DNA of 64,000 nucleotides, taken from Bacteroidota bacterium. Its GTDB lineage: Bacteria; Bacteroidota; Bacteroidia; CAILMK01. The notes under the pieces were generated by a model, which worked only from the letters and a program-made list of their open reading frames with translations, was not told where the DNA came from and did no database searches. The stretch is from NCBI GenBank assembly GCA_013288555.1, contig JABDBQ010000004.1, positions 47,070 through 111,069 of the forward strand, given 5' to 3'. Below are positions 1 to 64,000 of the stretch, in pieces. The position numbers were made by a program, and so were the translations under genes. The first letter of the stretch is position 1; the number at the start of each line of letters is the position of its first letter.

Positions 1-1
1 G

Positions 2-1810
2 GAAATTAAGGTTCCATTGTACACTGAGAGCCTTTCGCATTTAAAAATTCCTAAAATAGCCCTACCAAAATTCAAAGACTGGGGTGATATTCTTTATTGG
101 CTGATGACCGAAAACGTGCCGGGCAGTTTTCCTTATGCTGCCGGGGTTTATCCTTTCAAAAGAACAGAAGAAGACCCAACCAGGATGTTTGCCGGAGAAG
201 GTGGTCCGGAAAGGACAAACAAACGTTTTCACTATGTAAGTGCTGATTCTTCTTATAAAAGGCTGTCTACCGCATTTGATTCAGTAACGCTATACGGAGA
301 AGATCCGCACCATAGGCCTGATATTTATGGCAAGATCGGGAATGCAGGGGTGAGTATAGCCACAGTTGACGATGCTAAAAAGCTGTATTCCGGCTTTAAT
401 CTGAGTGACCCCGCGACTTCCGTATCGATGACTATTAACGGCCCTGCGCCCATGCTGTTGTCTTTTTTTATGAATGCTGCTATTGACCAGCAATGCGAAT
501 TGTATATCAAAGCCAATGGATTGGAAAAAGAAGTTCAGAAGAAAATTGACAAAATCTATAAAGAAAATGGAGGCGTACGTCCTCAATATATCGGAGAACT
601 TCCTGCCTCAAATAATGGATTAGGCTTGATGCTCCTGGGTGTTAGTGGAGACCAGGTTTTGCCGGAAGATGTGTATCAGAAAATTAAAGCAGAGACCCTT
701 TCAACCGTAAGAGGTACTGTGCAGGCGGATATATTAAAAGAAGACCAGGCCCAGAATACATGTATCTTTTCTACAGAATTTGCCCTTCGCATGATGGGGG
801 ATATTCAATCGTTTTTTATTGATGAGAAAGTAAGGAATTTTTACTCGGTTTCCATTTCAGGATATCATATTGCCGAAGCCGGAGCTAACCCGGTAACACA
901 ATTGGCACTTACCCTCAGCAATGGCTTTACTTTTGTGGAATATTATCTCAACAGGGGCATGCATATCGACGATTTCGCACCTAATCTTAGCTTTTTCTTT
1001 TCGAATGGGATTGACCCTGAGTATTCGGTTATTGGACGTGTGGCGCGCCGTATATGGGCTAAGGCGATGAAGCTGAAATACAATGCCAATGACCGCTCTC
1101 AAATGCTGAAATATCATATTCAGACATCAGGTCGCTCCCTGCATGCCCAGGAAATTGATTTCAATGATATACGCACTACCTTGCAGGCTTTGTATGCCAT
1201 CTATGATAATTGTAACTCTCTGCATACCAATGCCTATGATGAGGCGATTACCACACCAACCGAAGAATCGGTACGTCGAGCCATGGCCATTCAGCTTATC
1301 ATTAATAAAGAACTTGGTCTTGCGAAAAATGAAAACCCGATCCAGGGCTCATTTATCATTGAAGAATTGACAGATCTTGTGGAGGAAGCAGTCTATGCAG
1401 AATTCAACAGGATATCTGATCGGGGAGGGGTTCTGGGTGCCATGGAAACGATGTATCAGCGTGGGTTGATCCAGGAAGAATCATTGTATTATGAAAACCT
1501 CAAACATTCGGGCGAATTCCCGATTATCGGTGTGAATACATTCCTGAGTAAAAGCGGTTCTCCGACCATTATGCCGGCAGAAGTAATCCGTTCTACCCCC
1601 GAAGAAAAAGAAAACCAGATCAATATGGTTCAGGCTTTTCAATACAGAAACAGGAATGTTTCAGCCGAAGCATTGGAGAAACTCCGTGCATCAGCCATCC
1701 ATAATGAAAATGTTTTTGAGCAATTGATGGAAGCAGGCAAAGTTTGTTCTTTGGGCCAGATATCCAATGCCTTGTACCAGGTAGGCGGGCAGTATAGACG
1801 GAATATGTGA
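2..1810 (+). CDS. Methylmalonyl/isobutyryl-CoA mutase family protein, C-terminal part (IcmF-like), truncated by the window start
   Basis: Frame is open to the window edge ([80 protein letters not shown]). The mutase catalytic-domain motifs match fused IcmF proteins. The Met in the ORF track is a TTG codon inside the gene. Confidence 0.9.
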
Positions 1811-1946
1811 TAATAGGCAGCCGGAGGCTGCAAGCTTATTAATCCATAGCGTGGACGTTACGGATGGCGGGGATTGATGTAATCGGTAGTCTTAAGTGTG
1901 CAACTTATAAATTCGTAGAGTGAAATGTGCGAATTGCTGGAAACAG

Positions 1947-2708
1947 CTAAGGATTGAAAATTAGGTTTTCAAAACCTGCGGCCTTAATATAGAGCAACCA
2001 TTTTTTTTCAAATGTCCAGTATAAATCGCCATCTCTAACATAAATCAGGTTAAGTAAATCAATCCAATCATTAACTTGCATTTTCCTGTGACCTAATTCT
2101 AAATCCTTAAAAAACAAGGACATTGTTTCGGTAAATAAAGAAATGGGAGATAAATTGTTAAGTGTTATATCTAATCCAGTTTTGGTCAGTATCAAAGTGG
2201 ATATGAATTGAGCAGCGCTGGGTAATGCGTTTGTTTTACGATGAGCCAATTTACCAGTAGTTTGTCGGATATTGTCATTGATTTTCTGAGCTTCATCATT
2301 AAATATTTGTACTGCATCACCAATCCCTCTTCTAATATTGTCTACGTTGGCCTTTATCACTTTGGTATTTTCTTGCACTTGCTTCTGTATATCATCATCA
2401 ATCATAGAGTTAACTTTTATCATTTCATCATACATATATTCCCCTTCAGACCGATCTGGATCGAAGGATGGAGTATAAATATTAGCCACGTAATCAATAG
2501 GATGAGTAAAAATTTTAGCTGTGGCAAATTCAATAAGAGCTGAGCATGCCTGTTTAACTTTTATTGGCGATTTATACAGGTTTTCACTATTCCCAATTTC
2601 AAATAAATTATTCCATGTTGCCACGAGACTGGCGTTTTTAAAATCGGATTTTTTAATCTTCCCGGAACCAATTTTGTACCAAATATTTGTGTCACATATT
2701 ACACGCAT
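1947..2708 (-). CDS. Hypothetical protein with PIN-domain-like ends (putative RNase)
   Basis: 253 aa; N-terminal VICDTNIWY and C-terminal NDWIDLLNLIYVRDGDLYWTFEKKWLLYIKAAGF resemble the acidic-residue pattern of PIN-like nucleases. Confidence 0.5.
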   Translation of the reverse strand: MRVICDTNIWYKIGSGKIKKSDFKNASLVATWNNLFEIGNSENLYKSPIKVKQACSALIEFATAKIFTHPIDYVANIYTPSFDPDRSEGEYMYDEMIKVNSMIDDDIQKQVQENTKVIKANVDNIRRGIGDAVQIFNDEAQKINDNIRQTTGKLAHRKTNALPSAAQFISTLILTKTGLDITLNNLSPISLFTETMSLFFKDLELGHRKMQVNDWIDLLNLIYVRDGDLYWTFEKKWLLYIKAAGFENLIFNP

Positions 2709-2853
2709 AATGACCTATTTTATTTGCTGTTTTAGGTTCTTTTGTTTGGTAATTAATATATTTGTCTTTGGGAGTTTATGGTTATCAATGCGTTGCAAGC
2801 GCTAAACCAAGTGTCACGCTATAAAATCGTGAGCCAGCTATGGGTATTGCAAT

Positions 2854-3171
2854 TTATCTAATTCCACAGTTTACCAATTGCGGATACCCCCTATTAACAC
2901 CTATAATCTTAACTTTTTTGCCAGTTTCCATGTGCAATGTATGTGACCAGTCAAACATCTTGCATTTTATTCCCCCATTCCTGCATGCCAGAGTAACAAA
3001 TATGTCACCCAAAGAATCTTTAATTATGGATTCGATTGTACCATGCACCACTAATGTCTTCCCCTGATATTTTAGGGAACTCATTGCTTCATCATAAAAG
3101 AAGTCATCGCCAAGTTTCTCAGCTGTTATTTCAATATAATCAGGCTCCTGGAAATATTCGTCATTTTTCAT
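2854..3171 (-). CDS. Small OB-fold (tRNA_anti-like) protein
   Basis: 105 aa; YQGKTLVVHGTIESIIKDSLGDIFVTLACRNGGIKCKMFD resembles the OB-fold core of tRNA_anti-like proteins. Confidence 0.5.
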   Translation of the reverse strand: MKNDEYFQEPDYIEITAEKLGDDFFYDEAMSSLKYQGKTLVVHGTIESIIKDSLGDIFVTLACRNGGIKCKMFDWSHTLHMETGKKVKIIGVNRGYPQLVNCGIR

Positions 3172-3223
3172 AATTGCATAATGAACTTTTCTTCCTATAA
3201 CGCTATATTTAGAAGTAGATACC

Positions 3224-3727
3224 TTAGTTACAGTCTAATCTTATTGCTTTGTAGGCATCTGAATATCCCAATTCACCTGCTTTACTTAAATCAGAGCATC
3301 CGCTATCTTTTTGACCTAAAAAGATTTTGTCCATGCCTCTAAAATAATATGCTTCTCCATTTTTGGGTTCAAGTTCTATTGTTTTAGTTAAGTCAGCAAG
3401 ACCGCCATCATGTTGAAAGAGCATTATTTTCGCATGTCCTCGTATATTATAGGCCTTTGCGTTTTTGGCATCGAACCCAATTGCCTTATCACAGTCTACA
3501 ATTGCTCCACGATAATCCATTAATTTATATTTTGTATCTGCTCTAAGAACATAAGGGACTACATTATATAAGTCAATCTCAATAGCTTTGTTATAATCTG
3601 CAATTGCTCCCGTGAAATCTAACTGTTGAGATTTTGCAATGCCTTGATTAATATAATCTTCAGATGTTTGACAATAACTATTGAGAGTTGCACAAAGAGC
3701 CAGAATAAGAATAAATAACCCTTTCAT
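3224..3727 (-). CDS. TPR-repeat secreted protein
   Basis: Signal peptide MKGLFILILALCATLNSYC, then TPR repeats (GAIADYNKAIEID, GAIVDCDKAIGFD, LADLTKTIELEP). Confidence 0.8.
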   Translation of the reverse strand: MKGLFILILALCATLNSYCQTSEDYINQGIAKSQQLDFTGAIADYNKAIEIDLYNVVPYVLRADTKYKLMDYRGAIVDCDKAIGFDAKNAKAYNIRGHAKIMLFQHDGGLADLTKTIELEPKNGEAYYFRGMDKIFLGQKDSGCSDLSKAGELGYSDAYKAIRLDCN

Positions 3728-4018
3728 TGGAGAAATACTTTGAATAGAAGGCTAAGTTAGCATTAATTCTAAACCCGAATTCAAAAAGAAGTAGTTTTTA
3801 TTATTCCTCTTTCCCCCAGGCCTGTCTCATAACAGACCGGAATAGACTGATAATAAACATATATGCCTATTGAGACATTCTACAAAGCCAACCTGAAACT
3901 CTGTCCGTGATCAGCGTCCCCGCCGATCACTCATGAATGATAGGAACAGGTCGGCTTGGACGTCGAGCCGGGATAAAAAACTTCTCTTCACAATTGTTAA
4001 ATTCTCTTCCCGGTTATT

Positions 4019-4026
4019 TATATTTG
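4019..4026 (+). promoter_or_regulatory. Bacteroidota -7 promoter motif TATATTTG upstream of the SBBP/T9SS gene
   Basis: TTG (3994-3996), N22, TATATTTG (4019-4026), 28 nt before the ATG at 4055; fits TTG-N17-23-TAnnTTTG. Confidence 0.5.
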
Positions 4027-4054
4027 AGGTCATTAAACCTCTATTTAAACCCAT

Positions 4055-7000
4055 ATGAACCGGATCAAATTTTTACTCTTCTTTGCAATTGTATTCCAAT
4101 TTGCAGTTATACAAACTATTGCAGCTCCATCTGCAAAAGCCACGCAACTCATAAAGCACCGGCAATGGAGTTTTATGGAAAACAAAGGGCAGTTAAAATC
4201 TAAAGAGGGTAATTTATGTCCTGAAATAAAATATTATGGACAGAGCGATAAGGAAGGCGTTCGCATTTATTGTCTGGCCGGAAAAATCAGCTTTGTTTTT
4301 ACAAAAACAGAAAAGGGACCAACAACTGTTTCTGAAGCAACCGGAACACCTGAAATAAATCCCTTTGAAAAATATGATTTGTTGAATCAGAATAAAGGCA
4401 AACCTGAAATCAAATCGACCACAATAAGCACCTCAAGGACTGATCTGGTATTTGTAAATTCAAACCCGGACACCCGGATTACAGGGTCTGACAAGAAGTC
4501 CTATTTTGAAAATTATTATACCACAGGGGATGCGAATAAGGGTATAACACAAGTCCATTCATTTGGCATGATTACTTATACCAATCTATATAAAAATATA
4601 GATATGGTGCTTTATTCATCAGATCACGGGTTGGAATATTCTTTTATAGTGCATCCCGGTGGCGATGTGAATGATATCAAAGTCCGTTGGAATGGCATTG
4701 ACAATTTCATGAATAAAGGCTCGGAGGGCATTGTTTTTTGCAATGCTTTAGGAACCATTAAACAATCAAACCCGGAATCTTTTTCTGAAGGCAGGACCAT
4801 CAGTAGCCAAATGATTCATTCTGGAACTGACTATAGTTTTAAAGTTGAGCGGTACAACCATCATTCCGATTTGATCATTGATCCCAAGCTGGTATGGGCC
4901 ACTTATTTTGGTGGGACTGCAGATGATGAAGCAAGAAGTATTACATTGGATGCTTCCGGTAATATTTATATGTCAGGGACAACCTTTAGCCAGGGAATAG
5001 CAACTTCGGGAGCCTATCAGACTACTGAAATGGGTGGGCAATACTATGGAGACGCATTACTTGTAAAGTTCAGCTATTCAGGAAAGCTACTTTGGGCCAC
5101 TTATTATGGTGGCACGGGAGAAGAAATTGCCAATACAGTGAAAGTAGATGCATCAGGCAAGGTTTATATAAGTGGATATACTAAGAGCAGCTCCGGGATA
5201 GCTACATCAGGGGCATTTCAAACGTCATACGGTGGTGATTATGATGCTTTTCTGGCTCAATTCAATGGTTCCGGAAGCCTGGTATGGAGTACCTATTACG
5301 GCGGCAGCAGCGTTGAAGAAGTATTTAAGATGAGCCTTGACAAATCGGGCAATATTTATTTAACAGGATATACAGGCAGCGATAGTAATATTGCGACAGC
5401 CGGAGCATTTTTAACAAATAATGTTGCGGGTACAAGAGCCTTCCTATCAAAATTTAATAGCTCAGGGAATCTTGTATGGGGTACTTATTATGGCGGTTCT
5501 TCACTGAATGAAAGCTTTTCTGTTTGTTGTGACGGTGATGACAATGTGTATATTACGGGGATTACATTCAGTTCAACAGATATAGCAACAACAGGGAGTT
5601 ACCAGTCATCCTATGGAGGCAGTCAAGATGCTTTTGTAGCAAAGTTTAATAGCTCCGGCAATCGAATCTGGGGGACTTATTTTGGAGGAACAAGCGGAGA
5701 GCAATCATTCGACATCGCTTCAGATGGTGCTGATGCAATTTATCTTGCAGGGTACACTTTGAGTAAAAACGGGATCGCAACTTCCGGCGCCTGGCAAACA
5801 TCATACGTTGGGTCGTTCCAAACTTTCCTTGCAAGATTTAATACTTCAGGTAGTCTTGACTGGTCTACTTACTATGGCGGGGGATATGATGAAGCAGCTG
5901 GTGTGTTTGTTGATATAGCAGGGGAAATAAATATGGTGGGATTTTCTAAAACTACAACCCAAATAGCCACTACCGGCGCTTATCAAACCTCTTATAGTGG
6001 AGGCTATGACGGTTACCTGGCAAGATTCAACAAATCAGGTAATCTGGACTGGGGATCCTACTACGGTGGATCAGGTGATGAATTAATCCTGAATGTAACT
6101 GGTGATCCATCAGGGAATATTTACTTTGCCGGTTATACAAGCAGTAAATCAGCTATCGCAACTTCCGGAGCTTATCAGACTTCCTATGGAGGAGGTACTT
6201 ATGATGCTTTTTTGGCAAAGTTTTCTTTCGGTTATAAAAACGATGCGGGTATTTCCAGGATCTATAGCCCACAGGGTAATTTCTGCGCCAAATTTGACAC
6301 AATTAAGGTTCGTCTAAATAATTATGGATCAGACACATTGACAAGCGTTTATATTGGATTTAATTCAAAAACAGCACTCAGTCCTTATCACTGGACCGGG
6401 AAATTAGCGCCCGATAGTTCGGTTGAAGTTGTTTTTGGGACTTATAATTTTTCGTCTTTAGGCAGTTATAAGGTTTCTGTATATACTTATAGCCCAAATG
6501 GTGTTACCGATTCTGTACCATCTAATGACACTGCCATAGTATTAGATACTGTTTATGGTGCCCCTTCAATTGTAACCGGTGGAAATAAAGTTATATGCCA
6601 GGGCAGTTCCGTCATCCTCGGAGGCACTGCTGTTTCGGGAAATTCATATTTATGGTCCAGTATTCCGGCAGGCTTTAGCTCAACAGTGTCCAATCCAAGT
6701 GTAAATCCGACAGACAGTACGGTTTACAATCTCACTGAAACAACGCAACAGGGATGCAGTGCTTCAGGCAAAGCAATCATTTCTATTAGTAAAATTCTCC
6801 CGGCAAATGCGGGAACAGACGAGACGATCTGTTCGGGAACTTATGTAACTATAGGAGCAACTGCGCTTTCAGGGATTAATTATTCATGGGCATCTATCCC
6901 AACAGGTTTTACATCCACATCAAGTAAGCCTTATGTGCACCCTGACGCCACAACAATTTACATCCTTACTGAGACAAATAAAGCAGGTTGCAGCAAATCA

Positions 7001-8023
7001 GATTCAGTTATCATCAAAACCCTTCCGCTTCCCAAGGCAATTGCAGGCCTAAGTAAAATTATCTGCGATGGGGACGAAGATACCCTTGGAGCGAAAGCTG
7101 ATATCGGAAGCCAATACAGTTGGGTTAGTTCCCCTTCTGGATTTAGCTCAACGGTAGCAAACCCTGTTGTTAAACCAACATCATTGAAAACGATTTACAT
7201 AGTAACCGAAACGAGCAATATGGGTTGCAGTAAAACGGATTCGGCTACTTTAACTTTAAGCCCTCTGCCACAGCCAAATGCAGGTACGGCGTCCAGTATA
7301 TGCAATGGCTCATCTGTTGCAATTGGTTCAAAAGCGATTAATGGCAATACTTATAACTGGACAAGTAACCCAAAAGGATTCTTTTCTAACGCTGCAAACC
7401 CTTCAGTTTCTCCAGGCAGTACGACTGAATATTATCTTACTGAAACCAATATAAACCATTGCAGTGCAATTGATTCTGTTAAAATAACCGTATATCCATT
7501 ACCTGATGCAGACTGGAAGGCATCCATAAATAAATGTGAGGTTACATTTTCTCCCGATGTACCTACAAATACATCTTATTTCTGGCATTTTGGTGATGGG
7601 GATAGTTCAGATATTTATAATCCTGTCTATGATTATACTTCAAAAGGGTCATTTCATATTAGTCTCATTACTACCAACCAGTATCATTGTAAATCAGAAG
7701 TCGATTCAGTTATTACGATCAATGAGTTATGTACCAATGGAATAAATTCCGAAACCAGCCCCGTTACTTCATTGAATATTTATCCAAATCCTTTTAATAC
7801 TTCGACAACAATTCAATACACGCTTTCCAAGCCTTCGAGAATAAGGATAATTCTATTTGATATAGCAGGGAAACAGGTTGGTATTGTAGAAGATAAAGAT
7901 CAAAATAAGGGAAGTTATAACCTGGAATTGAATGCGGAAAACTACCACTTAATTGCGGGCGTTTATCTCCTGAAAATTTTAACAGATGATGGTATTAGAT
8001 GCAACCGAATTGTGAAATTCTAA
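4055..8023 (+). CDS. Large secreted protein: seven SBBP beta-propeller repeats, four Ig-like repeats, PKD, T9SS type A sorting domain
   Basis: Seven repeats of LVWATYYGGTGxE...GNIYxxGYT...IATSGAYQTSYGG..DAFLAKFN.SG; four repeats of AGxxxxICxGxxVxIG...YxWxSxPxGFSS...P..TTxYxLTETxxxGCS; PKD stretch SYFWHFGDGDSSDIYNPVYDY; C-terminus LNIYPNPFNTSTTIQY...GVYLLKILTDDGIRCNRIVKF. Confidence 0.92.
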   Translation: MNRIKFLLFFAIVFQFAVIQTIAAPSAKATQLIKHRQWSFMENKGQLKSKEGNLCPEIKYYGQSDKEGVRIYCLAGKISFVFTKTEKGPTTVSEATGTPEINPFEKYDLLNQNKGKPEIKSTTISTSRTDLVFVNSNPDTRITGSDKKSYFENYYTTGDANKGITQVHSFGMITYTNLYKNIDMVLYSSDHGLEYSFIVHPGGDVNDIKVRWNGIDNFMNKGSEGIVFCNALGTIKQSNPESFSEGRTISSQMIHSGTDYSFKVERYNHHSDLIIDPKLVWATYFGGTADDEARSITLDASGNIYMSGTTFSQGIATSGAYQTTEMGGQYYGDALLVKFSYSGKLLWATYYGGTGEEIANTVKVDASGKVYISGYTKSSSGIATSGAFQTSYGGDYDAFLAQFNGSGSLVWSTYYGGSSVEEVFKMSLDKSGNIYLTGYTGSDSNIATAGAFLTNNVAGTRAFLSKFNSSGNLVWGTYYGGSSLNESFSVCCDGDDNVYITGITFSSTDIATTGSYQSSYGGSQDAFVAKFNSSGNRIWGTYFGGTSGEQSFDIASDGADAIYLAGYTLSKNGIATSGAWQTSYVGSFQTFLARFNTSGSLDWSTYYGGGYDEAAGVFVDIAGEINMVGFSKTTTQIATTGAYQTSYSGGYDGYLARFNKSGNLDWGSYYGGSGDELILNVTGDPSGNIYFAGYTSSKSAIATSGAYQTSYGGGTYDAFLAKFSFGYKNDAGISRIYSPQGNFCAKFDTIKVRLNNYGSDTLTSVYIGFNSKTALSPYHWTGKLAPDSSVEVVFGTYNFSSLGSYKVSVYTYSPNGVTDSVPSNDTAIVLDTVYGAPSIVTGGNKVICQGSSVILGGTAVSGNSYLWSSIPAGFSSTVSNPSVNPTDSTVYNLTETTQQGCSASGKAIISISKILPANAGTDETICSGTYVTIGATALSGINYSWASIPTGFTSTSSKPYVHPDATTIYILTETNKAGCSKSDSVIIKTLPLPKAIAGLSKIICDGDEDTLGAKADIGSQYSWVSSPSGFSSTVANPVVKPTSLKTIYIVTETSNMGCSKTDSATLTLSPLPQPNAGTASSICNGSSVAIGSKAINGNTYNWTSNPKGFFSNAANPSVSPGSTTEYYLTETNINHCSAIDSVKITVYPLPDADWKASINKCEVTFSPDVPTNTSYFWHFGDGDSSDIYNPVYDYTSKGSFHISLITTNQYHCKSEVDSVITINELCTNGINSETSPVTSLNIYPNPFNTSTTIQYTLSKPSRIRIILFDIAGKQVGIVEDKDQNKGSYNLELNAENYHLIAGVYLLKILTDDGIRCNRIVKF

Positions 8024-8136
8024 GTTTCTGAATGCTGTTTCTGAAATTTTACGCTTGTTTGACCAGTCTCATGCCCCTTTTTCAAAAAATATCAATCTTT
8101 TTGACATAAATCCTTGGATTTTTCGTTTGCCTTTTA

Positions 8137-8144
8137 TACTTTTG
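8137..8144 (+). promoter_or_regulatory. Bacteroidota -7 motif TACTTTTG upstream of the small HTH gene
   Basis: TTG (8114-8116), N20, TACTTTTG (8137-8144). Confidence 0.5.
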
Positions 8145-8189
8145 GTATGTGGTTCTTTAAATTTTTGTTTAACTAAATTTTAAGAAGTT

Positions 8190-8435
8190 ATGGTATTAAC
8201 CTTTGAGGAATTGAGGAAAGTGAAAGACAGTCTTCCACATGGTGCCATCGAGCACATTGCTCATGAGCTTGACCTGGATGTACAAACAGTACGCAACTAT
8301 TTCGGGTCTGATCATTTTGAACATGATAATTTTGTCGGCGCTCATTACGAGTCTGGCATTCATGGTGGCTATGTGAAGCTTGATGATGAACGTATTTACG
8401 AAGCTGCCATGAAACTGGCTGCCCAGGAGGCTTAG
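8190..8435 (+). CDS. Small putative DNA-binding protein (HTH-like)
   Basis: 81 aa; GAIEHIAHELDLDVQTVRNYFG reads as a helix-turn-helix; own promoter-like motif upstream. Confidence 0.7.
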   Translation: MVLTFEELRKVKDSLPHGAIEHIAHELDLDVQTVRNYFGSDHFEHDNFVGAHYESGIHGGYVKLDDERIYEAAMKLAAQEA

Positions 8436-8560
8436 GAAGAGGCCTTTTATTTTATTGTTGGAGCCTGAGTAAAAGACTATGATACAATGTATTATGTTTT
8501 TTACCTGGGCTTTTTTGTTTAAAAATTAATGTAATTGTCTTTTGCATTTTCTCTTTTCAC

Positions 8561-8591
8561 CAACCCCTGACTCCTAACCCCTGACTCCTGA
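8561..8591. repeat. Degenerate heptamer tract H1 (TYAGGNN class, C-rich on + strand)
   Basis: Reverse complement: tcaggag tcagggg ttaggag tcagggg ttg. Confidence 0.85.
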
Positions 8592-8599
8592 TATTTTCA

Positions 8600-8607
8600 T
8601 ACCTTTG
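8600..8607 (+). promoter_or_regulatory. Bacteroidota -7 motif TACCTTTG
   Basis: TACCTTTG immediately upstream of the ATG at 8615; the -33 region lies in the heptamer tract. Confidence 0.4.
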
Positions 8608-8614
8608 CCACAAT

Positions 8615-9055
8615 ATGGAAGATTTAAGCAAATATTACGCAATCGTAGAAGAAGGAATCAGCATGGCCGGAGTAGATCCTGCCCTTTGCAGAACTGAACA
8701 CAACGAAGGTCAATGGAACCTAAAAAGAGGTGAAACTGAATTATGGGTTGACCTGTGGCATGTGGAAGAAGAAAACCATACCTATTTCCAGGTGATGACT
8801 CCTGTTGTCAGCATCCCTGAAGAAGGGAAAGAAAAATTTTACAGAGAGCTGTTAGATCTTAATTACCAGATGATTGGCGCCTATTTCGTAACTTATAAAG
8901 ACGGTGTTTATATCAAGATAACCAAAGAGGCCGAAACCCTTGTTGCAGATGAACTGGTTATTTTAATGAATCGCGTAGGATATTATGGTGAAGTGTTTGA
9001 AGAAGGTTTCAAACGCAAATTTGACGCGAAGAAACTGGAACATGCGGAACATTGA
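8615..9055 (+). CDS. YbjN-like (type III secretion chaperone-fold-like) hypothetical protein
   Basis: 146 aa; pattern WVDLWHVEEENHTYFQVMTPVVSIPEE...FYRELLDLNYQMIGAYFVTYKDGVYIKITKEAETL. Confidence 0.6.
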   Translation: MEDLSKYYAIVEEGISMAGVDPALCRTEHNEGQWNLKRGETELWVDLWHVEEENHTYFQVMTPVVSIPEEGKEKFYRELLDLNYQMIGAYFVTYKDGVYIKITKEAETLVADELVILMNRVGYYGEVFEEGFKRKFDAKKLEHAEH

Positions 9056-9059
9056 AAAA

Positions 9060-9094
9060 TCAGGGGTCAGGAATCAGGCGTTAGGAGTTAGTGG
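9060..9094. repeat. Degenerate heptamer tract H2 (TYAGGNN class)
   Basis: tcagggg tcaggaa tcaggcg ttaggag ttagtgg; overlaps the mtaB stop codon. Confidence 0.9.
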
Positions 9095-10410
9095 CTAACG
9101 CAAGCTTTTGAATGGACTAACTCTGAAATTCTTCCTATAACAACACCTTCGGAATCAATATCTTCCAATAATAAATTATCGATTCTATTTACTTTCACGG
9201 GATCATAAGTGGTTTTCACTTTGATATAGTTGCTGGTAAATCCCTGCATATATTCGCCGTGTTTCTGCTGTTCCCATAATACCGGAAATTCATTCCCGAG
9301 GTTTTCTTCATAAAACAGCCTGCGTTTCTTTTCGGATAAACTTACGAGCATGTCATGACGTTCGCGGCGTGTTGCATCAGGAACTCGTCCTTTGATTCGT
9401 AATGCTGTTGTATTCGGCCTTTCTGAATACGTAAAGACATGAAGATAGGAGACAGGCAGTTCCTTGATAAATTCATAGGTCTCCATAAATTCCTCATCGG
9501 TCTCTCCAGGAAAGCCTACAATAACATCAACACCGATACAGCAATGAGGCATCAGGCTCTTTATTTTAGATACCCTCTCTGCATATAAATCTCTTTTATA
9601 TCTCCGACGCATGGATTCCAGGATCCTATCGCTTCCTGACTGCAAGGGGATATGAAAATGAGGGACAAACTTATCTGAAGAAGCAACGAACTCAATGATT
9701 TCTTCGGTAAGCAAATTTGGTTCTATGGATGAAATACGGAAACGATCTATACCTTCAACTTTATCAAGTGCCTGGATGAGCTGCAGGAAATTTTCACCGG
9801 ATTCATTTTCAAAATCACCGATATTTACCCCTGTTAAAACAATTTCCTTCACGCCTTTGGCTGCAATTTCATCAGCCGCTTTCAATACTTCTTCTATAGC
9901 GCCACTTCGGCTGCGTCCCCGTGCCAATGGAATGGTACAGAAAGCACAGAAATAATCGCAGCCATCCTGGACTTTCAGAAATGATCTTGTCCGGTCTCCT
10001 GCCGACCATGCAGGGTTAAAACTGTGAATATCTTTGATATGTGAATTGAAAATGGCTTGTTCGCAACCATATTCAAGGTTTTGAACATGCGATACAATAT
10101 TGAATTTCTCTGCCGCACCAAGCACAAGATTTACCCCGGGTATTTTTGCAATTTCTTCCGGTTTCAACTGGGCATAGCAGCCAATAACCACTACATTGGC
10201 GAACTCGTTTTGTGCAAGGGCATTTTTTACGACACGTTTGGTTTTCCTGTCGGCATGGTCCGTAACAGAACAGGTATTTACAACATACACATCGGCAGGC
10301 TGCTCAAAATCAACCACATCATATCCGCTATTCTGAAATTGCCGGGCAATAGCAGATGTCTCCGAATAATTCAGTTTACAACCGAGGGTATGAAAGGCGA
10401 TGGTTTTCAA
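9088..10410 (-). CDS. mtaB: tRNA (N6-threonylcarbamoyladenosine(37)-C2)-methylthiotransferase MtaB
   Basis: MKTIAFHTLGCKLNYSETS, VVNTCSVTDHADRK, radical SAM CDYFCAFCTIPLARGRSRS, TGVNIGDF; MiaB/MtaB family. Confidence 0.93.
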   Translation of the reverse strand: MKTIAFHTLGCKLNYSETSAIARQFQNSGYDVVDFEQPADVYVVNTCSVTDHADRKTKRVVKNALAQNEFANVVVIGCYAQLKPEEIAKIPGVNLVLGAAEKFNIVSHVQNLEYGCEQAIFNSHIKDIHSFNPAWSAGDRTRSFLKVQDGCDYFCAFCTIPLARGRSRSGAIEEVLKAADEIAAKGVKEIVLTGVNIGDFENESGENFLQLIQALDKVEGIDRFRISSIEPNLLTEEIIEFVASSDKFVPHFHIPLQSGSDRILESMRRRYKRDLYAERVSKIKSLMPHCCIGVDVIVGFPGETDEEFMETYEFIKELPVSYLHVFTYSERPNTTALRIKGRVPDATRRERHDMLVSLSEKKRRLFYEENLGNEFPVLWEQQKHGEYMQGFTSNYIKVKTTYDPVKVNRIDNLLLEDIDSEGVVIGRISELVHSKACVSH

Positions 10411-10537
10411 GGTTATTTGAAATTGGATATTTGGCCTAACCCGTGCCTCTCCTAAAGGAGAGGAGACAGCGGAGAGCGATATTCAATATTTTTAGCTTTT
10501 ATCAAGCATTCGTAATTTCTAATTCATAATTGATTCT

Positions 10538-11305
10538 TTATTTCATTCTGAGTCTTATCTCAGTTAGTTTCTTTTTTGTGTATTCTGTGAAATCACTGGT
10601 CATGATCCAGTTATAATAGCCCGGGTCTTTTTTCAATACATCCGTTACTTTATGGCCCTTGTATTTCCCGAAATTAAACATTTCAGAACCATCCTCATGC
10701 CTAACAATCCTGCCCACCAGATCAATGATATTATCATCCGGGTTGCCGATGGCAGCATTGATGGAATCAATATTGTCACCTAGCTCTTCGTATTTTTCAA
10801 GTTGAGCTGCAAATACTTCAAAAGTAGCATCTGTATCTGCCATAGCGGAGTGTGCATCAATGAGTTCCTTGCCGCAATAAAATGAATATGCTGCAGAAAG
10901 ATTCCTTTTTTCCATAGTATGGAATATCCGCTGCACATCAATTACTTTTCGTTTGCTCAAATCGAAATCAATGCCTGCCCGTATGAACTCTTCCATCAGC
11001 ATAGGCAGGTCGAACTTGAAAATATTAAATCCGGCAAGGTCAGCGGAACCTATAAAATGCTGCAATTCCTTTGCTCCGTTTTTGAATAAAGGTTTGTCAG
11101 CAACATCTTCATCTTTAATACCTATGATCTTTGTAATTTCTTCAGGGATAGGTAGCTCCGGATTGAAACGCCATATTTTACGTTCCTGGCTGTGGTCGGC
11201 ATTTATCTTTAACAAACCGATTTCGACGATACGGTCTTTGGTAAGGTTGAGGCCGGTGGACTCAATATCCAAAAAAACGATCTGTTTTTTGAGTTGTAGT
11301 TTCAT
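10538..11305 (-). CDS. 3'-5' exonuclease, DnaQ/epsilon-like
   Basis: ExoI IVFLDIESTGLNLTKDRIVEIG; ExoII LAGFNIFKFDLPML; ExoIII HSAMADTDATFEVF; C-terminal GKYKGHKVTDVLKKDPGYYNWI. Confidence 0.9.
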   Translation of the reverse strand: MKLQLKKQIVFLDIESTGLNLTKDRIVEIGLLKINADHSQERKIWRFNPELPIPEEITKIIGIKDEDVADKPLFKNGAKELQHFIGSADLAGFNIFKFDLPMLMEEFIRAGIDFDLSKRKVIDVQRIFHTMEKRNLSAAYSFYCGKELIDAHSAMADTDATFEVFAAQLEKYEELGDNIDSINAAIGNPDDNIIDLVGRIVRHEDGSEMFNFGKYKGHKVTDVLKKDPGYYNWIMTSDFTEYTKKKLTEIRLRMK

Positions 11306-11310
11306 TGGTG

Positions 11311-11318
11311 CAAAGGTA
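11311..11318 (-). promoter_or_regulatory. Bacteroidota -7 motif TACCTTTG upstream of the exonuclease gene
   Basis: CAAAGGTA on the + strand, 5 bp upstream of the start codon. Confidence 0.4.
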
Positions 11319-11326
11319 GGAATTAA

Positions 11327-11354
11327 TCAGGGGTTAGGGATTAGGCGTTAGGGG
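11327..11354. repeat. Degenerate heptamer tract H3 (TYAGGNN class)
   Basis: tcagggg ttaggga ttaggcg ttagggg. Confidence 0.9.
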
Positions 11355-11424
11355 GTTGATAAGATAGTATTCATTTCCCAACCAAATAGGGTAATAGGAT
11401 GCTTAAATGTTAAATATTATCCTC

Positions 11425-12159
11425 TTATTTTTTTATGGTGTACTCCAGCTTGGTTATCGTATCGTTTTTTACATTGATATTGTAATCTATCAATGGACCA
11501 CTTCCTCCGCCTCCGGATCCATCTCTCCAATCATCGAACATACCCGGAAAAGCATGCCTGAATTTTTCGAAACTATCACCCTTCTTAAATTTCGATATAT
11601 TTCGGACAAATATTCCTTCACGAATTTCGTCCGGCACATATCTGAAAACAAGAATAGGTGTTAGCCTTGGTAATAGCCAAAGCCAAATTATCATATAAAT
11701 TACAGGAGAAAATATTGCTCCAATTTTAATAAGAAGATTGTCATTAAGAAGGCTGGCAAAATTGTTATTTCGAATGAATTTTGAATATGCAATGCCGAAA
11801 AATAAGCCTTCTAATATTGCAAGTGGGATAAACATCCATATAAGCTCCAGACTTTGAAACAATCCCCCAACTAAAATGGAATATGTAAGGCAAGCATAAG
11901 CTATTGTAGCAAAGGGAAATATATAAGGTTTGAACAGTCTTTTTGAAGGATCAAGCCTGCTTAAAGGATATATGATAAATACTGCCCAGCTAATTAAGGT
12001 GAAAATGCCTGAATAGAATAAAATTACACCACTATCCGAGGCCTTACCGTGTGCAAGACCTAAATAGATCGAATAAACCAGGTTCGTAAGAAACCACCCC
12101 AACGAAATTGATAAAAAGCTAAGAATGACATAGACCTTTTTAATTTTATCAATATTCAT
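11425..12159 (-). CDS. Hypothetical multi-pass membrane protein
   Basis: 244 aa with several hydrophobic segments; no family recognised. Confidence 0.65.
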   Translation of the reverse strand: MNIDKIKKVYVILSFLSISLGWFLTNLVYSIYLGLAHGKASDSGVILFYSGIFTLISWAVFIIYPLSRLDPSKRLFKPYIFPFATIAYACLTYSILVGGLFQSLELIWMFIPLAILEGLFFGIAYSKFIRNNNFASLLNDNLLIKIGAIFSPVIYMIIWLWLLPRLTPILVFRYVPDEIREGIFVRNISKFKKGDSFEKFRHAFPGMFDDWRDGSGGGGSGPLIDYNINVKNDTITKLEYTIKK

Positions 12160-12181
12160 TCTTAGCTTTCAATATAATGAT

Positions 12182-15040
12182 CTATTCCACCGTTTCATAC
12201 TCCTCAACCGGCGGACAAGAACAAACCAAATTCCTATCGCCGTAGCCATTGTTGATACGTCCTACTGCCGGCCAGAATTTGTTATGCTTCACCCAATCCA
12301 GCGGGTAAACAGCTTTCTGCCTTGTGTAGTTATGGTTCCAGTCGTCAGCGATCACAGAATCAGCGGTATGCGGCGCATTTTTCAGAACGTTATCGTTCTT
12401 ATCTACAATGCCGAGTTCTATTTCGTCAATTTCTTTTTTTATGGAAATCAGCACATCGCAGAACCTGTCCAGTTCGCCTTTTGGCTCACTTTCGGTAGGT
12501 TCTACCATCATGGTTCCTGCCACCGGGAAAGATATGGTTGGTGCGTGGAAACCATAGTCCATCAATCGTTTGGCAATATCTTCAACCTCAACGCCGGAAG
12601 TCTGTTTGAACTTGCGGGTGTCAAGGATCATTTCATGTGCGCAACGGCCGTTGGTGCCGCTATATAAGGTATCATAATAGCCATCTAATCTTGTTTTGAT
12701 ATAATTGGCATTCAGGATCGCATATTTGGTGGCATTTTCAAGGCCTGTGGTGCCCATCATACGGATATAGGTATAAGAGATCAACAGGATGCTGGCGCTG
12801 CTCCATGGTGCAGAACAAACCGCATGAATAGCTTTAGATCCACCGGTCTTCACAATAGGATGACCCGGAAGGAATGGAGTCAAATGTTTTGCAACACCGA
12901 TCGGGCCCATACCGGGACCACCACCTCCGTGAGGGATGCAGAAAGTCTTGTGCAGGTTCAGGTGGCAAACGTCTGCCCCAATATTACCCGGACTGGTCAG
13001 GCCAACCTGTGCGTTCATATTGGCACCGTCCATATAAACTTGTCCGCCATGGCTGTGGATGATGCTGCAAATCTCCTGGATGGTTTCTTCAAATACCCCG
13101 TGGGTAGAAGGGTAGGTTACCATCAGGCAAGCCAACACATCTTTATTTTCTTCCGCTTTTTGTCTTAAGTCCTCTACGTCAATATTGCCATGCTCGTCTG
13201 TTTTGGTCACTATGACTTTCATGCCGGCCATTACCGCACTGGCAGGATTGGTTCCGTGCGCAGATTGCGGGATCAAAGCCACATTACGATGCGTTTCGCC
13301 ACGGTCTTTGAAATATTCACGGATCACCAACAGACCTGTGTATTCTCCCTGTGCTCCTGAATTAGGCTGTAGTGAGATGCCATCAAAATCTGTGATCTGT
13401 TTCAATGCTTCGGTAAGTTCTTCAAAGATCTGTTTGTATCCATTTGCCTGGTCCAATGGTGCAAAAGGATGAATGGCACCAAATTCAGGCCAGGTTACCG
13501 GGATCATTTCAGTGGTTGCATTCAGTTTCATGGTACAACTACCTAAAGAGATCATGGAATGTACCAGAGACAAATCCTTGTTTTCCAAAGACTTGATGTA
13601 GCGAAGCATTTCATGTTCCGAATGATGAGAATTGAAAACAGGGTGGGTGAGGTAGTCAGATTTACGCGCAAAAGTGGAATGGAATTCTGCCTCATAAGCC
13701 TGCTGAAATTCAGCCTGCGATATATTTGCATTACCGAATACAGAAAGTATGTCATTCAGGTCTTTTACACTTGTATTTTCATCCAAAGAAATCCCGATAA
13801 ATCCGGCTCCATACCTGAAATTGATACCTGCTTTTTCAGCTTTGGCCATATAAGCCGGTATCTCGTTTTCGTCAATTTCAATTCTTAGCGTATCGAAGAA
13901 ACTATGGTTCGTTTGTTTTAAGCCGAGTCCTCTTAGTTTATCATTGAGTACTTTGGTGCTGCCATGTACCTGTTTTGCGATATTTTTAATGCCGTCTTTT
14001 CCATGATAAACGGCATACATACTGGCCATTACAGATAATAAAACCTGGGCCGTACATATATTGCTCGTTGCTTTCTCACGACGGATATGCTGCTCTCTTG
14101 TCTGCAAAGCCATACGATAAGCCTGTTTGCCATGGCTGTCAATAGAAACCCCAATGATACGTCCCGGCATTTCACGTTTGAAATCATCTCTGGTTGCAAA
14201 GAAAGCTGCATGTGGTCCGCCATAGCCCATAGGTACGCCAAAACGTTGAGAAGTACCTACAACCACATCAGCACCCCATTCTCCCGGAGGTGTCAGCAAA
14301 GCAAGGCTCAACAGGTCAGTCGCCACAGTAACATGGCATCCAATAGCATGTGCCTGTTCGCAGAAAGAAGCATAATCATGAATATTGCCTTCAGCATCAG
14401 GATACTGTAAAATAGCACCGAAGAAAGATTTATCGAATGTAAATGTTTTGTGATCGCCGATAACAAGTTCAATACCAAAAGGATTGGCACGGGTTTCCAG
14501 TACATCAACCGTTTGAGGGAATATTTTATCAGAAACAAAGAATTTCACACCGTTATCTTTACCACGCTCATTGTATAACATGTGCATGGCTTCAGCCGCA
14601 GCCGTACCCTCATCGAGCAGGGATGCGTTGGCGATGGCCATTCCTGTGAGGTCAATAATCATGGTCTGGTAGTTGATCAGCGCTTCCAGCCTGCCCTGGG
14701 CAATTTCTGCCTGGTAAGGGGTATAGGCAGTGTACCATCCCGGGTTTTCGAGGACATTCCTCAGGATTACTTTGGGTACGATGGTATCGTAATAGCCCAG
14801 TCCGATATAAGATTTGAATATTCTGTTTTTGGCGGCAATCTTAGCCAGCTCCTGCAACATTTCCTGTTCACCAAGTGCGGGAGGAAGGTTCATAGGTTGT
14901 TTTTTGCGGATAGATGCCGGAATGGTTTCATCGATCAACTGGTCGAGTGATGATACGCCAATGGTTTCCAACATCTTTTGCGTGTCGGTTGCATTCGGGC
15001 CGATATGCCTGTGTTCAAAATAATCAGATCTTTTCAACAT
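12182..15040 (-). CDS. gcvP: Glycine dehydrogenase (aminomethyl-transferring), glycine cleavage P protein
   Basis: 952 aa; [90 protein letters not shown]. Confidence 0.98.
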
Positions 15041-15189
15041 GATGCGTCTTGTATTTTAATGATATAAAAATTCCTTACCTCTAAATATTTTGCAAATTTA
15101 GGGCTTAAACATGGAATTTGTATGACGGGAATCAGGATAGTGGACTATTGCAATTCCTCGGCTGAAATATTCTATTAAATTTGAAAATC

Positions 15190-15342
15190 CTGTCACCCCT
15201 TTCGGGGTTCTTGAAACAGATACATTTCCTTATGCTATAATCATATCACCCCTTCGGGGTTATTTGCCGATCAACCCCGAAGGGGTGATATGATTGTAAT
15301 AAAACATCAATTGCTATCTATAAAACCCCAAAGGGGTGACAG
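15190..15342. repeat. Nested double inverted repeat (ACCCCTTCGGGGT family)
   Basis: Inner arms 15239-15261 / 15273-15295 are a perfect 23-bp inverted repeat (aatcatatcaccccttcggggtt / aaccccgaaggggtgatatgatt). Outer arms 15190-15209 / 15324-15342 are near-perfect (ctgtcacccctttcggggtt / aaccccaaaggggtgacag). Confidence 0.9.
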
Positions 15343-15396
15343 TTTCCCTGCTCCTCGGTCTGTCTCTTGAACGACCGAAACCTAACAAATGATATT

Positions 15397-15420
15397 CTGG
15401 TCTGTCAGGAGACAGACCAG
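15397..15420. repeat. Perfect 10-bp stem hairpin (ctggtctgtc-agga-gacagaccag)
   Basis: Direct reading; further gacagacc/ggtctgtc half-sites lie on both sides. Confidence 0.75.
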
Positions 15421-15556
15421 GGAAAAGACAGACCTGGGAAATGGGCTTTAATTATTGAAGTATTCAATCATTTCTGTACTTATAACACTACATTAAACAG
15501 AATGCCACTCACTCAGGAAGAAATACAGAAAATTAGTTCGGATTAGGAGCAACTTT

Positions 15557-15628
15557 CATAACAAAATAACATAACAAAGATGTGTTACCGGAATAAGATT
15601 TTGTAACAGGTGGGATGTTATGTTACAG
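15557..15628. repeat. Hairpin-forming repeat, copy 1 (cataacaaaataacataacaa...tgttatgttac)
   Basis: Highly similar to 16551-16617; both carry taacataaca...tgttatgtta arms. Confidence 0.85.
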
Positions 15629-15710
15629 ATATCGGAAAGCGGGATTCGTGAATCAGAAAATATATCAAGAATATAGCAGCTGTTTTCATTATTATTTATA
15701 TATTTAACGG

Positions 15711-16469
15711 ATGAAGAAGATTCTGTTTGCTTTGATTGTGATTGCTATGGTGCAGAATTCCTGCAAAAAACAGGAATCCAATAAATTAACTCCAACTCAA
15801 GATCATGATTCTGTTGAGGTTTCAAGCTTCAAGTGGCCAAACGGAAATACTCAATATAGTTATGATGCCTGGCGTATGGCCTATGAATACGATACGTTGA
15901 TCAAAAGCCCTTATAAGGATAGTCTTTCCATAGAAAAAGCATTGGCTGATACCATTTCAAATGCCCTGGCTGCTATATATAATTCACATTTTCTGCAGCG
16001 GGATACTGTGGTAAAAGTATACAATATCCATAACTATTGTGATCTTAATTTAAGGGATATTGCCATAGCCGTGAATGATATCAGCCATGGCTGGGTGGCT
16101 AAATGCTGGAATAACCAGTATCCTACCGGGTTTGCCTTGCTAGATAGTTTTCACAATAGGTTTGGGCTTAGTACTGAGAATGTTTATACGTTTCCCTGGG
16201 ATTCGGTTATTGCACTACAAGTCCCTTTGCCTCTAAATTGCTTAAAGCTATGCCAGATGCTCACCAACAGACCGCAAATTAAATATGCCGAACTTAATTA
16301 CTGCGCTGGAGGTGATGGAGATTATATTAGATTTTACCGCGAAAACGACTATTATAAAATTATTTTTGATCATGGTTCAGATGATTGTCCATCAGGCTGT
16401 ATCAGCCATGAATTCTGGCAATTCAACGTGTACAAGGATGCAAAGGTGAGGTTTGTGAAAAAGTGGTAA
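15711..16469 (+). CDS. Hypothetical lipoprotein
   Basis: 252 aa; lipoprotein signal MKKILFALIVIAMVQNSCKKQES; no recognised domain. Confidence 0.75.
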   Translation: MKKILFALIVIAMVQNSCKKQESNKLTPTQDHDSVEVSSFKWPNGNTQYSYDAWRMAYEYDTLIKSPYKDSLSIEKALADTISNALAAIYNSHFLQRDTVVKVYNIHNYCDLNLRDIAIAVNDISHGWVAKCWNNQYPTGFALLDSFHNRFGLSTENVYTFPWDSVIALQVPLPLNCLKLCQMLTNRPQIKYAELNYCAGGDGDYIRFYRENDYYKIIFDHGSDDCPSGCISHEFWQFNVYKDAKVRFVKKW

Positions 16470-16550
16470 GAGGTATTTGCCCGGCACTTATACATCTGTG
16501 ACACATTCAGCCTGGTTCCAGCTATTCAATCCTCCATCTTTACCACACCA

Positions 16551-16617
16551 CATAACAAAATAACATAACAATACAAGTGTTATAAGATTCTGTAACAGGT
16601 GATGTGTTATGTTATAG
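16551..16617. repeat. Hairpin-forming repeat, copy 2
   Basis: cataacaaaataacataacaatacaagtgttataagattctgtaacaggtgatgtgttatgtta matches 15557-15628 in direct orientation. Confidence 0.85.
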
Positions 16618-16681
16618 TACATTCATTTTCGCTTTTGAAAATTATTTTTAGATTTGCGATCCACCATTAAAACTAAATTTC

Positions 16682-17347
16682 ATGACCCGATTGAGACCTT
16701 ATGATGTGCCGCACAAAGCCTTAAGAAATGTCCTTTCACAGGCATCGCTTCTGGCAGGCAAAACAGATTATAACAATCCTGCGGAAACAGAAACCCTTTT
16801 CAATGCCAGCAAAGAGGTGTTTGCCATGCTCGACGGCCATGCCCACGATGAAGAAACAGTCACGCTGGCTGATCTCGAAATGCGGTTGCCGGGGAGTTCT
16901 GCGCATGACAAGGAAGACCATGTAGAAATCCATGAAGCACAGCATCATTTATCAGACCTGATCACTGATATTTACAATGCTTCCAAATCAGGTAAAGACC
17001 AGAAAGCGGCGGGGGCAGAATATTATCTTGCCTTTACCGAGTTTCATAGCAAATACCTGGACCATATTTCAAAAGAAGAACGCATTACCCAACCCCTTCT
17101 ATGGGAACATTTTACCGATGAAGAATTGATGGGTCACCGCGGCCGCATCATGAGCCAGCTGGAGCCGACAATGTTACTTACGTGGTTTAGATATTCTGTG
17201 CCTGCACAGAGCCATCCTGAAAGGGTGGAAATATTATCGGGCTTTAAGAAAATGGCTCCTGAACCTTTCTTTAACCAAAGCATGGGCGTATTGAAGGAAG
17301 TTCTTACAAGCCAGGAATACAGTAATTTACAGACGGCTTTGAATTAG
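16682..17347 (+). CDS. Hemerythrin-like domain protein
   Basis: 221 aa; His/Glu motifs VPHKALRNVL, MLDGHAHDEE, EIHEAQHHL, EFHSKYLDHISKEE. Confidence 0.75.
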   Translation: MTRLRPYDVPHKALRNVLSQASLLAGKTDYNNPAETETLFNASKEVFAMLDGHAHDEETVTLADLEMRLPGSSAHDKEDHVEIHEAQHHLSDLITDIYNASKSGKDQKAAGAEYYLAFTEFHSKYLDHISKEERITQPLLWEHFTDEELMGHRGRIMSQLEPTMLLTWFRYSVPAQSHPERVEILSGFKKMAPEPFFNQSMGVLKEVLTSQEYSNLQTALN

Positions 17348-17498
17348 GGAAGGGGTAAGGTTTTGGGACATTCTATTTTTTCAAAAAGAGGGACATCTAA
17401 ACTTATTTGAGTACCACCTCTCTGATCATTGTTGTAATAATATTAATTAGGGAATCAATTATATCTTTGTAAGGTTATCTGAATGTAAGAAATACAAG

Positions 17499-17702
17499 AT
17501 GAATATACCCGGGATAAAAATAGAAAAAGACAATGCAGGGAGAACCAGCAAGGTCATTTTTGATGCAAAAAAGCACCGCCGTTTGCTTGAAGATATTCTT
17601 GATGCTTTGGAAGCAAAGGAACGTTTGAAAAATCCTGTTCTTATTCCCTGGGAGGATGTGAAAGCCAAACTTGATAAAAAGCACAATACGAAGAATAAGT
17701 AA
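17499..17702 (+). CDS. Putative antitoxin of a type II toxin-antitoxin pair
   Basis: 67 aa, highly charged; stop codon (17700-17702) directly abuts the GTG start of a RelE/ParE-like ORF. Confidence 0.7.
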   Translation: MNIPGIKIEKDNAGRTSKVIFDAKKHRRLLEDILDALEAKERLKNPVLIPWEDVKAKLDKKHNTKNK

Positions 17703-17963
17703 GTGGCTTTTAAAGTTGTCATAGAAAGAAGGGCATCCAAAGAACTGGGGAACCTTCCACCAAAAGCATATCGATCCATAAGTCGGGCCATAGATGCCAT
17801 TTCAATTAATCCGAGATTAAGAGGTTATATTAAACTCGAAGGAGAGGATGATCTATATCGTTATAGAGTAGGAGATTATAGGATTATTTACCAGATTTCA
17901 GATCAAACTGTTACGATCGTTATAATTAAGATAAGTCACCGCAAGGATGTGTATCGAAAATAG
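17703..17963 (+). CDS. RelE/ParE-family toxin
   Basis: 86 aa; FKVVIERRASKELGNLPPKAYRSI...NPRLRGYIKLEGEDDLYRYRVGDYRIIYQISDQTVTIVIIKISHRKDVYRK is a canonical RelE/ParE pattern. Confidence 0.9.
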   Translation: MAFKVVIERRASKELGNLPPKAYRSISRAIDAISINPRLRGYIKLEGEDDLYRYRVGDYRIIYQISDQTVTIVIIKISHRKDVYRK

Positions 17964-17975
17964 CTCATTGCGACC

Positions 17976-18008
17976 AGAAGTTACACTTTTTTAAAAAGTG
18001 GGACTTCT
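17976..18008. terminator. Inverted repeat between convergent toxin and dapA genes; likely bidirectional terminator
   Basis: agaagttacactttttt / aaaaagtgggacttct arms, T/A-rich centre. Confidence 0.6.
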
Positions 18009-18017
18009 AAGGTTAAT

Positions 18018-18890
18018 CTAAATCGCGGCTTCCTTGATTTTATTATAAAGTGCATCGCTCACCTTGTATATGGGCAGGCGAAGAATGCTTTTGCATATTC
18101 CTTTGATTTCCAGCAAGGCTTTGATGCCGGCAGGGCTGCCTTCGGCATAGATCAACTGAATGAGATTGAATAATTTATAATGCAATTCCCTGGCTGTTTC
18201 ATAATCACCTCTCAGGGTGGCACGGGTCATGTCAGAAAACTCTTTGGGATAGGCATTTGCGAGAACAGAAATCACCCCATCCATCCCCATGCTCATAAAA
18301 GGAAGCGTCAAGGCATCATCACCGGATATAACCAGGAAATCTTCCGGTTTGTCTTTGATGATGCGCATGCATTGTTCCATATTACCTGAAGCTTCTTTGA
18401 TGCCGATAATATTGGGATGCGCGGATAGCCTGATGGTGGTTTCAGCTGTGACATTGGAGCTGGTTCTGCCAGGAACATTATATAAGATCACCGGTACGGG
18501 ACAAGCATCAGCAATAGCTGTATAATGGTGATACAGACCTTCCTGCGAAGGTTTATTATAATAGGGACTTACAGATAAAATTGCACTAATGCCATCAAAA
18601 TCAGTATGTTTTATCGTTTCAATCACTTCATGGGTATTGTTTCCGCCGATACCCAGAACAAAAGGAACCCTTCCATCGATGGTTTCTTTGGCAATCCGGA
18701 TCACTTCCAGCTTGTCCTCCTTCGATAGTGTTACCGATTCACCGGTGGTACCCAGCATGACGAGGTATTCTACCCCGCCGAAAATGAGATTGTTAAGAAT
18801 CTTTTCAAGCGCTTTTTCGTCAATTTTCTCATTGTTATCAAATGGAGTGACGACCGCAACGCCTGTACCGATAAAATTCTGGTTTTTCAT
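18018..18890 (-). CDS. dapA: 4-hydroxy-tetrahydrodipicolinate synthase
   Basis: 290 aa; GTGVAVVTPFDNNEKIDEKAL, LGTTGESVTLSKEDK, PVPVILYNVPGRTSSN, IIGIKEASGNM. Confidence 0.97.
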   Translation of the reverse strand: MKNQNFIGTGVAVVTPFDNNEKIDEKALEKILNNLIFGGVEYLVMLGTTGESVTLSKEDKLEVIRIAKETIDGRVPFVLGIGGNNTHEVIETIKHTDFDGISAILSVSPYYNKPSQEGLYHHYTAIADACPVPVILYNVPGRTSSNVTAETTIRLSAHPNIIGIKEASGNMEQCMRIIKDKPEDFLVISGDDALTLPFMSMGMDGVISVLANAYPKEFSDMTRATLRGDYETARELHYKLFNLIQLIYAEGSPAGIKALLEIKGICKSILRLPIYKVSDALYNKIKEAAI

Positions 18891-18960
18891 CTTTAAATAG
18901 AATTAAAAGGGTCGCAATTTAAGAAGTTCTGCTAAGGAATGGAACATTTTCTAAGGGTTT

Positions 18961-19128
18961 AAGTCCCGTTAGGGACGATATATTGGTAAAAAATGAGATT
19001 CAACGCGTTTTTGAATGCCGTAGGTATGGAATATCTCTGTTTCGACAAGAGAAATATGTCATCCCGATGGGATTCTGGAAACTCTTGCTTGGTTTTCCCT
19101 ACCAATATGGCATCCCTAACGGGATTTT
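18961..19128. repeat. ~168-bp cruciform-like intergenic element, copy A
   Basis: Imperfect terminal inverted repeats aagtcccgttagggacgatatattggtaaaaa / ttttccctaccaatatggcatccctaacgggatttt, with internal stem ...aatatctc/gagaaatat...; homologous along its length to 29067-29230. Confidence 0.9.
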
Positions 19129-19142
19129 GTACGAGGTAAAAT

Positions 19143-19472
19143 CTACCCAACCTGATTTCTAAGGCTTGTAAGCAGATCCTTAATTTTTTCAAGGGATTGG
19201 ATGGCCTCAAACTTTGTTTCTTTCTGATTTTCTTTCTGTTTCAGGATCCTGTTTACGGCTTCAAGCGTATGTCCTTCTACTTTGGCCAAATGGTGGATAT
19301 ATTTTAGCTTTTCAATGTCTTCTTTGGTAAAATACCGTGTACCGCTCATGTTTTTTTTAGGGCGGAAAGAATGGATTTCTTTTTCCCAGAAACGGATCAA
19401 AGAGGGGTTTTCACCAAGCATTTTGGCAACATCACCCATTTTGTAATACAGTTTTTCTCGAGGTTTTTTCAT
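19143..19472 (-). CDS. MerR-family transcriptional regulator
   Basis: 109 aa; KLYYKMGDVAKMLGENPSLIRFWEKEI...GTRYFTKEDIEKLKYIHHLAKVEGHTLEAV. Confidence 0.92.
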   Translation of the reverse strand: MKKPREKLYYKMGDVAKMLGENPSLIRFWEKEIHSFRPKKNMSGTRYFTKEDIEKLKYIHHLAKVEGHTLEAVNRILKQKENQKETKFEAIQSLEKIKDLLTSLRNQVG

Positions 19473-19527
19473 TTGGCCTCATCCTGTTTCCTTCTCCGGA
19501 AGGAGAAGGTAAGTGGTAAATGTTTTA

Positions 19528-20502
19528 TTAGTCGAAAGATTTGCCTGCCTTATTGGCCAGTTTTACCAGTTTTTCATAGTCTGAAGGTTTCAGATCATTA
19601 TGAAAATAGTTGATCGGGTTTATTTTTTTACCGTTTTTGATCACTTCGTAGTGGCAATGTGGTGCCGTAGATAATCCCGTACTGCCTACCAAACCGATGA
19701 TGGTCCCTCTTTTTACTTTCTGGCCTGGTTTGGCGATGATCTTGCTCATGTGGCCGTACAAGGTTTCGTATCCAAATCCATGATTGATAAGGACATATTC
19801 GCCATATCCACGGTCATTGTATTCTACTTCTTCCACCACACCATCACCGGTAGCATATATCTTGGTCCCTCTCGGCGCAGCAAAATCAATCCCGGTATGC
19901 ATTCTGAAGGTATGGTAAATAGGGTGTATGCGCATCCCGAAACCGGAAGCAATTTCCTGCAGGTCACGGTCAGATACGGGTTGAATGGCAGGCAAAGACG
20001 ATAACATTTTTGTTTTTTGAAGGGCCATTTTCAGCAGTGAGCTGAATGACTGGTTCAATACAGACAGCTTTGCGGCAAGCATATCCAGTTTTTTATTCGA
20101 CTGGATAATTTCACCGGATACATTGTATCCTTCTATATCGCTGTATTTATCTGTACCACCAGTACCCGGTTCATCAGCAGAATTTGGCAGTGGTGATACT
20201 TCGAAAATCACGCTATAGACTTCATTATCCTTTTTTTCGAGGTCGGCCAGGGAACTGTTTACCTTATCAAATTTGCGGTTCAGGTTATTCAATTGCTGTT
20301 TGTAAAACATAACCTCCTGCTTCAGATTGTTCTCGTCAGGTGTTTTGGAGGTATATATTTTAATGGAAATGATCAGTAGGACGATGAGGGTGAAGGATGC
20401 AACAAGCCCGGCTATCCTGAAGAACCGCTCAGACTTGTGGTTCTTCGAGTGGACATACGTAAGTGTCTCAGGATTAAAATAATATTTAATATTCTTCTTC
20501 AA
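19528..20502 (-). CDS. M23-family metallopeptidase (membrane-anchored)
   Basis: 324 aa; N-terminal TM, coiled region, GFGMRIHPIYHTFRMHTGIDFAAPRGTKIYATGDGVV and GHMSKI...GSTGLSTAPHCHYEV. Confidence 0.95.
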   Translation of the reverse strand: MKKNIKYYFNPETLTYVHSKNHKSERFFRIAGLVASFTLIVLLIISIKIYTSKTPDENNLKQEVMFYKQQLNNLNRKFDKVNSSLADLEKKDNEVYSVIFEVSPLPNSADEPGTGGTDKYSDIEGYNVSGEIIQSNKKLDMLAAKLSVLNQSFSSLLKMALQKTKMLSSLPAIQPVSDRDLQEIASGFGMRIHPIYHTFRMHTGIDFAAPRGTKIYATGDGVVEEVEYNDRGYGEYVLINHGFGYETLYGHMSKIIAKPGQKVKRGTIIGLVGSTGLSTAPHCHYEVIKNGKKINPINYFHNDLKPSDYEKLVKLANKAGKSFD

Positions 20503-20703
20503 ACCAAATTTTTAAGGCCCCGGATTTCCCCTTCCTGAAATTCCGAAATAGGGCGCAAGGTATCTCAATTTTTTTTACCCTGCAAGTTTTTTTGACGGTT
20601 TTTAAACAATTTCGGTGCCATAATTGTCGTAGTCTCCATTTTCAATATAGCCGCATCGTATTTGAAGATATTTTAAGTTTTGGTTAAGAAAGAAAAGTCA
20701 AAC

Positions 20704-20784
20704 CGCAAAGTGCGCTAAGGTATCGCAAAGTACACAAAGCCTTTCTCTGTGTTCTCTGTCAAACCATTATATCTATGCGGTAAG
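20704..20784. repeat. 81-bp GCAAAG-rich self-complementary repeat, copy 1
   Basis: cgcaaagtgcgctaaggtatcgcaaagtacacaaag...tctatgcggtaag; same length as, and roughly 80% identical by eye to, 20805-20885. Confidence 0.85.
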
Positions 20785-20804
20785 GAGGATGGGAAAAGGC
20801 AATC

Positions 20805-20885
20805 TGCAAAGCACTCTAAGGTATTGCAAAGAGCGCAAAGCTTTTCTCTGTATCCTCTGCGATACCTTTGTATCTCTGCGGTAAG
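20805..20885. repeat. 81-bp GCAAAG-rich self-complementary repeat, copy 2
   Basis: tgcaaagcactctaaggtattgcaaagagcgcaaag...tctctgcggtaag. Confidence 0.85.
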
Positions 20886-20933
20886 ATTTATTCTATACAT
20901 TTTTTAATTTTGATTGATCAAATACCTTTTGAC

Positions 20934-21410
20934 ATGGAAAAGCTCACAAAAGAACAGATTAAGGAAATTTCGGATTTGGTAAATTCGGGTTTAAGATGTT
21001 ACTTGAATCCCGTTACATTTGAGTTTGTAATTCTTCAAGATGAAGATAAATTAGATCTTTCTGATGATGAAGACGATCCCTGGCTTGAAGATAGGCAGAA
21101 AATGGAGGAATGGGAAGATGTAGAAGAAATCGAGGGGATGACATCCCCTGAATCATGCAAGATGATGGCTCATTTTGCAGGTAGCCTTCCAGAAAAAGAA
21201 CCCCTTAAAGACAGACTCTTTAATACCCTTGAACGCAAAAGCCCTTTCAGGAATTTTAAAGACCTGGTGGAAAGCTCAGATTACCGGGAAGAATGGTTTG
21301 CTTTTCGGGCCAATGCCTGGCTCAAACATACTTCAGACCAGATGGAGGCCGTTATTCACAGAGGCGAAGGCATGTGGAACGAAAAAGTGTATGGGGAGGG
21401 GGAGTTGTAG
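20934..21410 (+). CDS. UPF0158-like hypothetical protein
   Basis: 158 aa from ATG at 20934; LRCYLNPVTFEFV and DRLFNTLERKSPFRNFKDLVESSDYREEWFAFRANAW fit UPF0158. The upstream extension in the ORF track runs into the GCAAAG repeats. Confidence 0.65.
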   Translation: MEKLTKEQIKEISDLVNSGLRCYLNPVTFEFVILQDEDKLDLSDDEDDPWLEDRQKMEEWEDVEEIEGMTSPESCKMMAHFAGSLPEKEPLKDRLFNTLERKSPFRNFKDLVESSDYREEWFAFRANAWLKHTSDQMEAVIHRGEGMWNEKVYGEGEL

Positions 21411-21583
21411 AAAGTCCATAGACTTTTGTCCACTCCGAATGGCGTTCAGTCGGGCGGGTATTCTAACTCACAAGTCGCCCTTCGGAAAATTGCGAGAGCA
21501 GGGCATTTTCAGAACGTGGAAGTGTTTGACGTGGGGAAGATTAAGATGGTGAAAATCAATACATCTTTGTTAATTCCTTTATC

Positions 21584-21609
21584 CCAAGTGTTCTTAGCTG
21601 AATACTTGG
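21584..21609. terminator. Hairpin between convergent genes (ccaagtgttc-ttagct-gaatacttgg)
   Basis: Imperfect 10-bp stem, loop 6, between a + gene and a - gene. Confidence 0.45.
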
Positions 21610-21623
21610 AATAACTTAGAATT

Positions 21624-22439
21624 TTACTTTTTAGCGAAGTAGACTATAACGATTACAATTACTAATAAAGTAATTAGGAATGCTACATTCGTGAATATGT
21701 AGGTTAACAAATTTATCACAAATACCTTTAAGATAAAAATAATTGCTATCACAAGAGCACCAATCAAAATCACTCTTATGATGTTTAGTGATATATTGCC
21801 AAAAAAGTTGTTACTCCTTGAGCTTATAGGCTTAGCAATGATATTTCTGGCCGGAGGAATGACTTTTTTAATATTTATTAACTGATCTTTTGCATTTTCT
21901 CTACTCTCGCATGCTTCTTTGTAATCAGGATAAATTTCAACAGCTTTATTATAATCTGTAATTGCCTCTTCATAATCTTTAAGGTGCCGTTTTACTTCGC
22001 CTCTGTGAAAAAAAGCTTTTTCATATAAAGGGTTAATAACCAGAGCTATATTGTAATCATCTATGGCACCATAATAATCTTTTAGTTTATCTTTTGCTTG
22101 TCCTCTAATGCAGTATGCATTTTCATATCTTGGATTAATTTCTATTGCCATATTATAATCTGAAATTGCACCAATGTAATCTTTTAGTTCTTCTTTTAAA
22201 CTGCCCCTGTATAAATAGTTATCTCTATCCCATGGATTTATCTCAATTGCCCTGTCAAGATCTTCTATAGCTCCAATAGAATCATTTAGCATGAATTTGA
22301 CGCTTGCTCTATTAAAATAGGCTTTTGCATTAGCCTGGTTAACTACAATTGCATTGCTATAATCTTCCAAGGCTCCTTTATAGTCATCTCTTCCAAATTT
22401 TATATTCCCCTGATTGAGATATTCATCACTAGTTTTCAT
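21624..22439 (-). CDS. TPR-repeat protein with C-terminal transmembrane segments
   Basis: 271 aa; five or more TPRs (YKGALEDYSNAIVVN, SIGAIEDLDRAIEINP, YIGAISDYNMAIEINP, YYGAIDDYNIALVINP, YEEAITDYNKAVEIYP), then two hydrophobic helices. Confidence 0.88.
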   Translation of the reverse strand: MKTSDEYLNQGNIKFGRDDYKGALEDYSNAIVVNQANAKAYFNRASVKFMLNDSIGAIEDLDRAIEINPWDRDNYLYRGSLKEELKDYIGAISDYNMAIEINPRYENAYCIRGQAKDKLKDYYGAIDDYNIALVINPLYEKAFFHRGEVKRHLKDYEEAITDYNKAVEIYPDYKEACESRENAKDQLINIKKVIPPARNIIAKPISSRSNNFFGNISLNIIRVILIGALVIAIIFILKVFVINLLTYIFTNVAFLITLLVIVIVIVYFAKK

Positions 22440-22478
22440 AGTATAATTTATTTTGGCAAGTCATTAAAAGTGGGACAA

Positions 22479-22679
22479 TTATATGTTGGCTATCCGATGT
22501 AAAAGGTCAATAATTTCACCTTCTAATTCCTGCCATTCCTTAAATTCTTTACAATCTAAAACCTCTAAAGGGTCTAAAAAAGCTGGTAAAGCTTTCAATT
22601 TTTCGTATGCATAATAAGCCTTTAGTTGGGTATCCCAAATTTGTGCTAATAATTCTGATTTTTCTTCTCGGTTTGTCAT
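22479..22679 (-). CDS. Small hypothetical protein
   Basis: MTNREEKSELLAQIWDTQLKAYYAYEKLKALPAFLDPLEVLDCKEFKEWQELEGEIIDLLHRIANI; protein-like composition, no family recognised. Confidence 0.45.
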   Translation of the reverse strand: MTNREEKSELLAQIWDTQLKAYYAYEKLKALPAFLDPLEVLDCKEFKEWQELEGEIIDLLHRIANI

Positions 22680-22776
22680 AATTCTATTATTTTCACCAAT
22701 CAAATATAAAAAAAGACTCAAATTTCTAAAGGGCTTTTGAAACGAATTTTATTTTTGACTATCTTGAATTTTTATT

Positions 22777-22935
22777 TCAAAGGTAAACCTGACGTAATGA
22801 GACACCACCTCTTTTTATGTGAATCTCGAGTGTTCGGTCTTTAAAATTACTTGAAACAAAATTGACTATCGCTTCTTTGGGCTGTTTTGCTGTAATCCGA
22901 AATACTTTATACAGAATATTTAATTTATAGATTGG
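22777..22935 (-). pseudogene. Possible 3' remnant of a decayed coding sequence
   Basis: Open frame with no start codon: PIYKLNILYKVFRITAKQPKEAIVNFVSSNFKDRTLEIHIKRGGVSLRQVYL*; lies in a ~900-bp gene-free gap. Confidence 0.3.
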
Positions 22936-23463
22936 TTAATAATCATCCAGATTTGCTACCTATATCGGACATAATTTCCACCAAATAAACTACAATATAT
23001 TTGTAATTTTGGCATAATATTTGTAGTTACCAGTCTGCCTTTGTTCAACGCAAAGAAATTTGCTCTTTTACCGATTGTGTCTTCTTTTTATAATTCTGAT
23101 TCAGGCTCGGCAACATGGGCAATTTCATTGCAAATCCGTCGCTTTTTATTGCAAAATGTATTGCTAATTCATTGCTTTTTTGCTGAAATTTTAGCATTAT
23201 AATATTGATTATGAATATTATATATTCAATTTAGGCTGATTTTAGTTTTTTTGAGAGAAAACAAGGCAAATCAGATTCCTTCCCGAGCGTTCGGGATCGG
23301 AATGAAAATCCGAGAGGATTTTTGGAATTTAAGGAAAATGAAAAAGATAAACCATCGTTTTTACCTATTTTGGTCTGATGTTTTCCTGATAAGTCCTGTT
23401 ATTTGTCAATGAGTTACGTGTAAAGCAGTAAAAAACAACAGGTTGAAAATTGAAAAAATAAAT

Positions 23464-23481
23464 TTCCTGTTATAACAGGAA
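23464..23481. repeat. Perfect 18-bp palindrome ttcctgttataacaggaa
   Basis: Direct reading. Confidence 0.8.
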
Positions 23482-23547
23482 TATCAGGCCAGAATGATCA
23501 GAATGGAGGAAAAAAGCATTTAAGTCAACGCGGAATGGTTCCACGGG

Positions 23548-23587
23548 ATTGCGGATCAGGCTGAGGCAAGCTCAAGCCGTCCGCAAT
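23548..23587. repeat. Inverted-repeat hairpin attgcggatc...gtccgcaat
   Basis: Arms 23548-23557 and 23579-23587 with inner ggctga/tcaagcc complementarity. Confidence 0.65.
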
Positions 23588-23608
23588 GACGCTCTTAGGC
23601 AGGTCCAA

Positions 23609-23630
23609 TTTACTAACCCCTAACGCCTAT
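23609..23630. repeat. Degenerate heptamer tract H4 (TYAGGNN class, C-rich on + strand)
   Basis: Reverse complement: ataggcg ttagggg ttagtaa; overlaps the TAG stop of the hydroxyacyl-CoA dehydrogenase gene. Confidence 0.75.
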
Positions 23631-24517
23631 TTTAAAAACATCGGCGAAACAACCAGATCCTTGCTTTCTTTGCTGTATTTGTAGAAACCTTCGCCGCTCT
23701 TTACGCCAAGGTATCCTGCTGTTACCATATTTCTTAACAACGGACAAGGTGCATATTTTGAATTGCCAAAGCCATCATAAAGTACATTCATGATAAATAA
23801 GCAAACATCCAGTCCTATAAAATCGGCCAGTTGCAATGGACCCATCGGATGGGCCATACCCAGTTTCATAACCGTATCTATTTCTTCCACACCTGCCACG
23901 CCTTCATGCAAACTGATAATGGCTTCGTTGATCATGGGCATGAGTATGCGGTTGGCAACAAAGCCGGGATAATCATTAACCTCAACCGGAACTTTGCTTA
24001 AGGTTTTAGCGATTTCAAAAATGGTTTTCGTAGTTTCATCTGAAGTGGCATAGCCGCGTATGACTTCGATCAACTTCATCACAGGAACCGGGTTCATGAA
24101 ATGCATACCGATAACCTGGCCTGGTCTTTTGGTCGCAGAGGCAATTTTTGTGATGGATATAGAAGAAGTATTGGAAGCAAGGATGGCATCAGGTTTGCAC
24201 AAGGTATCCAGTTTGCCGAAAAGTTCGAGTTTGATAGCGCTGTTTTCTGTTGCTGCCTCAATCACGAGGTCAGCGTCTTTTACAGCCGTTTCAAGATTGT
24301 CTGAAGCAGTGATATTGCCGATACAGGCGGCTTTCTGTTCTTCAGTTATGGCCCCTTTCTGTACCTGTCGATCCAGGTTCTTTTCTATGACAGTCATGGC
24401 TTTATCTAATGCCGCGTTGCTGATGTCATTTAACCGAACTTTGAAATTGTTTAACGCAAATACATGAGCAATTCCATTACCCATTGTTCCCGAACCGATG
24501 ACAGTTATGTTTTTCAT
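23627..24517 (-). CDS. 3-hydroxyacyl-CoA (3-hydroxybutyryl-CoA) dehydrogenase
   Basis: 296 aa; ITVIGSGTMGNGIAHVFALNNF, HFMNPVPVMKLIEVI, DYPGFVANRILMPMINEAI, KLGMAHPMGPLQLADFIGLD. Confidence 0.95.
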   Translation of the reverse strand: MKNITVIGSGTMGNGIAHVFALNNFKVRLNDISNAALDKAMTVIEKNLDRQVQKGAITEEQKAACIGNITASDNLETAVKDADLVIEAATENSAIKLELFGKLDTLCKPDAILASNTSSISITKIASATKRPGQVIGMHFMNPVPVMKLIEVIRGYATSDETTKTIFEIAKTLSKVPVEVNDYPGFVANRILMPMINEAIISLHEGVAGVEEIDTVMKLGMAHPMGPLQLADFIGLDVCLFIMNVLYDGFGNSKYAPCPLLRNMVTAGYLGVKSGEGFYKYSKESKDLVVSPMFLK

Positions 24518-24532
24518 TTAAAATTTTTGGCG

Positions 24533-24540
24533 CAAATATA
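24533..24540 (-). promoter_or_regulatory. Bacteroidota -7 motif TATATTTG upstream of the hydroxyacyl-CoA dehydrogenase
   Basis: CAAATATA on the + strand, 15 bp upstream of the start codon. Confidence 0.45.
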
Positions 24541-24576
24541 GAGACAACACATATCAAATAACATGACATTTGCCGT

Positions 24577-26964
24577 ATGATTCAAACTATTCTTTATCCC
24601 GAGGGAGGAATTGAAAAACTGGAACTGGATAAATTAATCCGGATCGTAGAAAATAACTGTACCAGCAGTCTGGGCTTACGCTTCGCCAAAAAAATGCAGG
24701 TAACTGATAATTATAACTTTATCATGATGGCCTTGTTTCAGGTTAAAGAATTCAAAACTTTAATTGAACTGGATGAAAGCTTCCCAACCGACAGCTACCA
24801 TGACTTAAGCGAACAGCTTTTATATCTTGAAATAGAAAATTCTGTTCTGTCTGAAGAGCAGTTTTTTATTTTAATGCAGTTTTTGAAAACGATTAAAAGC
24901 ATTCATCAGTATTTTAAGAAAAGAGCCGGTACCTATGCCAACCTGGAAGGACTCCTGGAAGGCAATGATTTCAATGATATTGCCTTGAATCATATAATTC
25001 GTGTTATCAATGAAGAAGGAAAAGTAAAAAATGGTGTTTCCAAAGAACTGGATAAAATAAGAAGCGAAATTCGCCAGACCGAAAGGGCGCTTGAAAAGAA
25101 ATTCGAGTCCATTTTACAGGCTGCACAGGCAGGAGGGTGGCTTGCCGCAGGGTCTGAAAGTCTAAAAAACGGGAGACGTGTACTGACTTTGCATGCTGAA
25201 CATAAGCGCAAAATAAAGGGCATCATTCATGATGAATCAGCATCCGGGAAGACTGTATTCCTGGAACCGGAGCAGACCATTGAGATCAGCAATGATCTTT
25301 TTGAGCTTAGACAGGAAGAGAAAAGGGAGATATACAGGATACTCAAAACATTGTCAGATGCCATAAGACCGGAGACTCATGAAATCAGGTTTTATCAGAA
25401 AATAGCGGGTCTATATGATTTTATAAGGGCCAAGGCATTGCTGGCACAACAACTCAATGCCCACATGCCGGATCTCAAGAAAAACCCTGTTTTGAGCCTT
25501 ATCAATGCCAATCACCCTTTATTGTTACTCCACAATCAAATACTGAAACGCAAAACGATTCCTCTTAATATTTCGTTGAATGAGGAAGAACGGATATTGA
25601 TTATTAGCGGACCGAATGCCGGTGGAAAATCAGTCGCTTTGAAATCCATTGGATTAATCCAGGTAATGCTACAATGCGGGATGCTGGTGCCCGTGAGCCC
25701 GGATTCAAAAATGGGTGTTTTCAGCAAAATATGTATTGAAGTAGGTGACCATCAATCCATTGAAAATGATTTGAGTACCTATAGTTCACATTTGTCAAAC
25801 CTGAAAGAATTCCTCAAGGTAGCCAATGCCACGACGCTGTTCCTGATTGATGAGTTTGGTACGGGAACTGATCCGATGTTCGGCGGAGCTATTGCAGAGG
25901 CTGTTTTGGAAGGCTTAAACCAGAAGAAATCTTTCGGAGTGGTGACTACTCACTATTCAAACCTGAAACTTTTTGCATCCAATAGCAAAGGCGTTATTAA
26001 TGGTTCGATGTTGTTTGATATCGATACCATGAATCCTTTATATATCCTGAAAATCGGGGAAGCAGGCAGTTCTCATGCTTTTGAGATTGCAAAGAAAATT
26101 GGATTGCCTTCCAATATTATCAATAAAGCGAAGTCGAAGGTTGATAAATCCTATCAGAATTTTGATGCCTTATTGTCATCCATGGAAACCGATAAGCACT
26201 GGCTGGATGTAAAGCAGGAGAAACTGGATAAGAGCCAGAAAGAGCTTGATGCTTTGACGAACTCATATTCCAGGCTGAAGAATGATATCGAAAAGCAAAA
26301 GCAACAGATCATTACCGATGCCAAACAAAAGGCGCTCGAAGGCCTGGAGAAAGTGAATAAAAAGTTTGAAAAATTGCTCCAGGATTTCAATGTAAAGCCT
26401 GAAAAGAAAAGCATGCAAAGTACTATCAGGAAGGAAATTGACCAGGAAAAGCAGGAGCTGAAAGCAGAACTTAAGATAGAAAAAGAGAAAACCGAAACCA
26501 TCAAAAAGCCAGTCTTAGAACTCAAAGTGGGTGCAACTGTAAAGCTGGATGATGGCAATCAAACCGGAATTGTGGAAGAGATAAGGAAAGATAAGGCGCT
26601 GGTAGCCTTCAACAATATGAAAACCCTGGTAAGTACTAATGAACTGGAAGTGATTGAACTTCCTAAGGTTAAAATTGAAAAACGAATCAAGGGTATTGAT
26701 TATGATGCAGCTACAAAGGATTTTAATCCTAGTCTGGACCTGAGAGGCATGCGGGCAGATGAAGCGCTTGCCATTGTAGAAAGCCAACTGGATAAAGCAA
26801 TGATACTGGGCATGAGCTCATTGCGCATCCTGCATGGTAAAGGCGACGGTATATTGAGAAGGGCTATTCGCGAACTCCTTAAAAAATACGATATCGTAAA
26901 AGAAGTCAAAAGCGAACATCCTGATTTTGGGGGAGAAGGGATAACTTTGGTGGAGTTGAAATAA
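24577..26964 (+). CDS. mutS2: Endonuclease MutS2 (MutS ATPase plus Smr domain)
   Basis: 795 aa; Walker A ISGPNAGGKSVALKSIGL, LFLIDEFGTGTDPMFGGAIAEAVLE, C-terminal Smr LDLRGMRADEALAIVESQLD...LRILHGKGDGILRRAIRELL. Confidence 0.97.
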   Translation: MIQTILYPEGGIEKLELDKLIRIVENNCTSSLGLRFAKKMQVTDNYNFIMMALFQVKEFKTLIELDESFPTDSYHDLSEQLLYLEIENSVLSEEQFFILMQFLKTIKSIHQYFKKRAGTYANLEGLLEGNDFNDIALNHIIRVINEEGKVKNGVSKELDKIRSEIRQTERALEKKFESILQAAQAGGWLAAGSESLKNGRRVLTLHAEHKRKIKGIIHDESASGKTVFLEPEQTIEISNDLFELRQEEKREIYRILKTLSDAIRPETHEIRFYQKIAGLYDFIRAKALLAQQLNAHMPDLKKNPVLSLINANHPLLLLHNQILKRKTIPLNISLNEEERILIISGPNAGGKSVALKSIGLIQVMLQCGMLVPVSPDSKMGVFSKICIEVGDHQSIENDLSTYSSHLSNLKEFLKVANATTLFLIDEFGTGTDPMFGGAIAEAVLEGLNQKKSFGVVTTHYSNLKLFASNSKGVINGSMLFDIDTMNPLYILKIGEAGSSHAFEIAKKIGLPSNIINKAKSKVDKSYQNFDALLSSMETDKHWLDVKQEKLDKSQKELDALTNSYSRLKNDIEKQKQQIITDAKQKALEGLEKVNKKFEKLLQDFNVKPEKKSMQSTIRKEIDQEKQELKAELKIEKEKTETIKKPVLELKVGATVKLDDGNQTGIVEEIRKDKALVAFNNMKTLVSTNELEVIELPKVKIEKRIKGIDYDAATKDFNPSLDLRGMRADEALAIVESQLDKAMILGMSSLRILHGKGDGILRRAIRELLKKYDIVKEVKSEHPDFGGEGITLVELK

Positions 26965-27009
26965 GGGTATAATTATGCATTTGTTTTCAAAAGATCAAAT
27001 CGAAGAGTT

Positions 27010-27750
27010 ATGTTAAAAATTTCATTTTTTGTGTTGCTTATTGGTTTTGGATGTAATTCCAATCAAACAAAAGCAATTCAATCTAAAGGGAATCAAGATT
27101 CTAAGATCATTGATATTGACAAACTGCCGCAGAAATCTATTGATTATAAACCTGAAACTCGACATCGATTTCCAACTAAAATCAGGAATCGAGACACTCT
27201 GAAATACACACGGAATACATTCAGTGTTTACAAATGGGATGGTAATGTTGATAATGATTTAGGAACTTTTGATGTTTTTAGTTTTTCTTTTTATTTAAAT
27301 AATAGGCCAATCAATAATGTAGATAGCATATTTCTCATAAGTCCAATTGAAATTTCAAGTGATTCGACCAAATTCACTTATGCTCTTCGTAATGGATATA
27401 ATGATGAAGAGTTGCCTGATGGAAATATATATATAACAGATATTCAAACGCAGAAGACTTTGAATATTCATACCTTCGACCCTATAAATGGCCCTTTTTT
27501 TAATGATGGCCTATCATTTTTGTATGCGAGTAAGAATACTATTTATAGATATGATTTATCAAAAAACCAAACTGTTGATTCGGTGGAAATTCAAAGCTCA
27601 AAAGGAGACTTTAACATCTTTGGTTTAAAATTATTGGATAAAAACAAGGTGATCAGGATAATATTTAAAAGAGACGAAGAAAATAGGAACAAGTTCGAGT
27701 GCGTGGATATTCCACTTAGTACATTTTTTGATTCAAGAAAAAAACAATAA
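27010..27750 (+). CDS. Hypothetical lipoprotein
   Basis: 246 aa; MLKISFFVLLIGFGCNSNQ lipobox. Confidence 0.65.
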   Translation: MLKISFFVLLIGFGCNSNQTKAIQSKGNQDSKIIDIDKLPQKSIDYKPETRHRFPTKIRNRDTLKYTRNTFSVYKWDGNVDNDLGTFDVFSFSFYLNNRPINNVDSIFLISPIEISSDSTKFTYALRNGYNDEELPDGNIYITDIQTQKTLNIHTFDPINGPFFNDGLSFLYASKNTIYRYDLSKNQTVDSVEIQSSKGDFNIFGLKLLDKNKVIRIIFKRDEENRNKFECVDIPLSTFFDSRKKQ

Positions 27751-27812
27751 GAACTCTAAGTGTGGTTATCTTGACTGTTTTGAGCTACATTTGTCACAAA
27801 ATTGAAAGAAAT

Positions 27813-28625
27813 ATGGGCAACAATATACTAAAAGGTAAAAAAGGAATCATTTTTGGCGCATTGGATGAGAAATCCATCGCCTGGAAAGTGGCTTTAAAAG
27901 CACACGAAGAAGGTGCAGAATTTGTACTCACCAATACGGCCCTTGCACTGCGAATGGGCACGATAAACCAGTTGGCAGAAGCATGCAATGCAAAGATCAT
28001 TCCTTCAGATGTGACTGTGGTTGAAGAACTTGAGACGTTATTCAATGAATCAGTTCAGGCCTTGGGTGGCAAACTTGATTTTGTACTGCATTCGGTGGGT
28101 ATGTCTCCGAATGTGCGTAAAAAGCGTCCTTATGATGATCTGAATTATGATTTTTTCTTAAAAACCCTGGATATATCAGGCGTATCACTTCATAAAGTAT
28201 TGCAAACAGCAATGAAGTTGGATGCCATCAATGAGTGGGGATCTGTGGTAGCACTTACCTATATTGCTTCACAACGCGTATTCCCTGATTATAGCGATAT
28301 GGCACAGGCCAAAGCAGTCCTGGAATCCATCGTACGCAGTTTCGGGTATCAGTACGGAATGGCTAAAAAAGTGAGGGTAAATTCTATATCCCAGTCACCA
28401 ACCAATACAACTGCAGGTAGTGGAGTAGGAGGCTTCGATGCCTTCTATCAGTTTGCTGAAAAAATGTCACCTCTCGGAAACGCATCCGCTGAAGAATGTG
28501 CGGATTACTGCGTTTCTTTGTTCTCTGACTACACCCGTAAAGTTACCATGCAGAATTTATTCCATGACGGCGGCTATTCCTTTACAGGGATCAGTTCAGA
28601 GATTATGGAATCTTTTAAGGGGTAG
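27813..28625 (+). CDS. fabI: Enoyl-[acyl-carrier-protein] reductase (NADH)
   Basis: 270 aa from ATG at 27813; LKGKKGIIFGALDEKSIAWKVALKAHEEGAEFVLT, LHSVGMSP, YSDMAQAKAVLESIVRSF, SISQSPTNTTAGSGVGGF. The GTG start in the track is an extension. Confidence 0.95.
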   Translation: MGNNILKGKKGIIFGALDEKSIAWKVALKAHEEGAEFVLTNTALALRMGTINQLAEACNAKIIPSDVTVVEELETLFNESVQALGGKLDFVLHSVGMSPNVRKKRPYDDLNYDFFLKTLDISGVSLHKVLQTAMKLDAINEWGSVVALTYIASQRVFPDYSDMAQAKAVLESIVRSFGYQYGMAKKVRVNSISQSPTNTTAGSGVGGFDAFYQFAEKMSPLGNASAEECADYCVSLFSDYTRKVTMQNLFHDGGYSFTGISSEIMESFKG

Positions 28626-28634
28626 ATTGGATTC

Positions 28635-29057
28635 ATGTATACCATTGACAAATCTGATGTCGTTTTTGAAAATGGGAAACGAATTCATTTCAATGGTATA
28701 GAAATTAAATATCCGACTGAAATAAATGGATATTTAATTTTTATTGCCTGGGGTTCTGGAGACTATAATAATAACGTCTTCGGAATTGATTTATCAAATC
28801 AATCAGTAGCTTGGCAAATAAAGAATCCTAAGAAATTCACAAAAGAAATGCGGGAAACTGGAGAAAGAATAATGCAACATCTTCAGGATCCTACTTTAGC
28901 AAAATATTATACTGAATTAAGATGTCCTTTTACTGATATTTATTTTGGTAAAAACGATAACATACTATACATCAGAAATCTTTGCAATTTCGCTGTAACT
29001 GTTAATGAAAAGACTGGCGAGGTTTTACAATTTGTCCAGTTAAACGATTTTAAATAA
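28635..29057 (+). CDS. Hypothetical protein
   Basis: 140 aa, 10 bp downstream of fabI; plausible composition, no family recognised. Confidence 0.55.
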   Translation: MYTIDKSDVVFENGKRIHFNGIEIKYPTEINGYLIFIAWGSGDYNNNVFGIDLSNQSVAWQIKNPKKFTKEMRETGERIMQHLQDPTLAKYYTELRCPFTDIYFGKNDNILYIRNLCNFAVTVNEKTGEVLQFVQLNDFK

Positions 29058-29066
29058 TTCCTTCCT

Positions 29067-29230
29067 AAGTCCCAGAGGGACGAAATATTGGTAGCAAAAC
29101 ATCCCACGCGTGTCTTTGAGTGCCGTAGGTACGATATTTTCTATTGATGAGGAAAAATGTTATCCCTACGGGATTCTATAAACTTCAAATCATCCTCTTT
29201 CTACCAAAATGTCATCCCTACGGGATTTTG
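29067..29230. repeat. ~164-bp cruciform-like intergenic element, copy B
   Basis: aagtcccagagggacgaaatattggtagcaaaac ... ttgagtgccgtaggtacg ... tatccctacgggattctataaact ... ctttctaccaaaatgtcatccctacgggattttg aligns with 18961-19128. Confidence 0.9.
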
Positions 29231-29267
29231 AAACCAATAGTCCCCCTTTAGGTTAGGGCAAAACAAA

Positions 29268-29294
29268 AAAAGGCCGGTTCATCACCGGCCTTTT
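29268..29294 (-). terminator. Rho-independent terminator for clpC
   Basis: aaaaggccggt-tcatc-accggcctttt, followed on the - strand by a T-rich tract. Confidence 0.85.
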
Positions 29295-29313
29295 GATTTA
29301 CTCAATAAAAAAA

Positions 29314-31935
29314 TTACTGCTGAGATTTGCCTTTTTTAGGCTTAGGCTCAGGTTTCTTTTCTTCAGCAACCAAAGGTTCTATAGTTATACTTACCAGGTT
29401 TTCATCTTTCTTATCCATGTCAACCACAATAGTATCACCTTCCTTGATCTCTGATCTAAGAATTTCTTCAGCTACACTGTCCTCAATATATTTCTGAATA
29501 GTTCTCTTTAAAGGACGGGCACCGTAAGAAGGATCATAACCCTTTTTAGCTAAAAAGGTCTTTGCAGTATCACTAACAGTGATATTATATCCCATAACTT
29601 TCACTCTGTCATATAAATATTGTAACTGAAGATCAACAATCTTCCTGATATCTGCTTCTGTTAATGAGTTAAAGATGATCAGGTCATCTATACGGTTTAA
29701 GAATTCAGGTGAGAAAGATCTTTTCAAGGCTCCTTCAATCACGTTCTTGGTATAATCTTCAACGTTCTTGTCTCTCGTTTCAGTCACAAAACCAACGCCT
29801 TTCCCAAAATCCTTGAGTTGACGGGTGCCGATGTTTGAGGTCATGATAATAACCGTATTCCTGAAATCGACTTTTCTTCCGAGACTATCAGTTAAAAATC
29901 CTTCATCCAATACCTGTAGCAGGATATTAAACACATCCGGGTGCGCCTTTTCAATTTCATCAAGGAGGATAACACAATAAGGTTTCCTGCGAACTTTTTC
30001 AGTAAGCTGTCCACCTTCTTCATATCCGATATATCCCGGAGGAGCTCCTATCAATCTTGATACGGCGAATTTTTCCATATACTCGCTCATATCTATGCGT
30101 AGCAGTGCATCGGTACTGTCAAACAGGTACTTGGCAAGAACTTTGGCAAGTTCTGTTTTACCCACGCCAGTTGGTCCAAGGAATATAAAAGAACCAATCG
30201 GGCGGTTCGGGTCTTTAAGCCCAGCCCTTGTGCGCTGAATGGCTTTCGTAAGCTTTTTTATGGCTTCTTGCTGGCCAACAACACTGTCTTCCAATTCTTT
30301 ATCCATATTCAACAACTTAACCCCTTCGCTTTGGGCAATGCGCTTGGTAGGTATACCTGTCATCATTGAAATAACTTCAGCAATATCTTCTTCAGTTACC
30401 GTGAAACGTTGTTTTTTGGTTTCTTCCTCCCATTCGCGTTTGGCAGATTCGAGTTGTTCTATGAGTTGTTTTTCTTTGTCTCTGAGCTTGGCGGCTTCTT
30501 CATACTGCTGGCTCTTGACAACTTTATTCTTTTCAACTTTGATGTCTTCAATCTTCTTTTCAAGATCCAGAACATTTACTGGTACATGTATATTGGTAAT
30601 GTGTACCCTGGCACCGGCTTCGTCCATCACATCAATGGCCTTGTCAGGCAGATACCGATCACTGATATACCTTTCGCTCATAATGACACAAGCGTTTACG
30701 GCATCGTCAGTATAATCAACACCATGATGATCCTGGTATTTTTCTTTAATATTCTGGAGAATCTCTTTGGTTTCTTCCACACTTGCCGGATTTACCATTA
30801 CCTGCTGAAACCTCCGTTCCAGGGCACCATCTTTTTCAATATACTGGCGGTATTCATCAAGTGTTGTCGCACCAATACATTGGATATCTCCACGGGCAAG
30901 AGCAGGTTTGAACATATTGGAAGCATCAAGACTTCCGCTTGCACCACCAGCACCTATAATAGTATGTATCTCATCTATGAAGAGAATCACATCCGGATTC
31001 TTTTCAAGTTCATTCATTACTGCCTTCATCCTTTCTTCAAACTGGCCACGGTATTTGGTACCTGCAACCAAAGAAGCCAGATCAAGCGTTACTATTCTTT
31101 TATTAAAGAGTACCCTAGATACTTTGCGTTGAATGATTCGCAATGCAAGTCCTTCAGCAATGGCAGTTTTACCTACACCTGGCTCACCAATAAGTATCGG
31201 GTTGTTTTTCTTTCTCCGGCTTAATATCTGCGATACGCGTTCTATTTCGCGTTCACGGCCTACAATAGGGTCAAGTTTGCCTTCTTCTGCCGCTTTTGTC
31301 AGATCCCTTCCAAAATTATCCAGAACAGGTGTTTTAGATTTGGATTCAGACTTCCTACCCGTGCCTGAACCACCACTATAGCTGCTTTTTTCAGGGCCTG
31401 CGCCAAAATCTTCTTCTCCCGGATCAGAAGGAAATTCTCCTTTTGGGCCGTAAAAATTTTCCTCAAGCTGTTCTTTAAATACCTCATAGGTAACAGCATA
31501 CTGGTGAAGTATTTGCGCGGCAATATTGTCTTCATCACGAAGCACGCTAAGCAAAAGATGCTCCGTACCAATAATATCACTTTTGAATATTTTGGCTTCC
31601 AGGTAGGTTACCTTGAGTACTTTTTCAGCCTGTTTGGTAAGTGGTATGTTTCCTGTTATGTTTTTGTGTGTCGCAGTATTCCTGATGGCATCTTCGATCG
31701 ACTTTTTAAGCCTGATCAGATCTACATCAAGAGATTTAAGGGTTTTTATGGCTTTGCCTTCACCCTCGCGTATGAGCCCCAGCAGCAAATGTTCTGCGCC
31801 TATATAATCATGCCCAAGGCGTATTGCCTCTTCCCTGCTATAACTGATTACATCTCTGACTCTTGGTGAAAATTTTGCTTCCATTAATTTTTTATAACTC
31901 CCATTATCATCGTTAGGACTATTAGGTGTTTCCAT
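29314..31935 (-). CDS. clpC: ATP-dependent Clp protease ATP-binding subunit ClpC
   Basis: 873 aa; Clp N domain, two AAA+ modules ([30 protein letters not shown]), UVR-like coiled middle domain. Confidence 0.96.
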
Positions 31936-32381
31936 TTATTTTGGTATGTATCCATTTTAATATATATGATCAAATTCTGCGCCATTGCGTCATATTTGTT
32001 TCTACTATGTTAAATATACGGAAAAAAACGTCAAATGGTATATGTCCCCTGGTAAACTTATTAAGTGTTGAAATTTTAAACAACTCATTTACAAAATTTT
32101 AATAACATTTGACTCATTTTCATTTTTGTCAATTTTACTGCCTTAATGTCAGAAAAGCCACCGAATTGTAAAATGCATCCCATAAAATATGAGACAAAGG
32201 TAGGGGCGATATTGATTGGTTGGTATTGGTGATTAGAAAAAGTTGGTGATTTGGTAGATACAGTCATTACGAGCTGTTATAGTATTTTTGGAAGTACAAA
32301 AGACCTTAAAATATTCTTTGTTCCAGTTTCCTAGGCGTGAACACAGAAGGAACTAAATATAGATTGGCAACCACTTGAATG

Positions 32382-32798
32382 TTAATTCCCCGATCTAATT
32401 ACCCCATCGATAATCTCCAGCAATATTTCCTTTTTCAACGGCTTAATAAGATATCCTTTCACAATTTCGTAACCTTTTGCCATTTCAAAATCATGATCGT
32501 CCACAGATGACGAAAGCATGAAAATGATAAACTGATTTTGTACCCGAGCATCAAGTTTTTCAAATTCATCAAGAAATTCCCAACCGGACATCACCTGCAT
32601 ATTTATGTCAAGCAACAGAACAGTATTGACATCTGTAACCTCGGGGGAATAATTATTCGTGATCCATTCCAATCCTTCTGATGGATCTTTAAAAATTTGA
32701 ATATCTGATGGGTATAGGTACTTTTTAATCGTTAGTTTTACAATGAGGTTGTTCTGTGGATCATCATCAATGACTATGTATTTATAATGCACGCTCAT
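32382..32798 (-). CDS. Single-domain response regulator (receiver)
   Basis: YIVIDDDPQNNLIV, TVLLLDINMQVMSGWEFL, FMLSSS, YLIKPL; ATG at 32796-32798 overlaps the kinase stop codon (ATGA). Confidence 0.9.
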   Translation of the reverse strand: MSVHYKYIVIDDDPQNNLIVKLTIKKYLYPSDIQIFKDPSEGLEWITNNYSPEVTDVNTVLLLDINMQVMSGWEFLDEFEKLDARVQNQFIIFMLSSSVDDHDFEMAKGYEIVKGYLIKPLKKEILLEIIDGVIRSGN

Positions 32799-35416
32799 AT
32801 TTTGAAATCTATTACAAATTCGCAACCCTCATTTACATTGCTTTTGAGCTGAATAGTTCCTCCAAGTGTTTCCACATGAGTTTTTACCATATACAATCCC
32901 ATTCCTTTGCCTTCCACTTTAACATGAAAACGTTTATATAGTCCGAATATCTGATCTTTATGTTTAACCATATCTATACCAAGGCCGTTGTCTTTGAATA
33001 TGAGCTTTATATCGTTTGGGGATCTATGAGATGAGATATGAATAACAAGCGCCAGATCAGGCCTTTTGTATTTTATGCTATTTGTAATCAGATTCAGAAA
33101 AATACTTCTGATATAGCTTTTAAGAGTGAGCATCTCATCAATATCCGAAAAATCTGTCTTGATTTCCACATTTTGATTACGAATCATATCGCCAATTTCT
33201 GACTTTATTTCCGCGACAAGTTCTGAAAAAACTACGGGTTGTCTCGTCTCACTCATCGTTTTTTTTGTTTGCAGTATTTCGTTCAGATCATTAATAACAC
33301 CATCCAGATTGTGAATAGAGCTATCGAGCCCTACTAAAAGCAAATCTTTGTCAGCATCTTCCAATCCTTCATCCTTCATAAGGCTACAAGCGCCAAGGAT
33401 GTTTGCAACTGGGGCTCTTAAGTTATGAGAAACGATATATGCAAATTGTTCAAGGTCTTTATTCCTGTGAATCAGGTCTTTCGTTACTTCTTCGCGTTCA
33501 GTTTCAGCAAGCTTTTTTGACGTTATATCATTCAACGATAGTATCGAACCTGTGTCAATTCCCTTGTCGTTTAGTACCGGGAAATATTTAACATGGTACC
33601 AGGTTAATTTACCCTGATTGTCTAAAAATGTGGACTCATAATCAATTTTTTCACCTTTGTTGTTTTGTTTTAATTTCCTTAAAAGGTCAATGCCCTCTTT
33701 TTTTATATTCTGGATAAACTTCCCTAAATTTAAACCAATTGTCAAATTTTGCCCCAGTGCTGTCGCTGTCCATATATTGATTACCTGGTTAAAAGAAACG
33801 ACATTGAGTTCCGTATCAAGTAAAATATAGCCAATATCAGTATTGTCAAAGATAGTTTGTAAATTAGATTCTGACTTTTTCAAAGCATCTTCTGCTTTTA
33901 TCCTTTCAGTTATGTCATTGCTAAGAACAAGATTGGCTTTTTTTCCTTCAAAAATGATTTGTTCCGAATTTAATTCGACATTAATTATCTTCCGGTCTTT
34001 TTTAATATGAATGGTTTGGTAAAGTCCTGGGATTTTTGATGCGTTAATAAAAAAATCAAGATCTTTCTTTGACTTTAAATCCATTGCTTTCATGCTCATA
34101 AATTCTTCAAGGGTATAGCCATAATTGCGTATAGCTGCCTTATTTACTTTCAGGAACTGATAAGAATCTGAATCATATATCCATGTCGGGATGGGACTGT
34201 TATCAAATAATTCCTGGTATCTTTTTTCGCTTTCTGAAATTCTTATTTCGTCTTCTTTTTTTTCTGTAACGTCCCGGAAATTTCCGACAAACCCCTCAAT
34301 ATCTTCATCATCGTTCCAATTGGTTACGGTACCCTCGCACCAACGGTAAGATCCATCGCTCCGCATCATCCTTTTTTCTATATTATAGGATTTGCCCGGG
34401 TTTTTTAATAAATCTTTATTCAACTCGTGATATTTTACAAGATCATCAGGATGGATCATCTTCGTTATGTCTTTCCCGATAAGCTCATCCATGTCAAGTT
34501 CAAAAACCTGGGAAAATGAAGGACTGACATACAGTATGATCCCTTCGGGAGACCTGATCATTTTCATATCAGTGCTTTTCTCAATAAGTTTTTTATAAAG
34601 TCTTTCCCGCTTTTCAAGCTGTTTTGTCACCTCTACTGTTTCAGTAATATCAAGATTAAAACCTGTAAGCCGAACTGGATTGCCAGTTTTATCTCTCTTT
34701 ACGAGGATTTTGTTCAGCAGATACCTGTTGTTTCTGTTTTTATCAATGATCCTGAAAGTAAATCCAATTGAGTTGTTTGTTGCAATCATTGCATTCGCCG
34801 TCATTTTTTTTACAAATTCAAGGTCTTCAGGATGGATATGATTCAAAAACAAGTCTAATGAGGCTTCAATTTCTCCCGGTTCGTATCCAAACAACCGATA
34901 TGCCTCATCTGACCAGATAGTAGTTTTTGCATTTAGATCAGCTTGCCAGCTTCCAAGATGAGCCATACGCTCGGTATCCTTAAGCAAAACAATTATTTCC
35001 GTATTTTCATCAAGGCAATTCTTGTTTTCAATTAAAAGTTTGTTATTTGCCAATGCACGGTTGATTACAGAAGGCAATCTCTGTAAATGTGATTTAAGTA
35101 CATAATCATAGGCTCCTTCATTCTTAATAATACTGGCACCATATTCATCCGAAACGACCTTTGAAATCAAAATAAAGGGAGCAGAACATTTTTTTTCTTT
35201 ACAGATCTTTAGAGCTTCAGAGGAATTGATTTCGGGAGATAATTGATTTGAAAGTATTAATTCGGGTAAAAAATCTTTGAGGGCTGCAACGAAATCTGAT
35301 TTATTGGCCACACGAAGCAGTTCAAACTTAATACCTGTAAGAACCAGGTATCTATTTATCAATTCGGCATCTTGCTCATTATCTTCTAAATGAAGTATTT
35401 TAACAGGTATTGTCAT
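32795..35416 (-). CDS. Multi-PAS sensor histidine kinase with N-terminal receiver-like domain
   Basis: 873 aa; REC-like N-terminus, several PAS/PAC domains, HisKA QFAYIVSHNLRAPVANILGAC, HATPase IFLNLITNSIKYKRP...FKDNGLGIDM...GMGLYMVKTHVE. Confidence 0.93.
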   Translation of the reverse strand: MTIPVKILHLEDNEQDAELINRYLVLTGIKFELLRVANKSDFVAALKDFLPELILSNQLSPEINSSEALKICKEKKCSAPFILISKVVSDEYGASIIKNEGAYDYVLKSHLQRLPSVINRALANNKLLIENKNCLDENTEIIVLLKDTERMAHLGSWQADLNAKTTIWSDEAYRLFGYEPGEIEASLDLFLNHIHPEDLEFVKKMTANAMIATNNSIGFTFRIIDKNRNNRYLLNKILVKRDKTGNPVRLTGFNLDITETVEVTKQLEKRERLYKKLIEKSTDMKMIRSPEGIILYVSPSFSQVFELDMDELIGKDITKMIHPDDLVKYHELNKDLLKNPGKSYNIEKRMMRSDGSYRWCEGTVTNWNDDEDIEGFVGNFRDVTEKKEDEIRISESEKRYQELFDNSPIPTWIYDSDSYQFLKVNKAAIRNYGYTLEEFMSMKAMDLKSKKDLDFFINASKIPGLYQTIHIKKDRKIINVELNSEQIIFEGKKANLVLSNDITERIKAEDALKKSESNLQTIFDNTDIGYILLDTELNVVSFNQVINIWTATALGQNLTIGLNLGKFIQNIKKEGIDLLRKLKQNNKGEKIDYESTFLDNQGKLTWYHVKYFPVLNDKGIDTGSILSLNDITSKKLAETEREEVTKDLIHRNKDLEQFAYIVSHNLRAPVANILGACSLMKDEGLEDADKDLLLVGLDSSIHNLDGVINDLNEILQTKKTMSETRQPVVFSELVAEIKSEIGDMIRNQNVEIKTDFSDIDEMLTLKSYIRSIFLNLITNSIKYKRPDLALVIHISSHRSPNDIKLIFKDNGLGIDMVKHKDQIFGLYKRFHVKVEGKGMGLYMVKTHVETLGGTIQLKSNVNEGCEFVIDFKI

Positions 35417-35798
35417 TTATTTTTGATTTGGGAGGGAAAGAAATGGACGATTGTAAAGAAAATGAGCCTAATAAAGTTGATTGACAGGCCTAACGCGAAT
35501 TACTAGCATGCTATAACCTATTTGAAACCAAAATGTTCAAGTTGGCACCTGTATTCCGAGGACACATCAAAACTATTTTATATACTTCGCTTTAATGTGA
35601 CGCATGTTCATGCCAAAAAGACACCTTCGAGCGGGGAAAAAACATGAAGCGAAAACAGGCTTTTAGAGATGCCCTAAATTCAATTATTCTGGTCGGTCTA
35701 ATTAAAACGAAAATAAAAAAATCCCAATTTGCATTTCTCAATTCCTTTATCGAGTTTTACGCAAGTTAAAACTATATTGTCTCATAAAACATTTTGAA

Positions 35799-36095
35799 TT
35801 GTATACAGTTATGATGTACTTGTTCACATTTATTCCATTTTCTACTGCCATATTGGTTGCGGTTATGTTATTCAGAAAGAAAGATTTGGTATTGAATAAC
35901 ATTCGCAAAATCTTTTGGACCATAACATCCATAAGCCTTTTGCTTACGTCTTGTGAGGCTATTTATTATTTTTCTATTGGAAGTGAGGCCAGCAAGGAAA
36001 TTCTTTATGCCATTTACATTAATGCCCCAACCATTTTCCTGGTATTTGGATTGAGTTTAATGATACAGTTTGTGGATTTTGTAAATCCGAAATAG
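35799..36095 (+). CDS. Small hypothetical membrane protein
   Basis: 98 aa, three hydrophobic segments; no family recognised. Confidence 0.5.
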   Translation: MYTVMMYLFTFIPFSTAILVAVMLFRKKDLVLNNIRKIFWTITSISLLLTSCEAIYYFSIGSEASKEILYAIYINAPTIFLVFGLSLMIQFVDFVNPK

Positions 36096-36543
36096 AAATT
36101 ATTCATTTGAATGATTTTGCATAAGGTTTCAGAATTTCTTCCTGAGTTACCACGATAAGTTCGAGAAAATTTCCCCATTCCAATTTAAGTTATCCCATAG
36201 ACTGTGTGCAATATTTTCTGGCATGGATTTAAATGGAAATTTCTTTTGTTAACTTACTGTTATATAAAATGAGACCTGGATCAATTGTTTATAACTATTA
36301 GTTCATTATCAGATGGTTACTGTATTTAGAATATTATGTATTCACAGCTTATGCACATATTTGTTTTCCCTGTTCATAAAATAATTCTCAATGTTATCAG
36401 TGAAAAAATCTTGTTAGAAATACAAAAGCCCTGTTAGATTTGCTCCCCTCAAAAGAGAGAGAGAGAAAAGAGAGAGTCGAGAAGAAAACGAAGTGGCAAC
36501 AGAAATTGAAACAGAGTTAAAAAAATAAAATCCAAACCAAAAA

Positions 36544-38082
36544 ATGGCAGAACCTTTTGATACCCGGATCGGTCGCGTGGCGCGCAAAACTCCTTTAACC
36601 TCAATACTTAACGATGTAGGAAAACTACAACCGCAAGCAGTAGAAGTTGAAGAAGCGGTGCTTGGCGCTCTGATGCTGGAAAGGGATGCCATTACAATTG
36701 TTCTTGAAATCCTGGAACCGGAAAGTTTTTATAAGGATGAGCACCGGGAAATATACAGCGCCATCAGATCATTATTTCATAAATCGCAACCTATTGATTT
36801 GCTGACAGTTGTAAATGAATTACGTGCTACCGGAAAGCTGGAAATAGCAGGTGGTGCGTTTTATATCAGTGAATTAACAAACAGAGTCAGTTCTTCAGCC
36901 AATATTGAATATCATTCCCGTATTGTGGCACAGAAATATATCCTGAGAAGGCTGATCACCGTAACTACAAACATTCAGCGTGATGCTTATGATGAGATGT
37001 CGGATGTGTTTGATATCCTGGATAGTGCGGAAAAGGAACTCTTCAGCATCACAGAGCAGAATCTAAGAAACACAACGGACCCAATGGGGAGCCTGATTAC
37101 AAAGGCCATTAAACAGATTGAAGAAATCCGCGACAAACCTGAAGGACTTTCGGGAATCCCAAGTGGTTTCAGTGATCTGGACAGGGTTACTTCCGGTTTT
37201 CAGCGCTCTGATCTGATTATTGTTGCAGCGCGTCCTGGTATGGGTAAAACGTCTTTTGTCATGTCGCTGGCACGAAATGCCGCCGTTAATTTCAAAAAAC
37301 CTGTTGCTGTTTTCTCTCTAGAAATGTCGTCTGTGCAATTGGTTATGAGGCTGATATCCTCTGAAACGGAGATAGATGCCCAGAAATTAAAAAACGGGGA
37401 ACTTGCTGAATATGAATGGCAGCAACTTCACACCAAAATATCAAGCCTTAGTGAAGCGCCGATTTTTATTGATGATACACCGGCATTAAATGTCTTTGAA
37501 TTAAGGGCCAAATGCCGTCGATTGAAAGCCCAATATAATATTGAAATGGTCATCATTGATTATCTTCAGCTTATGGGCGGCAATAAGGATGGGAAACAGA
37601 ATTTTAACCGTGAACAGGAAATCAGTACCATATCCCGATCACTAAAAAGCCTCGCAAAGGAATTAAATATTCCTGTCATTGCACTTTCTCAGTTGAGCAG
37701 GCAGGTAGAACAGAGAGGTGGCGTGAAGAAACCGATTCTTTCAGACCTTCGTGAATCTGGTTCCATTGAGCAGGATGCTGACCAGGTTATGTTTATATAC
37801 AGGCCTGAATATTATGGCCTTACAGAAGATGAGGAAGGAAACCCAACCACCGGAGTTGCTGAGATAATCATAGCCAAAAACAGGCACGGCGCTACGCAGA
37901 GTGTAAACCTTAGATTTATAGGCAGGTATGCTCGTTTTACAAATCTGAATGATTTCGAATTCCAGGGTCAAGGCCCCGGTATCACCGGAGCGGGAATCGA
38001 CAATTTTCCTGACAGTAATTTCAGGTCCATAATAAGAGGCTCCAAAATGAATGAAGGAGATGATGAGGAAATGCCGTTTTAG
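36544..38082 (+). CDS. dnaB: Replicative DNA helicase DnaB
   Basis: 512 aa; EEAVLGALMLERDAI, DRVTSGFQRSDLIIVAARPGMGKTSF, VIIDYLQLMGG, LSQLSRQVEQRGGVKKPILSDLRESGSIEQDADQVMFIYRPEYY. Confidence 0.98.
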   Translation: MAEPFDTRIGRVARKTPLTSILNDVGKLQPQAVEVEEAVLGALMLERDAITIVLEILEPESFYKDEHREIYSAIRSLFHKSQPIDLLTVVNELRATGKLEIAGGAFYISELTNRVSSSANIEYHSRIVAQKYILRRLITVTTNIQRDAYDEMSDVFDILDSAEKELFSITEQNLRNTTDPMGSLITKAIKQIEEIRDKPEGLSGIPSGFSDLDRVTSGFQRSDLIIVAARPGMGKTSFVMSLARNAAVNFKKPVAVFSLEMSSVQLVMRLISSETEIDAQKLKNGELAEYEWQQLHTKISSLSEAPIFIDDTPALNVFELRAKCRRLKAQYNIEMVIIDYLQLMGGNKDGKQNFNREQEISTISRSLKSLAKELNIPVIALSQLSRQVEQRGGVKKPILSDLRESGSIEQDADQVMFIYRPEYYGLTEDEEGNPTTGVAEIIIAKNRHGATQSVNLRFIGRYARFTNLNDFEFQGQGPGITGAGIDNFPDSNFRSIIRGSKMNEGDDEEMPF

Positions 38083-38109
38083 TGAGAAGTGAAAAGTAAG
38101 AAGTGAAAG
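38082..38109. repeat. Degenerate heptamer tract H7 (GTRARAR class)
   Basis: gtgagaa gtgaaaa gtaagaa gtgaaag; starts at the last base of the dnaB stop codon. Confidence 0.85.
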
Positions 38110-38160
38110 TTATTGAAAGGTCAGACTGACAGAAATCATTTATTAGATTATATATCATTA

Positions 38161-38189
38161 CTTCTCACATATAACCTCTCACTTCTTAC
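38161..38189. repeat. Degenerate heptamer tract H8 (inverse of the GTRARAR class)
   Basis: ttctcac atataac ctctcac ttcttac; inverted relative to 38082-38109. Confidence 0.8.
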
Positions 38190-38209
38190 TCTTTTATTAA
38201 CTTGCACCC

Positions 38210-38926
38210 ATGAAACTCGATATTCTCGTTATTGTAGCGCATCCTGATGATGCGGAATTGTCATGCGGCGGTACCATTATCAAACACACTGATATGGGTT
38301 ATTCGGTTGGCATTATTGATTTAACCGAAGGAGAGCTGGGGACAAGAGGAACTATAGAAATACGCTATAGAGAGGCTGAGGCCTCATCAAAGATCCTGGG
38401 GTTGAAAATCCGCGAAAATTTGAAATTCAGGGACGGATGGTTTAAAGATGATGAAGAGCATCGCTTGAAAATTATTGAGAAAATAAGAGAATATCAACCG
38501 GAAATCATCTTGACTAATGCAATTGATGACAGGCACCCGGATCATGGAAGGGCAGCTCACCTGGTTAAAGAATCTGCATGGCTTTCAGGATTGAAAAAAA
38601 TTGTAACAAAAAATAATGAAGAAGTTCAGGTTCCATGGCGACCAAAACACTTGTATCATTTCATTCAATATAATGTCATTACGCCGGATTTTGTAGTGGA
38701 TATAACTGGTTTGGCAGAACGGAAGATGAATGCGATCAAAGCTTATGGCTCGCAATTTTTTGACCCTCAAGGCGAAAAGTCGAATACATTTATTTCCAAA
38801 CCGGAGTTTTTGAAGGTTCTGGAATCAAAAATATTTATGTCGGGGAATTATGCCCATATTGATGAAGCAGAAGGTTTTACATCAGCATATAAACCGGCAG
38901 TTAAAAATTTCTTCGATTTGATCTGA
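38210..38926 (+). CDS. bshB1: Bacillithiol biosynthesis deacetylase BshB1
   Basis: 238 aa; LDILVIVAHPDDAELSCGGTIIKH, LTEGELGTRGTIEIRYREAEAS, DDRHPDHGRAAHLV. Confidence 0.93.
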   Translation: MKLDILVIVAHPDDAELSCGGTIIKHTDMGYSVGIIDLTEGELGTRGTIEIRYREAEASSKILGLKIRENLKFRDGWFKDDEEHRLKIIEKIREYQPEIILTNAIDDRHPDHGRAAHLVKESAWLSGLKKIVTKNNEEVQVPWRPKHLYHFIQYNVITPDFVVDITGLAERKMNAIKAYGSQFFDPQGEKSNTFISKPEFLKVLESKIFMSGNYAHIDEAEGFTSAYKPAVKNFFDLI

Positions 38927-38957
38927 GTTTATTCTTTAATTTTCTTTTTTTTGTGAA

Positions 38958-41327
38958 TTGATGACACAATCCTTTACACCAGGGGAATTTCAATCTTATT
39001 GGCCAAATGCACTTAAAATGAATAGATTCATTGCTTATTTTTTGCCTACGTTTATAGCTGGTTTGCTTGCTATTGGTACTCATTCCTATGGTCAGGATTT
39101 TAATCATTTTCAAACCTTAAGATCTTCAGGTAGGGTACCGGAAAAATTTCGCACTTCCTCTCTGGAAAAATATAATTCAGATATTCAACAGATATCATCA
39201 AAAGAAAAAAGAAGGTTGAAGCGTTTAAAAAAGGAATTTTTTTATGAAAGTGCCTTCGATTTGAATAACCTCCTTCATAGTGGGATGCTGGTATTTAATG
39301 ATCCGGTAAGCATTTATGTTAATAAAGTCATGGATACCATCCTGAAAGATGATAAACCACTTCGGAGTAAAATAGAAATCTATGTTTTAAAATCAACAAG
39401 TTTTAATGCATTTACAAGGCAAAACGGTGTGATATATATATGTGTTGGTCTCCTGGCACGTTTGCATAATGAATCTGAACTTGCATTGATATTGTGTCAT
39501 GAGCTAACACATTTTACAAACCAGCATAGCATTCAGAAAGTAATTGAAAATGATGATATAAATGCGGGAAGAGGGGTTTACAGGAAAACCAATGAAGATG
39601 CAAAGCTTATGGCCGCGAGCATGTTTTCCAAAAAAGAAGAATCTGAAGCCGACCTGGTAGGGCTTCAACGGTTTCTAAAAACCAATTACGATCCAAACAA
39701 AGCTATTGGAGAATTTGATATCATGGAATATCCTCAATTGACTTTTAATGAAGTGCCTTACAAAAAAAACTATCTTGAAACCTCTAACCTTGTATTCCCA
39801 CCTTCTTATTTTCTGAAGAAAATAAGTGATGTTGTTGCAGACGATGATGATTCGTTATCAACGCACCCCGCAGCTAAGTTGAGGCGAGCAGCCGTGATTT
39901 CGAAATTGCAGGGTCTCGATGTTTCAGGAAAGAAAACATTCCTGGTTGGTGAGAATGACTTTAATTCGGCTCAAAAAATATGCAGATATGAAATGTGCGA
40001 TATCTATCTGCATAACAATATGTTTCAGAATGCATTTTATACATCTTATCTTTTACTCCAGGAAAACCCGGGTAGCATTTATCTGAAGAAATGCGTTGCA
40101 AAATCATTGTATGGTTTGAGTAAATACAAAACAAATGGTAAGTATAGTGACATTTACAATGGATATATTGATATCCAGGGATATTCACAACAGGTATTTT
40201 ATTTTTTTAATGAAATGAAAGCTCCTGAGCTAAATGCATTAGCAGTTGAGTACCTCTACAATCTTAAAAGACAATACCCTGATGACAAAGAGATTGTAGC
40301 GATAACCCAGGATATCATGACTGAAATGGTGCAGTACCACAAAGATAAATCTTTTTTTTCGGCAGATCCAAAACCGGCCAGTCTGGATTCTGTTCTCGCA
40401 AAAGATTCGGCTTCAAAAGGGAATATTCTTAACAAAAGTGATAAGCCTAGAACCTTAATAGTTCAAAAAAGCAAGTATGAGAGCAATTCCGGGAGCAAAA
40501 AGGGAGATGAGCAAAAGGAAAAGAAAGACGATAAAAACTATTTTATCAGGTATGCATTTGTTGATCTGCTTACAGATCCCGATTTTATAAAAGATTATGA
40601 CAAAGCAGTTATTAACTATAATGAGACCTTAAGTGACAATCAATACAAAGAAACACGCGAATATAAAAAGGCTGAAGCTAAAATAGAGCGCAGACTTAGA
40701 AGGAATGGAATTGCCCTGGGCTTGAATAAACTGGTTATCGTAAATCCATTTTATTATAAAGTAGATGAATCCAAATCAAATCCGGTAAAGCTTGCCGCGT
40801 CTGAATTAGCTCAGAAAGACCTTAATAATTGCATCAAAACGAATGCGAACCTGGCCGGGCTCAATTACGAACTTATTGACATGCATGACCTTTCTGAAAA
40901 CTCAGCTGAAGTATTCAACGACCTCTCAGTTTTGAATTATTATTCAGCAGAAAGGAGTGAATTGGGCGATATGCATTATGTGAATTATATGACTGACGAT
41001 ATACAGGCATTAACAAAAAAATATCAGACAAATTATTTTGACTGGACAGGTGTTGTGTGTTATCGCGAGCATAGTAATTTCAGACAAGGCTACCTGAAGA
41101 CGATATTTGCTATATTTTCAATATTTTATTTCCCGCTGACACCATATGCCTTGTACAATGCATTCAGGACGCACTATAACACTTATATAATATCAAATAT
41201 TTATGATCTTGGAACGGGACAAAGCGAAGATGTTCGGGTATCGCGGGTAAAATTCAAAGACAGGCCGGATGTACTAAATTCTATATTGTATGACCTTTAT
41301 CTTCAATACAAAAAGCCAAAAAATTAA
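38958..41327 (+). CDS. M48-family metalloprotease with long C-terminal extension
   Basis: 789 aa; signal-like N-terminus, LILCHELTHFTNQHS (HExxH), ESEADLVGLQ third ligand. Confidence 0.88.
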   Translation: MMTQSFTPGEFQSYWPNALKMNRFIAYFLPTFIAGLLAIGTHSYGQDFNHFQTLRSSGRVPEKFRTSSLEKYNSDIQQISSKEKRRLKRLKKEFFYESAFDLNNLLHSGMLVFNDPVSIYVNKVMDTILKDDKPLRSKIEIYVLKSTSFNAFTRQNGVIYICVGLLARLHNESELALILCHELTHFTNQHSIQKVIENDDINAGRGVYRKTNEDAKLMAASMFSKKEESEADLVGLQRFLKTNYDPNKAIGEFDIMEYPQLTFNEVPYKKNYLETSNLVFPPSYFLKKISDVVADDDDSLSTHPAAKLRRAAVISKLQGLDVSGKKTFLVGENDFNSAQKICRYEMCDIYLHNNMFQNAFYTSYLLLQENPGSIYLKKCVAKSLYGLSKYKTNGKYSDIYNGYIDIQGYSQQVFYFFNEMKAPELNALAVEYLYNLKRQYPDDKEIVAITQDIMTEMVQYHKDKSFFSADPKPASLDSVLAKDSASKGNILNKSDKPRTLIVQKSKYESNSGSKKGDEQKEKKDDKNYFIRYAFVDLLTDPDFIKDYDKAVINYNETLSDNQYKETREYKKAEAKIERRLRRNGIALGLNKLVIVNPFYYKVDESKSNPVKLAASELAQKDLNNCIKTNANLAGLNYELIDMHDLSENSAEVFNDLSVLNYYSAERSELGDMHYVNYMTDDIQALTKKYQTNYFDWTGVVCYREHSNFRQGYLKTIFAIFSIFYFPLTPYALYNAFRTHYNTYIISNIYDLGTGQSEDVRVSRVKFKDRPDVLNSILYDLYLQYKKPKN

Positions 41328-42014
41328 ATGAGAAAACTATTGATATGTTTTTTTCTGTTTCCTGCATTATTGAAGGGGCAGGTTCCCGGCTATCAGGGTA
41401 AGCATTTTATTTTATCCTATAATCTTGACGTATTGCCCAATCTTGCATATATAGATCTTAACTCAGTGTCAACCCTACCTGTTCAGATTTTATTTAGCAA
41501 TCATATAAGTACAGAATATGTATTAGGCAGGAGTTTCAGTTTGGGCCTGGATGCATCATATTCCCAGAGCAAAATATTTCTCGTAGATGGCAATGCAAAT
41601 GAATCCGGAGATTCATATGGGTTAAACCTCACTTTTTATCCAAAAAAGAATAACACGATTGCGCCTGTCGGCAATTATTTTAAAATCAGGATTTTTACCG
41701 GTAGTACCTGGGCTAGTGGCAATATTCGTAATAATACCTTCGATAATAATGGTTATCCGGTTACACTGATAAAGCCTGAACAGACAAATCTTACAGTGAA
41801 TGGTTTCGGGATAGGCTTTGGTAATAACATGATCGTGCATAACAATATTGTTCTAACGGCAAGTGTAAATCTGGACTTTAATGTTATGAATTTTAATAAC
41901 AATAAAATTCCAACGGGCTCAAATTTTGAAGAGCTGACCTACGATATTCAAAATCATTTGTTCGAAACATATCTCTTTTATTTTAAACTTGGCATTGGCG
42001 GGCTCATGTTCTGA
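41328..42014 (+). CDS. Hypothetical outer-membrane/secreted protein
   Basis: 228 aa; signal MRKLLICFFLFPALLKGQ, beta-barrel-like alternation; directly abuts the M48 gene. Confidence 0.7.
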   Translation: MRKLLICFFLFPALLKGQVPGYQGKHFILSYNLDVLPNLAYIDLNSVSTLPVQILFSNHISTEYVLGRSFSLGLDASYSQSKIFLVDGNANESGDSYGLNLTFYPKKNNTIAPVGNYFKIRIFTGSTWASGNIRNNTFDNNGYPVTLIKPEQTNLTVNGFGIGFGNNMIVHNNIVLTASVNLDFNVMNFNNNKIPTGSNFEELTYDIQNHLFETYLFYFKLGIGGLMF

Positions 42015-42039
42015 GGACAAAACCCCGTACAAAAAATCA

Positions 42040-42047
42040 TATCTTTG
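42040..42047 (+). promoter_or_regulatory. Bacteroidota -7 motif TATCTTTG upstream of the tandem Ddl gene
   Basis: TATCTTTG just upstream of the ATG at 42054; no clear -33 TTG identified. Confidence 0.4.
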
Positions 42048-42053
42048 CCCTAA

Positions 42054-44753
42054 ATGCGGATAGGAATCTTATTTGGAGGAAGGTCGAGGGAAAGAGAAAT
42101 CTCTTTTGCAGGAGGAAGAACTGTTTATGATTTACTCGATAAAACATTCTTTGAACCGGTACCCATTTTTATCGACAGTTTTGGGAATTTTGTTCTACTC
42201 GAATGGCAATATCTTTATAAAGGCAGTATCAGAGACTTTTATCCCCCTGTGTCTGCTTATAAAGACGATGAAAACAAATACCAGGTTTATGTCGAAAGCC
42301 TGGAGCCTGATGAAAAGGAACTTAATGCAATCATAGCTTCTGTTGGAAAAAAAATATCTCCTGAAGAAATAAAAGAAATCATTGACTTCGCTTTCCTTGC
42401 ATTGCATGGACCTTATGGCGAAGATGGCAGCGTTCAGGGTATTCTTGATTTCTATGATATTCCATATAGTGGTTCAGGTATTCTACCTTCATCTATCGGT
42501 ATCAATAAAATCCTGCAAAAAAAACTAATGCAGGATATGGGGATTATGGCCGCCGCTTCTGTGTCATTAAGCAGAACAGAATGGCTGGAAGCCCCTGAAA
42601 ATCAGCTTCGTTTTTTTGAAAAAATAAAAAAAGAATTTCAACTGCCAGTGGTTGTAAAATCCGGCACTCAGGGATCTTCAATAGGCGTTTCAATACTACA
42701 AGACTGGGATTTCGAGAAATTTCTCCAGGTTATTAATAAGAGTTTCTTTATCAGGCATATAAAAGCCAATGAATGGAAGGATATTCAATCCGAACAAAAG
42801 AAAGAATTCATTAGGGATGTTTGTGATATATATACCGGCATCGGGATCCCGTTTGTTGTTGAAGATGAAATAATTTATCATCCGGCGGTGCTGGAGCGAA
42901 AACTTGAAAATCTGTTTTCTGCAGGGCAGCAAAGCATTACACTGGTAAGCCTTCAGACAGAAGCAGAAATACTGGTGGAAGAGTTTATTGAAGGAAAAGA
43001 GTTTTCCTGCATCGTGGTAGAAGGGGAGAGGGGAGAACCTATAGCACTCCCGCCAACAGAGATCATAAAACAATCAGCTATATTCGATTACAGGGCTAAA
43101 TACCTACCGGGTATCTCCAGAAAAATAACACCTATTCAACTTCCGAAAGATAAAATCAAAGAAATAATTTCAGCGTGCGAAAACCTTTATTTAAAATTAC
43201 ATTTTGACGTTTATGCCCGTATTGACGGACTCATCAATAAACAAGGAGAAATTTTTTTAAACGATCCTAATACCACTTCAGGTATGCTGCCTTCGTCGTT
43301 CTTTTTTCATCAGGCGGCAGAAATCGGGTTGAGTCCTACACAGTTTCTCACATATATTATTCATAGATCCCTGCAAAAGCGCCTTAATGCTTCGCATCAG
43401 GCATATCATATAAATCATTTATTGTCAGAGCTTAATGATAGCCTTGCAAGTGAAGATGCCGTTAATTTGAAGAAAACGAAATTGGCAGTAATCTTTGGCG
43501 GATATTCAACCGAGAGACATATTTCTGTCGAAAGCGGTAGAAATGTTTTTGAAAAATTATCCTCGTCTGGTAAATATGAGGCTATCCCCGTTTTCCTGAG
43601 CCTGAACAATGAAGGAGGCTTTGACTTTTATATTTTGCCCATGTCTCTCCTTTTAAAAGATAACGCCGATGATATCAGGGAAAAATCAAGTCATTTTTCA
43701 ATTGAACCAATCATCAATGAAATAATTAGGAAAGCTGATTATATAACGAATACATTTTCATCAAAAGGGTATGAATTTTATCCGAGAAAAATTACCCTTG
43801 ATGAGCTTGCTGAAATGGTTGATTTTGTTTTCCTTGGCCTTCACGGACGCCCGGGTGAAGATGGACATCTGCAAAGATTACTGGATGATAGACATATCCC
43901 TTATAATGGATCAGGTTCAGAATCATCAGCAACCACAATAGACAAGTATCTTACAAATGAGATTTTACAGGCGAATGGGTTTCTGGTTCCGCGGCATTTC
44001 CTGGCAAGAAAAGAAGCATGGATGCAGAATCCGCATGCATTAATTGATGAAATTGAAAATCATATCAGTTATCCGCTCATTGCCAAACCATCAGATGACG
44101 GATGCTCATCAGCTGTTAAAAAAATAAAAAGCAGGGATGAATTGCTCGTATTTATGGACGCTATGTTTAGAGATATTGATGAATTGCCTGCAATAATGAT
44201 CGAAAATTTAGGACTAAAATCTAATGAAGAATTTCCACTGAAAAACTATTTTGTGGTAGAGGAGCTTATAGGTCAGAATGATTCAAAGCATTTTCTTGAA
44301 ATAACCTGTGGTTTGCTTACCAGTTATGATGGAGAAAATAACCTCGTGTACGAAATTTTTGAGCCTTCGGAAGCCCTGGCTCAAAAAGGAATTCTTTCAC
44401 TGGAAGAAAAGTTCCTGGCCGGTGAAGGTCAGAATATAACCCCGGCAAGGTTTGATCAGGATATGGTTTCAAACACGGAAATATCGTCACAGGTAAAAGT
44501 AATTTTAGAAAAAGCAGCAAGACTGCTGAATGTAGAAGGGTATGCCCGGATTGACGCATTTGTAAGAATATTTGCGGGCAATAAGGCAGAAGTGATTTTT
44601 ATAGAATTCAATTCATTACCCGGCCTTACACCCGCGACCGTCATTTTTCACCAGGCTGCCCTTAATGGTTATAAACCATTTGAATTTTTGGATCGGATTA
44701 TTCATTTTGGACGCTCAAAATCAAACAAACGTGAATATTATACAACGAATTAA
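42054..44753 (+). CDS. Tandem-fused D-alanine--D-alanine ligase (two Ddl/ATP-grasp modules)
   Basis: 899 aa. Module 1: MRIGILFGGRSREREIS, LALHGPYGEDGSVQG, VVVKSGTQGSSIGVS, EEFIEGKEF, DYRAKYLPG, RIDGLINKQGEIFLNDPNTTSGMLPSS. Module 2: KLAVIFGGYSTERHISVESG, LGLHGRPGEDGHLQ, LIAKPSDDGCSSAVK, EEKFLAGEGQ, ARIDAFVR...VIFIEFNSLPGLTPATVIF. Confidence 0.9.
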   Translation: MRIGILFGGRSREREISFAGGRTVYDLLDKTFFEPVPIFIDSFGNFVLLEWQYLYKGSIRDFYPPVSAYKDDENKYQVYVESLEPDEKELNAIIASVGKKISPEEIKEIIDFAFLALHGPYGEDGSVQGILDFYDIPYSGSGILPSSIGINKILQKKLMQDMGIMAAASVSLSRTEWLEAPENQLRFFEKIKKEFQLPVVVKSGTQGSSIGVSILQDWDFEKFLQVINKSFFIRHIKANEWKDIQSEQKKEFIRDVCDIYTGIGIPFVVEDEIIYHPAVLERKLENLFSAGQQSITLVSLQTEAEILVEEFIEGKEFSCIVVEGERGEPIALPPTEIIKQSAIFDYRAKYLPGISRKITPIQLPKDKIKEIISACENLYLKLHFDVYARIDGLINKQGEIFLNDPNTTSGMLPSSFFFHQAAEIGLSPTQFLTYIIHRSLQKRLNASHQAYHINHLLSELNDSLASEDAVNLKKTKLAVIFGGYSTERHISVESGRNVFEKLSSSGKYEAIPVFLSLNNEGGFDFYILPMSLLLKDNADDIREKSSHFSIEPIINEIIRKADYITNTFSSKGYEFYPRKITLDELAEMVDFVFLGLHGRPGEDGHLQRLLDDRHIPYNGSGSESSATTIDKYLTNEILQANGFLVPRHFLARKEAWMQNPHALIDEIENHISYPLIAKPSDDGCSSAVKKIKSRDELLVFMDAMFRDIDELPAIMIENLGLKSNEEFPLKNYFVVEELIGQNDSKHFLEITCGLLTSYDGENNLVYEIFEPSEALAQKGILSLEEKFLAGEGQNITPARFDQDMVSNTEISSQVKVILEKAARLLNVEGYARIDAFVRIFAGNKAEVIFIEFNSLPGLTPATVIFHQAALNGYKPFEFLDRIIHFGRSKSNKREYYTTN

Positions 44754-45489
44754 AAGCCGGAAATTCTGGCTGAATATTGGAATATTTGTACTTGCAGTAC
44801 TGCTTATTATTTTCGTTATCTCTGTTTTCCTAAGGATATATACCCATCACGGAGAATCACTTACGGTACCTGATCTCAAAGGAAGGAGCGTAGCTGAAGT
44901 GGAAAAAATTTGTGATGAAAAAATGTTGCGTTATGAAATAAAGGATTCTGTTTTTTCACCGGATTTGCCAAAACTTTCTGTTGTGGAACAAAATCCAAAA
45001 GCAGGAGAGAAAGTCAAAGAATACCGTAGAATTTATATTGTATTAAATACCAATAAAGCACCCAATATACCTATGCCAAACCTGGAATATAGTCCCAGAA
45101 GGCAAGCGGAGAAAATCCTGGAAAGTGTTGGTCTTAAAGCAGGTGCCAATCCGGAATATACACATAATATCGCCCTTAATGCCGTAATTCAGACCAAATA
45201 TAATGGCAAACTTATTATGCCGGGTACGATGATAGAAAAAGGAAGCACAATTGATTTTGTTCTCGGTGACGGAGGTAAAGGTGGTGTTGTGGTACCTGTT
45301 CCTGATCTATCAGGCAAAACGCTTTCGGAAGCAAGATTTATTCTTGCAGGGGACAATTTATTATTGGGGCGAATTGATAGTACAGGTGTCAAAAACACAG
45401 GTACAGCAATAATTTACAATCAAAACCCGTTATCGGGCAATAAGATTTCTCAAGGTGATATTGTAAATGTATCTCTAAAAAACAAATAA
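44731..45489 (+). CDS. PASTA-domain protein (single-pass membrane, three PASTA repeats)
   Basis: GTG start at 44731 overlaps the end of the Ddl gene; TM helix FWLNIGIFVLAVLLIIFVISVFL; TVPDLKGRSVAEVEKIC, MPNLEYSPRRQAEKILESVGL, VPDLSGKTLSEARFILAGDNL. Confidence 0.9.
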   Translation: MNIIQRIKSRKFWLNIGIFVLAVLLIIFVISVFLRIYTHHGESLTVPDLKGRSVAEVEKICDEKMLRYEIKDSVFSPDLPKLSVVEQNPKAGEKVKEYRRIYIVLNTNKAPNIPMPNLEYSPRRQAEKILESVGLKAGANPEYTHNIALNAVIQTKYNGKLIMPGTMIEKGSTIDFVLGDGGKGGVVVPVPDLSGKTLSEARFILAGDNLLLGRIDSTGVKNTGTAIIYNQNPLSGNKISQGDIVNVSLKNK

Positions 45490-45492
45490 GAC

Positions 45493-47487
45493 ATGCTTAG
45501 ATATAAAATTCTTAATACAAGGATATTGGGTATCAATAAAATGTATTTTTTTATAGGGATCCTGATATTCTTTAGCATTCGGAATTCTTCTGCCCAGGAA
45601 AAATTATTCCCGTTGTATGAAAATACAGTTATTGAGCAACTCAATCAGCCCGCACACAAAATCCCTAAAAGTTTTAATAAAACCCAAAAGGTTCTCAGCT
45701 TACCTTTCTTCGATGATTTTTCTACCTATACAGGATATCCGAATGACAGTTTGTGGATGGATAATGAAGTATTTATAAATACAGGTTATCCCATAAATCC
45801 GCCATCGACGGGTGTAGCTACATTTGATGGATTAAACAGTTTTGGATTGGCTTACGATTTGGGAAACCAATATAATGACGGTCCTGCTGATACGCTGACC
45901 AGTGCATATATTGATTTGTCGCCATATACAACAAAAGATTTGATCTATTTGAGTTTTGCTTATCAGCCGCAGGGGTTGGGGTATGATGCTCCGGATATTG
46001 GAGATTCTTTAATGGTTGAATTTAAACCCGATAGTGTACCTGTTGCATTTGATACAACGGGGAAAATTGTAACCAAATGGAGTAGTTCTGCATGGGTAAA
46101 AATGTGGGCGGTACCTGGCTCTAGTATTGCTCCGTTCAGGGTTGCGATGATTCCTGTAGCAAATAAAACAGACACAAATTTCTTTCAGCACAAATTCCAG
46201 TTCAGGTTCCGTGCTTACGCCAACAATTCCGGGAATCTTGACATTTGGAATGTGGACTATGTATATTTGGACCGTGGCAGAACACTTGCCGACTCCATAT
46301 CTTCGGATGTTGCAGTTTATCAGCCTTCTTTGAGCCTCATCAATGGATATTATTCAATTCCCTGGAATTATTATAAAGATTACACGAGCCAGTACTATAC
46401 AGATAGTATTCATGTCTTTACCCATAATAATGATACTGCGACCAAGCACGTTACATTCAGTTACAGTATAAGTTCTTTACCTGACGGGAAAATACTTGCA
46501 AGTAAAAAAAGTACCCAGGTTGCAAATGTCTATAACAATGAATTTCTTGATTTTGGTTTACAGGCAAATCCTTTGGATCCATCTTATATTCCTAAAAATC
46601 CTGATAGTGTGGTGCTTGCAGTTCAAACGATTGCCCATAGTGATAAGGCGGAATTTTACAAATTTATCCCAAACGATACTGCAACCCATTTGCAGATTTT
46701 CAACACCTATTTGGCTTACGATGACGGTACTGCAGAAACAGGATATGGCATAAGCAATTCACCGAATGGCTCGCAGGTGGCTTTAAAATTTGTAATTCCC
46801 GCTACTGATACTTTGTTCGGGATTGGGATTCATTTCAACCAGAGCCTGAGTGATGTAAGCAATGACCTATTTTCCCTGAGGGCATGGTCGTCTATAGATA
46901 CGGCTGATATAACTACAACTAAAGACAATATTATTGCTGAAATAGATAATGTCAAACCGCAGTATTCTTTTCATAGAAACGGGTTTTATTATTTCCCGCT
47001 TGATACACCAAGGGTAGTATCAAAGACATTTTATCTTGGATGGTCGCAAAGCTATGATTATTTTCTGAATGTGGGTTTTGACAGGAATTATCATCTGGAT
47101 GATTTTGCCACGCAATCCAGGCTTTACATTAATCCAAACGAGGAAGGCTGGCAAAAGTCTAGCCAGCGGGGTGTCCCTATGATCAGGGCTTATATCGGCA
47201 AAAAGCCGGTAAACACGGCCGCTATAAATACTGATATTCCAAAAGAAAATTTCCAGGTTGAGGTTTTTCCGAATCCAAATAAAGGAACATTTAACCTATC
47301 ATTACCACAATCCGGCTCATATTCCCTCGAGTTGATTGATATCAACGGCAAAGTACTGGAATCAGAGAATAATTTGCAGGGTGAAAAACAAATAAATGCT
47401 GGTTATTACCAACCAGGGGTATACATTCTTAAAATAACTGATCCTGAAACAAATAGCCGGGTTTTCAAAAAAGTGGTTATTTTTTAA
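45493..47487 (+). CDS. Secreted protein with T9SS type A sorting domain
   Basis: Signal-like N-terminus (true start possibly 45541); C-terminal VEVFPNPNKGTFNLSLPQSGSYSLELIDINGKVLE...GVYILKITDPETNSRVFKKVVIF. Confidence 0.9.
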   Translation: MLRYKILNTRILGINKMYFFIGILIFFSIRNSSAQEKLFPLYENTVIEQLNQPAHKIPKSFNKTQKVLSLPFFDDFSTYTGYPNDSLWMDNEVFINTGYPINPPSTGVATFDGLNSFGLAYDLGNQYNDGPADTLTSAYIDLSPYTTKDLIYLSFAYQPQGLGYDAPDIGDSLMVEFKPDSVPVAFDTTGKIVTKWSSSAWVKMWAVPGSSIAPFRVAMIPVANKTDTNFFQHKFQFRFRAYANNSGNLDIWNVDYVYLDRGRTLADSISSDVAVYQPSLSLINGYYSIPWNYYKDYTSQYYTDSIHVFTHNNDTATKHVTFSYSISSLPDGKILASKKSTQVANVYNNEFLDFGLQANPLDPSYIPKNPDSVVLAVQTIAHSDKAEFYKFIPNDTATHLQIFNTYLAYDDGTAETGYGISNSPNGSQVALKFVIPATDTLFGIGIHFNQSLSDVSNDLFSLRAWSSIDTADITTTKDNIIAEIDNVKPQYSFHRNGFYYFPLDTPRVVSKTFYLGWSQSYDYFLNVGFDRNYHLDDFATQSRLYINPNEEGWQKSSQRGVPMIRAYIGKKPVNTAAINTDIPKENFQVEVFPNPNKGTFNLSLPQSGSYSLELIDINGKVLESENNLQGEKQINAGYYQPGVYILKITDPETNSRVFKKVVIF

Positions 47488-47493
47488 AAGGAG

Positions 47494-47514
47494 ACAGGGA
47501 TCAGGAGTCAGGGG
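47494..47514. repeat. Degenerate heptamer tract H5 (TYAGGNN class), left flank of the S23 ORF
   Basis: acaggga tcaggag tcagggg. Confidence 0.8.
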
Positions 47515-47556
47515 ATAGAAGGGCAGAAACAATTCTAATAATTTATTTATATTTTT

Positions 47557-47909
47557 ATGTCAATAAAAAGGTTTGAAGATATTGTTGCATGGAATAAAGG
47601 ACAGGATCTCGCAGTTGAAATTTACGAAGCATTTAAATTATCTAAGGATTTTGGATTCAAGGATAGATAACTAGAGCAGTTGTTTCCATTTCAAATAATA
47701 TTGCTGAAGGATTTGATAGAAGTAGCAATGCTGATTTTATCAGGTTTCTTTACTTCTCTCTAAGTTCATGCAGCGAAGTAAAGTCTATGCTATATCTTGC
47801 TGAAAGACTTAATTATATCTCTTTAGAAAGCCGTGATGATCTCATCATGAAAGGGATTGAAATATCTAAAATTATCAATGTTTTGATTAAATCAATGAAC
47901 AAGTCCTGA
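47557..47909 (+). pseudogene. Frameshifted four-helix-bundle (S23 / 23S rRNA intervening-sequence-type) protein gene
   Basis: Frame 1 MSIKRFEDIVAWNKGQDLAVEIYEAFKLSKDFGFKDR* (47557-47670), then another frame RAVVSISNNIAEGFDRSSNADFIRFLYFSLSSCSEVKSMLYLAERLNYISLESRDDLIMKGIEISKIINVLIKSMNKS* (to 47909). One inserted base near 47664 would give ...FKDQITRAVVSISNNIAEGF.... Confidence 0.88.
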
Positions 47910-47937
47910 TTCCAGACCCCTGATCCCTGACCCCTCA
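47903..47937. repeat. Degenerate heptamer tract H6 (C-rich on + strand), right flank of the S23 ORF
   Basis: tcctga ttccaga cccctga tccctga cccctca; includes the S23 stop codon; inverted relative to H5. Confidence 0.85.
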
Positions 47938-48042
47938 TTTTATATTCCTTCATCTATTCATAACAATTCTCAAATATTGTTATTCATAAATTTTGTTCAA
48001 TTTTGTGGCGGATTTCATAAGTAGTTCTTAAAAAATTACGCT

Positions 48043-48513
48043 ATGTGGAAGAAATTTAACGGCGAACCGCTGGAACATTCCATCATTGATGAAGTAGAAC
48101 AGGTATTGATCCGGGAAAAAGAATCGGGCAACAGACTAAAGGTTTGTATAGGAACTGATTCGCAGGTATATGGCCTTGTTACTGAATTTGCTACCGTAAT
48201 TGTTTTTCTTCGTGAACGACGCGGAGGTTTTATGTTTATTCTCCAGGACAATACCCGAAAAAAAATGAGCATCAAAGAAAGAATGCTTATGGAGGTTTCA
48301 AAATCAATTGAAATAGCCTATTCATTATGTGAACTTCTGGATAAGTATAAGATAGACCTGGAAGTCCATGCCGATATAAATACCAATCCGGGATTTAAAT
48401 CAAACTCCGCTTTGAGTGAAGCAATGGGATACATTTTAAGCATGGGGTTTGTGTTTAAAGCAAAACCTGAAGCTTTTGCAAGCTCGTATTGTGCCAACAA
48501 GGTCGTAAACTGA
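48043..48513 (+). CDS. YkuK/DUF458-like RNase H-fold protein
   Basis: 156 aa; RLKVCIGTDSQVYGLVTEFATVIVFLRERRGGFMF...LEVHADINTNPGFKSNSALSEAMGYILSMGF...KPEAFASSYCANK. Confidence 0.75.
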   Translation: MWKKFNGEPLEHSIIDEVEQVLIREKESGNRLKVCIGTDSQVYGLVTEFATVIVFLRERRGGFMFILQDNTRKKMSIKERMLMEVSKSIEIAYSLCELLDKYKIDLEVHADINTNPGFKSNSALSEAMGYILSMGFVFKAKPEAFASSYCANKVVN

Positions 48514-48733
48514 TTGTTATATATTAATATTTCAGGCATTTAAGTTGATATGTTAAAAAAAAGTTAATTTTTTTTTGTCATATCTGAATCACGAATGAAA
48601 AAAAATCATAGATTGCCTATGTCATTCCTTTAGCCAGGAGGACACAAGTTTAAAGTATTTAGAAAATTGTACACACAAATTGTGTGATGACAGGGGTTTG
48701 CACTTTTGGGAATGGACAAAAAATGATGTAGAT

Positions 48734-49597
48734 ATGAGGCAATTAAAAATCGTAAAACAGATTACAAACAGGGAACATCGTTCGCTCGATAAGTACCTCC
48801 AGGAAATTGGAACCGTAAGCATGATTACTGCTGATGAAGAAGTTGAACTTGCTATTCGCATTAAAGAAGGGGATGCTCAGGCAGTTGAACGGCTGGTAAA
48901 TGCGAACCTGCGTTTCGTGGTTTCTGTAGCTAAACAATACCAGAATCAGGGGCTTCCTTTGGGAGATCTGATCAATGAAGGGAATATGGGCCTTATAAGG
49001 GCTGCCCACCGGTTCGATCATACCCGTGGATTTAAATTCATCAGCTATGCTGTGTGGTGGATTCGTCAGTCTATTCTACAGGCACTTGCAGAACAGGCCC
49101 GAATTATCAGGTTGCCGCTGAACCGTATAGGTGCTTTAACAAAAATAAATAAGGCTGCTTCAGTACTTGAGCAAAAGTTTGAAAGAGAACCTTCGGCTGA
49201 AGAACTGGCCACTTTGCTTGAAATAGAAGTGGAACATGTTGAGGATTTTATGAAATCTTCAGGTCGACACATTTCTATTGATGCACCTGTAAGTTCCGAG
49301 GATGATAGCAGTCTTCTTTCGCTACTCCCAAATGAGGATGAGCCGGATCCTGATTCCATACTTCTTAAGGAATCCCTTCAAAGTGAGATTCATAACAGTT
49401 TGAGAATATTGAGTGAAAAAGAGCGTTCAGTGCTATGTTATTTCTTCGGAATCAGCAGGCATTCAGAACTATCACTTGAAGAAATAAGTAATAAAATGGC
49501 TCTAACGAGAGAAAGAGTTCGTCAGATAAAGGAAAAAGCCTTGCGCAAACTTAAAAATTCATCACGCACAAGAACTTTAAAAATGTACCTTGGATAG
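48734..49597 (+). CDS. rpoD: RNA polymerase sigma factor, RpoD/SigA group (short Bacteroidota type)
   Basis: 287 aa from ATG at 48734; [106 protein letters not shown]. Confidence 0.93.
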
Positions 49598-49611
49598 AAT
49601 TTTACAATGTT

Positions 49612-49693
49612 CAGTCAACAGTTAGCAGTCAATAGTAATGCTAGTTTGCAATTGAGTAAACTTGGTTTACTATTGACTGCTAACTGTTTACTG
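49612..49693. repeat. Long inverted repeat (27-bp arms, one mismatch, 28-nt loop) between convergent sigma-factor and pruA genes
   Basis: cagtcaacagttagcagtcaatagtaa (49612-49638) / ttactattgactgctaactgtttactg (49667-49693); the right arm includes the pruA stop codon (49688-49690). Confidence 0.92.
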
Positions 49694-51316
49694 CAAAAAA
49701 GGATACCTATAATCGTGAGGAGGTACAAATGTTTCCTTAATAGTTCTTGGTGATACCCAACGGATAAGGTTCCAGCTTGAGCCTGCTTTATCATTTGTTC
49801 CTGATCCTCTTGCACCCCCAAATGGCTGCTGTCCTACAACTGCTCCGGTTGGCTTATCATTAATATAGAAATTGCCTGCGGATTGTGTTAGTTTTTCAGT
49901 GGCAACCACAATGCTATACCTGTCCTGGCTGAAAATAGAACCTGTAAGGGCATATGGAGAAGATTGATCTACAATATCAAGCATCTCGTCAAATTTATCA
50001 GGGTCATAGACATATACACTCAATACCGGACCGAAGATCTCTTCGCACATAGTGACATAAGTTGGGTTTTTGGCAAGAATAACCGTAGGTTCTATAAAAT
50101 AACCTTCTGATTTGTTATGTCCACCACCAATAATCACTTCAGCATCAGTACTTTTCTTTGCTTCGTCAATATAGTTTGCAATTTTATCAAATGCTTTTTC
50201 ATCAATCACTGCATTGATAAAGTTTGAGAAATCTTCAACATGTCCCATTTTGAAGCTTTTCAAATCCTCTGCAAGTTTTTCTTTAACAGTCGGCCAGATA
50301 TTAGAAGGGATATAAGCTCTTGAAGCAGCTGAGCATTTCTGTCCCTGGTATTCGAAAGCACCTCTTGCCATTGCAACGGCAACAGCTATCGGGTCGGCAG
50401 ACTGATGTGCAACAATAAAGTCTTTCCCTCCAGTTTCACCTACGATCCGCGGATATGACCTGTATTTGTGGATATTATCACCTATTTCTTTCCAAATGGT
50501 TCTGAAAACTGAAGTAGAACCGGTGAAATGTATACCACCGAAATCTTTATGCGAAAAGATAACATCTGAGCAATCTTGTCCTGAAGAATAAACCAGGTTA
50601 ATAACACCTGCCGGAAGACCTGCGGCCATAAATATTTCCATGATTACTTCAGCAGAATAGATCTGTCTTTCAGAGGCTTTCCATACAACAGTATTTCCCA
50701 TCAAAGCGGCTGATGCAGGAAGATTGCCAGCTATGGATGCAAAATTGAATGGCGTTAAGGCAAAAACAAAACCTTCCAATGGTCTGTATTCCATGCGGTT
50801 CCACATGCCGGGGGAGGAGATAGGCTGGTTCTGGTATATTTCTTTAGATGCGTATTGAACATTAAATTTCAAAAAATCAATCAGTTCGCAAGCTGCATCA
50901 ATTTCTGATTGAAAAGCATTTTTGCTTTGACAGATCATCGTCGCTGCATTCATCTTAGAACGATAAGGCCCTGCAAGGAGGTCAGCTGCTTTTAAGAAAA
51001 TGGCGGCCCTTTGCTCCCATGGCATCCTTGCCCAATCTTGCTTTGCTTTCATGGCAGCATTTATTGCCAGATGCACATCTTCTTTGCCTCCTTTATAGAA
51101 ATGACCTACTACTTTATGCCTTTCATGCGGTGGACGGATTTCAAGTTTTAATCCGTTACGAACTTCCTTGCCATCAATATACATGGGTATATCGCGCTGT
51201 TCTGAGACAGCATCTTTCAGGGCTTTTTGAAGCTCAGCTCTTTCGGGAGTACCGGGAGCATAGCTTTTTATGGGTTCGTTTACAGGAACGGGTGGTTGAA
51301 ATATTGCGTTTGACAT
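49688..51316 (-). CDS. pruA: L-glutamate gamma-semialdehyde dehydrogenase (1-pyrroline-5-carboxylate dehydrogenase)
   Basis: 542 aa from MSNAIFQPPVPVNEPIKSYAPGTPER; ALTPFNFASIAGNLPASAALMGNTVVWKAS, VGETGGKDFIVAHQSAD, GAFEYQGQKCSAASRAYIP. Confidence 0.95.
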   Translation of the reverse strand: MSNAIFQPPVPVNEPIKSYAPGTPERAELQKALKDAVSEQRDIPMYIDGKEVRNGLKLEIRPPHERHKVVGHFYKGGKEDVHLAINAAMKAKQDWARMPWEQRAAIFLKAADLLAGPYRSKMNAATMICQSKNAFQSEIDAACELIDFLKFNVQYASKEIYQNQPISSPGMWNRMEYRPLEGFVFALTPFNFASIAGNLPASAALMGNTVVWKASERQIYSAEVIMEIFMAAGLPAGVINLVYSSGQDCSDVIFSHKDFGGIHFTGSTSVFRTIWKEIGDNIHKYRSYPRIVGETGGKDFIVAHQSADPIAVAVAMARGAFEYQGQKCSAASRAYIPSNIWPTVKEKLAEDLKSFKMGHVEDFSNFINAVIDEKAFDKIANYIDEAKKSTDAEVIIGGGHNKSEGYFIEPTVILAKNPTYVTMCEEIFGPVLSVYVYDPDKFDEMLDIVDQSSPYALTGSIFSQDRYSIVVATEKLTQSAGNFYINDKPTGAVVGQQPFGGARGSGTNDKAGSSWNLIRWVSPRTIKETFVPPHDYRYPFLQ

Positions 51317-51335
51317 CTTTGTTGATTTTGAACTG

Positions 51336-51343
51336 CAAAGGTA
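51336..51343 (-). promoter_or_regulatory. Bacteroidota -7 motif TACCTTTG upstream of pruA
   Basis: CAAAGGTA on the + strand 20 bp upstream of the MSNAIF start; this also supports that start over the longer ORF. Confidence 0.5.
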
Positions 51344-51355
51344 GGGTTTGGAAAT

Positions 51356-51398
51356 GATCAATGATCAATACTAAAATGATCAATTAACAATTAACTGT
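51356..51398. repeat. Degenerate heptamer tract H11 (GATCAAT/TAACAAT class)
   Basis: gatcaat gatcaat (8-nt interruption) gatcaat taacaat taactgt upstream of pruA. Confidence 0.75.
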
Positions 51399-51445
51399 AT
51401 TTTACCTTTGAATGTTTAGATGCAAAACAAAATAAACGCAAAGAC

Positions 51446-52249
51446 TTAAAAACTATAAAAAGTCCAGCGATAGAAAATGCCGATAGAATTATATAAAAAA
51501 GGAATTTCGCTGCCAGGGGCGTCAGTAAAATAAGGTCCTGGGTCATAAGTAGCTCTGCATCCAATTTCGTGGCTATTCCCATTTTGACTTGTGAAAGAAA
51601 CTCCTGACTCTGCAAATAAAGTTAGCTTCCCGAACTTATGAGGGGGGAGGATATATTCAGTACTGGAATTTGATTCAGGAATAACCTGGGATTGAATTTC
51701 TCTATTTATATTAAAACCATAATAACATCCTAATTTCAACTCAAGGGCATGATAGCGTGCCTGGGGTTGGAATATTTTAAGCGGAATATGTGTCGATATA
51801 GCCAAAGGAACCTGGATAAAAGTCTCAGACAAGTTGAATAGGGTATAATTACTACCCACAAAGCGATAAGCTGAGGGGAAATAATTGAAAGTATTATAAT
51901 CCGGGATCATATTTACTGAATATGAAGCTATTGAAAGCCCTGAATTCAACCTGAAGACTATAGGTTCTTCTTTCCCGATTTTAAAAACATGGCCAATTTC
52001 AAATGAGGTTATCGGATTATAAGAGCCTGACAGGTTGTTGCTTAAATTAAATCTTACTTCCTGTATTATACAATATGGGTACCTGTATTCAGGAGATACA
52101 TAATTCATCCCTGCATCAATAGCAAGATAGTTTGAATGATTTAACAGTGGATCTGGGATCTGTTGCACTTTCGGGAAAACCCTGAAGCAGGAGATTAGAA
52201 TCAGAAAAAATGTAAAAAAGAAACGGGAATAAATAGAATGCTTTTTCAT
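51446..52249 (-). CDS. Hypothetical outer-membrane beta-barrel-like protein
   Basis: 267 aa; signal peptide, alternating aromatic/polar strands, C-terminal IGIFYRWTFYSF. Confidence 0.7.
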   Translation of the reverse strand: MKKHSIYSRFFFTFFLILISCFRVFPKVQQIPDPLLNHSNYLAIDAGMNYVSPEYRYPYCIIQEVRFNLSNNLSGSYNPITSFEIGHVFKIGKEEPIVFRLNSGLSIASYSVNMIPDYNTFNYFPSAYRFVGSNYTLFNLSETFIQVPLAISTHIPLKIFQPQARYHALELKLGCYYGFNINREIQSQVIPESNSSTEYILPPHKFGKLTLFAESGVSFTSQNGNSHEIGCRATYDPGPYFTDAPGSEIPFLYNSIGIFYRWTFYSF

Positions 52250-52435
52250 AAAACCAGATATTTTACCAGTTAAAAAAAGACGACTTTATAACATGACGAA
52301 TTTTTAACGGATTGGTTGCTTTCTAATTTCTGATCTATAGTTCAAGAGTATAAACCCAGTATCTTTTTCCGAACTGGGGTTACAGTTCATTCAGTATTTG
52401 AAATTCCATGCTTTCATGGATATGCCCGGCATGCA

Positions 52436-52672
52436 TCAACTCGGATGTATGCAGGGCAATTCAACAATATTATCTTTATTTGCACAGACAAATCCTTTTG
52501 AGGTAGAAAGGTTGCTTACCCATGTTGCGTCGCTATTGATATTGGATGCCATCATTGTCCAATTTTCTTCTGCTAACTGGCTCGCATACTTTCCATAAGA
52601 GAGAATTCCAAGTTTTTTAAACTCATCCTTATTGTTGAGAGTGGTTCCGCGGAAAAGGATGTTATTCGGCAT
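52436..52672 (-). CDS. Small hypothetical protein
   Basis: 78 aa; MPNNILFRGTTLNNKDEFKKLGILSYGKYASQLAEENWTMMASNINSDATWVSNLSTSKGFVCANKDNIVELPCIHPS; protein-like but not recognised. Confidence 0.4.
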   Translation of the reverse strand: MPNNILFRGTTLNNKDEFKKLGILSYGKYASQLAEENWTMMASNINSDATWVSNLSTSKGFVCANKDNIVELPCIHPS

Positions 52673-52694
52673 TTATCAAACTAACTAACGTGAT

Positions 52695-55139
52695 TCAAAT
52701 GACAATAGATAATTCCTTACCTCTTTTCCATTTGTAAATAATTTCTTTCAAATCATTGACTGTAAATGGTTTTGACAGATAGTCGTCCATGCCGGCTTCA
52801 AAACATTTGTCGCGTTCCTTCTCCATGGCATTGGCTGTTAAAGCAATAATAACCGGTTGAACCTCGAGAGCCATGCTTCTTATACTTTTTGTTGCATCAA
52901 GCCCATCCATCTCCGGCATAATCATATCCATAAGGATCATATCGTATTTTTGACGCTGAATTGACTCTATTGCTTCTAATCCATTTGCGGCTATATCTGC
53001 CTCATAACCAAACCGTTCCAGAATTTTTAATGCTATTTTCTGATTAATGATATTGTCCTCTGCAACTAGAATCCGTAATGGGACATCCATGGCCAAATCC
53101 ATAAAAGTATCCTTGGCATCCATATGACGTGAAATGGAGACGGGACGCCCCTGGTTGATGACACTGGTGATTGCATCGAAAAATGATCTTAATTTTAATG
53201 GCTTAAGTAGGACAGAAGCAAAAAGGTTTTTCCCATTATAGATTTGGTTTTCTGTGTTTCCCGCTGAACTCATTAATATGATAGGCATCTCATTTTTTGC
53301 AATTTCCCTAATAGCTATTGCAGTTTGGACACCATCCATTTCAGGCATCATCATATCGGTTATAGCAAGGTCATAAGTATTTGAACGGCAGAGTTCAATA
53401 CCTTCAGCACCACTATCGCAACATTTTGGCACCATACCAAGCTCCTCACAATATCTGTTTAAAAGAAAAAGATTTGTACTGTTATCATCAATAATGAGTA
53501 CCGATTTTCCCTGGAGGCTATCAATTGCTATGTAAGATTCCGGCGTGTAGTCTAAGGCAACTTTTGCAGGCAGGTTGAAATAAAATTCGGATCCGGTACC
53601 CTCTTTGCTTTCTACTCCAATTGCCCCACCCATCATTGAAATCAATTTAGCAGAAATAGCGAGTCCCAGGCCTGTGCCTCCATACTTCCGTGTCGTAGAC
53701 ACATCTGCCTGGGAAAACGCCTTAAAAAGACGTTCAAGTTTGTCTTCAGGAATTCCAATACCAGTATCTTTTATCTTAATATTCAGATCGTACCAGCCGG
53801 CATCAGATTTTTTTGCAGTAACGCTAATAAATATCTCGCCTTCATTTGTAAACTTTATTCCATTACTTGCCAGGTTTACAAGAATTTGACGTATTCGTGT
53901 CATATCACCTGTAAAATATTCCGGGATACCATTTTCTATAGAATATAGAAGGTCAAGATGTTTTTTGTTGGCCTCAGAAGATAAAAGATCAAACGTTTCT
54001 TCAATAACCTGTCGAATTGAAAAAGGTTGTTCTTCAAGTTCAAGTTTTCCGGCTTGTATTTTTGAAAAATCCAGGATGTCGTTAATAATGGTCAGAAGGG
54101 AATCACCACTTGTTCGTATCACATCTACAAAAGCCTTTTGGTCAGAGTTTAAAGCAGTTGTATTCAAAAGGCTTGTCATACCGATAACCCCATTCATTGG
54201 CGTTCGTATTTCATGGCTCATATTAGCAAGAAATTGCTCCTGTGCCAATTTTGCTTTTTCAGCAATTACCTTAGATTCTACAAGGCTTTTTTTAGCGTCA
54301 AGCCAGTTTGCTTCAACTTTATTTAGTGATCTTGCGTAAAACCAGATCCCAACAGAATATGCCAGAATGAAAATAATAATAACCAGGGAAACGCTAAGAT
54401 CTTCAGATAGATACCCATGAATTGCTGCCTCAAAGCGAAGCCAGCCCAATACAATTGGAAGCAATATTGCCACCGGTAAAATACGCCTGCTCAAGGAGCC
54501 ACCAAGTCTTCGTATTGTAATAACCTGCATGAAGCCTTCATTAGCGCGTACCATAAAAATACCGATACAGAGCAATAAAAAGCAGAATGCGGTATGAATA
54601 GCCATAGGGAAAAATTCACGAACGACATAAAGACTGTTTATGCTATAAATATATCCCAATATGGCAAGTATGGAAATGAGAAAACTGATGAGACTAAGCA
54701 ATTGTCCGATAACGGCCCCGAGAGCGGATTTCCTTGAAAGAAATATAAGAGATAATCCACAAAGCAAAAAATTAAAAGCAGTATTAGGGGCCATTCGATT
54801 TCCTTCAAGGCTATTTTTAAAAAGAATGGTATCGATATGACTGTCCCATCCGTTAAAAAAAATACTCAGTTTAAGTAAAGCAACTGTACAAATAATAAAT
54901 GCAATGGACACTACCAGCAAACGACCAGGTGTTTTGCTCTTAATATTCAGCAAAGCGATACCTGCAAGAATAAAAAGCAATGCAGTGACAGGACTCATTT
55001 GAACAAGCTGTGGCAATATTCGCTTGAGTATCATGATATTGAATACCCAACCAATGGTTGCAAGAATTCCAATAATAATAATGGCAAATGCGAAATACTG
55101 CCACCTGAGCCACTGACCCTGTTTTTTACCTACTATCAT
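52695..55139 (-). CDS. Hybrid sensor histidine kinase with multi-TM sensor region and two C-terminal receiver domains
   Basis: 814 aa; HisKA EQFLANMSHEIRTPMNGVIGM, HATPase DTGIGIPEDKLERLFKAFSQAD...GGTGLGLAISAKLI, REC1 VLIIDDNSTN..LAITDMMMPEMDG, REC2 ILVAEDNIINQ..MILMDMIMPEMDG. Confidence 0.95.
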   Translation of the reverse strand: MIVGKKQGQWLRWQYFAFAIIIIGILATIGWVFNIMILKRILPQLVQMSPVTALLFILAGIALLNIKSKTPGRLLVVSIAFIICTVALLKLSIFFNGWDSHIDTILFKNSLEGNRMAPNTAFNFLLCGLSLIFLSRKSALGAVIGQLLSLISFLISILAILGYIYSINSLYVVREFFPMAIHTAFCFLLLCIGIFMVRANEGFMQVITIRRLGGSLSRRILPVAILLPIVLGWLRFEAAIHGYLSEDLSVSLVIIIFILAYSVGIWFYARSLNKVEANWLDAKKSLVESKVIAEKAKLAQEQFLANMSHEIRTPMNGVIGMTSLLNTTALNSDQKAFVDVIRTSGDSLLTIINDILDFSKIQAGKLELEEQPFSIRQVIEETFDLLSSEANKKHLDLLYSIENGIPEYFTGDMTRIRQILVNLASNGIKFTNEGEIFISVTAKKSDAGWYDLNIKIKDTGIGIPEDKLERLFKAFSQADVSTTRKYGGTGLGLAISAKLISMMGGAIGVESKEGTGSEFYFNLPAKVALDYTPESYIAIDSLQGKSVLIIDDNSTNLFLLNRYCEELGMVPKCCDSGAEGIELCRSNTYDLAITDMMMPEMDGVQTAIAIREIAKNEMPIILMSSAGNTENQIYNGKNLFASVLLKPLKLRSFFDAITSVINQGRPVSISRHMDAKDTFMDLAMDVPLRILVAEDNIINQKIALKILERFGYEADIAANGLEAIESIQRQKYDMILMDMIMPEMDGLDATKSIRSMALEVQPVIIALTANAMEKERDKCFEAGMDDYLSKPFTVNDLKEIIYKWKRGKELSIVI

Positions 55140-55217
55140 TTACACACAAATATAGCCGCTGATTTTAAATAGCGATGACTAAATTAAAGAATTGAACCCC
55201 AATATTCAATTTAACAA

Positions 55218-56135
55218 TCAGGAGGTTACATTGTTTAAAAAAATCTCAATGGCACCTGCTGGTAACCAAGTTAGCCCAACTTCTTTTCTCAACCATGTAA
55301 TCTGTCTCTTGGCGTAGTTTCTTGTGTGCTGTTTGAAAAGACTTATCGCTGAATCAAGACCTATCTTACCGTCCAAGTATTCAAAGAATTCTGAATAACC
55401 TACTGTATGCAATGGTTTTAGATGACGAAATGGCAATAATTGTTTCACTTCTCCCAATAATCCTGACGCAATCATTTCGTCACAGCGTATGTCTATATTG
55501 GTGTATAAAGCAGACCTGGGAATATCTATTCCAATTTTAATCACAGAATAGCCTTTATCTTCCTGCTTGTTTTTATTCAAATATGAAGAGTATGGCTTCC
55601 CATCCGAATAACAAACTTCCAATGCCCTGATAACTCTCCTGGAATTCTCAACATCAACTATTTTAAAATATTCAGGATCTGCATCTTGAAGTGCTTCCTG
55701 AAGCCCGCTTAAACCGAGCTTTTTTTCTATTTCGCTTATTCGTCCTTTAGCTTCCTTAGTAATTTCCGGGAACTCATCTATCCCATTCAACAGCGCTTTG
55801 AAATATAAGGTAGAACCTCCTACGACAATGACTGTATCGTGAGTTTTAAATAACTCATCAATAACAGCATTTGCTCGCCTGGCAAAATGACCGGCCGTAT
55901 ATTCGTCATGAATGGAAAGATTATCTATAAAATGATGCTTTACTTCAGCAAGCTGTTCTTTTGAAGGCTTTGCCGTTCCAATATCCATTTCACGATAAAA
56001 CTGTCTTGAATCTACTGAAATGATTTCTGTATCAAATTCTTTTGCCAAACTAATAGCAAGGCTGGTTTTGCCAGAGGCTGTAGGCCCCATTATGGCAATA
56101 AGACGTTTGGGACTGGATTTTGAAGTATCAGGCAT
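55218..56135 (-). CDS. miaA: tRNA dimethylallyltransferase
   Basis: 305 aa; LIAIMGPTASGKTSLAISLAKEFDTEIISVDSRQFYREMDIGTAKPS, VVGGSTLYFKALLNGIDEFPE, HTRNYAKRQITWLRKE. Confidence 0.97.
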   Translation of the reverse strand: MPDTSKSSPKRLIAIMGPTASGKTSLAISLAKEFDTEIISVDSRQFYREMDIGTAKPSKEQLAEVKHHFIDNLSIHDEYTAGHFARRANAVIDELFKTHDTVIVVGGSTLYFKALLNGIDEFPEITKEAKGRISEIEKKLGLSGLQEALQDADPEYFKIVDVENSRRVIRALEVCYSDGKPYSSYLNKNKQEDKGYSVIKIGIDIPRSALYTNIDIRCDEMIASGLLGEVKQLLPFRHLKPLHTVGYSEFFEYLDGKIGLDSAISLFKQHTRNYAKRQITWLRKEVGLTWLPAGAIEIFLNNVTS

Positions 56136-56159
56136 TAAAAGTTTTCTCTATGAGAAATC

Positions 56160-56765
56160 TTAAAAAAAATCTTCATCGTCATGGTCGTGTTCATGACCTG
56201 TATCTTCAAGACCATCAATGTCATCTGTTTCCCAGAGCTCATCGTTATCTTCATTATCCTCATGATGGAAGAAATCCATATTTTTTATTTCGAGGTCATG
56301 TAGAAGGGCGCTATCTTCATCCGTCATCTCTTCAGGATATTTCTCAAAGGTTTCGTATTGTTTTGGTGCTTCGCCAATACTTTCAACAATTTTCGGAAAG
56401 TTTTTAGCTGGTTCGTCTGATTCGTAAACCTTGGTTACTTCCATGAAAAAGCGCCACATGAGCACAAAATCATATTCAAATACCAATTTCTGGCCTACCT
56501 CATGTTCATAATCTTTGATCTTGATATCCTTCATAATAGGTATCATTTCAGCCTCATCAGTACCCATGTTTATGAGCGTAAGTTCCACTTTCTTTTCCCA
56601 GTTATTATTGCATATAAAAAATGATGAAAGCTGGGTGGTATCAAAACCAACAGCATCAAGTACAGCAAAATGCAGGTCCTGGAAATTGGCCCCTGCGGGA
56701 ATATCTAATACCCGGAGCATTTCCGGTGCTTCTTCGTTGGTAATATTGAACCTGAGTATTTTCAT
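56160..56765 (-). CDS. Plasmid pRiA4b ORF-3-like family protein
   Basis: 201 aa; LRVLDIPAGANFQDLHFAVLDAVGFDTTQLSSFFICNNNWEKKVELTL...KLVFEYDFVLMWRFFMEV, acidic tail. Confidence 0.75.
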   Translation of the reverse strand: MKILRFNITNEEAPEMLRVLDIPAGANFQDLHFAVLDAVGFDTTQLSSFFICNNNWEKKVELTLINMGTDEAEMIPIMKDIKIKDYEHEVGQKLVFEYDFVLMWRFFMEVTKVYESDEPAKNFPKIVESIGEAPKQYETFEKYPEEMTDEDSALLHDLEIKNMDFFHHEDNEDNDELWETDDIDGLEDTGHEHDHDDEDFF

Positions 56766-56815
56766 AAATCTATTATAAAGGTAGGCAAAATAATTGCAAT
56801 ATTATTAACCAGATG

Positions 56816-58228
56816 TTAAGGATTTTTTTTCAGATGCAGTCCTAATTCTTCGCCAAGTTTTATCATAAGCGCATATGCTTCATCGTAATCATTATGAATA
56901 TCACCGTTTAATATAGCTTCTTTCAGTGCATCTTTTATGATACCGATATTTCTCGAAGGGCCTATGCCAAAGGCATCCATAATCATTTCTCCGGTGACTG
57001 GTGGTTTCCAGTTACGCAACCTATCCTTTTCTTCAACCTCGCATATCTTTTCCCATACTTCATCAAAACGATTGATATAACGTTTTACTTTATCAGGGTT
57101 TTTAGAAGTAACATCAGCTTTGCATAACAACAACAATTCTTCAATATCATCCTCGGCTTCTACAATAATCCTTCGAATGGCAGAATCGCTGACTTCATGT
57201 GTCAAAGCAATAGGACGAAGATGTAAAAGCACCAGTTTCTGAACATATTTCATATGCTCATTTAAAGGCAATTTCAGTTTCTTGAAAATATATGGAACCA
57301 TCCGGGCTCCAATAACCTCATGACCATGAAATGTAAAACCCTCTTTAATATCGAAACGTTGTGATGCGGGCTTGCCTATATCATGCAGGATGGCAGCCCA
57401 GCGCAGCCAGAGGTTGTCGCTCATTTTAGCTACGTTATCCAGTACCTGCAGGGTGTGGTAAAAATTATCCTTATGAGATTTATTATCTACAGTGCTAACA
57501 CCTTTAAGGGTAACCAGCTCGGGCAGTATAATATCCAATAAACCGCATTCTTCCAATAAGATAAATCCAATTGAGGGAACCGGTGACAAAATAATTTTAT
57601 TCAGTTCATCTGTAATTCGTTCCTGGGAAACAATGGATAACCTGTCGCAATTGTGTTTGATGGCTTCATAAGTATCATAAGCAAGCCTGTAATTGAGCTG
57701 ACTTGCGAATCTGATACCTCGCATCATGCGCAACGGATCATCGGAGAAGGTAATGTCAGGGTTGAGTGGGGTGCGCAGTACTTTGTCATCAAGGTCTTTT
57801 TTACCATTGAAAAGATCAATGATTTCGCCCTTGTTTTCCTGGTTCAGACTCACTGCCAGTGTGTTGATCGTAAAATCGCGCCTCGCCAGGTCGTCTTCGA
57901 GGGTTCCGGCTACCACTTCAGGTTTTCTGCTGTTTTCCGCGTACGATTCTTTTCGGGCACCAACAAATTCAATATCAAGATCATGCAGGCTTAATTGTGC
58001 CGTACCAAAAGTTTTAAAAATACTTAGCCTTGATTCGGAATGGCATTCGCGGGCGACTTCTGAGGCAAAAGCAACGCCGTCACCAATCACAAGGATATCA
58101 ATATCTTTTACCGGACGTCCAAGGAAATGATCCCGCACGGCACCTCCAACAATATAAGCAGGTATATTGAGCCGGTGCGATACCGATTCAACGGATTTTA
58201 ATACAGGGTAATTGAAAAATGTATCCAA
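56816..58228 (-). CDS. cca: CCA tRNA nucleotidyltransferase with HD domain
   Basis: 470 aa; AYIVGGAVRDHFLGRPVKDIDILVIGDG, RRDFTINTLAVSL, DDPLRMMRGIRFASQL, RWAAILHDIGKPASQRF. Confidence 0.93.
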   Translation of the reverse strand: MDTFFNYPVLKSVESVSHRLNIPAYIVGGAVRDHFLGRPVKDIDILVIGDGVAFASEVARECHSESRLSIFKTFGTAQLSLHDLDIEFVGARKESYAENSRKPEVVAGTLEDDLARRDFTINTLAVSLNQENKGEIIDLFNGKKDLDDKVLRTPLNPDITFSDDPLRMMRGIRFASQLNYRLAYDTYEAIKHNCDRLSIVSQERITDELNKIILSPVPSIGFILLEECGLLDIILPELVTLKGVSTVDNKSHKDNFYHTLQVLDNVAKMSDNLWLRWAAILHDIGKPASQRFDIKEGFTFHGHEVIGARMVPYIFKKLKLPLNEHMKYVQKLVLLHLRPIALTHEVSDSAIRRIIVEAEDDIEELLLLCKADVTSKNPDKVKRYINRFDEVWEKICEVEEKDRLRNWKPPVTGEMIMDAFGIGPSRNIGIIKDALKEAILNGDIHNDYDEAYALMIKLGEELGLHLKKNP

Positions 58229-58260
58229 AATAAAAGAAAAATAACGTAATCAGCTTATTT

Positions 58261-60069
58261 TTATCTCCTTGTGCGAGCCTGTTGCTGTTTTTGTAAATCT
58301 TCAAGTCGTTGCTGCAACCGCGATTTTTTGGTGGCTGTTGGCTTTTTCTTGTTTTCTTCTATCTGTGCTATAAGTTTTTTCTCATCTATCGCTTTTTTGA
58401 AAATATACTGTTGAACGAAAGTGAGAATATTAAAGTAGAAATAATAAAGACTCAATCCGGCTGCATACCTGTTGAATACACCAAGCAAAAATATCGGCAT
58501 GATATAACTCAGCCATTTGAACTCACTTTGCTGTGGTGAAAGCTGGTTATTGATATGCGTATAAATAATGGTAGATATCGTCATGAGGATACAGAACAAG
58601 CTGACATGGTTTCCGTATGCCGGAATTGAGAATGGCAGCGTATAGATTGAATCATAGGTTGATAAATCATGTGCCCATAAAAATCCCTGTTGTCGCAGTT
58701 CTATGGAAGAAGGGAAAAACCGGTACATGGAAATCAGGATCGGGAATTGCAATAACAGTGGGAGACAGCCGCCAAACGGACTCACACCTGCTTTTCTATA
58801 CAGTTTCATCTGCTCTCCCTGGAGTTTGGTAGGTTCTTTCCCGAACTTTGCTTTCAACTCGTCTAACTCAGGTTTTAATACCCGCATTTTGGCTGAAGAA
58901 AGATAGGATTTATAGGTAAAAGGCAAAGTGATTATCTTTATTAAAACTGCTATAAGCAGGATGATAATACCATAATTGCTTATGAATCCACTCAGGAAGT
59001 CAAAAGCCGGAATAACCAGGAACCTGTTCACCCAGGCAATCAGGAAAAATGACCATCCCAGTGGTATTTGCCTTTCGAGGTCGAGGTGCATGCCACGCAT
59101 CAGGTGATAATCAAGCGGACCGAAATAATATTGCATATTATAGGTTTCGCTTTGGCTGTGGCCATAAGGCAAAGTAAGTTCTGCCTTTAATTTTTTGTTA
59201 TAAGTATTGCCGGTGGTTAGTTCTGTAGACAATTCAGCATCCTCAAATGGTTTTTCAGTGCTTATAAGTGTCTGACAAAAAAACTGTTGCTTAAAAGAAA
59301 CCCAATCCGTTGGTTTCTTAAATGTTTCCTGATCGTCTTTGGTTTCAGAGAGGTAACTTGGCGTTTCACCCACATTCCGGTAATGGATAGTGGTATTTAT
59401 TTTAGATATGGTTGAATCATGTTCATTACTTAGAATAGCACCGCGCCAGTTCAGAAAGAAATAGTTGATATTATTAGGGATAACATCTTTCATGCCATCC
59501 AGAACGAGTTTGTATCCAACCTGGTAGTCAGAATCATTTTTGAGGAAATAGGTCTGCTCAATCTGTCCTCCGTTTGGCAATTTTACAGCCATAGTAATGG
59601 AACCGGCCGTTTGCGCAATAGGGGTAAAATACAATCCTTCGGTGCTGATGGTTTGACTACCGATAGGGAGCTGATATCCCGAATGAGAGGATGAATCTAG
59701 AAGGATTAGCGGTTTCTGAGCAGCTGTTTTATAATTTTTCAGTTCAGCATAATCTATCATGCCGCCTTTAGATGCTATTCTGATACGGAGTTTAGCATTT
59801 TCGAGTGTATATTCTTTATTCTGTCCCGTAGTGATGGATTCCCAACCTGTAGGCACATTTGATTTCGGTTTAGCAGAAGTTGTATCGCCTGCAGCTATTT
59901 TTTTTGCGGTATCTGCTATGCTACCTTTTTTTGCGGAAACCGGTTGTGTAGAATCCACATGATTTACAATAATCGGTTTGGCAGACTTTTTAGGTCCGAA
60001 GAAATAGAATGATGCGAGGAGTATAATGGCAATGAGCGATATACCCGTAACTGTATTTTTGTCCATCAA
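58261..60069 (-). CDS. yidC: Membrane protein insertase YidC
   Basis: 602 aa; N-terminal TM, periplasmic domain, ISNYGIIILLIAVLIKIITLPFTYKSYLSSAKMRVLKPELDELKAKFG, basic C-terminal tail. Confidence 0.96.
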   Translation of the reverse strand: MMDKNTVTGISLIAIILLASFYFFGPKKSAKPIIVNHVDSTQPVSAKKGSIADTAKKIAAGDTTSAKPKSNVPTGWESITTGQNKEYTLENAKLRIRIASKGGMIDYAELKNYKTAAQKPLILLDSSSHSGYQLPIGSQTISTEGLYFTPIAQTAGSITMAVKLPNGGQIEQTYFLKNDSDYQVGYKLVLDGMKDVIPNNINYFFLNWRGAILSNEHDSTISKINTTIHYRNVGETPSYLSETKDDQETFKKPTDWVSFKQQFFCQTLISTEKPFEDAELSTELTTGNTYNKKLKAELTLPYGHSQSETYNMQYYFGPLDYHLMRGMHLDLERQIPLGWSFFLIAWVNRFLVIPAFDFLSGFISNYGIIILLIAVLIKIITLPFTYKSYLSSAKMRVLKPELDELKAKFGKEPTKLQGEQMKLYRKAGVSPFGGCLPLLLQFPILISMYRFFPSSIELRQQGFLWAHDLSTYDSIYTLPFSIPAYGNHVSLFCILMTISTIIYTHINNQLSPQQSEFKWLSYIMPIFLLGVFNRYAAGLSLYYFYFNILTFVQQYIFKKAIDEKKLIAQIEENKKKPTATKKSRLQQRLEDLQKQQQARTRR

Positions 60070-60176
60070 TAATAAAAATGAGCCGCAAAATTAGGGTAAA
60101 ATTGGCTTAGTTGGTTAGCTTTATATGAACTAATAAAGCAGGTACGAAGCAATAATCCTCTATTTTTGCCTTTTCT

Positions 60177-61136
60177 ATGAAGACGGAATCGGGAACAGAT
60201 ATTTTAAAAGCGGCAGAACTCCTTAGTAGGGACGCTGTTGTAGCCATACCCACCGAAACGGTATATGGACTGGCTGCCAATGCACTTTCAGAAACAGCAG
60301 TTGTTAAAATATTTGAAGCAAAAGACCGTCCTTTTTTCGATCCATTAATTGTGCACATCAAAAAAAGCGATGATCCTGCAAGGTATGTCTCATTGATTCC
60401 TGATATCGCAAAAAAACTGATGAATCGGTTCTGGCCGGGGCCATTAACGATCGTTTTACCTAAAACAGATATCATTCCATCGATAGTTACTGCCGGGCAG
60501 GATACCGTAGGTTTGAGGATGCCATCGCACCCCCTGGTTCAACAACTGCTGGAACTGGTGGCTTTTCCTCTTGCTGCTCCCAGCGCCAATCCTTTTGGAT
60601 ACATCAGCCCTACAACGGCAAAGCATGTGTTTGACCAGTTGGATGGTAGGATTCCGTATATTCTGGATGGAGGTCCGAGTACAGTTGGCCTTGAATCTAC
60701 AATTATTGGTTTTGAGGGTGATGAACCCATTGTTTATCGTTTGGGTGGAACACCCATTGAAGACATTGAAACCATAACAGGGAAGATAAAAATGCAGATC
60801 AATCTGTCTTCAAATCCCATAGCTCCCGGACAGCTCAAAAGCCATTATGCTCCCGCAAAGCTTGTATTCATTGGAGATATAGAATTGTTAATGAATCAGC
60901 ATCCGGGTAAGAAGCTGGGCATCATTTCTTTTGAGAAAGAATGGAATGCAAGTAATATTATTCTGAATTGGGTCCTAAGCAAATCTGGAAACACGGAAGA
61001 AGCAGCCGTCAATTTATTCAGGGCTATGCGGGAAGCTGATAATTCTGCTGTTGAGATAATCTTCGCAGAAGTATTCCCGGAAGTGGGATTGGGGCGGGCA
61101 ATTAATGACAGGTTGAGCAGAGCCGCCGTCAGATAA
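60177..61136 (+). CDS. tsaC: L-threonylcarbamoyladenylate synthase (TsaC/Sua5 family)
   Basis: 319 aa; AAELLSRDAVVAIPTETVYGLAANALSETAVVKIFEAKDRPFFDPLIVHI, FWPGPLTIVLPK, AAPSANPFGYISPTTAKHV, Sua5-like C-terminal region. Confidence 0.94.
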   Translation: MKTESGTDILKAAELLSRDAVVAIPTETVYGLAANALSETAVVKIFEAKDRPFFDPLIVHIKKSDDPARYVSLIPDIAKKLMNRFWPGPLTIVLPKTDIIPSIVTAGQDTVGLRMPSHPLVQQLLELVAFPLAAPSANPFGYISPTTAKHVFDQLDGRIPYILDGGPSTVGLESTIIGFEGDEPIVYRLGGTPIEDIETITGKIKMQINLSSNPIAPGQLKSHYAPAKLVFIGDIELLMNQHPGKKLGIISFEKEWNASNIILNWVLSKSGNTEEAAVNLFRAMREADNSAVEIIFAEVFPEVGLGRAINDRLSRAAVR

Positions 61137-61154
61137 AATAGAGGCTTATCTAGG

Positions 61155-61709
61155 TCAGGGACAAACTTTTTCCAAGGTCTGATAGACAAATCCAAGCTTC
61201 GGGTCTATCTGGTCTCCAAACCTGCAAAGCGAACAATTTTTGGTGAGGCAACCACCATGATATTGATAAGCGGATAACGTTACCCCATAAGAAAAGCTGG
61301 CACCTGTTCCATCTTTAAAACTGAATAAAGCAGTATAGTAATCTTCAACAATGGCTCCTGATTTGTTTTTGCCATCCCAACCTGATTTTGGGTTTGAAGT
61401 CGAAAAGAGCACGGTTCCGCTAACATCTTTTATGGTCATGTTGAAACTACTTACATTTTGTGCCTCGCATTTAAAGGTATCATTGATTCCATCTCCGTTC
61501 GGTGTGAAAGCGTTTGGGACATAAATTACAGTTCCTCCGCCAACTCCTGAAAGCGAGCCCGTTGTCGTGCTGTTGCAATTACCTAATATTGTTGGTGTTC
61601 CTGTCGTTGGCGCACTTGATTTGCTGCAGGAAAAAAAAACGATTGATATCAGCATTAATATTGAAAAAAAAATCGACAAATGAACCTGTTTTTTACTGTG
61701 ATGATGCAT
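61155..61709 (-). CDS. Lipoprotein with gliding-motility-associated (CHU_C-type) domain and Cys-rich C-terminal tail
   Basis: 184 aa; lipobox ISIVFFSCSKSS; VIYVPNAFTPNGDGINDTFKCEAQNVSSFNMTIKDVSGTVLFSTSNPKSGWDGK; tail GGCLTKNCSLCRFGDQIDPKLGFVYQTLEKVCP. Confidence 0.85.
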   Translation of the reverse strand: MHHHSKKQVHLSIFFSILMLISIVFFSCSKSSAPTTGTPTILGNCNSTTTGSLSGVGGGTVIYVPNAFTPNGDGINDTFKCEAQNVSSFNMTIKDVSGTVLFSTSNPKSGWDGKNKSGAIVEDYYTALFSFKDGTGASFSYGVTLSAYQYHGGCLTKNCSLCRFGDQIDPKLGFVYQTLEKVCP

Positions 61710-61752
61710 ATTTGTTTTTTTAAGATGTTTAAATAATGAATATAAAACCTGG

Positions 61753-63147
61753 TTAGTTTGCCTTCACAAATTTATTCCTTACCTCTGAGCCATTGTAAGT
61801 TATTTCATAAAAATACATTCCAGAAGATAATTGATCTATAGGCATTGTGATTGTTGAACTAGCCGGATTGAATACCTTATCAATAATGACAATGCCTTCA
61901 GTATTATATATTTTAACTTCAAATCCTGAAACCGGAATATCGCTAAACCTGATATTCAGCTGATTTTTAGCCGGATCAGGGAAGGCCGTAACGTCAAATG
62001 TTGGTTTAGGAATATTTACAATTCCTGCAGGATGCGGCTGGGATTTTAGTTGAAGATCATCCAGATACAAAGTACTCGGCAATGAATCAAAAGGATTTTG
62101 GGTTGAGCCTAAAGAAATAAGCAAGCTATCTGGGGTGCTGGCGAGATCAAAAGGAAGTTCAAAATATTTCCATGAGGTTGAAGAATGAAATAAATAAGAA
62201 GCTCCACCGATTCCAACACTTTTTTTAGTAAAGTATAGGGCGATAAAACCACTATCCGGTTTGGTAGTAATATATTTGAAATAGCCTGTTAATGTGTCCT
62301 TTTGTAGTGCGTATGGAGCGCCACCTGTGGCCCTTTGAGCACGGAGGTTAAATGTTCCGTCAGTGAGGTTGATGCTGTGCTCGAAAGAATTATCAGTAAG
62401 CATCATTGAATATTTCCCTGATACATGATCTGTTGATCTGTTTATTTCATTGAGCTCACCTTCAGGTGGATCAGTCTGCCAATGATGTGGGCTATGCACC
62501 AATTGTGTAATCCATGATTCAAATCCTCCATCAGGGATCGGATTGGTGGTAATACCTCTTCCTGTGGCGGTAAGTTCATCCAGTTCAAGCCAGCTTCCCG
62601 GTTGAATTCCGATATTGTTTAGCTCATTACTGGAAACAGCAATAATGCCCATTTGATCAGATTTTGTTAAAAGGGAATCTTTTAGCTTAAAATTAAAATA
62701 TTGAAATGTGGCAGTATCAGTCCCTGTAAATGGATAATAATCATAAGCCATGAGATTGTTGCCCGAAGTAAATTCCACAACAAGAAATGCAGTATCACCT
62801 TTAGCTATATGGCACCTGAAATAACCAGTAATCCCATCAATTACCTGTGTCACAGGGGTAATAAAACTATATATTGAGCCTGCCATTGTATCCGTGCCGG
62901 ATATAATAGTCTCCAACCTGACTGCATATCCCGACTTCCCCGGTACTTTGAACGCGGTAGATATACCATGTGCCGCAAAATCTTCTGCATTTGTGGTTTG
63001 CCACGGATAATTAAGATCAGTATATGAAAGAGAATCCCATTCTTCAAAATCTCCATTTGGTATGGATGATATAGTTTGAGCTTTGTTAGTTCCTGATAAT
63101 AATATGATTGCAAGGAAAAGAAGTAATAGATGCTTCATCAAATTCAT
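61753..63147 (-). CDS. Secreted protein with two carbohydrate-binding-like modules and T9SS type A sorting domain
   Basis: 464 aa; signal peptide, two IPNGDFEEWDSL / IPDGGFESWITQ modules, C-terminal TAFPDPAKNQLNIRFSDIPVSGFEVKIYNTEGIV...GMYFYEITYNGSEVRNKFVKAN. Confidence 0.9.
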   Translation of the reverse strand: MNLMKHLLLLFLAIILLSGTNKAQTISSIPNGDFEEWDSLSYTDLNYPWQTTNAEDFAAHGISTAFKVPGKSGYAVRLETIISGTDTMAGSIYSFITPVTQVIDGITGYFRCHIAKGDTAFLVVEFTSGNNLMAYDYYPFTGTDTATFQYFNFKLKDSLLTKSDQMGIIAVSSNELNNIGIQPGSWLELDELTATGRGITTNPIPDGGFESWITQLVHSPHHWQTDPPEGELNEINRSTDHVSGKYSMMLTDNSFEHSINLTDGTFNLRAQRATGGAPYALQKDTLTGYFKYITTKPDSGFIALYFTKKSVGIGGASYLFHSSTSWKYFELPFDLASTPDSLLISLGSTQNPFDSLPSTLYLDDLQLKSQPHPAGIVNIPKPTFDVTAFPDPAKNQLNIRFSDIPVSGFEVKIYNTEGIVIIDKVFNPASSTITMPIDQLSSGMYFYEITYNGSEVRNKFVKAN

Positions 63148-63207
63148 TTTAGGGAAAACGAATTTAATTATTTTTTGAAATTATCTGAGAATAAAATTTT
63201 TATGATA

Positions 63208-64000
63208 TCAATTATTTTTCACAAACTTATCCCGCAACAATGAACCGTTTGCCGATATCTCATAAAAATACAATCCTGCACTTAATTGTGAAACCGGCAA
63301 GCTAACTGTAGAACTGCCTGATTGATAATTGTTATCCATCATTAATTTACCTTCTGCACTGTAAACTCTTATCCCAAATTCAGAAGGGATGGTTCCGGAG
63401 AAGTGGAAATTTAACTGATTCTGAGCCGGATTTGGATAAGCAATAATTCCGATATCTGATTTTAAACTACTCATTATTCCGGCATTGTGAGGTTGCGATT
63501 TGAGTTGCAGGTCATCAAGGTATAAGGTGCTATATTTTTTATTGCCCCAACTTGATGATAATAAATCTATTCTAATGGAATCAAAACCTGAAAAAGGCAT
63601 TTCAAAATATTTCCAGGATGCAGAAGAATCCAAGAAAATACTCCAGACCGGGTGAGAACTTAATCCATTATTTACGGATCTAATTCTAATTTCCGCGCTA
63701 TCAGATACTGGAGTAATATATTTATAATATCCTGTTAAAGTATCATGAAAACCTTTTGTATCAAATGGTAAACCACCAAATATTCCATTCTGACCATATT
63801 TGCCAGTAGTCAAAGCTAAATTCGTTAATTTTAAAGAATAATTGCCGGAGATATGATCAGACGATCTGGTTGCAAAATTATTTTTATTATAATAAACAGG
63901 GTAGGGAAAGACTTGCCATCCTACAGGAATTTCAACCTGCCGTAAAAACCAGGAATCAAAACCGCCATTTTGAATTGATATGCTGCTTCCATTGATACTT
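63208..64000 (-). CDS. Secreted T9SS type A protein, paralogue of 61753..63147; N-terminus beyond the window
   Basis: Frame is open to the window edge (SINGSSISIQNGGFDSWFLRQVEIPVGWQVFPYPVYY...); STLYLDDLQLKSQPHNAGI and T9SS C-terminus closely match the upstream paralogue. The start in the track is an internal TTG. Confidence 0.9.
   Translation of the reverse strand, partial: SINGSSISIQNGGFDSWFLRQVEIPVGWQVFPYPVYYNKNNFATRSSDHISGNYSLKLTNLALTTGKYGQNGIFGGLPFDTKGFHDTLTGYYKYITPVSDSAEIRIRSVNNGLSSHPVWSIFLDSSASWKYFEMPFSGFDSIRIDLLSSSWGNKKYSTLYLDDLQLKSQPHNAGIMSSLKSDIGIIAYPNPAQNQLNFHFSGTIPSEFGIRVYSAEGKLMMDNNYQSGSSTVSLPVSQLSAGLYFYEISANGSLLRDKFVKNN

Follow-up and report, generated by a model that had tools for sequence, protein, structure and literature searches.

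D-Ala-D-Ala ligase (Ddl) is an essential enzyme and a drug target (D-cycloserine), and to our knowledge it has been studied almost only in single-module form. Two homologous ATP-grasp halves with division of labour are found in the large chain of carbamoyl phosphate synthetase (CarB), a product of tandem duplication. CarB is used here as an analogy only, since its ATP-grasp family and chemistry differ from those of the Ddl-Ddl fusion described below. In the MurC-Ddl (NCBIfam PRK14573) and MurF-Alr fusions a Ddl module or a neighbouring D-Ala pathway enzyme is likewise part of a longer chain; however, the partners are others, and two Ddl modules are joined in neither. A recurrent dimer arrangement is common to Ddl enzymes (PMC6899670). 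S150 and Y216 (E. coli DdlB numbering, used below for Ddl active-site positions) are conserved in Ddls making only D-Ala-D-Ala, and replacement of S150/Y216 in E. coli DdlB gave weak D-Ala-D-Lac activity (PMC7691350). LmDdl2 has F at the Tyr216 position, named F261 in the title of ref. 53 in PMC7691350.

Within the window, that is the whole stretch of 64,000 nucleotides of Bacteroidota DNA that was analysed, one gene encodes two Ddl modules in a single chain. The gene, its parts and its downstream neighbour were located as follows.

42054..44753, + strand: ddl-ddl fusion gene, 899 aa, the only D-Ala-D-Ala ligase gene found in the source genome
42054..43391, + strand: module 1, aa 1-446, with the canonical catalytic residues of Ddl except for E270D
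43392..43466, + strand: linker between the modules, about 25 aa, predicted to be mostly helical
43467..44723, + strand: module 2, aa 472-890, Ddl paralogue with an altered acceptor site by sequence comparison
44665..45489, + strand: PASTA-repeat protein gene, conserved downstream neighbour

The ORF begins with ATG and has no internal stops. On the 899-aa protein, Pfam placed PF01820 (Dala_Dala_lig_N) over two stretches and PF07478 (Dala_Dala_lig_C) over four, all above cut-off, and coordinates, length, motifs and domains all agree with the preliminary description of one ORF carrying two full Ddl modules. Relatives in the PDB are single-module proteins to which each half of the fusion aligned separately; searches with each half and a fold search, in which all 50 PDB matches listed were Ddl or Van ligases, found no PDB entry with two Ddl modules. 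No model for a two-Ddl architecture was among the best 25 NCBIfam matches. The whole protein stayed below the NCBIfam cut-offs for VanG (251 vs 495 bits) and for D-Ala-D-Lac ligase (172 vs 550 bits), and far below that of the MurC-Ddl equivalog (200 vs 1015 bits). An AlphaFold2 model of all 899 residues, built on a 59-sequence alignment, had a mean pLDDT of 86 and a pTM of 0.86; a defined arrangement of the two modules is thereby predicted, with confidence in the relative placement of the halves. Structure prediction had been proposed earlier as a check. The only very low-confidence segment was 776-792, in the omega loop region of module 2.

The fusion resembles E. coli DdlA and DdlB in fold, in the presence of PF01820 and PF07478, in the ATP/Mg and D-Ala1 residues of both modules and in the acceptor residues of module 1, and it is the sole Ddl, at a ddl-PASTA locus. 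Unlike those enzymes, it has two paralogous modules per chain, both with inserts absent from single Ddls, and carries E270D in module 1 and S150C, Y216F, S281T and E17H in module 2.

Relatives were sought with a module 1-derived pattern in 84,980 named species genomes, and at least 535 candidate contigs with fusion relatives were obtained. Eighty relatives matching the query nearly end to end were kept, those aligned showing 51-64% identity. Carriers included cultured Pontibacter, Hymenobacter, Rufibacter, Adhaeribacter, Rhodocytophaga and Marinoscillum and many MAGs. Although the source MAG is fragmented and incomplete, an assembly artefact or random merger of adjacent genes in it is refuted: hundreds of independent genomes have the same ORF, isolates of Pontibacter, Hymenobacter and Rufibacter among them. 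As to whether such a fusion is standard and characterised in related genera, hundreds of Bacteroidota genomes carry it, and no published Ddl-Ddl fusion was found in the open-access papers searched. Databases label these fusions simply D-alanine-D-alanine ligase, and Bacteroidota Ddl annotations conceal module 2, whose specificity may be altered.

Two Ddl-N matches were present in about 97 of 217 genomes of the class that were at least 95% complete (about 45%), and the remainder had a single Ddl. Wherever the matches were listed, the two lay in one long frame, with few exceptions at contig ends. None of these 217 genomes had three Ddl-N matches, as a fusion plus a stand-alone Ddl would give. 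A second stand-alone ddl, the search for which had been suggested in the preliminary description, was found neither in the source MAG, which is only 67.5% complete, nor in near-complete fusion-bearing relatives. Some other families, one of them in the source genome's own order, have a single DdlA-like enzyme in place of their relatives' fusion (L011, L013, L014, L015, L164, L166, L167 and others), suggesting replacement, perhaps by horizontal transfer. A phage search returned only distant single Ddls. Contig L144, titled Candidatus Saccharibacteria, contains a typical Bacteroidota fusion and is probably mis-binned. A 1381-aa version (L217:2066-6211, genome G267) has about 475 additional N-terminal residues matching no Pfam family. 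Other Mur ligases are also present in the source genome. Its alanine racemase (L187:898-2286) lies in frame after an apparent MurF C-terminal part, as judged by eye; this fits a Bacteroidota MurF-Alr fusion, yet the gene is shorter than usual and a frameshift is possible.

The history of the two halves was analyzed with a tree of 77 rows (IQ-TREE, site-mixture model). One branch each separated module 1, module 2 and the single Ddls from the rest (100/99, 100/100 and 99/93, respectively), which answered the earlier proposal to compare each half with single Ddls. The stem of module 2 had a length of 1.81. The separate module clades and this stem are what a single ancient duplication with rapid early divergence of module 2 would give. 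Constraint is now alike on both halves: the median dN/dS in 25 Pontibacter pairs was 0.048 for module 1 and 0.045 for module 2, and mean pairwise identity was 55.6% and 56.9%, respectively. Both modules are under equal purifying selection and evolve at an equal rate, indicating that module 2 is not decaying.

In module 1, the following motifs were located by alignment.

42657..42686, + strand: KSGTQGSSIG, with K144 and S150 equivalents kept and P145 variable
43086..43103, + strand: omega loop DYRAKY, with K215 and Y216 kept
43260..43286, + strand: metal loop NDPNTTSGM, with E270D and P275S, and N272 and G276 kept

All aligned members keep E15, K97, K144, S150, E180, E187, K215, Y216, R255, D257, N272, G276 and S281 in module 1. 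The Ddl catalytic residues tested were identical in 28/28 relatives except for E270D, which is itself invariant in these 28 and in the 59-sequence set; judged from the residues, it is a conservative change that retains the carboxylate. The oddities of this active site are limited to E270D and P275S.

The corresponding motifs of module 2, again placed by alignment, were these.

43506..43526, + strand: STERHIS, with E15 kept and E17 replaced by H, invariant
44085..44117, + strand: KPSDDGCSSAV, with K144 kept, S150C and G153A
44394..44450, + strand: omega loop LSLEEKFLAGEGQNITPAR, with K215 kept and Y216F, near invariant
44604..44639, + strand: metal loop EFNSLPGLTPAT, with E270, N272 and G276 kept and S281T

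E15, K97, K144, E180, E187, K215, R255, D257, E270 and N272 are kept in module 2 of all aligned members. S150C, Y216F and S281T were found in 29/29 sequences, E17H in all members and G153A in most; residue 282, near the acceptor, is also changed in every module 2, and one conserved dimer-interface glycine, G74, is missing. S150 and S281 are unchanged in all single Ddls compared. The omega loop of module 2 is among the best-conserved regions of the whole protein. The substitutions S150C, Y216F and S281T suggest a changed second substrate for module 2. A large clade has replaced the single Ddl with a two-paralogue chain whose second site carries fixed changes at positions known to set the second substrate.

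These patterns bear on several features named in the preliminary description. EFN, KP and DDGCSSAV stand in module 2 as quoted there, and in module 1 the retained YRAKY and the DPN of the metal loop, the latter being E270D, proved equally accurate. KS in place of the typical KP is present in module 1 but is no signature, as relatives have A, S, P or N at position 145. The EEKFLAG loop of module 2, which had been called degenerate, is not: residues E785 to G790 of the 899-aa chain show no variation in 59 sequences, and the change of Y216 to F is common to every member. Since the module-specific residue patterns are constant in all members aligned (28-29 sequences, with the 59-sequence set), the asymmetry between the two active sites is real and fixed family-wide.

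A fusion of two equivalent Ddl sites, both making D-Ala-D-Ala and joined for dosage or to fix the homodimer, would suit the recurrent Ddl dimer and the like constraint on both modules. It is nevertheless very unlikely, as the S150-Y216 pair, invariant in 37 single Ddls compared except for V216 of VanA, is missing from every module 2, and the two modules form separate clades throughout the family. Module 2 is like the D-Ala-D-Lac and D-Ala-D-Ser ligases (LmDdl2, VanA, VanC, VanG) in that the Tyr216 position is replaced, by F in 29/29 module 2 sequences and by V in VanA. Unlike these ligases, it adds S150C and S281T, keeps K215 and has a normal Ddl module as its fusion partner, and the fusion lies outside any van-type cluster.

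Natural variants of the fusion were found in a survey of 59 genomes of one order, that of genome G206: about 34 were fused, 2 split, 12 truncated and 9 single, and 2 had no match. The split genomes, G259 and G245, are reduced (1.1-1.2 Mb). The split genes are at the following positions.

L201:2637-3941 and L202:2698-4134: split genes of G259
L204:2688-4052 and L203:2727-4145: split genes of G245

In G259, a single contig of 1.19 Mb, the two modules are separate genes about 0.89 Mb apart: clpX and a gyrase gene flank module 1, and ftsH and the PASTA gene flank module 2. In G245, module 1 follows clpX and module 2 again lies between ftsH and the PASTA gene (clpX, gyrase and ftsH were identified by eye in these genomes). 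G273, the third member of their family, has an intact fusion, and the split copies cluster with it within both the module 1 and the module 2 clade (99/91 and 99/93), indicating that the split state arose by fission of a fusion. That module 2 has survived genome reduction as a gene at a locus of its own is strong evidence that in these genomes it does something useful and can work in trans. The split copies have Y or N for H63 in module 1 and G276A in module 2, both positions being otherwise invariant, and with these two residues lost the division of labour may differ there. Five or six Mur ligases were found in each of G259 and G245, among them an ORF of about 830 aa that would fit MurF-Alr.

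Truncated versions of 551-645 aa, consisting of module 1 and only an N-domain remnant of module 2 with the ATP-grasp half gone, are carried by 12 genomes of three families (f67, f70, f72) and by a Bernardetia plasmid.

L081:4998-6869; L177:1498-3171; L206-L216; L220: truncated versions

They form one clade (98/90). The catalytic residues of module 1 were intact in 11/11 truncated genomes inspected, and the truncated gene was the sole Ddl match in the genomes of this clade that were searched. In the Bernardetia and G206 copies, which were aligned in detail, the GGYSTERHIS motif of the remnant is degraded. Whether the remnant keeps the canonical dimer interface of Ddl was considered, and this idea was rejected, since in the sequence alignment the remnant stops short of the interface residues that PMC6899670 names. 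Module 1 co-varies with the state of module 2: unsplit full fusions have S275 and mostly F282, whereas the truncated clade has P275/L282. The support of 69/93 for the module 1 clade of full fusions leaves the direction of this change unsettled. The suggestion in the preliminary description that the pseudo-heterodimer is obligate is not supported, for in one clade the ATP-grasp half of module 2 is gone and other lineages make do with an ordinary single Ddl. Two full modules and asymmetric active sites, also named there, are supported, and the sole Ddl, the equal constraint, the predicted arrangement between the halves and the keeping of both modules when split agree with that interpretation.

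The explanation that we favour, at a probability of about 0.5 for the whole, is that the fusion is the organism's D-Ala-D-Ala ligase, in the form of an old tandem duplication and fusion that is typical for much of the class (Bacteroidota), with module 1 as the working ligase and module 2 as its ligand-binding, co-adapted partner. Module 1 would make D-Ala-D-Ala by the ordinary Ddl mechanism, through ATP, D-alanyl phosphate and attack by a second D-Ala, with D270 replacing E270 as metal ligand. Module 2 would have the Ddl fold and still bind ATP/Mg and, at the first site, probably D-Ala, while the acceptor pocket and the omega loop, with C150, F216 and T281, would no longer suit D-Ala2. It may act mainly as the co-adapted partner of module 1 in a pseudo-heterodimer, formed within one chain or between chains where the modules are split, and most likely tunes module 1 by ligand binding, any catalysis of its own being secondary. 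A ligand-binding partner is favoured because positions 275 and 282 of module 1 vary with the intactness of module 2 and because the core of module 2 is dispensable in one clade. Against this stand the loss of G74 and the kept E15, K97, K144, K215, R255, D257, E270 and N272 of module 2, which would equally fit a working ligase.

If module 2 were such a ligase, an active ATP-grasp enzyme with another acceptor (D-Ala-D-Lac, D-Ala-D-Ser or D-Ala-X), the chain would divide labour and make two products. The retained ATP/Mg and first-substrate residues, the changes at S150, Y216, S281 and 282 in every member, the published link of S150/Y216 to acceptor specificity (PMC7691350) and the survival of module 2 as its own gene in reduced genomes would all agree with this. 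We regard it as rather unlikely, as a whole clade lives with only a remnant lacking the catalytic half and other families have one ordinary Ddl, so that a second product is not required. The co-variation of module 1 at 275/282 also suggests partnership, and the VanA pattern (V216, E215) is not matched by module 2. Nothing usable on vancomycin susceptibility, a proxy for D-Ala-D-Ala termini, was found in species descriptions of Pontibacter and Hymenobacter. At the other extreme, module 2 might bind no substrates and merely stabilise module 1, as the lost acceptor-site residues, the lost interface glycine and the survival of the N-domain alone in the truncated clade could suggest. Such a structural pseudo-enzyme is improbable: no variation was seen across 59 sequences at any of its ATP and metal residues or in most of the omega loop, module 2 is as constrained as module 1, and a structural role would leave its invariant active site unexplained.

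More broadly than the favoured ligand-binding partner, we propose tentatively, at somewhat below even odds, that the ATP-grasp site of module 2 is live and has a new specificity, giving a second D-Ala-X product or serving as a D-Ala/ATP-sensing regulatory site, in cis or in trans. If so, roughly half a bacterial class would make its cell-wall dipeptide with a two-paralogue enzyme whose second module has a new specificity. As fused, split and truncated versions exist in nature, the role of the second module is directly testable.

Of 107 fusion loci with enough sequence, 83 have the PASTA gene 3' of the fusion and in the same orientation, in most cases overlapping it or no more than about 200 bases away. 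Elsewhere in the class this gene is found next to single ddl genes, so the fusion most likely occupies the ancestral ddl-PASTA locus. In truncated-clade genomes the PASTA gene survives elsewhere, indicating that the truncated gene has left the old locus; a link between module 2 and the PASTA gene was considered and is unsupported, since that clade retains the PASTA gene. Upstream of the fusion in the window, an apparent outer-membrane beta-barrel protein (41328-42014) and an M48-type peptidase (38958-41327), both assigned by eye, are encoded; among relatives they are rarely neighbours of the fusion (3/140 and 2/140 loci, respectively).
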